DNA from: Phycisphaerales bacterium | GTDB lineage: Bacteria; Planctomycetota; Phycisphaerae; Phycisphaerales; SM1A02 | Length of the DNA stretch: 43,428 bases | NCBI GenBank assembly: GCA_022446885.1 | Contig: JAKVBU010000020.1 | Location: 17,221-60,648, forward strand | Direction of reading: 5' to 3' | Shown: positions 1-43,428 of the stretch, piece after piece | Position numbering within the stretch: the first letter of the stretch is position 1 | How the letters are laid out: every line of letters starts with the position of its first letter | Notes under the pieces: model-generated | Databases searched by the model: none | What the model saw: the letters and a program-made list of their open reading frames with translations, nothing else | Told to the model about the DNA's origin: nothing | Translations under genes and position numbers: made by a program

Positions 1-2
1 TC

Positions 3-152
3 GTGGAGGCGATCGCCCTCAGCTCGAACATCCGAGCGCACCGGGTGACAGACCCTTGGCTCGATCGCCGCGACGGTCTATCGCGGATCCTCAACGGCAT
101 CGGCCAGCCCGCATTCCCCTTCGCATGGACGGCTAGAATCCTCCTTCCATGA
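3..152 (+). CDS. C-terminal end of an upstream gene (partial, unidentified)
   Basis: An open frame enters from outside the window and ends at a TGA that overlaps the ATG of the next gene in the ATGA arrangement typical of translational coupling. The 49 visible residues have protein-like composition and mostly G or C third codon positions. They include the segments ALSSNIRAHRVTDPWLDRR and FPFAWTARILLP. I do not recognise the family. If real, it would be the gene upstream of the hotdog protein in the same operon. The piece is short and could be chance. Confidence 0.4.
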   Translation: MEAIALSSNIRAHRVTDPWLDRRDGLSRILNGIGQPAFPFAWTARILLP

Positions 153-589
153 CGCCTCCCATGAATGCCGATCTCAAGGTCGGCACGAATCAGACGATCT
201 CCGTGACCATCACCGACGACATGCGCCCGGCATTCGCAGGCAGAGTGGTGCACGATGTCTGTTCGACGTGGGACCTGGCCCGCCACTTGGAGACTGCGGC
301 GCGGGCCGTTCTTGAGCCCTACCTGCAGGAAGATGAAGAGGGCATCGGCAGCCATCTGTCGATCGACCACATCGCTCCCGCCCCGGTGGGCTCAACGATC
401 ACCATTCGAGCGGAGGCGATCGAGGTCTCCGACACGACGCTCGTGTGCAGCGTCACTGCACGCGACGGCGACACCGAACTTGCGCACGCCCGGCAGGTGC
501 AACGTGTGCTACCACGAACGGCGATCGACGAGATCATGCATCGCGCGCTGCATCGCGCCCAGTCCAGCCCAGGAGCGTCCGACCCATGA
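149..589 (+). CDS. Hotdog-fold thioesterase-like protein (FlK-like)
   Basis: This 146-residue protein has the size and pattern of single-domain hotdog acyl-CoA thioesterases of the fluoroacetyl-CoA thioesterase (FlK) type. An early segment (about residues 32-50, AGRVVHDVCSTWDLARHLE) is followed by a mid-protein helix and the strand-rich stretch GSTITIRAEAIEVSDTTLVCSV. Such proteins hydrolyse or bind acyl-CoA esters in the cytoplasm. Its stop overlaps the paaF start (ATGA), so it is translated with the phenylacetate genes. By context it could act like PaaI, releasing CoA from dead-end ring-hydroxylated or oxepin CoA esters. That role is inference. It is not an obvious MaoC-type hydratase. The start at 149 overlaps the end of an upstream frame; an in-frame ATG at 161 is an alternative. 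Confidence 0.7.
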   Translation: MTPPMNADLKVGTNQTISVTITDDMRPAFAGRVVHDVCSTWDLARHLETAARAVLEPYLQEDEEGIGSHLSIDHIAPAPVGSTITIRAEAIEVSDTTLVCSVTARDGDTELAHARQVQRVLPRTAIDEIMHRALHRAQSSPGASDP

Positions 590-1362
590 GCGACGAACCC
601 CATCTGTTGACCGAAGTGCAAGGGGCGGTGGCGATCATTCGCATCAACCGGCCCAAGGTGCTCAACGCCCTGAATCTGGAACTCATGCAAGATCTGGCCG
701 ACCTGATGGAGGGGTACGATGCCGACGACTCGATCGTTGTCATTCTGCTGGCCGGGTCTGAACGAGCCTGGGCTGCAGGCGCCGACATTGGCGACATGGC
801 CACCGCCAGTGCAGCAGACATGCGTGCGCGTGATCAATTCGCCCAATGGGAACGCATCAGGGCCATTGGCAAACCGATCGTCGCGGCCGTGAGCGGATTT
901 GCTTTGGGCGGGGGCTGCGAATTGATGATGCACTGCGACATCATCGTGTGCTCGCAGACCGCCAAGATCGGCCAGCCGGAGATCAACATCGGCGTCATGC
1001 CCGGGGCCGGTGGTACGCAACGACTCACCCGGGCCGTGGGCAAGGCGATCGCGATGGACGTGGTTCTCAGCGGCAGATTCCTGAGCGCCGATGAAGCGCT
1101 CCGCCACGGGTTGGTCAGCCGTGTCGTGCCGCCGGAACACTGGTTCACCGAGGCGCTGTCGGTGGCCCGCAAGCTCTCGAGCATGCCCCCGATCGCGCTA
1201 CGCAGTGCGAAGGCGTCTGTCTTGAACGCCGAAGAGTCTAGTCTTGGCGATGCCCTTGTAGAAGAACGGCGACTCTTCATGGACCTGTTCGACACGCAGG
1301 ATCAGAAGGAAGGCATGTCGGCCTTTCTTGATAAACGACGGCCGAAGTTCACCGGAACCTGA
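586..1362 (+). CDS. paaF: Enoyl-CoA hydratase, PaaF-type (2,3-dehydroadipyl-CoA hydratase)
   Basis: A 258-residue crotonase-superfamily enzyme of normal length. The oxyanion-hole loop AAGADI lies near residues 63-68. The Gly-rich motif GGGCE places one catalytic glutamate at residue 112. A second glutamate sits at residue 132 in QPEINIGVMPGAGGTQRL. Both glutamates needed for hydration are therefore present, unlike in the next gene. In the phenylacetyl-CoA pathway PaaF hydrates 2,3-dehydroadipyl-CoA to 3-hydroxyadipyl-CoA in the cytoplasm. The start is chosen at the ATG overlapping the previous stop (ATGA). The neighbours paaG and paaH support PaaF over a general fatty-acid hydratase, but sequence alone does not fix the substrate. 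Confidence 0.85.
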   Translation: MSDEPHLLTEVQGAVAIIRINRPKVLNALNLELMQDLADLMEGYDADDSIVVILLAGSERAWAAGADIGDMATASAADMRARDQFAQWERIRAIGKPIVAAVSGFALGGGCELMMHCDIIVCSQTAKIGQPEINIGVMPGAGGTQRLTRAVGKAIAMDVVLSGRFLSADEALRHGLVSRVVPPEHWFTEALSVARKLSSMPPIALRSAKASVLNAEESSLGDALVEERRLFMDLFDTQDQKEGMSAFLDKRRPKFTGT

Positions 1363-1377
1363 CAGAAGAGACGACCA

Positions 1378-2166
1378 ATGGAAACGCTCACTCTCGACAT
1401 CACTGACCATGTCGCCACGATCACGATCGACCGGCCTGATGTGCTCAACGCTTTCAACGACGCATTCAGCCTGGAGTTCGTCGACACGCTAAAGCAGGTT
1501 GATCGCGACGACGATGTGCGCGTGGTCGTGATCACAGGATCCGGAAGAGCCTTTAGCAGCGGGCAAGATCTTGATGACCTCAAGGCCAAGTACATTCCCG
1601 GCCACGTGCCACATTTGGGCCCGGATCTCAAGAAGCGATATGACCCGTGGGTGAAACGGATCCGCTCTATGGACAAGCCGGTCATAGCGGCGGTCAACGG
1701 TGTTGCCGCTGGTGCCGGATGTTCGCTGGCACTTGCCTGTGATCTTCGAATTGCATCGGAACATGCGAAGTTCATCGAGGTGTTCGTCAATGTCGGACTC
1801 GTGCCGGATTCAGCCAGCACCTGGGTGCTGCCTCGACTCATCGGGCTGGGACGAGCCATGGACATGTGCCTCACGGGGCGTCCGGTCGGAGCCGAGGAGG
1901 CGTTGGCGATTGGGCTGGTCAATCAGGTTGTCAAGACCGATGAACTCATGAACGCCACGGAGAAGGTTGCCCGGCGGCTGGCGGCCCTGCCCGGCCGGGC
2001 CCTTGCTCTCACCAAACGACTGCTCAACCAGTCGTTCCAGAACACGCTCGAAGCGCAGTTGGAAGCCGAGGCCTTCGCGCAGGAGACCGCTGGCCTCACC
2101 GATGATCACTTCGAAGGTGTCACCGCGTTTCTTGAGAAGCGCACGCCTGCTTTCAAGGGCTGTTGA
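1378..2166 (+). CDS. paaG: Crotonase-fold isomerase, PaaG-type (ring 1,2-epoxyphenylacetyl-CoA isomerase)
   Basis: A 262-residue crotonase paralogue beginning 15 nt after paaF. The oxyanion loop FSSGQDLDDL (about residues 59-68) is typical of PaaG. The first hydratase glutamate is replaced by serine (GAGCS, residue 116). An aspartate at residue 144 in VGLVPDSAST occupies the place of the isomerase acid/base. PaaG converts ring-1,2-epoxyphenylacetyl-CoA to the seven-membered oxepin-CoA and also shifts a double bond later in the pathway. Loss of the first Glu with the Asp retained is direct evidence for isomerase rather than hydratase chemistry. It is in an operon with paaF and paaH. Confidence 0.88.
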   Translation: METLTLDITDHVATITIDRPDVLNAFNDAFSLEFVDTLKQVDRDDDVRVVVITGSGRAFSSGQDLDDLKAKYIPGHVPHLGPDLKKRYDPWVKRIRSMDKPVIAAVNGVAAGAGCSLALACDLRIASEHAKFIEVFVNVGLVPDSASTWVLPRLIGLGRAMDMCLTGRPVGAEEALAIGLVNQVVKTDELMNATEKVARRLAALPGRALALTKRLLNQSFQNTLEAQLEAEAFAQETAGLTDDHFEGVTAFLEKRTPAFKGC

Positions 2167-2168
2167 GG

Positions 2169-3380
2169 ATGGCCCAAGCACAAGACATCGTGGCCATTCT
2201 GGGAGCGGGCGCGATGGGCGCAGGCATCGCGCAGGTGGCAGCTGCGGCTGGTTGGCATGTGCTGCTGCTCGACGTGGATGCAGAGACTGCACAAAGGTCC
2301 ATCGATGGCATCAAGCAGCGACTGGACAAACGCGTCGAGCGTGGACGCATGAGCGAAGCGGATGCCCGGGTGCTCGTCGATCGGCTGATGGCAAGCGACG
2401 ACCATGCCCAACTGGCCACCTGCGGACTTCTGATCGAGGCCATTGTCGAGAACATGGATGTCAAAGTGAAGTCCATGCAGACACTCTTGGGCCATCTGAG
2501 CGACGACGCGATCATCGCGACGAACACGTCATCGCTGAGCGTGACGGAACTAGGCCAGCGCATCGGCCAGCCGCACCGCACGTGCGGCATGCACTTTTTC
2601 AACCCGGCACCGGTCATGAAGCTGGTCGAGATCGTTTCCACCTCGAACTGCGATGAGGCGATTGTTGATCAAGTCGCCGACATCGCTGGCATCTGGGGCA
2701 AGCAAGTTGCCCGCTGCGCCGACACTTCTGGCTTTATCGTCAATCGAGTCGCCCGCCCCTACTATCTAGAGGCATTTCGCTGTCTTGAAGACGGCTTGTG
2801 CATGCCTGATCTGCTCGACGCCGCCATGCGTGACGCGGCTGGATTTCGGATGGGGCCATTTGAGTTAACGGACCTCATCGGTCACGACGTCAACACGGCC
2901 ACCACTCGCACTGTGTGGTCCTCCTGGGACAAGCCCGAACGCTTGTGCCCGGTGCATGCACAAGAGTCACTCGTCGCCGCCGGCGATCTGGGCCGCAAGA
3001 CCGGTTGTGGCGTGTACGACCATTCTGGGGACGCGCCGGTGACGGTGTTGCGTGGCGGGCAGGATGCCCCCCGACTAACCGCAGCACTGACCAAGGCGGC
3101 TGCGGACTTTGCTGCCGGTGTATCGGCCCCTGCCGCTGATCTTCCTGCGCCGATTCAAGTTGCCCTGATGCGGGTGCTGTGTGGGCTGTTCAACGAGGCT
3201 ATGTGGGCGCGGCACGATGGCGTAGCTCATGCAGATGCGATCGACACCGCGATGACGTACGGCGTGAACTACCCAAACGGTCCATTCAACTGGATGGCGA
3301 CGTTCGCCCCCACTGTTGTCGATTCGGCCTTCGACGCACTGGTCGCAGATGTCAGCGCCTCTCGCTTCACGCGGCCCTAA
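2169..3380 (+). CDS. paaH: 3-hydroxyacyl-CoA dehydrogenase, PaaH-type (3-hydroxyadipyl-CoA dehydrogenase)
   Basis: A 403-residue NAD-dependent enzyme. The Rossmann motif GAGAMGAG lies at residues 12-19, followed by the acidic strand end LLLDVD. The catalytic-domain block MHFFNPAPVMKLVEIV follows, and then two 3HCDH C-terminal domains, one around FIVNRVARPYYLEAF and a second after about residue 310 (LMRVLCGLFNEA). PaaH oxidises 3-hydroxyadipyl-CoA to 3-oxoadipyl-CoA. The start is placed at the ATG two bases after the paaG stop rather than at the TTG that overlaps it. The double C-terminal domain matches the longer PaaH/FadB-type layout rather than the roughly 280-residue short enzymes. It is the last gene of this operon. 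Confidence 0.88.
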   Translation: MAQAQDIVAILGAGAMGAGIAQVAAAAGWHVLLLDVDAETAQRSIDGIKQRLDKRVERGRMSEADARVLVDRLMASDDHAQLATCGLLIEAIVENMDVKVKSMQTLLGHLSDDAIIATNTSSLSVTELGQRIGQPHRTCGMHFFNPAPVMKLVEIVSTSNCDEAIVDQVADIAGIWGKQVARCADTSGFIVNRVARPYYLEAFRCLEDGLCMPDLLDAAMRDAAGFRMGPFELTDLIGHDVNTATTRTVWSSWDKPERLCPVHAQESLVAAGDLGRKTGCGVYDHSGDAPVTVLRGGQDAPRLTAALTKAAADFAAGVSAPAADLPAPIQVALMRVLCGLFNEAMWARHDGVAHADAIDTAMTYGVNYPNGPFNWMATFAPTVVDSAFDALVADVSASRFTRP

Positions 3381-3396
3381 CTGAACTCGACTCGCA

Positions 3397-3434
3397 TAAA
3401 AAAGACACGGGCCGGAGCACATACTCCGGCCCGT
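3397..3434 (-). terminator. Intrinsic terminator between convergent paaH and dockerin-like gene
   Basis: A perfect 11-bp stem (ACGGGCCGGAG with its complement, 3407-3417 and 3424-3434) encloses a 6-nt loop. On the reverse strand it is followed by a short spacer and TTTTTT, a complete Rho-independent terminator for the reverse gene ending at 3466. The forward side lacks a T run but the hairpin may still slow transcription leaving paaH. Confidence 0.85.
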
Positions 3435-3465
3435 ATCAATTCAATCAAAAGTGGTCGGCGTAATA

Positions 3466-4884
3466 TCAGCAGCCAGATCCGAAGTAGGCCAGGATCTCAA
3501 GGAGGTCCTCGACGTTGTACTCATCGCCGAAGCCGGCGATGGCCACGAGGATGTCGTCAACATTGACCACGTTGTCACCGTTGAGGTCGCCCGGGCAACC
3601 GGCGGCATCCGGCCCTTGACCATCGAACTGGATGGCCGTTTCGGGACCTGCCCGCCAGTAGGGCATGGTGATGGTAGCCATGACGGGGGGGGCGTCCGCA
3701 TCAAAGCGGAAGTTGTACATGGTGGCCCAACGGATCGCATTGGTGGTAGCTACCCAGACCGGATCACCACTCTGGTCTTCGTCCCAATATCCCTCCTCGA
3801 CTGCTGTCCATGTGGCGGCCCCATTGACATGCTGGAAAGTCCAGTCGGTGCCGTAAATGACGTTCTCTTCACCGGAGTGATAGTGAACATCCTTGAACTC
3901 AACATTGGTCAACGTTGTGCCAGATGGGACAGGGACACTGAATTCGTCGATGCAGCGATGCGAGTTCTGGTTGTTCACTGCATACTCGTAGTGCCACGTA
4001 CCGTCACCGTTGTCAGTGACCAACCACCCAACATTCACACGGCCCTCTCCATCCCAATCGCCGTCCAATTGTTGCTCGAGAGTAGGCAACGAAAGCACAT
4101 TCGCGCCGGCGAGATCCTGCCATGCCCATAGTGCAGGAACTTCATGCTGAGTCTCATAAGCACCGTTTCCAGTGGCGGAAGTAGCGCTATTAAACTTGAC
4201 CTGCCGATGAGAGGCATTGTTGTTTTGCCGGAGTTCATCGCCTTCCACAGACTCGCCCGGTTCAACATATTGACCTTCCACGAAGTAAAGGGCGCCGGGA
4301 TAGTCAAGATAGTCTTCGTCAACCAGTTGGAGTTTGCCGCGCACTGCGCTCGGCCCCGATGGACTGATACTGAATGGGTAGTCGTACTGACCTGTAAACG
4401 CATTAATGTCGCATCGGGGAGCATCTGCGTCTGCATTCAACCCTGCCCAATACGTGTCAGCACAACCAATGCCAAGCGTAGAGCAACCCGTGCTCTGGCA
4501 CCCACCAAAGGGTGAGTTACATCCAGGCTCACTCACAGCACAGAAACTGTGCTTCAGCCAACTCATACCGATTTGTTCAAACCGTCCCTCGTGCAAGCGG
4601 TAACAGTTCTGAGCAATAACAGGCTGCGTACCAGTTCCTTGGCTCCAAGGAGCAACCTTATTACCCATGTTGCAGCTTGTAGTTGCGACTGCCCAGCCGC
4701 GAACACCGTTGTATGTGCCGTAGTACTCCATATCGAAGCCACCACCGCCGTAGCCGTCCTCTGCGACAAATCGGGTGGTGACATCGAAATAGGTCCCTCC
4801 GGCAGTTGCGGGGGTCGTCAGAACCATGCCCGCCAAGGTGGATAGACCCACCGCCGCCATCGTTGGGAACATCTTGATCGCCAT
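3466..4884 (-). CDS. Secreted protein with C-terminal dockerin-like repeats
   Basis: A 472-residue exported protein. The start at 4884 gives a clear signal peptide (MAIKMFPTMAAVGLSTLAG, likely cut after TPATAGG) and lies just after a purine-rich GAGGAG. The body is rich in aromatic residues and cysteine pairs (for example a Cys-rich stretch near residues 135-170) and I do not recognise a catalytic domain. The last roughly 43 residues carry two Asp-rich loops, CPGDLNGDNVVNVDDILV and EYNVEDLLEILAYFGSGC, resembling calcium-binding dockerin type I repeats. It is probably a cell-surface or extracellular protein. It is followed by a strong terminator. The same C-terminal layout occurs in the products at 13677 and 15250. 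Confidence 0.8.
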   Translation of the reverse strand: MAIKMFPTMAAVGLSTLAGMVLTTPATAGGTYFDVTTRFVAEDGYGGGGFDMEYYGTYNGVRGWAVATTSCNMGNKVAPWSQGTGTQPVIAQNCYRLHEGRFEQIGMSWLKHSFCAVSEPGCNSPFGGCQSTGCSTLGIGCADTYWAGLNADADAPRCDINAFTGQYDYPFSISPSGPSAVRGKLQLVDEDYLDYPGALYFVEGQYVEPGESVEGDELRQNNNASHRQVKFNSATSATGNGAYETQHEVPALWAWQDLAGANVLSLPTLEQQLDGDWDGEGRVNVGWLVTDNGDGTWHYEYAVNNQNSHRCIDEFSVPVPSGTTLTNVEFKDVHYHSGEENVIYGTDWTFQHVNGAATWTAVEEGYWDEDQSGDPVWVATTNAIRWATMYNFRFDADAPPVMATITMPYWRAGPETAIQFDGQGPDAAGCPGDLNGDNVVNVDDILVAIAGFGDEYNVEDLLEILAYFGSGC

Positions 4885-5060
4885 TGCGCAAATCTCCTCG
4901 CAGGCGACGCGTCTCTCCCGCCACGGTTGTGGTGCGCCGCTCAGAATGAGCCTCAACTCTAACCCAACGAACGGATAAAGCACGGGACTTCCCTCCTGTG
5001 GGCCCTAGAAAGGCAAAAAATTCGCCCCCGAAATCCGACCCACACCCGATTCTGGCCCAT

Positions 5061-5921
5061 TCAGGAGGCCTGGGCGGCCCCTTTCCTGGCCGCCGCATCG
5101 TGCCGCTCGACCCAGATACGGGGATTCTTGAGCACCTTGAGGCGGCAGTCACCACAGCAGGTTCGAATGACCCGATTGCCGATCACAAGTTCGACTGGAG
5201 CCTTCCTCAGCGGACGGCCCGAGACGATGCAGGTGTCATCGCCCTTGAATGGCGTTGCCTTGATGAGGGCAGCATCCAGTGCCTTGAGGTGCTTGGCTGG
5301 ATCAGCCTTGAAGGTGATGGCGCACTGGCCACAGCAGAGGCGAACCAGTCGATTGCCGAACACGAGATCGACTGTGTCTTCACCCAGTGGCCGCCCAGTC
5401 ACGATGCAAGTTTTGAGCGGGTACACGCCCTTCTGACGCTCGATGATCCAATCGTCTATCCGCTTGTTGTAGCGATCCGGGTTTTCCTCAATGCGCCTGA
5501 AGCAGCCCGGGCAACAAACAGACACGTCACGATCACCGATCCGCTTCGTTGCCGGCTGGTTCATGCTCTCGATGCCCTTGCGCGATAGCGGACAATTGGG
5601 AAGGATGTACGCCCGAGCAAGCACAAGCGACTGGGCCTCGGCCGGCTGCTTTGGCCTTTCTTGCTCACTTTGCCCACTTGGCTCATCCTCAACATCATCT
5701 GCCGGCTGCACCTTCGCCAGTAGAGCTGCTTGGGCGGTGCCATCCATCGCCTCGGCCTTCGCCTTGCAGCGCTTGCAGCACACGGCCACTGCAGTGCCAT
5801 CGATGTTGACGGTCGGGCTCGAGGCGTTCACTGGCTGATCTGAAATCGGACACCTGGTGTTCGTGGGTCCGACCCCGAGCGTACTTACGGCGATGAGCAT
5901 GGTGGCGGCGATGGCGATCAT
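5061..5921 (-). CDS. Exported protein with four YHS/TRASH-like CC-x2-C repeats
   Basis: A 286-residue protein with a short N-terminal hydrophobic segment (MIAIAATMLIAVSTLGVG) that looks like a signal peptide. The rest is four copies of a cysteine module. Each has a leading C-[PI]-[ILV]-[ST], then a GxxxVxxCCxxC stretch, and often a following DP or NP with a basic or aromatic residue. The four cores are AVCCKRC, SVCCPGC, RLCCGQC and RTCCGDC. Copies 1 and 2 are separated by a Glu/Gln/Pro-rich linker; copies 3 and 4 are close duplicates (CIVTGRPL and CIVSGRPL). This pattern resembles YHS/TRASH metal-binding domains, so heavy-metal (for example copper) binding in the periplasm is a reasonable inference. 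GGAG lies upstream of the ATG. It is downstream of the kinase gene. Confidence 0.7.
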   Translation of the reverse strand: MIAIAATMLIAVSTLGVGPTNTRCPISDQPVNASSPTVNIDGTAVAVCCKRCKAKAEAMDGTAQAALLAKVQPADDVEDEPSGQSEQERPKQPAEAQSLVLARAYILPNCPLSRKGIESMNQPATKRIGDRDVSVCCPGCFRRIEENPDRYNKRIDDWIIERQKGVYPLKTCIVTGRPLGEDTVDLVFGNRLVRLCCGQCAITFKADPAKHLKALDAALIKATPFKGDDTCIVSGRPLRKAPVELVIGNRVIRTCCGDCRLKVLKNPRIWVERHDAAARKGAAQAS

Positions 5922-6048
5922 CTGTCAGTCTCCAATTCAAGGCGGGGGTGCCCTGCACGTTCAGTCAAGTCCGTCACTATCCAGAACAACCCCACCACTT
6001 GTATCCGAACAAGCAGGCATGCAGTTGTACTTGAATCCATCGCCGCCG

Positions 6049-9000
6049 TCACTGGTCTTCAGCGGTGTGCAGCTTGTCGCGGTACGCCTGCAGGGTCTCC
6101 CGCACCCGCTCGAGGTCTTCAGGAGGTGCCACAAGCAGGGCCTGTTCCTGCCACCCAACGGCGCCTTGGAGATCACCTAGTGCCAGGGCAAGCTGGGCCT
6201 GCACCTCCTCCAGTCGTGGACCACTCCGGTCCATGGCCTCATGGGCACGGGTCGCTGCTGCCCTGAGCACCTCGCCGGTACCCAACACCAGCTGGTTGTC
6301 GTCGTCCACCCGCATCAACAGGCGAATCGCCCCCTCAATCTGCTGTGGGCTTTCATGTTTGGCCTGCAGCATGGCTTCAACTCCGTCGTGGGCCTGCGCC
6401 CTGGCACCCGTTCGGTCCCAGGCGACCAGACGAAGGACCTCGAACATCGCCATGAGCGATGCGTTGGGCACATCTGATGGCGTGAGTTGCTCCAGCGCCA
6501 CGTCGACGGTCTCAAGGGCCCCCACCGGCTCCCCGTACTTCAGTTGAAGCATGGCCCGTCCAGCGAGCACGTTCAGCCGATTCTCATCGGCGGGTTCCAA
6601 GTGCTCGCGTACCAGATCTGCTGCGGTTGCACTTACATCGAGTGCCCTTTGTCTTGACGCTGCATTCCTGTATCCAAGGGCCACTTGCAAGAGTGCCCTA
6701 GCACGTTGACTCGGCGGGAAGGCCGCCGGGGCTTCAAGCGTCTCGCCGTTCGCTGGATCCCTTGCCCCGCCAACCGTCGCAAGCAGGCCGTCAAGTTCCG
6801 CGACGCCGTCCTCCACACGGTCGTCTTCGATCAGCGCCTGGGCCAACAGGAGCCGCAGCCCGATCGACTCGGGATGGATCCCCCCCACAAGGGTCTGCAG
6901 GGCGTCCAACGTCGCACGCATGTGCCCCTCACCCTCTTCAACCTCACCAGCTTCCAGCAGCGCGACGGCCAAGAGCGCCCGCGGCCGAATCACTTCAGGC
7001 GAATCGCTCGCATGCGTTTCCAGCAGCCTCTCCCAGGATGCACGCAACTGATCGACCGTCAGACTGCCCATGCCTGTCGAGGCAGACTGGCCGAGATCCA
7101 TCTGCAGCGCCTGGGCACTGGGATGATCGGTCCCGAATCGCCGCACGTACCCCTCATGGGCCCGCTGCAGGAAGGGGCGTGATGCGGCGACCATCTCCGC
7201 ACTGTCGATGGACTTACCAGTGAACATCATCGCGCGACCACGCATATGCAACACGTCGAGCACGAATGTGTGATCATCGCCGAACACCAGCCTGGCATCG
7301 TCAAGCGATTTACTCAGTGGGTGGTCACCCTCTGCGTTCCAATTGCCCTGGCTGAGGTCGTCGGCGAAGTCATAGAAGGCGAGCATGGTCCGGGCCCGCA
7401 CGGAGAGCGGATGCAACTCGCCCAGTGCCGAACTGGCGGCCTGCCCGATTGACTCCATCAGTGCTCGGGCCACGGCCATTTCGCTCGCCCTGGCAGTGGG
7501 ATTCGACTCCAGCATCGCCTCGTAGTACCGCTGCGCCGCAACGGCAAAGCCAGCACCAAGGGTCTGCTCGTGCTCCGTGCCATACAGATCGTTCGCCAGC
7601 GTCTGCCACTGGCGGGCAAGCTTCAGGGTGGTGGCCTCCGACGACTGAAACAGCATGTCCAGCGTGCGAGCCTCCAGTGCTTGCACCAGCACCGGGTGCC
7701 TCTCAGGCAGTGATCGACGAGCCGCCTCCAGCGCGGATCGACTTGCCGCATCGGCGTCCTTGCTTTGTCCCAGTTCGGAGAGCACTCGAGCCATCCACAC
7801 CTGCGCCTGGATCACGCGTGGATCGCTCGCCCCGTACATGCCCTCAATGGTCTGTGCCCCCTGCTCGAGTTGGGCCCGGGCCGCTTCGAACATCTCCAGG
7901 TCGAACATGATCTCGGCGATCATCAGACGGGTCTGGGCCGCCTGCTCCGGCAGCCCGTCGAATCGCTCGTCGATGGCGACGGCCGCCTCCGCCAGCGTCT
8001 GCTCGGTGGTGAGCATGCGTCCCTGCGCATGACGCGGGCTGCTCATGGCCAGAATATCCCGCTGGAACGCCTGTGCCGCCTTGGCCTTCTCGAGCTCAAC
8101 CTGTGTTGCTTGCTGGGCAATCAGTGCTTCCGACCTGGCGTTGCTCGCCTGCACGGCCAGCACGATGCTCACCACTGTCGCGATCAAGAGCACAGCGGCA
8201 ATGGACGCCACTGCGATGACAGCCGCCTTGTTGCGACGGACCAGCAGGGACAACTGGTAGGGGATGCTCAGCGGCCGCGCCGAAACGGGCTCGCCTTTCC
8301 CATAGCGCTCGATGTCCTGCTTGAGCTCAAGGGCCGACTGGTAGCGGTAATCCGGGTCCTTGGCCATGGCCTTAGAGACGATGGTGTCCAGATCGCCACG
8401 CAACTGCGGATCGGCCAGCGACAGACGCCTGGCCGGTTGCTCGCGTACGACTCTGGCCGCGTCATAGATCGCCATCGACGTCAGGTCGTGCGGTGTTTGC
8501 CCTGTGAGCAACTCAAAGAGCATGACGCCCAGGGCATAGATGTCGCTGCGGGCGTCAATGAGATCGGGATTGGCCTCACACTGCTCGGGGCTCATGTACT
8601 GCAGGGTGCCGATGAGCGCCCCCACATCGGTCTGCTGCGTCGTCACGGCTAGATCCGAGTCCGTCGATCTAGCCACACCGAAGTCGATCACCTTCGAGTT
8701 GCCGTTTCGATCCACCAGCACGTTCCCGGGCTTGAGATCGCGATGTACGACACCCTTGAGATGCCCGTGGTGCACTGCGTCGCAGACTGCTGCAAACAGC
8801 TTCAGCCTGGATGCTGTGTCCAATTCCTTGTCCAAGGCGTAACGGGTGAGCTCCTTGGCCCCGGCGATGTACTCCATCGCAAAGAAGGGCACGCCGCCGG
8901 AGCCATCGTCCCAGGTGCCGGCCTCGTAGATCTGGGCGATTCCGGGGTGATGCAGCCGTCCCAGCACCTCGGCCTCCAGTTGGAATCGACGCAGGGCCGA

Positions 9001-9366
9001 GCCACTGGTGATGCCCCGCTTCATGACCTTCACCGCCACCTTGCGACGGGGGATGTCCTGCAGGGCCTCGTAGACAGCTCCCATGCCTCCGGTACCGATC
9101 AGCCGACGCACCTTGAATTGGCCGATGGAGGAAGGCAGGTTGACCTGTGCCCGCTCCGACTGCACTGGCGTCTGCACCGTGGCCTGATTGGGCAGGTCAG
9201 GTGCAGACTGCAAACGGGCCAATGCGGCCTCCACTCGCGCCAGCAGCTGCTCATCCGAGCCGCATGATTGGGTCAGCAGCTCCTGACGATCGGCCGGGGC
9301 AGCGGCCATCACCTCCGAGGCGATTCTCGCCGCCCTGTCCTGTGAGTGGTCACGCTGTCCTGCCAC
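6049..9366 (-). CDS. Transmembrane Ser/Thr protein kinase with long TPR-like C-terminal region
   Basis: A 1105-residue PknB-type kinase. All key motifs are seen: glycine loop GTGGMG at 91-96, lysine 113 in VAVKVMK, HRDLKPGN with Asp210, DFG at 228-230 and MSPEQ as the activation-segment end. One hydrophobic segment (about 383-407) follows the kinase domain. The remaining roughly 690 residues are Ala/Leu/Glu-rich helical repeats of TPR character (for example FEAARAQLEQGAQTIEGMYG), presumably on the far side of the membrane. The start is GTG with GGGAG nearby. It is divergent from the thiolase gene with 93 bp between starts, so the two may share a control region. Its substrates are unknown; control of the adjacent phenylacetate genes is only a contextual guess. 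Confidence 0.9.
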   Translation of the reverse strand: MAGQRDHSQDRAARIASEVMAAAPADRQELLTQSCGSDEQLLARVEAALARLQSAPDLPNQATVQTPVQSERAQVNLPSSIGQFKVRRLIGTGGMGAVYEALQDIPRRKVAVKVMKRGITSGSALRRFQLEAEVLGRLHHPGIAQIYEAGTWDDGSGGVPFFAMEYIAGAKELTRYALDKELDTASRLKLFAAVCDAVHHGHLKGVVHRDLKPGNVLVDRNGNSKVIDFGVARSTDSDLAVTTQQTDVGALIGTLQYMSPEQCEANPDLIDARSDIYALGVMLFELLTGQTPHDLTSMAIYDAARVVREQPARRLSLADPQLRGDLDTIVSKAMAKDPDYRYQSALELKQDIERYGKGEPVSARPLSIPYQLSLLVRRNKAAVIAVASIAAVLLIATVVSIVLAVQASNARSEALIAQQATQVELEKAKAAQAFQRDILAMSSPRHAQGRMLTTEQTLAEAAVAIDERFDGLPEQAAQTRLMIAEIMFDLEMFEAARAQLEQGAQTIEGMYGASDPRVIQAQVWMARVLSELGQSKDADAASRSALEAARRSLPERHPVLVQALEARTLDMLFQSSEATTLKLARQWQTLANDLYGTEHEQTLGAGFAVAAQRYYEAMLESNPTARASEMAVARALMESIGQAASSALGELHPLSVRARTMLAFYDFADDLSQGNWNAEGDHPLSKSLDDARLVFGDDHTFVLDVLHMRGRAMMFTGKSIDSAEMVAASRPFLQRAHEGYVRRFGTDHPSAQALQMDLGQSASTGMGSLTVDQLRASWERLLETHASDSPEVIRPRALLAVALLEAGEVEEGEGHMRATLDALQTLVGGIHPESIGLRLLLAQALIEDDRVEDGVAELDGLLATVGGARDPANGETLEAPAAFPPSQRARALLQVALGYRNAASRQRALDVSATAADLVREHLEPADENRLNVLAGRAMLQLKYGEPVGALETVDVALEQLTPSDVPNASLMAMFEVLRLVAWDRTGARAQAHDGVEAMLQAKHESPQQIEGAIRLLMRVDDDNQLVLGTGEVLRAAATRAHEAMDRSGPRLEEVQAQLALALGDLQGAVGWQEQALLVAPPEDLERVRETLQAYRDKLHTAEDQ

Positions 9367-9444
9367 GGGGCCAGTCTCCCTGAAGATGAGACGATACCGT
9401 AGCCATGCGAACGGGATGCTCGGCTGGGCCCACCCCTAGACCGA

Positions 9445-9450
9445 TACAAT
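9445..9450 (+). promoter_or_regulatory. -10 element TACAAT placed for a leaderless thiolase mRNA
   Basis: TACAAT ends exactly 9 nt before the thiolase ATG and no Shine-Dalgarno-like purine tract lies between. The expected transcription start is at or within about three bases of the ATG. No good TTGACA-like -35 is visible. Confidence 0.55.
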
Positions 9451-9459
9451 GCTGCGTCC

Positions 9460-10689
9460 ATGACTGCATCTGCGAAACCACGTCAAGCCGCCATCGTCTC
9501 CGCCATTCGCACCCCCTTTGGCCGATACGGGGGCGGTCTCAGCAGCATTCGCCCGGATGATCTCGCCGCCCTGGCGATCAAGGCCGCAGTGGATCGAGCG
9601 GGCATCGACCCGACGACGATCGATGACGTTTACATGGGCGCTGCCAATCAGGCCGGCGAAGACAACCGGAACGTGGCCCGTATGGCGGCGTTGTTGGCCG
9701 GGCTGCCTGTCTCCGTACCCGGCTGCACCGTCAATCGACTCTGCGCCTCGGGGCTCGAGGCCGTCATTCTCGCTGCTCGATTGATCGAGTCTGGCGCCGG
9801 CGATGTGTATGTTGCCGGTGGCGTCGAGAGCATGAGCCGGGCCCCCTTCGTGATGGCCAAAGGGGCCACCGCATTCAGCAGAGCGGTGGATGTTCATGAC
9901 ACCACGATCGGCTGGCGATTCACCAATCCAGCGCTATCCAAACTGCACCACCCGTACGGCATGGGTGAGACGGCCGAGAACGTCGCTCGATTGCTCAAGA
10001 TCACGCGTGAAGCCCAGGATCGATTCGCGGTACTCTCGCAGCAGCGTTGGGCCCTTGCCAACAAGATGGGCCACTTTGCTGACGAACTCATACCGGTCTC
10101 GGTACCGCAGCGCAAGGGCGACCCGGTCATCGTCGACACCGACGAACACCCCCGCCCTGAGACCACTCTGGAAGGGCTCGGTCGGTTGCGGCCCGCATTC
10201 TCCAAAGATGATCAGGCCTCGGTGACAGCAGGCAATTCCAGCGGCGTCAACGACGGGGCTGCAGCCCTTGTGCTCATGGACGCCCAGCGAGCCCGTCAAG
10301 AAGGACGCGAGATTCTGGCGGTCGTCACTGGCAGCGCGTCTGCCGGTGTCGATCCAGCCACCATGGGGTTGGGACCGATCCCCGCCACAAAGAAGATGCT
10401 CGATCGCGCCTCCCTGAGCGTGGACGATGTCGATCTGTTCGAACTCAACGAAGCGTTCGCTGCCCAGTCGATCGGATGCGTGGAGGGATTGGGACTGGAT
10501 CTGGCCAGGGTCAATGTCAATGGAGGGGCCATCGCCATCGGCCACCCACTGGGCGCCAGCGGCGCACGTCTGGCGACCACACTGATTCACGAACTTCGTC
10601 GTCGTGGGGCCCGCCGGGGCGTGGCTACACTGTGCGTCGGTGTGGGACAGGGGCTCGCCGCGATGTTCGAGAACCCGGCCGCCGAGTGA
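9460..10689 (+). CDS. paaJ: Acetyl-CoA acyltransferase (thiolase), PaaJ/PcaF-type
   Basis: A 409-residue type II thiolase. The nucleophile loop VNRLCASGLEA places the active Cys at residue 95. The C-terminal half carries GGAIAIGHPLGASGAR and the second Cys in LCVGVGQGLA, the conserved His/Cys pair. In the phenylacetate pathway this enzyme cleaves 3-oxoadipyl-CoA to acetyl-CoA and succinyl-CoA, and may also act on the 5,6-dehydro form. Context (paaABCD 35 nt downstream, paaFGH upstream) favours PaaJ over a general FadA. It is the first gene of the forward operon and is divergent from the kinase. Confidence 0.88.
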   Translation: MTASAKPRQAAIVSAIRTPFGRYGGGLSSIRPDDLAALAIKAAVDRAGIDPTTIDDVYMGAANQAGEDNRNVARMAALLAGLPVSVPGCTVNRLCASGLEAVILAARLIESGAGDVYVAGGVESMSRAPFVMAKGATAFSRAVDVHDTTIGWRFTNPALSKLHHPYGMGETAENVARLLKITREAQDRFAVLSQQRWALANKMGHFADELIPVSVPQRKGDPVIVDTDEHPRPETTLEGLGRLRPAFSKDDQASVTAGNSSGVNDGAAALVLMDAQRARQEGREILAVVTGSASAGVDPATMGLGPIPATKKMLDRASLSVDDVDLFELNEAFAAQSIGCVEGLGLDLARVNVNGGAIAIGHPLGASGARLATTLIHELRRRGARRGVATLCVGVGQGLAAMFENPAAE

Positions 10690-10723
10690 CCTGCCCTTGA
10701 ATGCCCACCAGAAGGAGCCCTGC

Positions 10724-11746
10724 ATGAGCGGTGCCGCCAATCCTGTTCAGCCCATGTGCCCCTGCGAAGGGGAAGATCCCGAAAAGCTCGCGCAGTTCGA
10801 GCAACGGATCGCCGAAGGGGTCCACATTGAGCCCGGCGACTGGATGCCCGAGGCCTATCGACAGGGCATGCTCAGAATGGCCGAGCATCACGCCAACAGC
10901 GAGATCATCGGCGCCCTGCCCGAGGGTGAGTGGATCACGCGTGCCCCCAGCCTGCGTCGAAAGCTCGCGCTGACGGCCAAGGTGCAGGATGAGGTCGGCC
11001 ACGGCCAGATGCTCTATCGCGTCTCGCAGGAGCTGGGCAAGAGCCGCGACGACATGCTTCGTGATCTCGTCATGGGCAAGACGAAGTACCACAACTGCTT
11101 CAACTATCCCGCACCCACGTGGGGCGACATCGCCATGATCCAATGGCTCATAGACGGCGCCGCCATCATGAATCAGAAGACGCTGGCGGACGGCGCCTAC
11201 GGCCCCTACGTACGCACGATGAACCGCATCAATATGGAAGAGGCGTTTCACTTCAAGAGTGGCGAAGACATGGTCCTCACCCTCATGAGTGGAACCAAGC
11301 TGCAGAAACAGATGACACAGGACGCCTTCGATCGCTGGTGGGCTGTGTCACTGATGTTCTTCGGCCCCCACGACAAGCCCGGCGCCGAAACCATGCCGGC
11401 GATGCGATGGCGCATGAAGATCGAAAAGAACGACTCTTTGCGGCAACGCTTCGTCAACCGCTTCGCCCCGGCGGCCAAGGACCTCGGCCTGATCATCAAC
11501 GTGTGCGCGAAGGACGAACACGGCTACGTCACGTCGGTACGCGAGGACGAGCAGTGCGTACGCGACGAAGCCACCGGCAACTGGGGCTTCACTGATCCGG
11601 ACTGGGACGAGTTCTTCCGTGTCATTCGCGGTAACGGACCATGCAATGCTCACCGCCTCAATCTCCGGCGGTTCTCACATGAACAGGGCGACTGGGTCCG
11701 GCGAGCAGGCGCCCACGGCACGATTACGACTCCCCCGGCTGCCTGA
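10724..11746 (+). CDS. paaA: Phenylacetyl-CoA 1,2-epoxidase catalytic subunit PaaA
   Basis: A 340-residue ferritin-like di-iron oxygenase subunit. Candidate metal ligands are visible in VQDEVGHGQML (Glu90, His93) and NMEEAFHFKSGED (Glu172/173, His176), with further family blocks KYHNCFNYPAPTWGDIAMI and FFGPHDKP. PaaA adds one oxygen atom of O2 to the ring of phenylacetyl-CoA. The start is the ATG with AAGGAG at normal spacing; the frame extends further upstream inside the thiolase gene but that part is not used. The N-terminal segment with CPCEGEDPEK is slightly longer than I expect. PaaA works in a complex with PaaC and PaaB, both downstream. The reductase PaaE is not in this window. Confidence 0.95.
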   Translation: MSGAANPVQPMCPCEGEDPEKLAQFEQRIAEGVHIEPGDWMPEAYRQGMLRMAEHHANSEIIGALPEGEWITRAPSLRRKLALTAKVQDEVGHGQMLYRVSQELGKSRDDMLRDLVMGKTKYHNCFNYPAPTWGDIAMIQWLIDGAAIMNQKTLADGAYGPYVRTMNRINMEEAFHFKSGEDMVLTLMSGTKLQKQMTQDAFDRWWAVSLMFFGPHDKPGAETMPAMRWRMKIEKNDSLRQRFVNRFAPAAKDLGLIINVCAKDEHGYVTSVREDEQCVRDEATGNWGFTDPDWDEFFRVIRGNGPCNAHRLNLRRFSHEQGDWVRRAGAHGTITTPPAA

Positions 11747-11760
11747 ATTCAACACGATCG

Positions 11761-12369
11761 ATGTCAAAACGACGCCACATCACGTACGAGTTCGATGGTG
11801 ACCTCCCCGAGGGCACCGGTGATGATGCACACTGGGTCGTCTACACCCGCAAGAATGCTGGTGGGCCGGCACGGTGGGCGGGCTATCTAGATGCTGTCGA
11901 TGTCGATCTGGCCCTGCAATACTCCCGGGAGCACTATGGCCTGGACGAAGCCTGTGTAGGCACGCTGATCCACCGTCACGACGCGATGACCGATTCTGAA
12001 TACGGCCTCGAACCGCTCTCGCCGGCATCGGCGAAGGGCGATGACGGTGAGCCGTGGGTGGTCTTCGTGCAGAAAGGCCGAGGCAACATCCACATCGAGG
12101 CGGGGCTCGTGCACGCCCCCAATGCACGCACCGCTATCGCCCGTGGCATCGCCTCGTTTGCCGGCGGCAAGGTGACCAACGTCAGAGTGGTGCTTCAAGC
12201 CGACTGCCATGAGGCGATGCAGGAAGATCTTGCGATCTGGCGCGAACACGACTTGTCGTACAAGTACGCCCGCGGCTACAGCAAGGACGTACGAGCCAAG
12301 TGGCGGACATTCCGCGACGAAGCCGACCTCGAAGGCTACAGGGCCGGCGACATCAAGGAGCACTTCTGA
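11761..12369 (+). CDS. paaB: Phenylacetyl-CoA epoxidase subunit PaaB, two tandem PaaB-like domains
   Basis: A 202-residue protein where classical PaaB is about 95 residues. Two similar halves are seen: about residues 24-75 (WVVYTRKNAGGPARWAGYLDA with DVDLALQYSREHYG) and 98-148 (WVVFVQKGRGNIHIEAGLVHA with NARTAIARGIASFAG). Each matches the single PaaB pattern of a V-[FY]-[VT]-x-[RK] strand, a Gly-containing turn, an Ala-rich helix and a final strand. A basic tail of about 50 residues follows. PaaB bridges PaaAC heterodimers in the epoxidase. The gene sits 14 nt after paaA and 1 nt before paaC. No good Shine-Dalgarno is seen, so coupling to paaA translation is likely. Confidence 0.87.
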   Translation: MSKRRHITYEFDGDLPEGTGDDAHWVVYTRKNAGGPARWAGYLDAVDVDLALQYSREHYGLDEACVGTLIHRHDAMTDSEYGLEPLSPASAKGDDGEPWVVFVQKGRGNIHIEAGLVHAPNARTAIARGIASFAGGKVTNVRVVLQADCHEAMQEDLAIWREHDLSYKYARGYSKDVRAKWRTFRDEADLEGYRAGDIKEHF

Positions 12370-12370
12370 G

Positions 12371-13072
12371 ATGCCCCTGCGCGATGACGTCATGGCACTG
12401 GCCGACGACAAGCTCATGTCGGGCCACATGCAGAGCGACTGGACCGGTTTGGGGCCGATACTGGAAGAGGATATCGCCGCTTCCGCCATGGCCCAGGACG
12501 ACCTGAGCCACGCCCAGGTGCTGTACGAGTGGCTCGGTGGCGATCCCGATGCAACCGCATTCGGTCGTCAGGCTCAGGCCTATCGCTGCTGCGATCTCGT
12601 CACGCTTCCCGACGAGTTCGATTGGGCCATCGCAACTGCACGCCGCTTCATGTGCGCCCACTTTGCGACGGTGCTGCTTCAGGACTTTGCCCAAAGCGAC
12701 GACGCTGACCTCGTTGATCGAGCCGCTCGACTCCTCAAGGAACAGGCCATCCAGACGACGCACCTGAATGCCTGGATTTTCCGGCTTGGCACCGGGGGCA
12801 CAGATGCCCATGCCCGCATGCAGCATGCCTTTGACACCCTGTCGCCTTACGTCGGGGGTCTGTTTGAAACCATCGATCAGGCAGCGGATCGCTTTGATCG
12901 CTGGCGTGCCGCTGTTGATCCGGTGCTGCAGTCCGCCGCGTTGAAGATCGATGTGACAGGCCCTGAGTCAACCACATGCGGTGGCCGCAGCGGCCAGCAT
13001 GCTGAGCATTTCATACTGCAGCAGGCGGAAATGACTCAGGTTCGCTCGCTGGAACCCGACGCCGCATGGTGA
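12371..13072 (+). CDS. paaC: Phenylacetyl-CoA epoxidase structural subunit PaaC
   Basis: A 233-residue ferritin-like helical protein paired with PaaA. Recognisable blocks are LADDKLMSGHMQSDWTG, AQDDLSHAQVLYEWLGG and RFMCAHFATVLLQDFAQS. The start ATG follows the paaB stop directly (TGAG then ATG). PaaC is the non-catalytic partner that helps bind phenylacetyl-CoA and shapes the PaaA active site. The final residues overlap paaD by 7 bp, consistent with coupled translation and fixed subunit ratios. The C-terminal block (QHAEHFILQQAEMTQVRSL) looks like the family end region. Confidence 0.92.
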   Translation: MPLRDDVMALADDKLMSGHMQSDWTGLGPILEEDIAASAMAQDDLSHAQVLYEWLGGDPDATAFGRQAQAYRCCDLVTLPDEFDWAIATARRFMCAHFATVLLQDFAQSDDADLVDRAARLLKEQAIQTTHLNAWIFRLGTGGTDAHARMQHAFDTLSPYVGGLFETIDQAADRFDRWRAAVDPVLQSAALKIDVTGPESTTCGGRSGQHAEHFILQQAEMTQVRSLEPDAAW

Positions 13073-13557
13073 GCGAGGCCGATGTCCGGCTCGTGCTCGA
13101 TGGCATCGACGACCCGGAACTGCCCTGCAGCATCGTGCAACTGGGGCTCGTCGAGTCTGTACACATTGATGAGGATCGCGTCGGCATTGAACTGCTCCCC
13201 ACCTTCACCGGGTGCCCGGCCCTTGACATGATCGAGGGGGATGTCAGAGCACAGGTATCGGCGATGGACGGTGTGGCTACCTGCACCGTGAGATGGCGCT
13301 ATCAGCCGGCATGGTCACCAGACCGGATCTCCGAGGCCGGGAGAAACCGACTCCACAAGCACGGTGTCACGACCCCGACGGCCTGCTGTGGCGAAGGCGC
13401 TGAGGCCGTGTCGCTGACCACCTCGGCTGTCCCCTGTCCGTACTGCGGTTCGACCCGGACCATTCTGGACAGCCCCTTCGGCCCCACACGCTGTCGCCAG
13501 ATTCACCTGTGTGAAGCCTGCCGCAATCAGTTCGAGCACATGAAACCCACGAACTGA
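13066..13557 (+). CDS. paaD: PaaD-type Fe-S/metal assembly protein (MIP18/DUF59 plus zinc-finger tail)
   Basis: A 163-residue protein. Residues 1-80 are a MIP18/DUF59 domain with IDDPELPCSIVQLGLVESV and the conserved Cys50 in FTGCPALD. The C-terminal part has a four-cysteine zinc-ribbon arrangement: CPYCGS at 124-129 and CEACRNQFEHMK at 149-160. This two-part layout is characteristic of PaaD, required for phenylacetyl-CoA epoxidase activity, most likely by maturing an iron-sulphur or iron centre. The ATG overlaps the end of paaC. It is the last paa gene of this operon; paaE, which normally follows and carries the Fe-S reductase, is absent here. Confidence 0.92.
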   Translation: MVSEADVRLVLDGIDDPELPCSIVQLGLVESVHIDEDRVGIELLPTFTGCPALDMIEGDVRAQVSAMDGVATCTVRWRYQPAWSPDRISEAGRNRLHKHGVTTPTACCGEGAEAVSLTTSAVPCPYCGSTRTILDSPFGPTRCRQIHLCEACRNQFEHMKPTN

Positions 13558-13562
13558 GGGAC

Positions 13563-13579
13563 GGCCAGAAAACCTGGCC
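13563..13579 (+). terminator. Weak hairpin after paaD
   Basis: GGCCAG, AAAAC loop, CTGGCC forms a short 6-bp hairpin six bases after the paaD stop. There is no T run after it, so it may only attenuate or stabilise the paa transcript end. Confidence 0.3.
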
Positions 13580-13676
13580 TCTGGGCTAGTGAATGGCCAC
13601 ACAACTCCGATCAGGCTGCATAGCTGCAGGTACGGGCGACGTGCATCGATGCTGCCGACCTGTGAAGGAAAAAACC

Positions 13677-15110
13677 ATGCCCATGCCCTCCAAATCCGCC
13701 CTGTTGGTCGTCGCCGGCCTGTCGCTCACCACGGCAGCATCCAGTGCCTCCGGGATTCCCCTGGACCCCCCCGGACCCGACATGAGCCTGTATTCAACCT
13801 CTCCGGCCTTCATCGACGGTTGGGGCACATCGATCGCCATGGGCAACGGATTTATCGTCGTGGGCGCCCCCAATGACGACACCGCAGGCCCCAATCGGGG
13901 ATCCGTCAGCGTCATCTGGGTCGACCTGATGACAGGTGCCGTCACCAGCAGCGTCATAGAGATTCCCGCGGGGCTCTCAGATGGTGCGGCATTCGGCAAC
14001 TCCGTGGCGGCATACGACAACAAGTTCGTAGTCGCGGCCCCTGCTCAGGCAGGCCTCTCCGGACCCGTCGGCGCCGTGTGGGTCTACGAGGTCGGCCCCA
14101 CGTCCGTCACGCTGGAGGAGGTACTGCAACCCACGTCGCTGCTCCCCGAAGATCTCTTCGCCCAGGATGTCGACATCAATTACAACCGCGTCATCGTCGG
14201 ATCGCCCTCGGCCCTGCATGCAGGATCGGTGTGGGTGTTCGACAACTACGGTGGAGACGACTGGAGCATCGGCACGCAACTGGTCGGGGCGGGAAACGAA
14301 GGTGACGGCCTGGGCTGGTCAGTCGCATTCGACAAACTGGACGAGAATCGATTTGCCGCCAGTGCACCATTCACCGACGTGGCCGCTACACCTGAAGCAG
14401 GCGAGATCCAGATCTTCGAGTTCAACGGCACGACGGGCTTCTGGAATTCCGTGGCCACGCTCGATCAGACGATGATGGGCACGACCACACATCACCTGGG
14501 CAATGACCTGGACTTCGACAGCCCCCACCTGCTCGTGGGTGAGTTTGAACACGCACCCTCGGGCAGGGCCCACCTGTTCTCCGAGGGTGCCGGATGGTCA
14601 CATCAGCAACTCACGCCCGATGGCAACGCCACCATCCTGAAGTTCGGATCTTCAGTGGCGCTATACGAAGATTTCGCGATGGTCGGCGCGATGCACAGCG
14701 ATTTCGGACTTGCTTTGGAGGGCGCCGCCTACCTGTATCGGCACGATGGTGCCGCCTGGAATCTGCTCGCTGAGCTCATGAGCAACGGTGGTACGGCCGG
14801 CTCGATGGGCAAGTCGGTGGCCCTGTTCCAGGGCGTGTGTCTCGCCGGCGCCCCCGGCGCGACCGAATCAGGGGCGGCCCCGGTTGTTAGCCACGGCAAT
14901 GTGCAGTTCTGGAGTATGGAGCAAACGCCGGGCTGCCCCACCGATGTGGACATGGACGGTGAGACTAACGTGGACGACATCGAGGCCCTGCTCACTGGCT
15001 GGGGGGCCTGTGGCGAACCCATGGGGTGCCCGTCGGATGTCGATCGCAACAACTCGACCGACATGAGCGATCTCATCGAGGTGCTCATGCACTGGGGCAG
15101 CTGCCTATGA
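13677..15110 (+). CDS. Secreted FG-GAP beta-propeller-like protein with dockerin-like C-terminus
   Basis: A 477-residue protein. The start at 13677 gives a signal peptide (MPMPSKSALLVVAGLSLTT, then AASSASG) and has GAAGGA upstream. The body has about seven repeats of the FG-GAP kind, each with a WG/FG-x-S-[IV]-A core and a hydrophobic VVGAP-like strand (for example GWGTSIAMGNGFIVVGAP and KFGSSVALYEDFAMVGA), suggesting a beta-propeller. The C-terminus has two Asp-rich loops (CPTDVDMDGETNVDDIEALL and CPSDVDRNNSTDMSDLIEVL) closing with HWGSCL. The neighbouring gene at 15250 is a paralogue. The product is probably exported and calcium-binding; its function is unknown. It does not look related to the surrounding catabolic genes. 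Confidence 0.82.
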   Translation: MPMPSKSALLVVAGLSLTTAASSASGIPLDPPGPDMSLYSTSPAFIDGWGTSIAMGNGFIVVGAPNDDTAGPNRGSVSVIWVDLMTGAVTSSVIEIPAGLSDGAAFGNSVAAYDNKFVVAAPAQAGLSGPVGAVWVYEVGPTSVTLEEVLQPTSLLPEDLFAQDVDINYNRVIVGSPSALHAGSVWVFDNYGGDDWSIGTQLVGAGNEGDGLGWSVAFDKLDENRFAASAPFTDVAATPEAGEIQIFEFNGTTGFWNSVATLDQTMMGTTTHHLGNDLDFDSPHLLVGEFEHAPSGRAHLFSEGAGWSHQQLTPDGNATILKFGSSVALYEDFAMVGAMHSDFGLALEGAAYLYRHDGAAWNLLAELMSNGGTAGSMGKSVALFQGVCLAGAPGATESGAAPVVSHGNVQFWSMEQTPGCPTDVDMDGETNVDDIEALLTGWGACGEPMGCPSDVDRNNSTDMSDLIEVLMHWGSCL

Positions 15111-15175
15111 GCTGGCGCCCCCATGGCTGTGACACCATGGTCCCGGTGCATGAAGGACGCCGGCCAGACCGAGAG

Positions 15176-15181
15176 TACACT
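15176..15181 (+). promoter_or_regulatory. Possible -10 element (TACACT) for the second FG-GAP gene
   Basis: TACACT lies in the gap between the two FG-GAP genes, about 69 nt before the preferred start of the second. No clear -35 is visible. Confidence 0.3.
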
Positions 15182-15249
15182 TCGAACTGAGACGTGCCGC
15201 CACCAATCATGAACGGCGCCGAATGACGGCGTCTGAGGATTCGACACAC

Positions 15250-16713
15250 ATGGGTCGAACTAAGCTCGCTGCCTTGAGTGCCATGCCGGTGTATCTGGCA
15301 ATGCTCGCAACCGGAACAGCGCAGAATGCGCCGGTCATTGAACCTCGCGTCGTGGTCGCCGACGCCACGGGTGAATCCTCTGACCATTTCGGCGCCGCCA
15401 TTGCAGCGGAGCAATCCACACTGCTGGTCGGAGCCCCCGGATTCGATGTTGAAGGTGCCCTGCACTGCGGAAAGGCCACGGTCTTCCTATCGACCTGGAT
15501 CGAACATGAGCAGGCCATCTCAGAGGAGTTCGTGATCTGGACCATGCTCCCTCCCGGAGATGACGTTCCCACTTCGGCCAACTTTGGCGACGCCGTGGCG
15601 TTGGGCACCGAGATCTACCTCGTCGGTAGCCCCAGATGGAACAGCAGCGATGGAGAGACGAACACGTGCGGGCAGGTGTTTCTGTACAGCGCCGCCACCG
15701 AGAACGATCCACCAGTACTCGTGCGGCAGGTGGAGCAGAGTGATCCCGAAATCAGTGACAAGTTCGGCACGACCATCGAGGTCTGCTGGAATGCGATATC
15801 CAACGCCGCCACGACTTTCGCCGTCGGGGCTCCGGGAGACAAGGTGCCAGGAGAAAACAGCTCCTATGACGCGGGTGCCGTCCATGTCTATCAGTACTTT
15901 CACGAGACCGACACGCTGATGTTTGTTCAGCGCATCCAGCCCGTCGACATCGAGGCCGGTGACGCGTTCGGCACGTCCATCGCCATGTGGAATGACTTCA
16001 TGGCCATCGGCGCACCTGGTGAGGACGACGATCAGGGCGCGATCCGGCTCTTTGAGTGGAACGGCCTCGATTCGTGGCAGGAGATCCGACGCATTCCGGC
16101 GTCGGAAGTCAGTTGCGTGAGCGGGCTCGGACGGGCCCTCGATCTCTGGGGGGCGAATCTGGTGATGGGCGGCGATGACTTCGCGGCGTTCATGTACCCC
16201 AAGGAGTTGTTCGATCTCCCATTTGACTACTTCCACACGCTTGAGCCTGATCCGACGCGGACCGTTTCGGACTGGGGCAGAAGTGTGTCCATCGACCATG
16301 CCCACAAGGTGCTCGTTGGTGGCGATGGTGAAGCGGCCTTGTTCCATGATGTCTCGGTCGCAATGGGGCACTCCCTCGCCGCCACGCTCGAATACGGAAC
16401 CGATCTGCTGGACGACATGGGCGCAAGCGTCTGCGTTCTGGGACCTCAAGCCTGGGTCTCGGCCCCCAACGGCAACGCCGGTTCGACCAACAGCGGCGAA
16501 GTGGCCCGATTCAGGGTCAATTGGGACAACTTCGACTGCATCCAGGACAAATCGGACAATGGATGGGTGTCGTGGGTCGAACTCGCTGCAATGCTCGATG
16601 ACTGGGGCTGCTCTCCGGCTGACTCTGTGGACGCCGCTGATTTCAATGACGACTGGGCCGTCAACATGCTCGATCTGATCGACCTGCTGAGACACTGGGG
16701 CAGCTGCCCCTGA
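15250..16713 (+). CDS. Secreted FG-GAP protein with dockerin-like C-terminus (paralogue of 13677 product)
   Basis: A 487-residue protein if read from the ATG at 15250, which gives a signal peptide (MGRTKLAALSAMPVYLAML then ATGTAQNA). An ATG at 15223 in the same frame is an alternative. FG-GAP-like repeats are visible, such as DHFGAAIAAEQSTLLVGAP, NFGDAVALGTEIYLVGSP and AFGTSIAMWNDFMAIGAP. The C-terminus has an Asp-rich pair (VSWVELAAMLDDWGC and NDDWAVNMLDLIDLLRHW) ending in GSCP, as in the gene before. The first Asp loop is degenerate. Tandem placement and shared layout suggest a local duplication followed by divergence. It is likely an extracellular beta-propeller of unknown partner. Confidence 0.82.
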   Translation: MGRTKLAALSAMPVYLAMLATGTAQNAPVIEPRVVVADATGESSDHFGAAIAAEQSTLLVGAPGFDVEGALHCGKATVFLSTWIEHEQAISEEFVIWTMLPPGDDVPTSANFGDAVALGTEIYLVGSPRWNSSDGETNTCGQVFLYSAATENDPPVLVRQVEQSDPEISDKFGTTIEVCWNAISNAATTFAVGAPGDKVPGENSSYDAGAVHVYQYFHETDTLMFVQRIQPVDIEAGDAFGTSIAMWNDFMAIGAPGEDDDQGAIRLFEWNGLDSWQEIRRIPASEVSCVSGLGRALDLWGANLVMGGDDFAAFMYPKELFDLPFDYFHTLEPDPTRTVSDWGRSVSIDHAHKVLVGGDGEAALFHDVSVAMGHSLAATLEYGTDLLDDMGASVCVLGPQAWVSAPNGNAGSTNSGEVARFRVNWDNFDCIQDKSDNGWVSWVELAAMLDDWGCSPADSVDAADFNDDWAVNMLDLIDLLRHWGSCP

Positions 16714-16765
16714 TCAGAGCGCTGGGTACGACCTGATTGGCGCTGGGCCATGTCTCAGACACCGT

Positions 16766-16771
16766 TACAAT
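16766..16771 (+). promoter_or_regulatory. -10 element TACAAT placed for a leaderless E1alpha mRNA
   Basis: TACAAT ends 9 nt before the E1alpha ATG with no Shine-Dalgarno in between, the same geometry as at the thiolase. It marks the probable start of the oxoacid dehydrogenase operon. Confidence 0.55.
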
Positions 16772-16780
16772 GGCCGGTCC

Positions 16781-17971
16781 ATGGCTGCCGATCAGTTCAT
16801 CCCGACCGACCCGCCTGAAGAACACACTGACGACGCTGCCCAGGTGCCACCGATCCCGGCCGCCCCGAGGACACCGACGGGCTGTTTCAACACCCGCGCT
16901 ATTGATCCGGGCCGCATCGAATGTCTACAGATTCTCAATGCCTCCGGACACATCGAACAGGGCATGGACCCGGGCTTCTCAGATGAGACGCTAAAGGACG
17001 TGCATCGAGCCATGGTGTTGTCACGTGCATTCGACGCTCGAATGCTCACCATGCAACGGCAGGGCGAGATGGGCACCTTCGCCCCGAACGTCGGCCAGGA
17101 AGCGTGCATGATCGGCCAGGTCTGGCCGCTGACCAAAGACGATTGGTTCGCACCTTCGTACCGATCATTCGGCGCCCAGATCGCCCGTGGTTGGCCGATG
17201 GATCACCTGATGAAACTCTGGGCGGGCTATCACGAGGGCTTCGCACCTCCACCGGGCGTCAACGACTACCCATTCTCGATCGTGATCGGATCGCAAGTGC
17301 CGCCTGCCGTGGGCACCGCCATGGCGATGCGACGGGCCGGGCGATCGGAGTGCGTTGTGGTGAATTTCGGCGACGGCGCCTTCTCGCAGGGCGCCGTGGC
17401 CGAGTCTCTGAACTTCGCCGCGGTAGACAAGGCGCCGGTCGTGTTCGTCTGCGAGAACAACGGCTGGGCCATCTCGACGCCACTGCACAAACAGACCGAG
17501 GTCGACGCTCTGGCCGTTCGGGGTCTTGGCTACGGCGTGCCTTCCATTCGCGTGGACGGCAATGACATCCTGGCGATGATGGTCGCCATGCGAGACGCCT
17601 GTGACCGGGCTCGCAGCGGTGAGGGGCCCACGCTCATCGAAGCCGTGACGTTCCGGATGAGCCTGCACACCACCGCCGACGACCCAACCGTCTATCGAGA
17701 TGAGGCTCACGTCGATCCTTGGCGCAAGCGGTGCCCCATCGCCCGTCTTGAGACACTGATGATGAAGCAAGGTGCCATGGCCGAGGGTGATGGAGAGGCC
17801 ATCCGGGCTGAGTGCGACCAACTGGTGTTGGCCGCCCGAGACACGTTCAGAGCCGAGGCGGCCGCCAAGCCGCGTGAGGTGTTTGACCACCTCTACGCGT
17901 CCATGCCGGAGTCGCTCGCACGCCAGCAAGACGAGTACTTCAAGCGGCTCGATCGAAAGGGCATCGAGTAA
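16781..17971 (+). CDS. 2-oxoacid dehydrogenase E1 component, alpha subunit
   Basis: A 396-residue thiamine-diphosphate enzyme subunit. The ThDP/Mg motif is complete: FGDGAFSQGAVAESLNFA followed by CENNGWAIS about 25 residues later. The earlier SYRSFGAQIARGWPMD block and the later phosphorylation-loop-like segment SLHTTADDPTVYR are typical of branched-chain or pyruvate E1alpha. With the beta subunit it decarboxylates a 2-oxoacid and passes the acyl group to the E2 lipoyl arm. An extra Pro-rich N-terminus (residues 1-35) precedes the domain. The stop overlaps the E1beta start (TAATG). The substrate cannot be read from sequence; the paa neighbourhood makes phenylpyruvate or branched-chain oxoacids attractive candidates. 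Confidence 0.92.
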   Translation: MAADQFIPTDPPEEHTDDAAQVPPIPAAPRTPTGCFNTRAIDPGRIECLQILNASGHIEQGMDPGFSDETLKDVHRAMVLSRAFDARMLTMQRQGEMGTFAPNVGQEACMIGQVWPLTKDDWFAPSYRSFGAQIARGWPMDHLMKLWAGYHEGFAPPPGVNDYPFSIVIGSQVPPAVGTAMAMRRAGRSECVVVNFGDGAFSQGAVAESLNFAAVDKAPVVFVCENNGWAISTPLHKQTEVDALAVRGLGYGVPSIRVDGNDILAMMVAMRDACDRARSGEGPTLIEAVTFRMSLHTTADDPTVYRDEAHVDPWRKRCPIARLETLMMKQGAMAEGDGEAIRAECDQLVLAARDTFRAEAAAKPREVFDHLYASMPESLARQQDEYFKRLDRKGIE

Positions 17972-18954
17972 TGGCTCAACTCACCATGGTAGAAGCGTTG
18001 AATCTGGCGCTCGATGAAGCCCTGCGTGAGGACGAACGCGTGTGCCTCATGGGGCAGGACATCGGCGTGAATGGTGGCGTGTTCCGTGTCACCAAAGATC
18101 TGCAGGCTCGCCACGGCGCCGACCGCGTCATGGACACACCTCTTGCCGAATGCGGCATCATCGGGACGGCTGTCGGCATGGCCGTGTATGGCATGCGGCC
18201 GGTGGCAGAGATCCAGTTCTCAGGGTTCACAATGCAGGCCTTCGACCAGATCGAACAGAACATGGCGCGACTGCGAAACAGAACACAAGGCCGCTATCCG
18301 ATTTCCATGGTCATGCGCACGCCCTTTGGCGGTGGCATCCGTGCTGTCGAGCACCACAGCGAGTCCCGCGAGGCCTATTGGGCCCATACGCCGGGGCTCA
18401 AGTGCGTCATTCCCAGCGGCCCACGCAATGCACGAGCGCTTCTGCGGGCCTCGATCGAGTGCGATGATCCCGTCGTCTTCTACGAACCCAAGGCCGTTTA
18501 CCGAGCCTTCCGCGAAGAAGTGCCCGAGTCGCCTGAGACGATGGAACTGGGCAAGGCGGACGTCTTCCGAACAGGTGCCGACATCACGCTCATCAGCTAC
18601 GGCGCAATGATCCGACCCGTTCGAGAGGCCGCCGACGATCTGGCAGACGAATACGGGATCGATTGCGAGTGCATCGATCTGCTCACTGTCTCACCCATCG
18701 ACACCACCACCCTGGTCGAGTCGGTGCGAAAGACCGGCCGCTGCATAATCGTGCACGAAGGGCACCGCAGCTGTGGCATCGGCGCTGAAGTCGCGGCCCG
18801 GATCACGGAGGACGCCTTCGAACATCTAGTGGCCCCGGTGCGGCGCCTGACCGGGTTCGACATCCCGTTCCCCTATTTTCAGGTCGAACAACATGCCCTG
18901 CCCGAAACAGATGACATCATCGCCGCTGCCCGCGACGCGATGAACTGGGACTGA
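17971..18954 (+). CDS. 2-oxoacid dehydrogenase E1 component, beta subunit
   Basis: A 327-residue partner of the preceding E1alpha. Family hallmarks include MVEALNLALDEALREDERV, the GGVFRVTKDLQ block, DTPLAECGIIGTAVGMAVYG, and YEPKAVYRAF near the middle. The C-terminal transketolase domain has the HEGHRSCGIGAEVAARI stretch. Together the two subunits form the alpha2beta2 E1 of the branched-chain/pyruvate type. The gene starts at the A of TAATG and ends two bases before the GTG of E2, so the three are a tight operon. The YRAF version of the central block is closer to branched-chain E1beta than to PDH E1beta in my judgement, but this was not tested. Confidence 0.92.
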   Translation: MAQLTMVEALNLALDEALREDERVCLMGQDIGVNGGVFRVTKDLQARHGADRVMDTPLAECGIIGTAVGMAVYGMRPVAEIQFSGFTMQAFDQIEQNMARLRNRTQGRYPISMVMRTPFGGGIRAVEHHSESREAYWAHTPGLKCVIPSGPRNARALLRASIECDDPVVFYEPKAVYRAFREEVPESPETMELGKADVFRTGADITLISYGAMIRPVREAADDLADEYGIDCECIDLLTVSPIDTTTLVESVRKTGRCIIVHEGHRSCGIGAEVAARITEDAFEHLVAPVRRLTGFDIPFPYFQVEQHALPETDDIIAAARDAMNWD

Positions 18955-18956
18955 GT

Positions 18957-20309
18957 GTGCACGTGAGCCAGAACAGCACGTTCGAGTTCAAGTTGCCCGA
19001 TCTGGGTGAAGGGGTCCACGAAGGTCGCGTACTGAAGCTGCACGTGGCCGAGGGCGGCGAGATCCAGGAAGACGCCCCCCTCATGGAGGTGGAGACCGAC
19101 AAGGCCGCCGTGGAGATCCCCTCCCCTCGCACGGGCCGCATTGCCCGTTGGCACGTACGTGAGAAGGAACTCGTGCATGTCGGCAACGTGATGGTGGAAA
19201 TCGCAGGTGACACAGCCGACGGGGTCCAACGCTCTAGCCAAGATCCCGGCCCTGCCCCCACCCCAGCAACGCCTCCGCCAGCCCACAGGCAGACCAACTC
19301 ACCGACTTCGACGAGAACGGCCACCGCCTCAAACAGGCGAACACCAGCCTCGCCCAGCGTGCGCAAACTCGCCCGAACGCTCGGCGTTGAACTGGCAACT
19401 GTTCATGGATCGGGCCCGGGTGGCCGCCTGACTCGAGCCGATGTCGAAGCGGCCGCAGAGGCCTCTCAGCAAACTGCATCATCCGGTTCGACCACACCGA
19501 CGGTCGTTGATGCGACACCTGCCGCAACGATGCCCGTTCCGGCGACCCCCGTAGCGCCTGCGCCGCTCCGAGCCGACATCGAAGGCGTTGAGGAAACGAA
19601 CGAGTACGGCACGATCGTCCGCAGCGACCTGTCACAGGCAAGGAAGACCATCGCCCGCGTGATGAGCGAGTCGTGGATGACAATCCCGCACGTCACTGAC
19701 TGCAACGACGCCGACATCACTGATCTGGAGTCTCAGCGGAAGGCGTTCAGCGACCCGGCAGCCGAAGTGGGTGATCGTCGCATCACGACGCTGGCGTTCG
19801 TCATTCGGGCCGTGTGTCGATCGCTCGTCAAGCACCCGATTCTGAATGCGTCGATCGACTGGGAAACGCAGCAGGTCGTTCACCACCGCTACGTGAACAT
19901 TGGCATTGGCATCGAGACCGCCCGAGGCCTTGTCGCCCCGGTCATTCGCAATGCCCACCTGATGGGGGTTGGTGAGATCGCTGATCAACTGGCTGCGATC
20001 ACCCACAATGCCCGAGGCGGAACCTTCACGATCGAGGACACACGAGGGGGCACCTACACCATTTCCAATGCTGGCGCCATGGGCCGTACTCGATACAGCA
20101 CACCGATCATCACACCCGGTCAGGTGGCTTGTCTTGCAGTCGGACGAGCCCGCAAACTTCCGTGGGTGGTGGGCGATGAGGTGGTCCCGCGGCTGATTCT
20201 TCCACTGAGCCACTCGATGGACCATCGCCTCGTTGATGGCGGTCGCGAAATCCCATTCATAGAGCACGTGATCGACGATCTCGAGCACCCGATGCGATTC
20301 GCCCTCTGA
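18957..20309 (+). CDS. 2-oxoacid dehydrogenase E2 (dihydrolipoyl acyltransferase)
   Basis: A 450-residue E2 in the standard order. The N-terminal lipoyl domain has the modified lysine at residue 49 in VETDKAAVEIPSP. A Pro/Thr-rich linker follows, then the E1/E3-binding domain (SVRKLARTLGVELATVHGSG through GRLTRADVE), a second linker, and a catalytic domain from about residue 215 with the active-site motif HSMDHRLVDGG. It transfers the acyl group to CoA. There is one lipoyl domain, as in branched-chain and many alpha-proteobacterial-type E2s. The start codon appears to be GTG (18957, or the in-frame GTG at 18963). It is in an operon with E1; a thioredoxin gene and an E3-like gene follow. Confidence 0.93.
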   Translation: MHVSQNSTFEFKLPDLGEGVHEGRVLKLHVAEGGEIQEDAPLMEVETDKAAVEIPSPRTGRIARWHVREKELVHVGNVMVEIAGDTADGVQRSSQDPGPAPTPATPPPAHRQTNSPTSTRTATASNRRTPASPSVRKLARTLGVELATVHGSGPGGRLTRADVEAAAEASQQTASSGSTTPTVVDATPAATMPVPATPVAPAPLRADIEGVEETNEYGTIVRSDLSQARKTIARVMSESWMTIPHVTDCNDADITDLESQRKAFSDPAAEVGDRRITTLAFVIRAVCRSLVKHPILNASIDWETQQVVHHRYVNIGIGIETARGLVAPVIRNAHLMGVGEIADQLAAITHNARGGTFTIEDTRGGTYTISNAGAMGRTRYSTPIITPGQVACLAVGRARKLPWVVGDEVVPRLILPLSHSMDHRLVDGGREIPFIEHVIDDLEHPMRFAL

Positions 20310-20397
20310 GACGCCCCTCAATGCCGGAGCGTCGCCTCGGAACTGGTATCGTCCTCGAACCGGCCAAGCACGCCATCGCCGGAGGAGGAATGAACAC

Positions 20398-21507
20398 ATG
20401 CGATCTATCATCACCTTGCCTTCAATCATCACGGTTGTCGTGACAGCCGCCTTGGCCTGCACTGGAGCGATCCATGGACAGGACACCAAGAGCAGCGAAG
20501 CACCCAAGGTGCTCAAGCCCGGCGACAAGGCGCCCGGAATCAAGATCGGAACCTGGATCAAGGGTGACGCGTTCACCGCTTTCGAGCCTGGCAAAGTGAC
20601 CGTGATGGAGTTTTGGGCCACCTGGTGCGGCCCCTGCATCATGGGCATCCCCCACCTGACCGATCTGCAGAAGAAGTACAAGGATCAGGGTGTGACCATT
20701 CTCGGCACTGCCATCTGGCAACGTGAACCAGACCAACAGGCACGGGTGAACACAGTGCGGACCTTCGTCGAACGACAGGGCGACAAGATGGGGTACACCG
20801 TTGCAGTCGATGATGGCAGTTGGATGTCCGACCACTGGATGCGGGCTGCCGGCCGAAATGGGATTCCCTCGGCTTTCATCGTCGGCAAGACGGGCAATGT
20901 CGAGTGGATGGGGCACCCGGGCTCCATGGACGCGCCCTTGAAAGCCATCATTGCTGGAACATTCGACCGGGAGGCCTTCGCCAAGCAAGAGGCCTTGGAC
21001 CGCAAGTGGCGCAAGGATCGCCGTCAAATTCAGACTGAGATGGCAATTGCCCGTGAAAAGGGTGACAACGCCGAGGTGTTCCGGATCGTCAATGAGGCAT
21101 CCGCCGAGTACCCCGACGTGCCGTGGCTGCAGCGAGAGCGTTACCGGCTCATGATGCAGTTCAGCAAGGACGCATCTGAAGTCAGGGTCTACGGCAAGAC
21201 CATCGCAAAGAAGAACTGGGACGACCCACAGTTCCTCAACGCGATTTCATGGTGGACCGTTGATGACAAACTCGCCCGCCATCGAGATCTCGACGGCGCC
21301 TTGGCTTGGGCCAAACGAGCTGATGAACTCACCGAGCACAAAGACCCCCAAATCATCGACACCCTCGCACGGTGCTGGTGGGAACGAGGGGACACCGTGC
21401 AGGCGATTGAAACGCAACGCAAGGCAGTCTCACTCGCCGAGGGAGATCTCAAGGCGCAATTGGAGGCGACATTGAGTGAGTACATCAGAGACTCCAAGGC
21501 TGCCTGA
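20398..21507 (+). CDS. Exported TlpA-like thioredoxin-fold protein
   Basis: A 369-residue protein with a signal peptide (first 28 residues, ending GAIHGQ). A TlpA/AhpC-type thioredoxin domain carries the redox motif WATWCGPC (Cys77, Cys80) and, later, GRNGIPSAFIVGKTG containing the cis-proline region. The C-terminal roughly 170 residues are helical and look TPR-like (LDGALAWAKRADELTEHKDP). A strong GGAGGAGGA lies upstream of the ATG. It probably acts as a thiol reductant in the cell envelope. Its position between E2 and the E3-like gene is unusual; if it is exported, it cannot directly contact the cytoplasmic dehydrogenase, so co-location may be incidental. Confidence 0.82.
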   Translation: MRSIITLPSIITVVVTAALACTGAIHGQDTKSSEAPKVLKPGDKAPGIKIGTWIKGDAFTAFEPGKVTVMEFWATWCGPCIMGIPHLTDLQKKYKDQGVTILGTAIWQREPDQQARVNTVRTFVERQGDKMGYTVAVDDGSWMSDHWMRAAGRNGIPSAFIVGKTGNVEWMGHPGSMDAPLKAIIAGTFDREAFAKQEALDRKWRKDRRQIQTEMAIAREKGDNAEVFRIVNEASAEYPDVPWLQRERYRLMMQFSKDASEVRVYGKTIAKKNWDDPQFLNAISWWTVDDKLARHRDLDGALAWAKRADELTEHKDPQIIDTLARCWWERGDTVQAIETQRKAVSLAEGDLKAQLEATLSEYIRDSKAA

Positions 21508-21542
21508 GCACATTGGTGACCCAGCCGAAGATGCACTGACCG

Positions 21543-22784
21543 ATGGTCGTCGGAGAGTTCACGGAAGACGTAGATGTCGCCATCATCGGCGGCGGCCCTG
21601 CCGGGTATCACGCCGCCTTTGATCTGGCTCGCGGCGGACGTGCGCCCATCGTCATCGATCCCCGAGGGCGACTTGGCGGCACCTGCCTCTTCGCCGGGTG
21701 CATCGGGTCCAAGACACTGATCGAACATGTGTGCCATCAAGGCGCTTCGGTAGAGTCTGCCATTGCGGAGTCAACCAAGGCCATCGAAACGCTTGCCAAG
21801 GGGCTGGAGCGTGAAGCTCAATCGCTGGGCGTTCGGGTCTTGCGAGGCAAGGCACGATTTGCCGACAGACGCACCTTGCAAGTGGCCGGCGACACCGTGG
21901 GTCGCCTGCGATTCAAGCGTGCGATCATCTGCACCGGTGGTTGGCCCGCTGGAACAGATGACACCTACACCGCGGCGAGCGTGACAGAACAGCCGAACCT
22001 GCTGGAAGGGTGTATGCAGATCCGCGGCGATGGGCCGCAGGCCGTGGAACTCGCTGCCATTGCCGCGGCGGCAGGCGTGCAGACGTTTCTTGAGGCGCCC
22101 GGCGATCTGCTGTCTGGGCTACCGCGTGAATTGGTCAAGCCAGTGGCCCGGCTGCTCGATAGAGCCGGCGTGTCGCGGGCCCAGGCACCTGAGCATGCAC
22201 GCGTCATTCACGCTGGCCATGGGCCCGCCGATCATTCCCCACTTGATCTGGAGCAGACTTCCGTGACGCTCGACGCCAATGGATGGATCAAGGTGGACGA
22301 AAAAATGCAGACTCAGGACGGGCGAATTTTGGCCGCAGGCGGCTGCACTGGCCTGAGTCCATGGGCCGGGGCATCGCTGCGAATGGGCGCCGTGGCCGCA
22401 TCGACCCTACTGGAGGGGTCGGACGCCTTCGACGGACACGCTGAGCCTCGAACTGTCTGGGCCCCGCCGGGCCTGAGTTGGTGTGGCCCCGACGCACTCG
22501 AGGGATACAAGACAATCACCGTTCCGTGGGGCCACTCAGGGCAGGCCGTGTTGCGCGGCGCGGCGGCCTCAGGGCGAACCATGCTGGCGTGGGAAGAAGC
22601 CAGTGGCATCGTGGTCGGCGCCGGGGCGGTGGGCCAAGGCGCCACGGAACACGCCGAGTCATTCAGTTTGACGGTAGAGCTGGCAGCGACGCTGGAAGAC
22701 CTGGCGCTACGCACACCGGCGCATCCAACCTGCAGCGAGTTGCTGGGTGAAGCTGCCCGGCAGGCGCTGCAGGACACGGCCTGA
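21543..22784 (+). CDS. Short, divergent dihydrolipoamide dehydrogenase-like flavoprotein (E3-like)
   Basis: A 413-residue protein where E3 is normally about 460-475. The FAD motif (DVAIIGGGPAGYHAA) and the redox disulphide block (GRLGGTCLFAGCIGSK, with both Cys) are intact. The C-terminal dyad motif reads AHPTCSE, matching the HPTxSE of E3. The NAD domain is reduced: the expected GGGxxGxE motif is GDGPQAVE, and the region is about 40-50 residues short. In the FAD-closing motif GD is replaced by GG (LAAGGCTG). It may be an E3 dedicated to the upstream E1-E2, or an oxidoreductase using another electron carrier. It ends one base from the convergent paaY. Confidence 0.8.
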   Translation: MVVGEFTEDVDVAIIGGGPAGYHAAFDLARGGRAPIVIDPRGRLGGTCLFAGCIGSKTLIEHVCHQGASVESAIAESTKAIETLAKGLEREAQSLGVRVLRGKARFADRRTLQVAGDTVGRLRFKRAIICTGGWPAGTDDTYTAASVTEQPNLLEGCMQIRGDGPQAVELAAIAAAAGVQTFLEAPGDLLSGLPRELVKPVARLLDRAGVSRAQAPEHARVIHAGHGPADHSPLDLEQTSVTLDANGWIKVDEKMQTQDGRILAAGGCTGLSPWAGASLRMGAVAASTLLEGSDAFDGHAEPRTVWAPPGLSWCGPDALEGYKTITVPWGHSGQAVLRGAAASGRTMLAWEEASGIVVGAGAVGQGATEHAESFSLTVELAATLEDLALRTPAHPTCSELLGEAARQALQDTA

Positions 22785-22785
22785 C

Positions 22786-23394
22786 TCAACCCTCGCCTGC
22801 GGTCTTCTTCGTCTCGTACAGCACGTCGGGCACCCGCTGGGCAAGTCGTGCGTCATCTGCCTCGGAAAGCGGATCAACCGGCGACTCAGTCGCCAGATGC
22901 CGCCTGGCCAGATGGTGATACACCTGCGTGCCTCTGGACTTCCAGCCAACCTCCTTCTCGGAGAGTTCTCGGATCTGCTTCGCCGGCGACCCGGCCCAAA
23001 GCGTGCCCGCTGGAATGACCGTGCGTTCCTTCACGAAAGACAGCGCCCCCACGATCGAGTTCTCCCCCACCTCCACATCGTCCATGAGCACGGCGTTCAT
23101 GCCAATGAGTGCATTGGGGCCAACACAGCAGCCGTGCAGCACAGCGCCGTGCCCTACATGCCCGTCTTCGTGAACAATGACATCCTTGCCGGGGAAGCAG
23201 TGCACGATGCAGCCATCCTGCACGTTGCTACCAGCCCGCAGCTCCAGACGCCCGATGTCTCCACGCAAGACTGCACAGGGGCCAACCAGACAACCTGACC
23301 CGACATGCACATCGCCGATCAACACGGCTGTGGGATGCACGAATGCCTCCGGGTGCACAACCGGCGTGATGCCCTCGAAGGTGTAGCAGGGCAT
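22786..23394 (-). CDS. paaY: PaaY-type hexapeptide-repeat protein (gamma-carbonic anhydrase family)
   Basis: A 202-residue left-handed beta-helix protein. Close family matches are visible in order: MPCYTFEGITPVV, AFVHPTAVLIGDVHVG, VQDGCIVHCFPGKDV, EDGHVGHGAVLHGC, ALIGMNAVLMDDVEVGENS and AGSPAKQIRELSEKE. The three metal-type histidines are present (VHCF, GHVGHG, LHGC). PaaY proteins are thioesterase or quality-control accessories that hydrolyse stalled ring-hydroxylated or oxepin CoA esters. The start overlaps the paaN stop (ATGA on the reverse strand), so it is co-translated with paaN. The call is firm from the ordered blocks and from the operon partner. Confidence 0.9.
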   Translation of the reverse strand: MPCYTFEGITPVVHPEAFVHPTAVLIGDVHVGSGCLVGPCAVLRGDIGRLELRAGSNVQDGCIVHCFPGKDVIVHEDGHVGHGAVLHGCCVGPNALIGMNAVLMDDVEVGENSIVGALSFVKERTVIPAGTLWAGSPAKQIRELSEKEVGWKSRGTQVYHHLARRHLATESPVDPLSEADDARLAQRVPDVLYETKKTAGEG

Positions 23395-25091
23395 CAGCAG
23401 GCCGCCTCTTCAACCGGCGCAGGAACAGGGATTCGGGTGGCTACCAATCGGAATCGATCCGCCACAAAGGCAGCATCGCACAGCGTCGCATTACCCGCGG
23501 GGTTGGCCCCGGAGACGTGGTAATCACTGAACGCAGCCGACTGATTGACCCAGATTTGCCCGGTGAGATTCACCGAGAGCGCCACACCTGCATGCGTGAA
23601 CGCATCGATTGCGGTGTCAATGAGGGCATCGTCGCGCGTCCACAGGGCCGCAGTCAGCCCACCCTTGCGCTTTGCGCCATCAGCAGCCAGTTCGATCGAA
23701 CGTGCCGACGAGGCAGTTCGAACGATGTACACCACCGGCCCGAAACACTCCTGCTCGTGCAGCGCGGCATCAGCCTCCTCCACCTGCACAATGAGCGGCG
23801 AAGCCAATCTCGCGTCCGGGAAGTGTTCATGAGCGACGGGGGCACCATCGCGAAGAACGGTTCCTCCGGCGGTGCGAGCTGACGCCTGACGCTCCAGCGT
23901 TGCAGGTGACTGCACTGCGCCGAGCACCTCATTAGCACGAGCCGGATCGCTCAGGAACCAGTCCACAGCCTTGACAATCGCAGCGCAAGCGTCGTCGAAC
24001 GACATGCGACCGTCGGGCGTGTCGATGCCGTCTTCGGGAATGAAGATGTTCTGTGGCGTTGTGCACATCTGACCCGAGTACAAACACAGAGAGAACGCCA
24101 GATTCCCTGTCACCGCCCGCACGTCGTCGCACCCATCCAGCACGACGGAATTGATGCCAGCCTTCTCGCTGTACACACGAGCCTGCGTGGCATTGGCCTC
24201 GACCCAGTCGCCGAATGCGTTGCCGCCGGTGTAGTCAACGATCGCCACATCGTCGTGCACGACCAGATCCTGCGCCACCGGGGCATCATGGCTATCGCAC
24301 ACCAGCGTCACCACATCGCGATCAAACCCGGCTTCGGCGAGCACATCTCTTGCGATCTCCACCGTAAGGGCAAGCGGCAGAGTTGCCCCGGGGTGTGGCT
24401 TCACCACCACCGAGTTTCCAGTCATGAGCGACGCGAAGATGCCCGGATAGCTGTTCCAAGTGGGGAAGGTAGAGCACCCGATCGTCACAGCGATGCCGCG
24501 GGGAACGATGCGCCACGTCTTGTCGAGTGTCACCGTTTCAGTCTTGCTCACCCGCTTACTCCAGGTGGCCGATTGGGGACACGCTTTCATCGCCGCATAG
24601 GCGTGAGCAACCGCTTCCAGACCGCGATCCTGCGCATGGGGGCCGCCGGCCTGAAACGCCATCATGAATCCCTGCCCGGTGGTGTGCATCACAGCGAAGG
24701 CCATCTCGAACGATCGCTTGTTCAGCCGATGCAGAATCTCGAGACACACGCCTGCGCGGTCCTCAACCGAGGCACGCTTCCATGCGTCCATGGCGCAGCG
24801 GCTGGCCCCCAGCACCTGATTCAGATCGCACCGTGGATACTCGATGCCCGTCTCGATGCCCCAAGGCGAAGACTCATCCGAAACGGTTCCGATGGCATAG
24901 CCTTGATCGAGTTCGAAAGGCTTGCCAAGCCTGGCCTTCCACGCCGCTTGACCATCGGCCCGCGCTGTCTCTCCATAGACCCGTCCACTGGGCACTTCCG
25001 GATAAGCAGACCAGAACCCGCGACTGCCAATGGCGTCAAGCGCTCCCTTCAGTGTGTCCTCGTGTGCAGCAAAGAAGTTCGAGTCGGTCAC
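23394..25091 (-). CDS. paaN: PaaN-type aldehyde dehydrogenase of phenylacetate degradation
   Basis: A 565-residue enzyme. The GTG start at 25091 follows AGGAGG. It is an aldehyde dehydrogenase with the active Cys343 in SGQMCTTPQNIF and the upstream Glu309 in YSEKAGINSVVLDG. The C-terminal block DYHVSGANPAGNATLCDAAFV is characteristic of PaaN rather than PaaZ. No hydratase (MaoC) domain follows, so it can only supply the aldehyde-oxidising step that converts the ring-opened semialdehyde to 3-oxo-5,6-dehydrosuberyl-CoA. The ring-opening hydrolase must come from another gene. A TACAAT at 25136-25141 on the reverse strand probably drives paaN-paaY. The coupled stop/start with paaY supports a shared pathway. 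Confidence 0.88.
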   Translation of the reverse strand: MTDSNFFAAHEDTLKGALDAIGSRGFWSAYPEVPSGRVYGETARADGQAAWKARLGKPFELDQGYAIGTVSDESSPWGIETGIEYPRCDLNQVLGASRCAMDAWKRASVEDRAGVCLEILHRLNKRSFEMAFAVMHTTGQGFMMAFQAGGPHAQDRGLEAVAHAYAAMKACPQSATWSKRVSKTETVTLDKTWRIVPRGIAVTIGCSTFPTWNSYPGIFASLMTGNSVVVKPHPGATLPLALTVEIARDVLAEAGFDRDVVTLVCDSHDAPVAQDLVVHDDVAIVDYTGGNAFGDWVEANATQARVYSEKAGINSVVLDGCDDVRAVTGNLAFSLCLYSGQMCTTPQNIFIPEDGIDTPDGRMSFDDACAAIVKAVDWFLSDPARANEVLGAVQSPATLERQASARTAGGTVLRDGAPVAHEHFPDARLASPLIVQVEEADAALHEQECFGPVVYIVRTASSARSIELAADGAKRKGGLTAALWTRDDALIDTAIDAFTHAGVALSVNLTGQIWVNQSAAFSDYHVSGANPAGNATLCDAAFVADRFRLVATRIPVPAPVEEAAC

Positions 25092-25135
25092 GAGACGCTT
25101 CCTCCTGCGGCATCGTGTCATCGCCGCGAAGACGC

Positions 25136-25141
25136 ATTGTA
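25136..25141 (-). promoter_or_regulatory. -10 element (TACAAT) of paaN-paaY
   Basis: TACAAT on the reverse strand lies about 44 nt before the paaN GTG, giving a short leader that contains the AGGAGG ribosome-binding site. The divergent permease promoter lies 25-30 bp away. Confidence 0.5.
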
Positions 25142-25164
25142 CGGCACGCCCGGGCCGGGCCTCC

Positions 25165-25170
25165 TATGAT
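25165..25170 (+). promoter_or_regulatory. -10 element (TATGAT) of the permease gene
   Basis: TATGAT on the forward strand lies about 56 nt upstream of the ATG at 25227. No clear -35 is visible. It is close to the divergent paaN -10, so the two may share control. Confidence 0.4.
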
Positions 25171-25226
25171 GGACGCCGCCAGCCTTACCCGGCGCAGTGC
25201 GGCCGAGAGGACCCCGCAACAGCGTC

Positions 25227-27392
25227 ATGGAATCGGCATCCCAGCGACTCAAGAAGCACATAGGGCTCTTCGGAGTCTTCGCCATCGCGTTGGGCACGAC
25301 CATCTCCAGCGGGTTTTTCCTGCTTCCGGGCTTGGCCTTCGCCCAGGCAGGACCAGCGATCATTCTCTCCTACCTGCTGGCGGGCTTCGTGATGTTGCTG
25401 CCCGTGCTCTGCAAGGCGGAATTGACCACGGCCATGCCGCGAGCGGGCGGTGTCTACTTCTACCTCGACAGGGCTTTCGGCCCCATGGTGGGATCAATCG
25501 CAGGCATCAGTTCCTGGATCGCCCTCACCCTCAAGACATCATTTGCTCTGGTTGGATCAGGCTTCTATCTGGGCATCTTCCTCCAAGGCGCTCCAATGAA
25601 CGCCTTCTTCACTTGGTGCCACCAGTGGCATCTGATTGAGGTGCTTCCATCGGCTCCAGATGTAGTCCATGGCCCCACAGCACTGGCCATAGGCGTCATC
25701 GCTGTGTGCATCGCCTTGCTGTTTGGGCTCCTGAACATCATGGGGGCGGGCAAAGCGATTCGGCTACAGGCCATCCTCGTCATGTGCGTCGTGGCCCTGC
25801 TCACTTGGTTTGTGACGGCCGGCAGCGGAAATGTCGATCCAGCCCGATACACGGGCTTCTTCGACAAGGGCGCCAACACCATGATCTCCATGGTCGGCGT
25901 CGTACTGGTGTCATACATGGGCCTGACCAAGGTGGCGAGCATCGCCGAAGAGGTCAAGAATCCCGAACGCAATGTGCCACTGGGTGTCCTGCTGGCGCTG
26001 GCCACAGTCATCCTGCTCTACGTGGCCGGTCTTGCCGTGATGGTAGGCACCATTCCCGCATCCGAACTTGAAGTGTCCAAGACGCCCGCAGCCCAAGCAG
26101 CGCTGGTCTTTGGCGGCCCCGTTGGGCAGGTGGTCATTTCGATCGCGGCGATCGCGTCATTCCTGTCGGTTGCCAATGCCGGCATTCTCAGCGCCTCGCG
26201 CTACCCCTTCGCCATGGGACGCGATCACACCATGCCAGCCTTCTTCCGTGCCCTCGGCAGGTTTGGCACACCGACCCGGGCTGTGATCGCCACAGTCGCT
26301 CTGATCGTGCTTGAGGTACTGCTGCTCGATCCGCTGGTGATCGCAAAGTACGCCGGCACCATGAAACTGCTGCTCTTCAGCGGCGTGTGCATGGCCGTGA
26401 TCGTGATGCGTGAGAGCCGCATCGACTCCTACGACCCGGGCTTTCGGGTGCCGCTCTACCCGGTGCTGCCGCTGGCGGGCGTGGCTGTATGTGTCGCTGT
26501 CATCGTGATGCTCGGCTGGGTGCCAGTGCTCTTTGCACTGGGGCTCATCGCCGGATCGCTGCTGTGGTTCCACTGGTACGCAGCGCCGAGAGTTCGACGC
26601 ACCGGCGCCATACACCACGTGTTTGCACGGCTGGGCGAACGCCGCTTCGACCCGCTGGACATCGAGTTGCGGGGCATCATCAAGGAGAAAGGGCTACGGA
26701 AGGCCGACCCCTTCGAGGAAGTAGTCACCGAAGCCCATGTCATCGATCTGGCGCCCGGAGGCGGCTTCACGACCGCTGCGTCGCTGGCAGCTGCCGCGAT
26801 TGCCAAACGCCGCGGGCTCGATGCAGACACGCTGCAGCGGGAGTTCCTGGAAGGCACTCGCGTGGGCGCCACACCAGTTGCCGGTGGAGCCGCCCTCCCG
26901 CACACACGATCCGACGAACTGGCCACCCCGGAACTTGTCATCGTCCGCTGCAGTGGCGGCATGACCATTGAAGTTGGCGCTGCCGATCACTCGGTCCGAA
27001 GCCAACATGTTGACGCCATCTTCTTCCTCGTCTCACCCGAAGAAGACCCGGGCCTACATTTGCGGTTGCTGGCCAGCCTGGCCATCGCCGTAGAACAACC
27101 CGGGTTCCTTGAGCGATGGCGATCGGCAGATGGACCCGCCGAACTCAAGACCAGCCTGCTGCGTCATGAACGCAGCCTCGATGTGGTGCTGCAGATCGAC
27201 CGCCCAGGTGAAGCCTGGATCGGGCGGACCATCAGCGAACTCGACCTGCCCGACGACGTGATCGTGACACTGGTCGGACGGGCAGGCGAAGCGATCGTTC
27301 CCCGTGGATCCACAATGCTGCTTGAAGGCGACCGCGTGGTACTGCTGGGCGAACCCGAGGGCATTGACACGTTGCGATCAAGCCTGTCCTGA
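25227..27392 (+). CDS. APC-family amino acid permease fused to EIIA-like and TrkA-C-like domains
   Basis: A 721-residue protein. Residues 1-450 are an APC permease with about 12 hydrophobic segments. The first, LFGVFAIALGTTISSGFF, matches the substrate-contact G-[ST]-xx-[GS]-[ST]-G signature of the family. A cytoplasmic part follows. Residues about 485-635 resemble a PTS EIIA (fructose/Ntr) domain, with the phospho-acceptor-like His559 in GAALPHTRSDEL. Residues about 645-720 resemble TrkA-C, with EAWIGRTISELDLPDD and LLEGDRVVLLGE. The ATG at 25227 is preferred over an upstream GTG because it directly begins the permease. Import of an amino acid, possibly Phe or a branched-chain one, is inferred from the divergent paaN. 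Confidence 0.88.
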   Translation: MESASQRLKKHIGLFGVFAIALGTTISSGFFLLPGLAFAQAGPAIILSYLLAGFVMLLPVLCKAELTTAMPRAGGVYFYLDRAFGPMVGSIAGISSWIALTLKTSFALVGSGFYLGIFLQGAPMNAFFTWCHQWHLIEVLPSAPDVVHGPTALAIGVIAVCIALLFGLLNIMGAGKAIRLQAILVMCVVALLTWFVTAGSGNVDPARYTGFFDKGANTMISMVGVVLVSYMGLTKVASIAEEVKNPERNVPLGVLLALATVILLYVAGLAVMVGTIPASELEVSKTPAAQAALVFGGPVGQVVISIAAIASFLSVANAGILSASRYPFAMGRDHTMPAFFRALGRFGTPTRAVIATVALIVLEVLLLDPLVIAKYAGTMKLLLFSGVCMAVIVMRESRIDSYDPGFRVPLYPVLPLAGVAVCVAVIVMLGWVPVLFALGLIAGSLLWFHWYAAPRVRRTGAIHHVFARLGERRFDPLDIELRGIIKEKGLRKADPFEEVVTEAHVIDLAPGGGFTTAASLAAAAIAKRRGLDADTLQREFLEGTRVGATPVAGGAALPHTRSDELATPELVIVRCSGGMTIEVGAADHSVRSQHVDAIFFLVSPEEDPGLHLRLLASLAIAVEQPGFLERWRSADGPAELKTSLLRHERSLDVVLQIDRPGEAWIGRTISELDLPDDVIVTLVGRAGEAIVPRGSTMLLEGDRVVLLGEPEGIDTLRSSLS

Positions 27393-27422
27393 TCCCAACC
27401 ACCTCAACGTCTCCACGTCGGC

Positions 27423-27428
27423 TATGGT
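27423..27428 (+). promoter_or_regulatory. -10-like element (TATGGT) placed for a leaderless HdeD-like mRNA
   Basis: TATGGT ends 6 nt before the ATG at 27435, putting the predicted transcription start on the A of the start codon. No Shine-Dalgarno is present. Confidence 0.4.
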
Positions 27429-27434
27429 CCAAGC

Positions 27435-28007
27435 ATGAGCAACCACGCACGCCCCGCCAACTGGATCATTCTGCTCGACGGCATTTTGCTTTTGCTTCTG
27501 GGCATCGTGCTCGTGGGCACGAGCCTGCAGGAAGAAGCCTGGGTCGTTCAACTAGGTGGCGGGCTGCTCGTATTGGCCGGGCTGGGTGTGGGCGCCAAAC
27601 TCTGGATGACGCCGGGCCACGAGAAGGTCTCACCGGTGGCTTGGATCGGGTCACTGGCGCCGCTGGTACTGGGCGTCATCCTGCTCATCTGGCCGATGCA
27701 GGCGCTGGAGGCATTCGCCGTCACAGTCGGCATCGTGGTGATTCTCTGGGGCCTTGGATCCTGCGCCATGGCACTGTCGCGCAAGCCCGAGACAGGTTGG
27801 CAGTTGAGCCTGACGATCGGCATCGTGGCCCTTGGCGTGGGCATCTTCATGCTGGCCAAACCTGAGTGGGCCGCCTTCCTCGTGCTCGTCTTGCTGGGCA
27901 TCGACTTGATCGTGCGTGGAGCCGACCGCGTGGCACTTGGCCACACCATCCGCCGAGCCACCAAGGCGGCCACAGAGGGCCATCAGACTCCACCCCCAAC
28001 CGACTGA
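27435..28007 (+). CDS. HdeD/DUF308-family membrane protein
   Basis: A 190-residue protein with six hydrophobic segments in three pairs (for example WIILLDGILLLLLGIVLVG, WIGSLAPLVLGVILLIWP and LVLVLLGIDLIVRGADRVAL). The spacing and the repeated L-x-x-G-[IV]-x-[LIV] pattern match the HdeD/DUF308 membrane family, associated with acid or envelope stress in enterobacteria; the function here is unknown. A hydrophilic Lys/Thr/Pro tail follows. It lies 42 nt after the permease but has its own -10-like element, so it may be transcribed separately. It ends 72 nt before the next gene. Confidence 0.78.
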   Translation: MSNHARPANWIILLDGILLLLLGIVLVGTSLQEEAWVVQLGGGLLVLAGLGVGAKLWMTPGHEKVSPVAWIGSLAPLVLGVILLIWPMQALEAFAVTVGIVVILWGLGSCAMALSRKPETGWQLSLTIGIVALGVGIFMLAKPEWAAFLVLVLLGIDLIVRGADRVALGHTIRRATKAATEGHQTPPPTD

Positions 28008-28079
28008 TCGCTCCCCCCACGCCCTCAGAGCCCCTCGATAGCCGCACAAGCCCACCGGCCTGCACAAATCTCCTGATCC

Positions 28080-28796
28080 ATGCGAATGACATCCCTCGTG
28101 GTGACCATTGTCCGCATGCCCGTCAGCCTCAGGAGCCCGCCGATGCCCACGACCGTCATCGCCCGACCCCGCCTCACCAATGTCAACACCTGCCGGCGTT
28201 CCACCCACGCGGTGCTGGCCCGAATCGAACCCGCGTACACCCCGGATCGCGCCGCTGCACAGCGGCATGTTGACCTGGTAGACGCCCTCCACCGCGAGAC
28301 AGCACACCATCTGCGCCGAGTCAGCGAGCTCGCCGGGGCACTGGCTGCAGCCACCGGCGCCGACCCGGACACAATCGAGACCACACGCCTCGTAGGCCTG
28401 CTGCATGACATTGGCAAAGCCGCAATCGACCCGGCCCTGTTGGACGCCCCTCGACGCCTGACCATGGCCGAGCGCACAATCATCAACCGCCACGCCGAAC
28501 TGGGGGCCCGCATGCTCGATGGGGACGACACGCTGTCACACCTGCGTGAAGCGGTGGCCCGCCACCACGATCGCTGGGAAGACGGCGGCTGCGAGATCCC
28601 ATTGGCCGCTCGAATCGTCGCCGTCGTTGACGCTTGGGATGCGATGACCATGCCCCGCCCCTACGCCCCACCAATGGACCCATTCGACGCCCGACAGGAG
28701 CTGCGTCGTTGCGCCGGCACCCAGTTCGATCCCGAACTCGTGGGCATCTTCCTGGCCGTGGTAGCACCCGGACTCGCTCTGGCCCGCAGCGCCTGA
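28080..28796 (+). CDS. HD-GYP-like phosphohydrolase (GYP motif not conserved)
   Basis: A 238-residue protein. The HD motif LLHDIGK is followed by HAELGARML, then ARHHDRWEDGGCEIPLAARI, VDAWDAMTMPRPY and the closing AGTQFDPELVGIF. These are the HD-GYP landmarks, with metal-ligand His and Asp residues kept, but the loop normally reading HHExxDGxGYP is DRWEDGGCE. It may therefore hydrolyse cyclic-di-GMP or another nucleotide, or be inactive on it. There is no sensor domain, only about 70 basic N-terminal residues. The start is uncertain; ATG 28143 is a shorter choice. Confidence 0.75.
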   Translation: MRMTSLVVTIVRMPVSLRSPPMPTTVIARPRLTNVNTCRRSTHAVLARIEPAYTPDRAAAQRHVDLVDALHRETAHHLRRVSELAGALAAATGADPDTIETTRLVGLLHDIGKAAIDPALLDAPRRLTMAERTIINRHAELGARMLDGDDTLSHLREAVARHHDRWEDGGCEIPLAARIVAVVDAWDAMTMPRPYAPPMDPFDARQELRRCAGTQFDPELVGIFLAVVAPGLALARSA

Positions 28797-28826
28797 GCAA
28801 TCGCCGTGTAGACTGCCCCGCGAAGG

Positions 28827-29054
28827 ATGGCAGTCATGAGCGACAACCCCAGCGGCTCCGAAACGTGCACCCGATGCTGCAGCAAAGCCTGCGTGCTGCG
28901 AGTTATCACCTGGCTGAGCCTGCTGGTGACCATCGCGGCGTGGATGGTCAACGCACTTGCCGCGTCCGCTGCACTGGCTTCCACGACCTTCGTGATTGGA
29001 ATCATCGCGGGGGCCCTCTTTCTGCTGTTCTTCGCAGCCCAACTCATGGGTTGA
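28827..29054 (+). CDS. Small double-spanning membrane protein with Cys-rich N-terminus
   Basis: A 75-residue protein (72 if begun at the second ATG, 28836). The N-terminus carries CTRCCSKAC, four cysteines within nine residues. Two hydrophobic helices follow (about residues 27-47 and 53-73, such as VIGIIAGALFLLFFAAQLMG). A -10-like TAGACT lies 12 nt before the first ATG. The Cys cluster could bind a metal or be lipid-modified, but the arrangement does not match a classical lipobox. No homologue is recognised. It ends 16 nt before the tRNA. Confidence 0.6.
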   Translation: MAVMSDNPSGSETCTRCCSKACVLRVITWLSLLVTIAAWMVNALAASAALASTTFVIGIIAGALFLLFFAAQLMG

Positions 29055-29070
29055 TGATCGAATCCACCAG

Positions 29071-29144
29071 GCCCCGGTAGCTCAGTTGGACAGAGCACGG
29101 CTTTCCTAAAGCTGAGGTCGCAGGTTCGAGCCCTGCCCGGGGTG
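29071..29144 (+). tRNA. tRNA-Arg (anticodon CCT)
   Basis: A full cloverleaf is seen: acceptor GCCCCGG with CCGGGGT (a G-U at the first pair), D arm GCTC/GAGC, anticodon stem CGGCT/AGCTG with loop TTCCTAA, T arm GCAGG TTCGAGC CCTGC. The anticodon CCT reads the AGG codon. The discriminator is G and the 3' CCA is not encoded, so it must be added. The length is 74 nt. Confidence 0.95.
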
Positions 29145-29202
29145 CATTTTCAATCCAGTACCTCCCCGTGGCGATCGACTCGCGGCCGCCATGGGCCTTG
29201 GG

Positions 29203-29208
29203 TATCGT
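29203..29208 (+). promoter_or_regulatory. -10-like element (TATCGT) placed for a leaderless nitrilase-family mRNA
   Basis: TATCGT ends 6 nt before the ATG at 29215. The predicted transcription start falls on the start codon and no Shine-Dalgarno is visible. Confidence 0.4.
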
Positions 29209-29214
29209 CTGCAC

Positions 29215-30045
29215 ATGCCCACCATCGCACTGCTGCGGGATGTTTTTCCGACGCCAGATTGTGAGCCGGCACTGACGGCCAGACTGTCTCAGGCAGCCCA
29301 ATTGGGCGCAGACCTTGTCTGCCTTCCGGAGGTGCCCAGCCTGCCTTGGGCCCCCTGCTCCAAGACCCCAGACCCGACCCACGCCGAACCCATCGGCGGC
29401 CCACGGTGCACCATGCAAGCCAACGCCGCACGAGCCGCAGGCATCGCCCTCGTCGGCGGAGGCATCTGCACCGACGATGCAGGCACTCGGTTCAACACCG
29501 CCCTGTGCTTTGACGCCTCCGGTGAGCTGCAGATGACCTACCGCAAGGTGCACATTCCCGACGAAGAGGGATTCTGGGAGGCCGATCACTACGAAGCCGG
29601 GCAAGATCCACCCATGCCGTGCGTTCTTGCTGGCATGCGAGTTGGCGTCCAAATCTGCTCCGACAACAACCGCCCATTCGGCTGCCAGCATCTGGCCGCC
29701 CACGGCTGTGAAGTCATCCTGAACCCCAGAGCCACAGAAGCTGGCACCCTCGACACCTGGACAACCACGTGGCGAGCCAACGCCCTGACCACCGGATGCT
29801 GGATCCTGAGCGTCAATCGCCCCCACCCCGAAGGCGGCACACCTATCGGAGGCCCCAGCGTGGCCGTCTCACCCAGGGGCGAAATCACCCTCAACAGCGA
29901 AGATGCCCTGACACTGGTCGAAATCGACCTCGACGCCGTCGCCGGTGCCCGCAATGACTATCCGGGGTATCTGGCCCGTCCGACCGATATCTATGCAAAG
30001 GCCTGGGCTGCAACCCCACCACAACGCGCCTGGCCAGACGCCTAA
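29215..30045 (+). CDS. Carbon-nitrogen hydrolase (nitrilase superfamily)
   Basis: A 276-residue single-domain enzyme. The Glu-Lys-Cys triad is visible: Glu in LVCLPEVPSL, Lys in MTYRKVHIPDE and Cys in VGVQICSDNNRPF. The local pattern GFWEADHYEAGQ and the ILNPRATE segment fit an amidase-type member such as N-carbamoylputrescine or omega-amidase. The exact substrate is not readable. The ATG at 29215 is preferred over 29191 because the family N-terminus (MPTIALLRDV) begins there and a -10-like element directly precedes it. It ends before a low-complexity stretch with repeated TCAGCCCCC that leads into the next gene. Confidence 0.85.
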   Translation: MPTIALLRDVFPTPDCEPALTARLSQAAQLGADLVCLPEVPSLPWAPCSKTPDPTHAEPIGGPRCTMQANAARAAGIALVGGGICTDDAGTRFNTALCFDASGELQMTYRKVHIPDEEGFWEADHYEAGQDPPMPCVLAGMRVGVQICSDNNRPFGCQHLAAHGCEVILNPRATEAGTLDTWTTTWRANALTTGCWILSVNRPHPEGGTPIGGPSVAVSPRGEITLNSEDALTLVEIDLDAVAGARNDYPGYLARPTDIYAKAWAATPPQRAWPDA

Positions 30046-30118
30046 CCCCCCTCAGCCCCCTCAGCCCCCTCCTCCTGATCCCCAGCCTCCGATTGACCCC
30101 AACGCCCCGAGCCCGACC

Positions 30119-31690
30119 ATGACCAATCTTGCACAACGCATCGAACGCCTCGAAGCCGCAAACGCCCGCAGCCGACGCCGACTGGCGCTGGCCCTGCCCG
30201 CCACCTTCCTGAGCGGCGCTGGCCTTGCAGTGCTGATGGGGGCGTCAGTGACGGCGACCGACCACGTCCGTACGAAGCAGGTGGACATCATCGACGACGA
30301 CGGCCGCACGGTGCTTGCTCTGAAGGCCGATGCACGAGGGGGTCGACTGGATCTCTGGTCTTCTGAAGGCCACAATCTCATGCGTCTTGGCGGCAATGAC
30401 CACGGCGGCGACGTCGCCTTGTGGTCACGAAACGGAACGACCTCGGCTGGTTTCTGGGCGACTGATTCCGGAGGGGCGCTTGCCCTGTGGAATCCTCAAG
30501 GCGATCGACTGGCCCACGTGAGCGATTCGGGCGCAACATTCCACCGAACCCTGAGGGTGGACCAGCACACCGGTGACTCTGGCCTCACTCTGAGCGCAAC
30601 GGATGCATCCATCTCCGGCGGCACGGGCACCGACGCCTTCACGCTGGGGTCGGGCGCCTTGACAATCGGTGACGACAAGATGGTCATGCTCACCAATGGA
30701 AAACTCGTCTTCAATGGCGAGACCAGACAGGCCTCGTTCAGCCCGGCGGGCATCGGCACCGGCACTGGCGCAATCCGCTTTGCCGATGGTGGTTTCAGCA
30801 TGGAATCGGGGCGATCCCGCCTGCTTGTGCACGATCAGCGACTTCGCTTCGAACACGCCGATGCCACGCTGCTGCAGAGCGAGGCGATGGACGGACACAT
30901 CGCCCTGCAAGTGGGCGGTTCCACCAGCGCCATCCGGCTTGAGACGACGCCTCAAGAAGCATCGATGAGCGCCGTCGTAGATGGCCACGGGGTTGCTGCC
31001 ATGCGAGTCGATGATGGTGGCGCCCACACCAGCCTGCATGGCGACGATCAGGTGGTGACACTGGCCGCCCGTTCCAATACCCCGCTGCTGGGAACCGATG
31101 ACGGCGGACTGACGATGCACGCATCGAAGGGCGCCGGCGCCATCGAATTGGGACAGGGCGAAGCCGGTCGCATCAGATTGGTGGCAGGTACCGATGGATC
31201 GGTACCGGCCATTGAGTTGCTTGATGCGGCAGGCCTGCGAGCAGCAGCCATGTCAATGGAGGCCGCAGGCAGCGGCGCCATCATCGCCGGACACGGCGGC
31301 ACGCCCACCGCGATCATCCGTGGTCGCAGTGGCGGCGGCCGCCTTGACCTGCGAGGCGAACTGGGCACCGTGCTCATGCGAGCTGGCAACGGACCGATGG
31401 CCGCCGTGCTGGGCCCCAACGGACACACACAGGCGATGCTCGCTGGCACTGGAGCCGGCGGCGTGCTGAACCTCATGGACATCAACGGCATGCCCGTCGT
31501 GCTCACTGGCGCCAGCGCCGAGGGTCGCGGTGGCGCCGCAGCCTTCCGCAATGGTGAAGGTGCGACGGTCGTGCGTGCTGGCTCAGGCCCGGGTGAACGC
31601 GGACAAGTGCAGGTCGTCAACCCGGCCGATCAACGATCTTCAACGCTGGCGCCCCCCGTGGCCCCAGTCGTGAACGCCGGCGCTCGCTGA
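30119..31690 (+). CDS. Membrane-anchored Gly-rich beta-repeat protein of unknown function
   Basis: A 523-residue protein. An N-terminal helix (LAQRIERLEAANARSRRRL) and one membrane segment (about residues 22-42, LALPATFLSGAGLAVLMG) are followed by many short repeats of the form GG-x-L-x-L-W-x-x-x-G or G-x-x-x-A-x-L-x-A. Examples are GGRLDLWSSEGHN, GGALALWNPQGDR and GGRLDLRGELGTV. Short Gly-turn strands every 15-25 residues suggest an elongated beta-solenoid outside the cytoplasm. It ends in a Pro/Val tail. I do not recognise a named family. The frame is open upstream into the nitrilase gene, but that part is Pro-rich low complexity, so this ATG is the better start. It is convergent with glpD, 13 bp apart. 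Confidence 0.7.
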   Translation: MTNLAQRIERLEAANARSRRRLALALPATFLSGAGLAVLMGASVTATDHVRTKQVDIIDDDGRTVLALKADARGGRLDLWSSEGHNLMRLGGNDHGGDVALWSRNGTTSAGFWATDSGGALALWNPQGDRLAHVSDSGATFHRTLRVDQHTGDSGLTLSATDASISGGTGTDAFTLGSGALTIGDDKMVMLTNGKLVFNGETRQASFSPAGIGTGTGAIRFADGGFSMESGRSRLLVHDQRLRFEHADATLLQSEAMDGHIALQVGGSTSAIRLETTPQEASMSAVVDGHGVAAMRVDDGGAHTSLHGDDQVVTLAARSNTPLLGTDDGGLTMHASKGAGAIELGQGEAGRIRLVAGTDGSVPAIELLDAAGLRAAAMSMEAAGSGAIIAGHGGTPTAIIRGRSGGGRLDLRGELGTVLMRAGNGPMAAVLGPNGHTQAMLAGTGAGGVLNLMDINGMPVVLTGASAEGRGGAAAFRNGEGATVVRAGSGPGERGQVQVVNPADQRSSTLAPPVAPVVNAGAR

Positions 31691-31703
31691 GGCCACACGG
31701 CGC

Positions 31704-33275
31704 TCAATCGTCGAGCACATAGCCCGCCGCAAGTGCCTCATAGGACGCTGTTTGAGCGGCGCACCAAGCCTCATCACGCCCGAGCTCGGCCGCAATGAGA
31801 TCGGCCACCTGCCGTGCACATCGAGCCGACGCATGGGCATCCAGCAGCAGCGCCCGCATGCGGCGAGCAAGCACATCCTCGACAGTACGAGCGTGCTCAT
31901 GCCGCACAGCATGCACGACCAGCCCACGCGGATAGGGCAGGCCCTCATCGAGCAGCTCGTTCCCACGCTCCACTTCAGCGCAGATGGCCTCCACTTCATC
32001 CAGATCGGTGCCATAGAAGTGACGCCAGTCGTCTAGACGAGCGGTCGAGTCTTCCACTGCCATCCAGCCTCGCAGCTTGAGATCGGCTGTGACGCAAGGG
32101 CGATGATCGAGTGCCGCCACGTCGATGGCGTGATCGATCGTGTCCATCGCCATCTTGCGATAGGTGGTCCACTTCCCCCCCACCACCGTCACAAGCCCGG
32201 ATGGATCGACGATCACCTCGTGCTCGCGTGAGATCTTCTTGGTCTGCGTACCGGGCTTTCGCACCAACGGTCGCAATCCGGCAAACACGCTGAGTACATC
32301 ACCTCGCCCCGGATCGCGGTCGAGGTAGCGAGCAGCGTTGCGCAGAATGAACTCGACTTCTTCATCTGTAGCCCGTGGTTCAAGACACGGCTCGGGGGCA
32401 TGGGCATCAGTTGTGCCCACCAGACAACGCCCGTGCCAGGGGATCACGAACAAGATCCGCCCATCGTCGGTGTGAGGCACCATGATCGCTGTATCGCCAC
32501 GAAGGAAGGACGCATCGAGCACCAGATGCACGCCCCGGCTGGGCTCGACGATCGACTCCACCGCATCGTCATCCATGCGCCGGATGTCATTTGAAAACAC
32601 ACCGGTCGCATTGACCACCGCCGAGGCCGACACCTGAACCTCTTGGCCCGTCTCTTCATCACGGAAGGTCAAACCACACACATGGCCGTCAGCATCATGC
32701 GTCAGGCCTGTGACAGTGGCATGATTGAGTACAGCAGCGCCGTGATCCTGAGCCGTACGCATGAGCGTGACGCACATACGGGCATCATCGAATTGCCCAT
32801 CGTGATACTCCACGCCCCCGTCGAGGCCGCTGGGCTCAAGATTGGGAATCGCCTCAAGCGTCTTGTCATGGCCCAAAATCCTCGATGGCGCCAGGTTCAA
32901 TCGCCCAGCCAGCAAGTCATAGAGCTTCAGACCGATGCCGTAGAAGGGCCCCTCCCACCACTTGTACCGGGGCACGATGAACGCCAGATTGCGAACCAAG
33001 TGCGGGGCATTGGCGGCCATGATGCCACGCTCATGCAGCGCCTCACGCACCAGCGAGATGTTGCCCTGCTGCAGATAACGAACGCCTCCGTGCACCAACT
33101 TGGTCGATCGGGAACTCGTGGCCTTGGCCCAGTCCACCTGCTCCAGCAGCAGCGTTCGGCAGCCTCTGGATGCGGCATCGACAGCGCAGCCCAAGCCCGT
33201 GGCCCCACCCCCGATGATCACGATGTCCCAAGGCTCACCGGATGATGCCGCAGCCAGATGATTCTCTCGTCGCAT
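31704..33275 (-). CDS. glpD: Aerobic glycerol-3-phosphate dehydrogenase
   Basis: A 523-residue FAD enzyme. The dinucleotide motif IVIIGGGATGLGCAVDAASRG is near the N-terminus. The GlpD-specific block ATSSRSTKLVHGGVRYLQQG is followed later by GVFSNDIRRMDDD, LVGTTDAH and SVFAGLRPLV. The C-terminal helical domain carries EARCARQVADL-like patterns (ASARCARQVADLIAAELG). It oxidises glycerol-3-phosphate to dihydroxyacetone phosphate, passing electrons to quinone at the membrane. The ATG at 33275 overlaps the glpK stop (TGATG), so the two are translationally coupled. Length and motif order are as expected for the family. Confidence 0.95.
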   Translation of the reverse strand: MRRENHLAAASSGEPWDIVIIGGGATGLGCAVDAASRGCRTLLLEQVDWAKATSSRSTKLVHGGVRYLQQGNISLVREALHERGIMAANAPHLVRNLAFIVPRYKWWEGPFYGIGLKLYDLLAGRLNLAPSRILGHDKTLEAIPNLEPSGLDGGVEYHDGQFDDARMCVTLMRTAQDHGAAVLNHATVTGLTHDADGHVCGLTFRDEETGQEVQVSASAVVNATGVFSNDIRRMDDDAVESIVEPSRGVHLVLDASFLRGDTAIMVPHTDDGRILFVIPWHGRCLVGTTDAHAPEPCLEPRATDEEVEFILRNAARYLDRDPGRGDVLSVFAGLRPLVRKPGTQTKKISREHEVIVDPSGLVTVVGGKWTTYRKMAMDTIDHAIDVAALDHRPCVTADLKLRGWMAVEDSTARLDDWRHFYGTDLDEVEAICAEVERGNELLDEGLPYPRGLVVHAVRHEHARTVEDVLARRMRALLLDAHASARCARQVADLIAAELGRDEAWCAAQTASYEALAAGYVLDD

Positions 33276-34759
33276 CAGTCTTCCTCCAACGTCCGAGCCC
33301 TGTGCACAGCCCGCCTCCAACGCTTCAGCGCAGTATCCACCCGCTCACGATCTTGAGCAGGTTCGAACTCGTGCTCGATACTGACATGTTGCCCAATGTC
33401 CGCCGGGCTGTCGAACACACCCGCCGCAATCGCAGCCGCAGAGGCTGCCCCGAACGCGGTCGTCTCAAGCATGGCCGGGCGAAACACCTTCGTACCGAGC
33501 ACATCGGCCTGCATCTGCATGAGCAGATCACTGGCCGAAGCGCCGCCATCAACACGAAGCCCTCTCCGCTCGATGCCCGCGTCGGCCTCCATCGCCTCAA
33601 GCAAGTCATGCACGCTGCAAGCCACGCCCTCCAAGGCCGCTCGAGCGATGTGAGCATCCGTCGTGCCCCGAGTCATTCCCAACAAGGCACCGCGGGCGCC
33701 GGAGTTCCAGTGCGGCGCCCCAAGACCCACGAAAGCAGGCACCAAAACGACACCGCCGGTGTCAGGCACGCTTGCGGCCAGTTCATTTACGGCCTGAGCA
33801 GAGTCGATGATGCCCAGACCATCACGCAGCCACTGCACCGTCGCCCCACCCATGAAGACGCTTCCCTCCAGCGCGTAGCACACCTGCCCCTGAGCAGCCT
33901 GCCAGGCCACCGTGGTCAGCAGTCCGTTTTGAGAGTGCACAATCTTCTCGCCCGTGTTGAGCAGCAGAAAGCACCCGGTGCCGTAGGTCGTCTTGGCCTG
34001 CCCACCCTGCACAGCCCCTTGCCCCAGCAGCGCCGCTTGCTGATCACCAATCATGCCCCTGATCGCGATGCCCTCAAGGCCCTCGACGCTCGCTGTTGCG
34101 ATGTCGCCCCAGCAGGGCACGACCTGCGGGAGCATCGCAGCTGGAACACCGAATCGCTCCAAGAGTGTCTCATCCCAAGCCATCTGCTCGATGTTGAAAA
34201 GCAGGGTCCGCGACGCATTGCTGGCGTCAGTCGCATGCACGCCTCCCCCTGTCAAGCAGAACAGCAGCCAGCACTCAATCGTGCCCATGGCTAACTGCCC
34301 GGCCTCGGCCGCAGCCCTCGCGCCGGGCACATGCTCAAGCAGCCAATGCAACTTCGAAGCTGAAAAGTAGGGATCCGCCCGTAGACCCGTGCGGGCATTC
34401 AGGTCAGTTTCGTCCTGCCCAATCCTCGCCATGAAGTCCGCAGTACGCCGGTCCTGCCAGACGATCGCCCGGTGGATGGGCTCGCCCGTAGCGCGGTCCC
34501 AAATGACTACCGTCTCCCGCTGATTCGTAATGCCGAGGCCGGCGACGTCTGCGGCCACGATGCCCGCCTGGGCAATGGCCTGCCGGGCCACATCAAACTG
34601 CCGGTCACGAATCTCAATCGCGTCGTGCTCCACCCAGCCAGGCTGAGGAAAATGCTGCTCGATGGGCTGCTGGGCCAACCCGCAAATGCGGGCGTTTTCG
34701 TCAAACACGATGGCCCGGCAACTGGTCGTACCCTCATCAAGCGCAAGCAGATAGGCCAT
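33275..34759 (-). CDS. glpK: Glycerol kinase
   Basis: A 494-residue FGGY-family kinase, normal length for GlpK. The N-terminal phosphate-1 motif reads [12 protein letters not shown] (usual DQGTTSSR), followed by [14 protein letters not shown] and the block [20 protein letters not shown]. Later come [23 protein letters not shown] and [14 protein letters not shown], all typical of glycerol kinases. It phosphorylates glycerol in the cytoplasm and feeds the product to GlpD. The start at 34759 has GGGAGG at proper spacing. No glycerol facilitator (glpF) is seen beside it. The Cys in place of Ser in the first motif is a minor oddity. Confidence 0.95.
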
Positions 34760-34826
34760 CGGCACCTCCCTGAGGCCATGCTGGCATGAACCCGCCTCAA
34801 CTGGCAAGCGACACGATCATGGGACT

Positions 34827-34845
34827 GACTTTTTTCGAAAAAGTC
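34827..34845. promoter_or_regulatory. A/T-rich inverted repeat upstream of glpK
   Basis: GACTTTTTTCGAAAAAGTC, an 8-bp inverted repeat with a TCG centre, lies 68-86 bp upstream of the glpK start in otherwise GC-rich DNA. It could be an operator for the glpKD operon. No repressor gene is adjacent. Confidence 0.4.
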
Positions 34846-34942
34846 GCAACGGCATGTCCTGGCGACACTTGCATGCACGTCGCCTTGTTCAACGAGGCTG
34901 CGAGAGCCTGTCTGTCAACGCGCCAAAGATCATGCTTCTAGC

Positions 34943-35153
34943 GGAGTTGGAACTTTATCCACCGACCCAACAAGCCCACCTGCGCTACCCGCGCACAACC
35001 CCAAAAGGTCCCAATAAGTTTGCATGTGGAGGAACGGGACGGCCGATAGGGCTGGTTGAGCGGACAGCGGATTGAGGCCGACTCCACTCCCCAAACAGAC
35101 TTCCTTCTCTTCTCTTCCGCCACCTCCAGTCCATCGGGCTGGAGGTGGTTTGT
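34943..35153 (+). ncRNA. Candidate structured RNA ending in an intrinsic terminator (possibly 6S-like)
   Basis: No protein gene fits 34760-35456. On the forward strand, GGAGTTGG (34943-34950) pairs with CCGACTCC (35078-35085). Inside it, ATCC/GGAT, CCG/CGG, CAAC/GTTG and AGCCC/GGGCT (34973-34977 with 35049-35053) stack as an interrupted rod. A small hairpin TGCGC/GCGCA and GTCCC/GGGAC lie at the tip. A forward terminator follows at 35120-35153, with no forward gene upstream to need it. The rod with internal loops recalls 6S RNA, but no diagnostic sequence was recognised and no clear promoter is seen. The remaining gap (35160-35440) shows nothing I can interpret. Confidence 0.4.
35120..35153 (+). 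terminator. Strong forward intrinsic terminator
   Basis: CCACCTCCAG (35120-35129), a 9-nt loop and CTGGAGGTGG (35139-35148) form a perfect 10-bp stem followed by TTTGTT. The reverse side has no T run, so it ends a forward transcript. It lies about 300 bp upstream of the FkbM gene. Confidence 0.8.
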
Positions 35154-35441
35154 TACAGGGGCTACAACTGCTGAAGCTTGCCCTTGCCCACGACCTACCC
35201 ATGAGCCTCGAGCTCCATCGCAGACAAACTTGAGGCGCCCTTGGAAGTCGACTCACCAAGCACAACGCTTGCGCTCCCTGCCCCAGTCAACACATGCTCA
35301 CCAACTCGCCTCGACCCACACCCCAGACTGTTGGAGAAGCGCACATTTGATCAAGGCAACTGCACGACCTTTTTGATGAACTGAGACCGCTGCTCCATGC
35401 CTCACGGCTTGGGGCTCTTCAGTCACCGCCTGACGGCTGGA

Positions 35442-35447
35442 TACACT
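35442..35447 (+). promoter_or_regulatory. -10 element TACACT placed for a leaderless FkbM-family mRNA
   Basis: TACACT ends exactly 9 nt before the ATG at 35457, with no Shine-Dalgarno in the gap, as at 9460 and 16781. Confidence 0.5.
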
Positions 35448-35456
35448 TCCCCGACC

Positions 35457-36218
35457 ATGTCACTACGACAGTCCCTACGGCTGACCCATCGCGCCTGGCG
35501 ATACCGCTTGGGTTCAAATCGCGCTGAAGTTGCCTTCGTACGCCGTAGCCTTTCACGAGGCGATCTGGCTGTCGATCTGGGCGCCCACAAGGGTGCATTC
35601 CTGTATTGGCTACGAGCCTCGGTGGGTGCTCAGGGTTGTGTGCACGGATTCGAACCGCAACCCACGCTTGCCGACAGGCTCACCAGCATCGCACGCGTGC
35701 GGCGGTGGTCGAACCTGCATGTACACCAGTTGGCCGTTGCCCGCGAGGCGGGAACACTACGGCTGGGCGTTCCGGGTGGAGGCACGTCCCCGGGCGCCAG
35801 ATTGCTGGACCCAAGCGCACCTGACGCTTCATTTGGCGACGTGCATGAAGTGAAGGTGGTCACGCTTGACGAGCACTTCGCTGATCGCAAGTCGCCGGTG
35901 AAGTTCATCAAGTGCGATGTTGAGGGCGCTGAACTGGCTGCCTTTCAGGGCGGAGAGCAACTGCTTCGAACAGATCTGCCGAACTTGCTCTTTGAGTGCG
36001 AACAGCGGCACCTGCAGCAGCACACCATGAGTGATGTCTTCGACTGGCTTCAGCAGTTGGGTTACGAAGGCCAGTTCTTCCAAGGCGGAAGACTGTGGCC
36101 GCTGGAAGCGTTCTCAGCAGATGAGCACCAACGGCTTGATCGCCCTGGCGGGTTCAACCACCCTGACTACTGCAACAACTTCGCATTCATCGCACCGTCC
36201 CGACCTGGTGCGTCCTGA
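35457..36218 (+). CDS. FkbM-family SAM-dependent methyltransferase
   Basis: A 253-residue protein. The SAM-binding motif DLAVDLGAHKGAFLYWL, then CVHGFEPQPTLADRL (acidic strand end), then FIKCDVEGAELAAFQGGEQLL are the ordered landmarks of FkbM methyltransferases. Such enzymes O-methylate sugars, polyketides or other small molecules, and the acceptor is unknown. The ATG at 35457 fits both the -10 spacing and the start of a basic N-terminal helix (LRLTHRAWRYRLG); an upstream in-frame start at 35397 would add 20 residues without a better signal. It is a single gene, convergent with the COQ4-like gene. Confidence 0.85.
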   Translation: MSLRQSLRLTHRAWRYRLGSNRAEVAFVRRSLSRGDLAVDLGAHKGAFLYWLRASVGAQGCVHGFEPQPTLADRLTSIARVRRWSNLHVHQLAVAREAGTLRLGVPGGGTSPGARLLDPSAPDASFGDVHEVKVVTLDEHFADRKSPVKFIKCDVEGAELAAFQGGEQLLRTDLPNLLFECEQRHLQQHTMSDVFDWLQQLGYEGQFFQGGRLWPLEAFSADEHQRLDRPGGFNHPDYCNNFAFIAPSRPGAS

Positions 36219-36324
36219 ACAGCAGTTGGATCGCAGTTATTCCCTGCAGGGTGATCACCGGTAGCCTCTGGGCCAAGTGACTGAGACGAGCCCAGCGCCG
36301 GCAGGGCAGCCCGATGATCTCGAC

Positions 36325-36342
36325 TGAACATCCAAATGTTCA
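36325..36342. repeat. Inverted repeat between convergent genes
   Basis: TGAACAT, CCAA loop, ATGTTCA is a perfect 7-bp inverted repeat in the gap between the FkbM gene and the COQ4-like gene. No T run follows on either side, so it is at most a weak terminator or a protein site. Confidence 0.3.
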
Positions 36343-36416
36343 AATCCGCAGGCGTCTTGGCCTGTCGCCACCGGAGCGTTGCACGACTCTGGAACAGACT
36401 GGTTCCTATGCTGCGA

Positions 36417-37502
36417 TCAGGAAGCCAGATCTTCTTCGACGTTCTTCCCCGCCAACAACTTCTGGAACCAACTCATCTTCATGTCGATCATGTCAGGGCT
36501 GCTGCGCTGCCCCACCACACCCATCTCACCACACCAGCGATCGCCCGGCCCCTTGATGATCGCACCCTCCTCCTCGATGCCCATCTGGGCCCGGACATCC
36601 GCCAGCGGTTGTTGCATGTAGGGCTCGAAGTCGAAGCCGAACACCTCGAAGTTCGTCGTGGCCCTGGCTCCACGCTCGAAGGCCCGAATCACCACGTCCG
36701 GATTGAACTGGTGCAGCCACACTTCAAGCCCCTTGTCAAATTGAATGCCAATCTGGAACTGCGCCACAGCCCCGATCACGGCCTTGCCCAGATCGAGATC
36801 CATCATGCCGTCGGCAAAGGCCACGACGCAGGTCTCACCAAGTGGCGTCGTGGGGTATCCACCAAGCACATGGTGCATGTCATGAATGGTGAGGTTGTTG
36901 GAAAAGAATGCCCCTTTGGTACCCGGTAATGGGAAGTGATTGTCTCGGTAGTACTCGCTCAGCACCTTTCCAAATGTGCCTTCAGGCAGATCACAATAGC
37001 CCTGATACCGAGCGAGCATCTTCTTATCGCCGTCAACGTGCAGCAGGTTCTTCAGAATCGCACCCGGCAGCTGATGGATCTTTTTCCCACTCTCCATGAG
37101 CGCCGGGCGCAATTGACAGATGCTGATCTCTGTGACCGACCCATGGCACAGCTTGTACAACTCGCGGGCAAATTTGCGATTGAACCCGAAGGCGGAATTG
37201 AGTTGCTCAAAGGTGGCGACTCGGGTCTCTTTGTCTTCGTCTTCAAGGAAGGGCAGGATGCCGGCCATGTTCAAGACTTCACGTCTCAGCGTTTCATCGG
37301 CGACTGCATCGGCTGCTCCGTCAAGCGTGCCCGGGAGACCATCGATGTCCACCTCGACGTGAAACAGGTGATCTGCAAACGCCTGCAATGTGGCCCGGTG
37401 AATCTCATGCAGCTGAAGTTGGCCATCTGCCGTGGCAACACATTTGAGCAGGGACAAAGCCGCCTGGGCCTCATCGCCGGACACTTGCAGAATTCGCTTC
37501 AT
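36417..37502 (-). CDS. COQ4-like protein with an N-terminal TerB-like helical domain
   Basis: A 361-residue protein. The C-terminal half carries the metal motif of COQ4 proteins in full: His207-Asp208-x2-His211 followed by 11 residues and Glu223 (TIHDMHHVLGGYPTTPLGE). Upstream are YYRDNHFPLPG and LARYQGYCDLPEGTFGKVL, also of COQ4 type. Residues 10-130 are helical with LLKCVATADGQLQLHEI, which looks like a TerB-type domain. COQ4 proteins act in ubiquinone biosynthesis (ring decarboxylation-hydroxylation), but the extra domain and no nearby ubi genes make the role here uncertain. A GGGAG lies before the ATG. Codon use and composition match the neighbours. Confidence 0.68.
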   Translation of the reverse strand: MKRILQVSGDEAQAALSLLKCVATADGQLQLHEIHRATLQAFADHLFHVEVDIDGLPGTLDGAADAVADETLRREVLNMAGILPFLEDEDKETRVATFEQLNSAFGFNRKFARELYKLCHGSVTEISICQLRPALMESGKKIHQLPGAILKNLLHVDGDKKMLARYQGYCDLPEGTFGKVLSEYYRDNHFPLPGTKGAFFSNNLTIHDMHHVLGGYPTTPLGETCVVAFADGMMDLDLGKAVIGAVAQFQIGIQFDKGLEVWLHQFNPDVVIRAFERGARATTNFEVFGFDFEPYMQQPLADVRAQMGIEEEGAIIKGPGDRWCGEMGVVGQRSSPDMIDMKMSWFQKLLAGKNVEEDLAS

Positions 37503-37558
37503 GTTGGCCGATCTCCCGGTCCATCTGTCGGACCGAAAGCAGGATACAGCCGAACACC

Positions 37559-38605
37559 TCAGACGTTGAACAGGAAGTGCACGACATCGCCATCGCGCAT
37601 GGCGTACCCCTTGCCCTCACTTCGCAACTTGCCCGCGTCCTTGATGGCCTTTTCCGATCCCAATTCAAAGATCTCGTCGCAGGCATAGCACTCCGCACGA
37701 ATGAACCCCCGCTGAATGTCGCTGTGAATCACGCCGGCAGCTTCGGGTGCGGGGCAGTCAACTGGTATCACCCAGGCCCGAACCTCCTTCTCGCCGGCGG
37801 TGTAGAACGTCGACAGCCCAAGCACTTGATTCATGCCGGCAGCCAGGGCCCCTACCGCAGGCTGCTGAAGCCCCATCGACTCAAGCATGTCAGCTCGATC
37901 GGCTTCGTCCAGTTCCGCTATCTCCGACTCCAGCGTGGCGCAGAGCACGACGCACGTGCCCCCACCAGCTTCACGAACGGCGGTGACATGATCACTTGCG
38001 CCATCTACGTCGTTTTCGCCGACATTGGCCACGTGCAGTACAGGTTTGGCCGTCATGAAACCAAACGACTTCATCGCTGCAGCCTCGGCACCTTCCCAAG
38101 AAGCATCTCGCAGCGGTGTGCCCTCCTGGAGCAGTGCGTCGGCCTTTTGCAGTACGGCGAGTCGTTGTTTAGCGTCGGCGTCATTGCCACGGGCGCTTCG
38201 CTGCGCCTTGCCCAAAGCACCTTCCACAACAACAAGATCAGACAGCAACAGTTCGCTGTCCATGGCGTCGATGTCACCGGCGGGATCAGCGGGTCCAAGT
38301 CCGGGGTCGTCCCAACAGCGGACCACGTGTGCAAGCGCGTCAACTGTGCGGATGTGGGCGAGCACCTGCCCGAGCGAGTCTCCGCCAGAAGGCACGCCTG
38401 GAATGTCTACAACCCGGACGGTGGCCGGAATGATCTTCTGGGTTGGAACGAACTCAGCGATGCGATCCAGGCGAGCATCTGGAATCGAGGCCATGCCCAT
38501 GTTGGGTTTCATGGCGCCGGGCGTCACGGGCACGCTGTGACCACTGAGGGCCTGAAAGAGCGTGGTCTTGCCAACGCCGAGTCGTCCGATGAGTCCGCAG
38601 TCCAT
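37559..38605 (-). CDS. ychF: YchF/OLA1-type P-loop ATPase/GTPase
   Basis: A 348-residue protein of the Obg-related YchF family. The Walker A loop reads GRLGVGKTT (residues 7-15), G3 reads DIPGV, and ANVGEND stands at the place of the base-recognition motif, which in YchF is not the standard NKxD. Blocks KPNMGMASIPDARLDRI and GVIHSDIQRGFIRAE are strong family markers; the C-terminal part is the TGS domain (LGLSTFYTAGEKEVRAW through RDGDVVHFLFNV). YchF binds ribosomes and affects stress response. Variants in the P-loop (normally GLPNVGKS) and G3 (normally DIAGL) show that it is divergent. A TAAACT -10-like hexamer lies upstream. Confidence 0.88.
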   Translation of the reverse strand: MDCGLIGRLGVGKTTLFQALSGHSVPVTPGAMKPNMGMASIPDARLDRIAEFVPTQKIIPATVRVVDIPGVPSGGDSLGQVLAHIRTVDALAHVVRCWDDPGLGPADPAGDIDAMDSELLLSDLVVVEGALGKAQRSARGNDADAKQRLAVLQKADALLQEGTPLRDASWEGAEAAAMKSFGFMTAKPVLHVANVGENDVDGASDHVTAVREAGGGTCVVLCATLESEIAELDEADRADMLESMGLQQPAVGALAAGMNQVLGLSTFYTAGEKEVRAWVIPVDCPAPEAAGVIHSDIQRGFIRAECYACDEIFELGSEKAIKDAGKLRSEGKGYAMRDGDVVHFLFNV

Positions 38606-38652
38606 TTGGTGTTGCTTCCGCGAGTCAGGGGCCGGTTGGGAAACGTGGCAGT

Positions 38653-39900
38653 TTAGCCCGCCGCGGACTTGGCAGCCGGAGCCGTGATCTGCCAGGCCAG
38701 TGGAATGGCCGCAACCAAACCCGCCGCAAAAATCGACAGCACGATCTGGAGCAGCGGCAGTTGGGGATCCTCAAACAGCCCCAACACGATGCCAGGAACG
38801 AGCTGGAAGGCGCCTGCTGCCAACAGGCCACCTGCATTGATCACGCCGATGGTGGTGGCCACAAAGGCTGGCTGGACATCGCGGCAGCCGATGGGAAAGC
38901 ACAGGATGCTTGCTGAGATCCCCAGACCGACCGCCAGATGAATCAGATTGATCGTCCACGCTGTGCCCGGCACCGGCAGGAACAGCAATGCGGCCACGCC
39001 TGCGAGCGCTAGACAGATGCCTGAAATGAGCAGGCCGCGCCGCAGCGAGTCGCGCATGCCCAGCGCCCCCATGCACGGGGCTCCGATAGCCATGCCGATG
39101 AAGATCCACCCGTTGAATTGCACGGCTTCGATGTGCGAGAACCCCCACGCTTCCTGCAGCGGAATATTCCACAGACCGGCAAACCCGAACGTGATGCCAC
39201 AGACCATGGCATAGACCACCGCTGTCCGAACTACGTGAGCGTCGCCCAGCAGTCGTTTGAGGTCCCGCGTGATGGAGCCTTCGGGCGGCCGCTGAGATGG
39301 GCCGATGGGTGGGATACACACCAGACACAGCAGTGCTGAGACGATTCCCGCCAACGCCAGCATCGCCATGACACTTCGCCAGTGCATGCCCGCGAGCATG
39401 CTCGCCACACCGGCGTCCCCCACCCACAGTCCGAGCCCAAAAATGCAGTCGATCAATCCCATGGCCAAGGGGAACACCGACAGGGGCAGACGGCGGCGGG
39501 CGATCAGGCCAGCGCCGGGAAAGGCGAACGCGGCAGCAAAGCCCATGGCCGCCCGCAGTGCCATGGCCGACCAGAAGCCGTCGGCGAACGAGAACAGCCA
39601 TGCGAACAGGGCCAGCAGCGCGGCTGCCGGCGCCAGTACACGGCCCGGGCCGAGTCGATCGATGATCAGTCCAGCGGGCACCTGCATGAGCCCATACACA
39701 ATGAGAAAGGCAGCCGAGGCAATGGCACCGGCTGTCACGCTCATACCCAGCGACTCACGCAGCGTGCCGTCGAGTGCCGCGTAACTGTTCTGCACGACGA
39801 GTTGGTAGAAGACGAAGAGGGTTGCCGCCAGCCAGGCCACCCACCCCATCACGCCCCCATAGCGAGCAGGCGCCAGCGTGTTGCCGCCCTGGGTTGTCAT
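38653..39900 (-). CDS. Major facilitator superfamily transporter
   Basis: A 415-residue membrane protein with about 12 hydrophobic segments in two halves and a central cytoplasmic loop around PSQRPPEGSITRDLKRLLGD. The motif between helices 2 and 3, GLIIDRLGPGRVLAP, fits the MFS G-x3-D-R-x-G-[RP] signature. It most resembles organic anion or sugar-phosphate permeases of bacterial MFS type, but no substrate can be assigned. The ATG at 39900 follows the rhodanese gene by 11 nt. The two probably form one transcript, which may point to export or import of a sulphur compound, though this is only context. Confidence 0.87.
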   Translation of the reverse strand: MTTQGGNTLAPARYGGVMGWVAWLAATLFVFYQLVVQNSYAALDGTLRESLGMSVTAGAIASAAFLIVYGLMQVPAGLIIDRLGPGRVLAPAAALLALFAWLFSFADGFWSAMALRAAMGFAAAFAFPGAGLIARRRLPLSVFPLAMGLIDCIFGLGLWVGDAGVASMLAGMHWRSVMAMLALAGIVSALLCLVCIPPIGPSQRPPEGSITRDLKRLLGDAHVVRTAVVYAMVCGITFGFAGLWNIPLQEAWGFSHIEAVQFNGWIFIGMAIGAPCMGALGMRDSLRRGLLISGICLALAGVAALLFLPVPGTAWTINLIHLAVGLGISASILCFPIGCRDVQPAFVATTIGVINAGGLLAAGAFQLVPGIVLGLFEDPQLPLLQIVLSIFAAGLVAAIPLAWQITAPAAKSAAG

Positions 39901-39911
39901 ATCTGCGCTGT

Positions 39912-41348
39912 TCAACGCCCAGATGTGGCCATGCGTCGCTGATGCATGAGCCAGGCCTGCATGCCGCCGTTGACATTCGTGACGCGGTGCCCGGCCCGTT
40001 CCAGCATGCCACATGCCATGGCGCTGCGAACACCCCCAGCGCACATCACGAGAAGATCGACAGCGGGTACGTCGGCAAGCCGCTCAAGCAGGCGGGTGTG
40101 GGGCACCAGCGTCGAGCCGTCTATCGATACGTTGGCATGTTCTGCGGTGGACCGCACATCAAGCAATGTGGCCCCGGACTGCAGCGACGCATCGAGCGCG
40201 TCGGGGTTGATCTGATCGGTCGCTGTGGGCGAGGCCTGTTCCATCGCCTGCGCCAAGGTGTCAGGGGTCGCCCAGCCGCACACCTTGTCAAGTCCGATTC
40301 GGATCAGGCCGCGGGTGAATGACTCCACTTCGTGCGGATTGCAAATCAACACGATGGGCTCGTCGGGATCGACCCATGACCCGGTGACAGACAAGAACCA
40401 ACTGCCGCGACGCGTGTGCAGCGAGCCGGCCAGGTGGCCCGCGCGGTAGGCGTCCCAGGGGCGCATGTCCAGCAGGGCCGTCTCGGATGTGTCTAGCTTG
40501 ACCACATCGGCTGCGTTGAGTTGGGATGGCTCGGGCAGGGTGCCAAGCAGCGGCACGCCATCGCGATTGAGCTTCTTCATCCGACCGAAGTACAGCGGCG
40601 GCTCGCCTTGTCCGTCGAGAATGCCTTGCACGAAGGCATCTGAGTCTGGTGCGAGTTTGAGGGCCGAGTTGTGCCGACGCTCATATCCCACGGTGCTCTG
40701 AGGTACAGCGCCCAGCGCTTTGCCACAGGCGCTTCCCGCACCGTGGGCGGGCCAGACCTGCAGATGATCGGGCAGGTCGAGAAAGCGCAGCGCCGATTGC
40801 TGCAGGGCGCGGGCCCCCTCGACCCGGGCGCCTTCAACACCGGCGGCAGACTCCAGAAGATCGGGGCGGCCAAGATCACCGACGAACACGAAGTCTCCTG
40901 AGAGGATGCCCATGGGGTCTTCGGCGCCGCCGCCCACGTCGGTCACGATGTAGCAGAGGTGCTCGGGAGTGTGTCCGGGTGTGTGCACCGCTTGGAATGC
41001 GATGCCGCCGACATTGAAGGTGTCGCCGTCATCGAGCAACACGTGGCTATAGGTGCCCCCGTCGGTGCGGGTGTGGAGCCAGCCGTATTGCCAGTCGTCG
41101 CCACCAGCCTTGGAGAGGTAGAGCTTGCCACCGGTTGCCTCGGCCAACTCGCGGGCCCCTGAGAGGAAGTCCGCGTGGATATGTGTTTCGGCTATGGCGG
41201 TGATTCGTAGACCGTGCGAGGAGGCCAAGTCGAGGACGCGGTCGATGTCCCGGGTGGGATCGATGACGATGGCCTCCCCCGTCCGTTGGCATCCGATGAG
41301 GTAGGCCGCCTCGGCGAGCAGGTCATCGTAAAGCAGGCGAAGCAGCAT
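39912..41348 (-). CDS. MBL-fold hydrolase fused to two rhodanese domains (persulfide dioxygenase-like)
   Basis: A 478-residue fusion. Residues 1-230 are a metallo-beta-lactamase fold with AETHIHADFLSGAREL (H-x-H-x-D), TPGHTPEHLCYI and GDFVFVGDLGRPDLL, as in ETHE1-type persulfide dioxygenases. The first rhodanese domain (about 270-360) reads LLDMRPWDAYRAGHLAGS. Its position for the active Cys lies in LICNPHEVESF, and the loop is atypical. The second (about 380-470) has the active Cys in VMCAGGVRSAMACGML. Oxidation of glutathione-type persulfides with sulphur transfer is the expected role. The ATG at 41348 has a -10-like TAGGCT 9 nt upstream, as at other leaderless starts. Confidence 0.87.
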   Translation of the reverse strand: MLLRLLYDDLLAEAAYLIGCQRTGEAIVIDPTRDIDRVLDLASSHGLRITAIAETHIHADFLSGARELAEATGGKLYLSKAGGDDWQYGWLHTRTDGGTYSHVLLDDGDTFNVGGIAFQAVHTPGHTPEHLCYIVTDVGGGAEDPMGILSGDFVFVGDLGRPDLLESAAGVEGARVEGARALQQSALRFLDLPDHLQVWPAHGAGSACGKALGAVPQSTVGYERRHNSALKLAPDSDAFVQGILDGQGEPPLYFGRMKKLNRDGVPLLGTLPEPSQLNAADVVKLDTSETALLDMRPWDAYRAGHLAGSLHTRRGSWFLSVTGSWVDPDEPIVLICNPHEVESFTRGLIRIGLDKVCGWATPDTLAQAMEQASPTATDQINPDALDASLQSGATLLDVRSTAEHANVSIDGSTLVPHTRLLERLADVPAVDLLVMCAGGVRSAMACGMLERAGHRVTNVNGGMQAWLMHQRRMATSGR

Positions 41349-41357
41349 TGTGGGCAC

Positions 41358-41363
41358 AGCCTA
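41358..41363 (-). promoter_or_regulatory. -10 element TAGGCT placed for a leaderless MBL-rhodanese mRNA
   Basis: TAGGCT on the reverse strand ends exactly 9 nt before the ATG at 41348 and no Shine-Dalgarno lies between. The geometry matches the sites at 9445, 16766 and 35442. Confidence 0.45.
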
Positions 41364-41486
41364 TCCGCTGGGGTGGCAGCCAAGCCCTCGTCGTGGCAGC
41401 AATCTTGTCTTGGACCGATTCCCTGCCGCTCCTACCTGGCGTGCACTCGTTTGCCGCCCTTTGAGGTTGGAGCATCGGTCATCGTG

Positions 41487-41566
41487 GGAGCCTGTCTCTG
41501 CGGAAGCCAGTCTCTGTGGCAGCCTGTCTCTGTGGGAGCCTGTCTCTGTGGGAGCCGGTCTCTATG
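41487..41566. repeat. Tandem repeat, five 16-bp units
   Basis: Five head-to-tail copies of a 16-bp unit with consensus GGAGCCTGTCTCTGTG are followed by a 4-bp remnant. Copies differ by zero to three bases. The unit is not a multiple of three, so it is not a protein repeat. It lies about 140 bp upstream of the MBL-rhodanese start. Confidence 0.85.
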
Positions 41567-42351
41567 GAAGTGCGGCGCTGCCAACCACCCCCACCGTGAC
41601 ACCTTCGCCATGGAAGCCCACCGCCGTGGCTCATCCGGCCAACTGTCGATCGTTCACCGGCCCCCCGGTAGGCCGGGCTGAGGGACCGTCGAGGCCTGCC
41701 TCAGGATCGAAGAGCCAGACTCCAGCATGAGGGGCCTTGTGCAAAATCGAATCGGGCCACCCCTCAAGAGGTGGCCCGAGCCGGTTTCCAGGAGCAACTG
41801 CATTCGCTCCAAATGTGAGCCCCCACACAAGGAACTCAGGTCTCTCCCGGAAACTGCCTGACCCGGAGGCCATGCAATTGGGGAGAGAGACGAGAAATGT
41901 CCGGAAGCGTGGGCACCGATGGATGGATCCTCGCTTGAACGTCATTTGTAACACGCGATGCCTGTAGGGGCGAGGCTGGAAGCAGCCAATCGGTCAACGC
42001 TCGTTTACCTGTACCAGGGCTAGACCAGCACAACATATTGGATCGCAGCATGTTGAATGTACGGCCATGGGTTTAGAGGAACTAATAGTGCTCATGCTGG
42101 AATGGACCCAAACGGCGTGTCAGTGTCACTTCCTCTAGCCACTGGGCCCCAGAGTTGGATCAGAGGCAATGGGGCGACAGGGTCACGAGTTTGCCCGAGC
42201 GTGGGCCCCGTGCCAATTGAGGACAGCGGCGTGCAGATGGGGCGCTGACGGGGCTGGTGTGTTGGAGGGTGTCGTGGAGGCGGCCTCCACCGGAACTCGA
42301 CCAAGCCAGCAGGAGGCAGTGCACAGTTGGGCAGGATGAGGCGTCAAGTGG
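41567..42351. other. Gene-poor stretch with one hairpin
   Basis: No convincing gene is seen here on either strand; open frames are short and lack recognisable motifs. One strong inverted repeat, TCGGGCCACC (41752-41761) with its complement (41770-41779), could be a hairpin terminator. On the reverse strand it is followed by ATTCGATTTT, so it may end the transcript of the PqqB-like gene that stops at 42352. The A/T content rises locally around 42020-42090. Confidence 0.4.
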
Positions 42352-43266
42352 CTACAGGGCGGCACGGTCGCCAGTTTGGGCGAGGTTGAAACCGCGTTGT
42401 TTGAATGTGGCGGCGATGTCTGAGTTGTGGAGCGCTGCGTTGGTGTGATTGAGGTGGATGAAGAAGACCTGGTCCGGTCGGCTTTGGCCCAGGGCATCTA
42501 GACGATCCATGGTCTCGTTCATCAGGGGGTGTGGAATCGTGGCGGGGTCTCTTGGGGCGAACTCTGCGGGGTCCAGAAATGTGCCGTCGAGATAGGCGAT
42601 GTCGATGCCATCAAGCAGGGCAGGCAGGGCGTCGCCCCACGCGTCGATGTCTGGGCAGAACAGGGCGGTGCGATTGGGACCGGTGATTCTCAGAGCGACG
42701 GTGTCAGACCACTCGTCTCGGTGCGGGACGGGAACCGCCTGCACTTGAATGCCGGGGACTGGCTCGAATGGAGGGCTTGGCGTGAGTTGCGTTTCAGCCT
42801 CGAAAGGGCGGGCATCGAGGTGGCCTGCTGTAAAGAGCTGCTGCCAGGGCATGTGACTTGTGAGCGCCGTGATTGACCGCTGGGACAGGTGTATCGGCAG
42901 TTTGTCGCTTGCCAGAGCCTCGCAGCCAAAGTGCAGTAGTCCGGCGCAGTGGCCCATGTGGAGGTGGGTCAGCACAATTGCATCAACTGGTGGAGCACTT
43001 TGGGGGCGAGGTGGAATCAGGCGGAGCAGATGGTCGATCTGATCTGGCACTGCCCAGGTTGCTTCGATGAGCGCAACCTTGGCGGCATGGGGATTGTGCA
43101 GGGCCAGGCATGCGGGGGTTTCGCGGCGGCCGCTGCGGCGGGCACTGGTGCAGCATGGGGCGTTGCAACCTAGTTGGGGTAGGCCTCCGTCTTGGGCAAT
43201 GCCCAGCACGATGCACTCCGCCGTTGGCTGCTGCGGTGCTGTCGAGTTGCCCGCCGTGGGGGTCAT
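42352..43266 (-). CDS. PqqB-like MBL-fold protein
   Basis: A 304-residue protein. The N-terminal block VLGIAQDGGLPQLGC followed by a CC pair and ARRSG matches the PqqB family layout (LGSAAGGGxPQWNC with further Cys and R). The metal motif LTHLHMGHCAGL and the C-terminal FIHLNHTNAAL are also PqqB-like. True PqqB acts in pyrroloquinoline quinone biosynthesis, but no pqqA, C, D or E genes are near. The H-x-H-x-[DG]-H motif is closer to a catalytic MBL fold than in genuine PqqB, where it is degraded. An independent hydrolase or oxygenase role is likely. The start at 43266 has no strong ribosome-binding site. Confidence 0.75.
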   Translation of the reverse strand: MTPTAGNSTAPQQPTAECIVLGIAQDGGLPQLGCNAPCCTSARRSGRRETPACLALHNPHAAKVALIEATWAVPDQIDHLLRLIPPRPQSAPPVDAIVLTHLHMGHCAGLLHFGCEALASDKLPIHLSQRSITALTSHMPWQQLFTAGHLDARPFEAETQLTPSPPFEPVPGIQVQAVPVPHRDEWSDTVALRITGPNRTALFCPDIDAWGDALPALLDGIDIAYLDGTFLDPAEFAPRDPATIPHPLMNETMDRLDALGQSRPDQVFFIHLNHTNAALHNSDIAATFKQRGFNLAQTGDRAAL

Positions 43267-43346
43267 CGACGCAGTGTGACCGATCGGCCTGCTTCAAACC
43301 GGAGCCGTTGGTCAGCACCCACCGCTACTGCACCAATGCTGTGCAC

Positions 43347-43428
43347 CAATACTGGACACCCACCAAGTCCCGGCCTGGCCGCCCCCAATACTGGACACCC
43401 ACCAAATCTTGGCCCTGCCGCCCTCAAT
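43347..43428. repeat. 39-bp tandem repeat running off the window
   Basis: CAATACTGGACACCCACCAA begins at 43347 and again at 43386, and CAAT starts once more at 43425, an exact 39-bp period. The two full units differ at a few bases in the second half. Because 39 is divisible by three, the unit could encode a 13-residue repeat (QYWTPTKSRPGRP-like) in one forward frame. The extent is unknown beyond the end. Confidence 0.75.

Follow-up and report, generated by a model that had tools for sequence, protein, structure and literature searches.

A predicted C/U-rich small RNA in a family of Phycisphaerales and its complements at PEP-CTERM-like start regions

The window analyzed here is a 43,428-nt stretch from the genome of an uncultured Phycisphaerales bacterium (G000 in our set; contig JAKVBU010000020.1). 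On its reverse strand it carries glpK, encoding glycerol kinase, at 33275-34759 (open reading frame 33275-34807 with a likely ATG at 34759; Pfam FGGY_N and FGGY_C). Pointing away from glpK, on the forward strand, is a predicted small RNA of ~100 nt at ~35054-35154, the 5' end of which is inferred and the 3' end of which is given by a terminator. Judging from the sequence, this unit probably comprises a variable 5' part, a C/U-rich stretch, and the terminator. The C/U-rich stretch, CAGACTTCCTTCTCTTCTCTTCC (35096-35118, forward strand), has complements at the start regions of PEP-CTERM-like genes, and we refer to it as the seed; its core is TTCTCTTCTCTTCC (35105-35118, forward strand). A forward-strand terminator hairpin (35120-35148) and T tail (TTTGTT, 35149-35154) follow, and the T tail is T-rich in relatives as well.

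The terminator stem consists of 10 perfect base pairs, CCACCTCCAG (35120-35129) with CTGGAGGTGG (35139-35148), and inner pairs lengthen it to 13 bp (35120-35132 with 35136-35148). The initial annotation had noted this perfect stem and its T tail, and the terminator it proposed is borne out here. A terminator pattern scan was limited to loops of 8 nt, so the 10-bp stem, with its loop of 9, was absent from the output, and an overlapping 5-pair version (35131-35148) was returned; as the scan found four terminator-like sites in 3 kb versus 2.4 expected, it is by itself no proof of a terminator. The terminator is instead established by the conservation of its pairs. All 10 are kept in both congeners (G001 and G002), and across 26 relatives 335 of 338 stem cells are paired, which none of 500 shuffles equaled. 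Covariation in related genomes had been named as a check on the RNA, and compensatory changes are indeed present in the terminator stem of these 26 relatives: both partners vary in 10 of the 13 pairs, a level matched in 7 of 500 shuffles, and a covariation score of 0.627 was reached by none of the 500. In its count of pair types the stem does not exceed shuffles (413 of 500). Because 27 of the stem cells are G-U and would be C-A on the other strand, the orientation of the RNA is fixed as forward.

This orientation bears on whether the element is a separate RNA at all, or a leader or terminator element belonging to the glpK operon region or to the next forward gene. In favor of such an element, a divergent glpK adjoins the RNA in 19 of 20 loci of genera g1, g5, g8, g35, and g61. 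The G-U cells and the T tail, however, orient the RNA away from glpK, and the RNA ends in its terminator ~240 nt before the next forward open reading frame. Moreover, glpK is absent near all 10 loci of g19 and g57 (within at most 1.5 kb on each side, some contigs being shorter) and from the flanks of the RNA in G002 (L046), the sole exception among the 20. We consider it very improbable that the element is such an appendage of a neighboring gene, and any link of the RNA to glycerol use would be an inferred one. The initial prediction, made from the window alone, that a separate RNA gene lies on the forward strand upstream of glpK is well supported by conservation.

The remainder of the initial annotation fared less well. 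The 140 nt before the terminator had been drawn as a long interrupted rod closed by an 8-bp helix, with 6S RNA as one option. The helix is present as letters (GGAGTTGG at 34943-34950 with CCGACTCC at 35078-35085, including one G-U pair), but it is not kept in the congeners, in which six (G001) and five (G002) of the eight pairs remain. The surrounding region (34930-35100) folds no better than shuffled sequences (z = -0.83; 43 of 200 shuffles equaled or exceeded its stability), and we therefore do not retain the rod. As a conserved promoter-like element lies inside the rod at 35041-35049, most of the rod is probably outside the transcript, and the gene, at ~35054-35154, is shorter than first proposed. 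A 6S identity had been put forward for testing by a model search. Rfam 15 at gathering thresholds matched only a tRNA (29071-29144) in the whole window; at E <= 10, the region 34780-35400 gave only two noise matches, both to animal lncRNA models. The 6S model (RF00013) did not reach its gathering score: its highest-scoring match genome-wide is at another site and has 19.2 bits versus a cut-off of 46.4. What is conserved is a C/U stretch followed by the terminator, a pattern that already contradicts 6S RNA, and together with the Rfam negatives and the unconserved rod it leaves this identity with virtually no probability; we do not adopt it.

The element at 35041-35049 (GGCCGATAG, forward strand) contains a conserved CCGATA that precedes the seed in six of the seven genera (g1, g5, g8, g35, g61, and g19) and was not seen in g57; its distance to the seed is ~45-105 nt. 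We treat it as a candidate -10 element of the sRNA promoter, and it is from this assignment that the RNA is predicted to start near 35054. Upstream of it, a block identical in G000, G001, and G002 (GTCCCAATAAGTTT, 35008-35021, forward strand) may be a further promoter or regulator site. A 3-kb scan (33500-36500) found no sigma-70 consensus promoter. We also considered a sigma-28-like reading of CCGATAA and did not adopt it, as the spacing, assessed by eye, fits g8 and does not fit g1, g35, g61, or g19. Six of seven aligned g19 rows also hold a CCGATAAAAAC stretch ~190 nt ahead of the seed; the seventh row ends within the stretch. The part of the sRNA between CCGATA and the seed differs among genera. 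With the terminator included, 35054-35151 folds with a z of -2.15, and the folds of five examples carrying this seed (hereafter seed A) and a terminator all beat shuffles, with z from -2.15 to -6.56. In single-sequence folds the seed is free in two of these five examples and partly paired in the other three (G000, G178, and G020).

We then turn to the distribution of the RNA. In a BLASTN search of 60 relatives with 34780-35450, five showed 35092-35154 conserved at 85-97%. A covariance model built from six sequences (R1) matched this 3' module in 34 of 181 genomes of the family at E < 1e-6, with one strong match per genome; we refer to these genomes, which belong to g1, g5, g8, g19, g35, g57, and g61, as carriers. 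The seed core is invariant in 33 of the 34, although R1 and a second model, R2, both contain the seed and so favor loci that keep it, such that some selection for the seed is built into this count. The one carrier with an altered core, G088 (L118, L291), has a single changed base (TTCTCTTCTCTTAC) and an intact terminator. Among 400 genomes drawn from the order, R2 matched at E < 1e-11 in the source family only; weaker matches (1.8e-6 and worse) occurred in the source family and two others, and 19 such cases were inspected and not counted as members. A scan for TTCTCTTCTCTTCCRYCAYC in named GTDB contigs turned up 43 stretches; R2 gave 65.9 bits or more for all 29 from Planctomycetota/Phycisphaerae records and at most 33.0 bits, or no score, for the 14 from other groups. 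As far as tested, strong matches thus lie in one Phycisphaerales family, in a group represented here largely by metagenome-assembled genomes. The RNA shares with trans-acting sRNA genes a stand-alone locus with its own intrinsic terminator, conserved across species.

Candidate partners of the seed were sought with its complement. In G000, an 18-nt complement with up to three mismatches occurs in five places: the sRNA itself, the start regions of three PEP-CTERM-like genes (C2, C47, and C18), and a position lying opposite a 308-codon open frame. The C2 start region could form 18 consecutive pairs with the seed. With 19 nt and up to three mismatches, the 34 carriers hold 34 sites outside the sRNA, eight of which are at PEP-CTERM-like start regions in g1, g8, and g61, with the G183 site overlapping the start codon; 34 hand-picked non-carriers hold 24 sites, none of them at PEP-CTERM-like genes. 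Other carrier sites are inside frames or at unrelated genes, such as an rpmC-like gene in G086 and a VOC-like gene in G090 (both named by eye). Exact 14-mer complements outside the sRNA number seven in carriers and three in the other 147 genomes, and only three of the seven are at PEP-CTERM-like genes. A further probable PEP-CTERM-like site lies at a contig edge in G167 (L141, G167:C7); this gene start is nearly identical to that in G000 (L017, G000:C2) although the genera differ, and given this strong similarity it could reflect contamination of the metagenome-assembled genome. The motif reads almost identically in reverse, which makes the reversed pattern unfit as a control; its counts, which were close to those of the pattern itself, were not used, and genomes without an R1 match served as controls instead.

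The target class is a loose one, called by a signal-peptide start together with a C-terminal P.P/arginine tail. Genes were gathered with PF07589, mostly below its curated cut-off (rows to E <= 10 in G000 and to E <= 0.05 in other genomes); the cut-off is passed by 2 of the 17 G000 rows and, across nine other carriers, by 28 of 89. Genes were kept if the tail was accompanied by either a signal-peptide-like start or a strong Shine-Dalgarno sequence. None of the three G000 target candidates passes an NCBIfam PEP-CTERM model: C2, the best-matched gene, has neither a PF07589 row nor an NCBIfam match, C47 scores under the NCBIfam cut-off, and the model that C18 passes is the one for GlyGly-CTERM.

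We compared the predicted duplex energy of the seed with that of shuffled seeds. Same-composition shuffles fit the start regions of carrier PEP-CTERM-like genes worse than the seed does (mean z = -0.80, n = 97). The corresponding value was +0.60 for other carrier open reading frames (n = 261; p = 6e-15 versus carrier PEP-CTERM-like genes) and +0.12 for PEP-CTERM-like genes of non-carriers (n = 24; p = 0.003). When loci found through the motif were excluded, carrier PEP-CTERM-like genes (-0.64, n = 91) still differed from other carrier frames (+0.65, n = 216; p = 2e-13) and from the non-carrier genes (+0.12, n = 24; p = 0.007); within non-carriers, PEP-CTERM-like genes versus other open reading frames gave p = 0.07. 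A core motif of the seed complement (GAGAAGA or GAAGAGAA), itself chosen from the seed, is present in 23 of the 93 PEP-CTERM-like genes from carriers, or in 22 of 91 without two genes found by the motif (L017, found by motif and not by PF07589, and L144, found both ways). It occurs in 2 of 261 other carrier frames and 2 of 35 PEP-CTERM-like genes of non-carriers. Shared ancestry among genes makes the gene-level p values too low. Counted per protein cluster, the motif is found in 10 of 31 carrier clusters, 2 of 28 non-carrier clusters, and none of 14 clusters in genera g34 and g54, and pooling these counts (10 of 31 versus 2 of 42) gives p = 0.002. A test in which no motif was chosen gave a consistent picture: of 2295 7-mers, the five most enriched are all in the seed complement, and this holds without the two motif-found genes (2264 7-mers). 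Gene starts were set either by the signal peptide or by Shine-Dalgarno strength, and the 7-mer test compares sets obtained under both rules; 3 truncated carrier rows, 8 of 42 non-carrier rows, and 2 of 41 rows from g34 and g54 were left out. Taken by sequence, the conserved seed is thus complementary to several predicted mRNAs near the ribosome-binding site.

The weak model matches in g34 and g54 proved to be similarly laid-out RNAs with a different C/U-rich seed, GTCATCTCTTTCTCCTCCTG (seed B), and a conserved 5' part (L301-L308 without L304, and L310). A seed-B RNA adjoins a glycosyl hydrolase family 2 gene in G158 and a sulfatase gene in G035, as assigned by Pfam, and the one seed-B example folded was no better than shuffles (z = -0.40). 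The preferred start-region sequence appears to shift with the seed. In the PEP-CTERM-like genes of g34 and g54, 28 of which passed the filters out of 39 loci, the genera's own seed fits better (z = -1.21) than seed A (-0.15), while in the 93 genes of seed-A genomes seed A (-1.04) fits better than seed B (-0.33). The difference between groups has p = 3e-6, a value to be interpreted cautiously in that the genes are not independent and the homology of the two RNAs is unproven; non-carriers also lean slightly to seed B (-0.52 versus -0.06). The seed-A core motif is absent from all 28 of these genes. The most enriched of 788 7-mers in g34 and g54 is AGAGATG, which includes the start codon and is in the seed-B complement; the next most enriched is not in that complement. 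At the start codon, AGAGATG is found in 7 of 28 g34/g54 genes, 3 of 93 seed-A genes, and none of 35 non-carrier genes.

These patterns lead us to favor, as the probable reading, a new family of trans-acting sRNAs that would lower the translation of a subset of PEP-CTERM-like genes. Under this model, ~35054-35154 would encode a trans-acting sRNA that is divergent from glpK in most genera; once expressed, its C/U-rich seed would pair with the purine-rich start regions, comprising the ribosome-binding sites, of some PEP-CTERM-like genes. Such pairing would most likely block ribosome access and so lower translation, repression rather than activation being the expected outcome, and the targets would be PEP-CTERM-like proteins, substrates of exosortase-type surface sorting.

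One may postulate an alternative in which the conserved sRNA has another main partner, such as a CsrA- or Hfq-like protein or another RNA, and the fit to PEP-CTERM-like genes reflects only the purine-rich Shine-Dalgarno sequences of strongly expressed genes. The absence of the core motif from 70 of the 93 PEP-CTERM-like genes in carriers would be in keeping with this, as would the two motif-bearing PEP-CTERM-like genes of G033, a genome without a model match, and the target-like sites at unrelated genes. A separate purine-rich element in g35 could also supply a partner of this kind. This conserved noncoding element lies between polA and a gamma-glutamyltranspeptidase gene in L100, L101, and L102 (G036:C56, G169:C58, and G165:C212; genes assigned by Pfam for L100) and holds GGAAGAGAAGAGAAGGTTG, a 16-nt complement of the seed, along with more GGA-rich blocks and a terminator-like hairpin. 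By BLAST it is found in three g35 genomes only, with short partial matches in three others, and a diverged version is seen in L143 (G168:C21). Purine richness alone, however, does not readily explain why same-composition shuffles of the seed fit less well, why the fit is weaker in PEP-CTERM-like genes of non-carriers, or why the preferred start-region sequence appears to shift with the seed. We therefore regard a different main partner as rather unlikely, and a small RNA acting on PEP-CTERM-like start regions as the better account. The polA element of g35 could possibly be a sponge or a CsrB-like RNA. A broader scenario, which we offer tentatively and with somewhat less than even confidence, is that the seed co-evolves with a start-region code of exosortase (PEP-CTERM-like) substrates, such that the sRNA would set part of the surface proteome by sorting class, with the g35 polA element as a possible sponge.

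As predicted from its sequence, the RNA is a new family of a known kind of regulator, the trans-acting base-pairing sRNA, and the simplest account of its action would be repression by pairing akin to that of LhrC and NmsR. In Listeria, C/U-rich motifs of LhrC bind the mRNA of a sortase-anchored adhesin and impede its translation, and LhrC resembles the present RNA in its C/U-rich motif, in having a surface-protein mRNA as its partner (a candidate one here), and in the predicted pairing over the Shine-Dalgarno sequence (PMC4132741). LhrC differs in having five copies, three redundant C/U motifs, and dependence on LisRK, and in belonging to another phylum (PMC4132741); the Phycisphaerales RNA has one long near-invariant seed, one strong match per genome, and exosortase-substrate-like candidate targets. 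NmsRA and NmsRB of Neisseria meningitidis are described as lowering translation of several mRNAs through a conserved UC-rich anti-Shine-Dalgarno region, which is fully conserved, single-stranded, and pairs around the Shine-Dalgarno sequence (PMC5362039). They differ in that TCA-cycle genes are among their targets and in having two siblings, two anti-Shine-Dalgarno regions, and three stem-loops (PMC5362039). Sequence comparison with NmsRA and NmsRB was by the Rfam scan only; otherwise they were compared by description.

A shared upstream signal on many PEP-CTERM genes of one lineage has a parallel in the PrsK/PrsR sigma-54 system, in which these genes are reported to share an upstream DNA motif in Proteobacteria only (PMC1569441). 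That system is one of DNA-level sigma-54 control, whereas the signal in Phycisphaerales is presumably at the RNA level and lies at start regions. That paper leaves open how PEP-CTERM genes are regulated outside Proteobacteria (PMC1569441); if our reading is true, an RNA regulator would supply part of the explanation. Such a regulator would also give a role to an sRNA where few are catalogued: one survey gives 8 distinct Rfam-derived sRNAs for the whole PVC group versus 345 for Proteobacteria (PMC9029176). Among the matches listed in searches of the open-licence literature on PEP-CTERM/exosortase, Planctomycetes sRNAs, and 6S RNA in Phycisphaerae, no such RNA appears. C/U stretches directly before strong terminators are also seen in L316 (G173:C147), L318 (G167:C90), and L304, L311, and L313 (family f6), and from their sequences these are perhaps related or parallel sRNAs.
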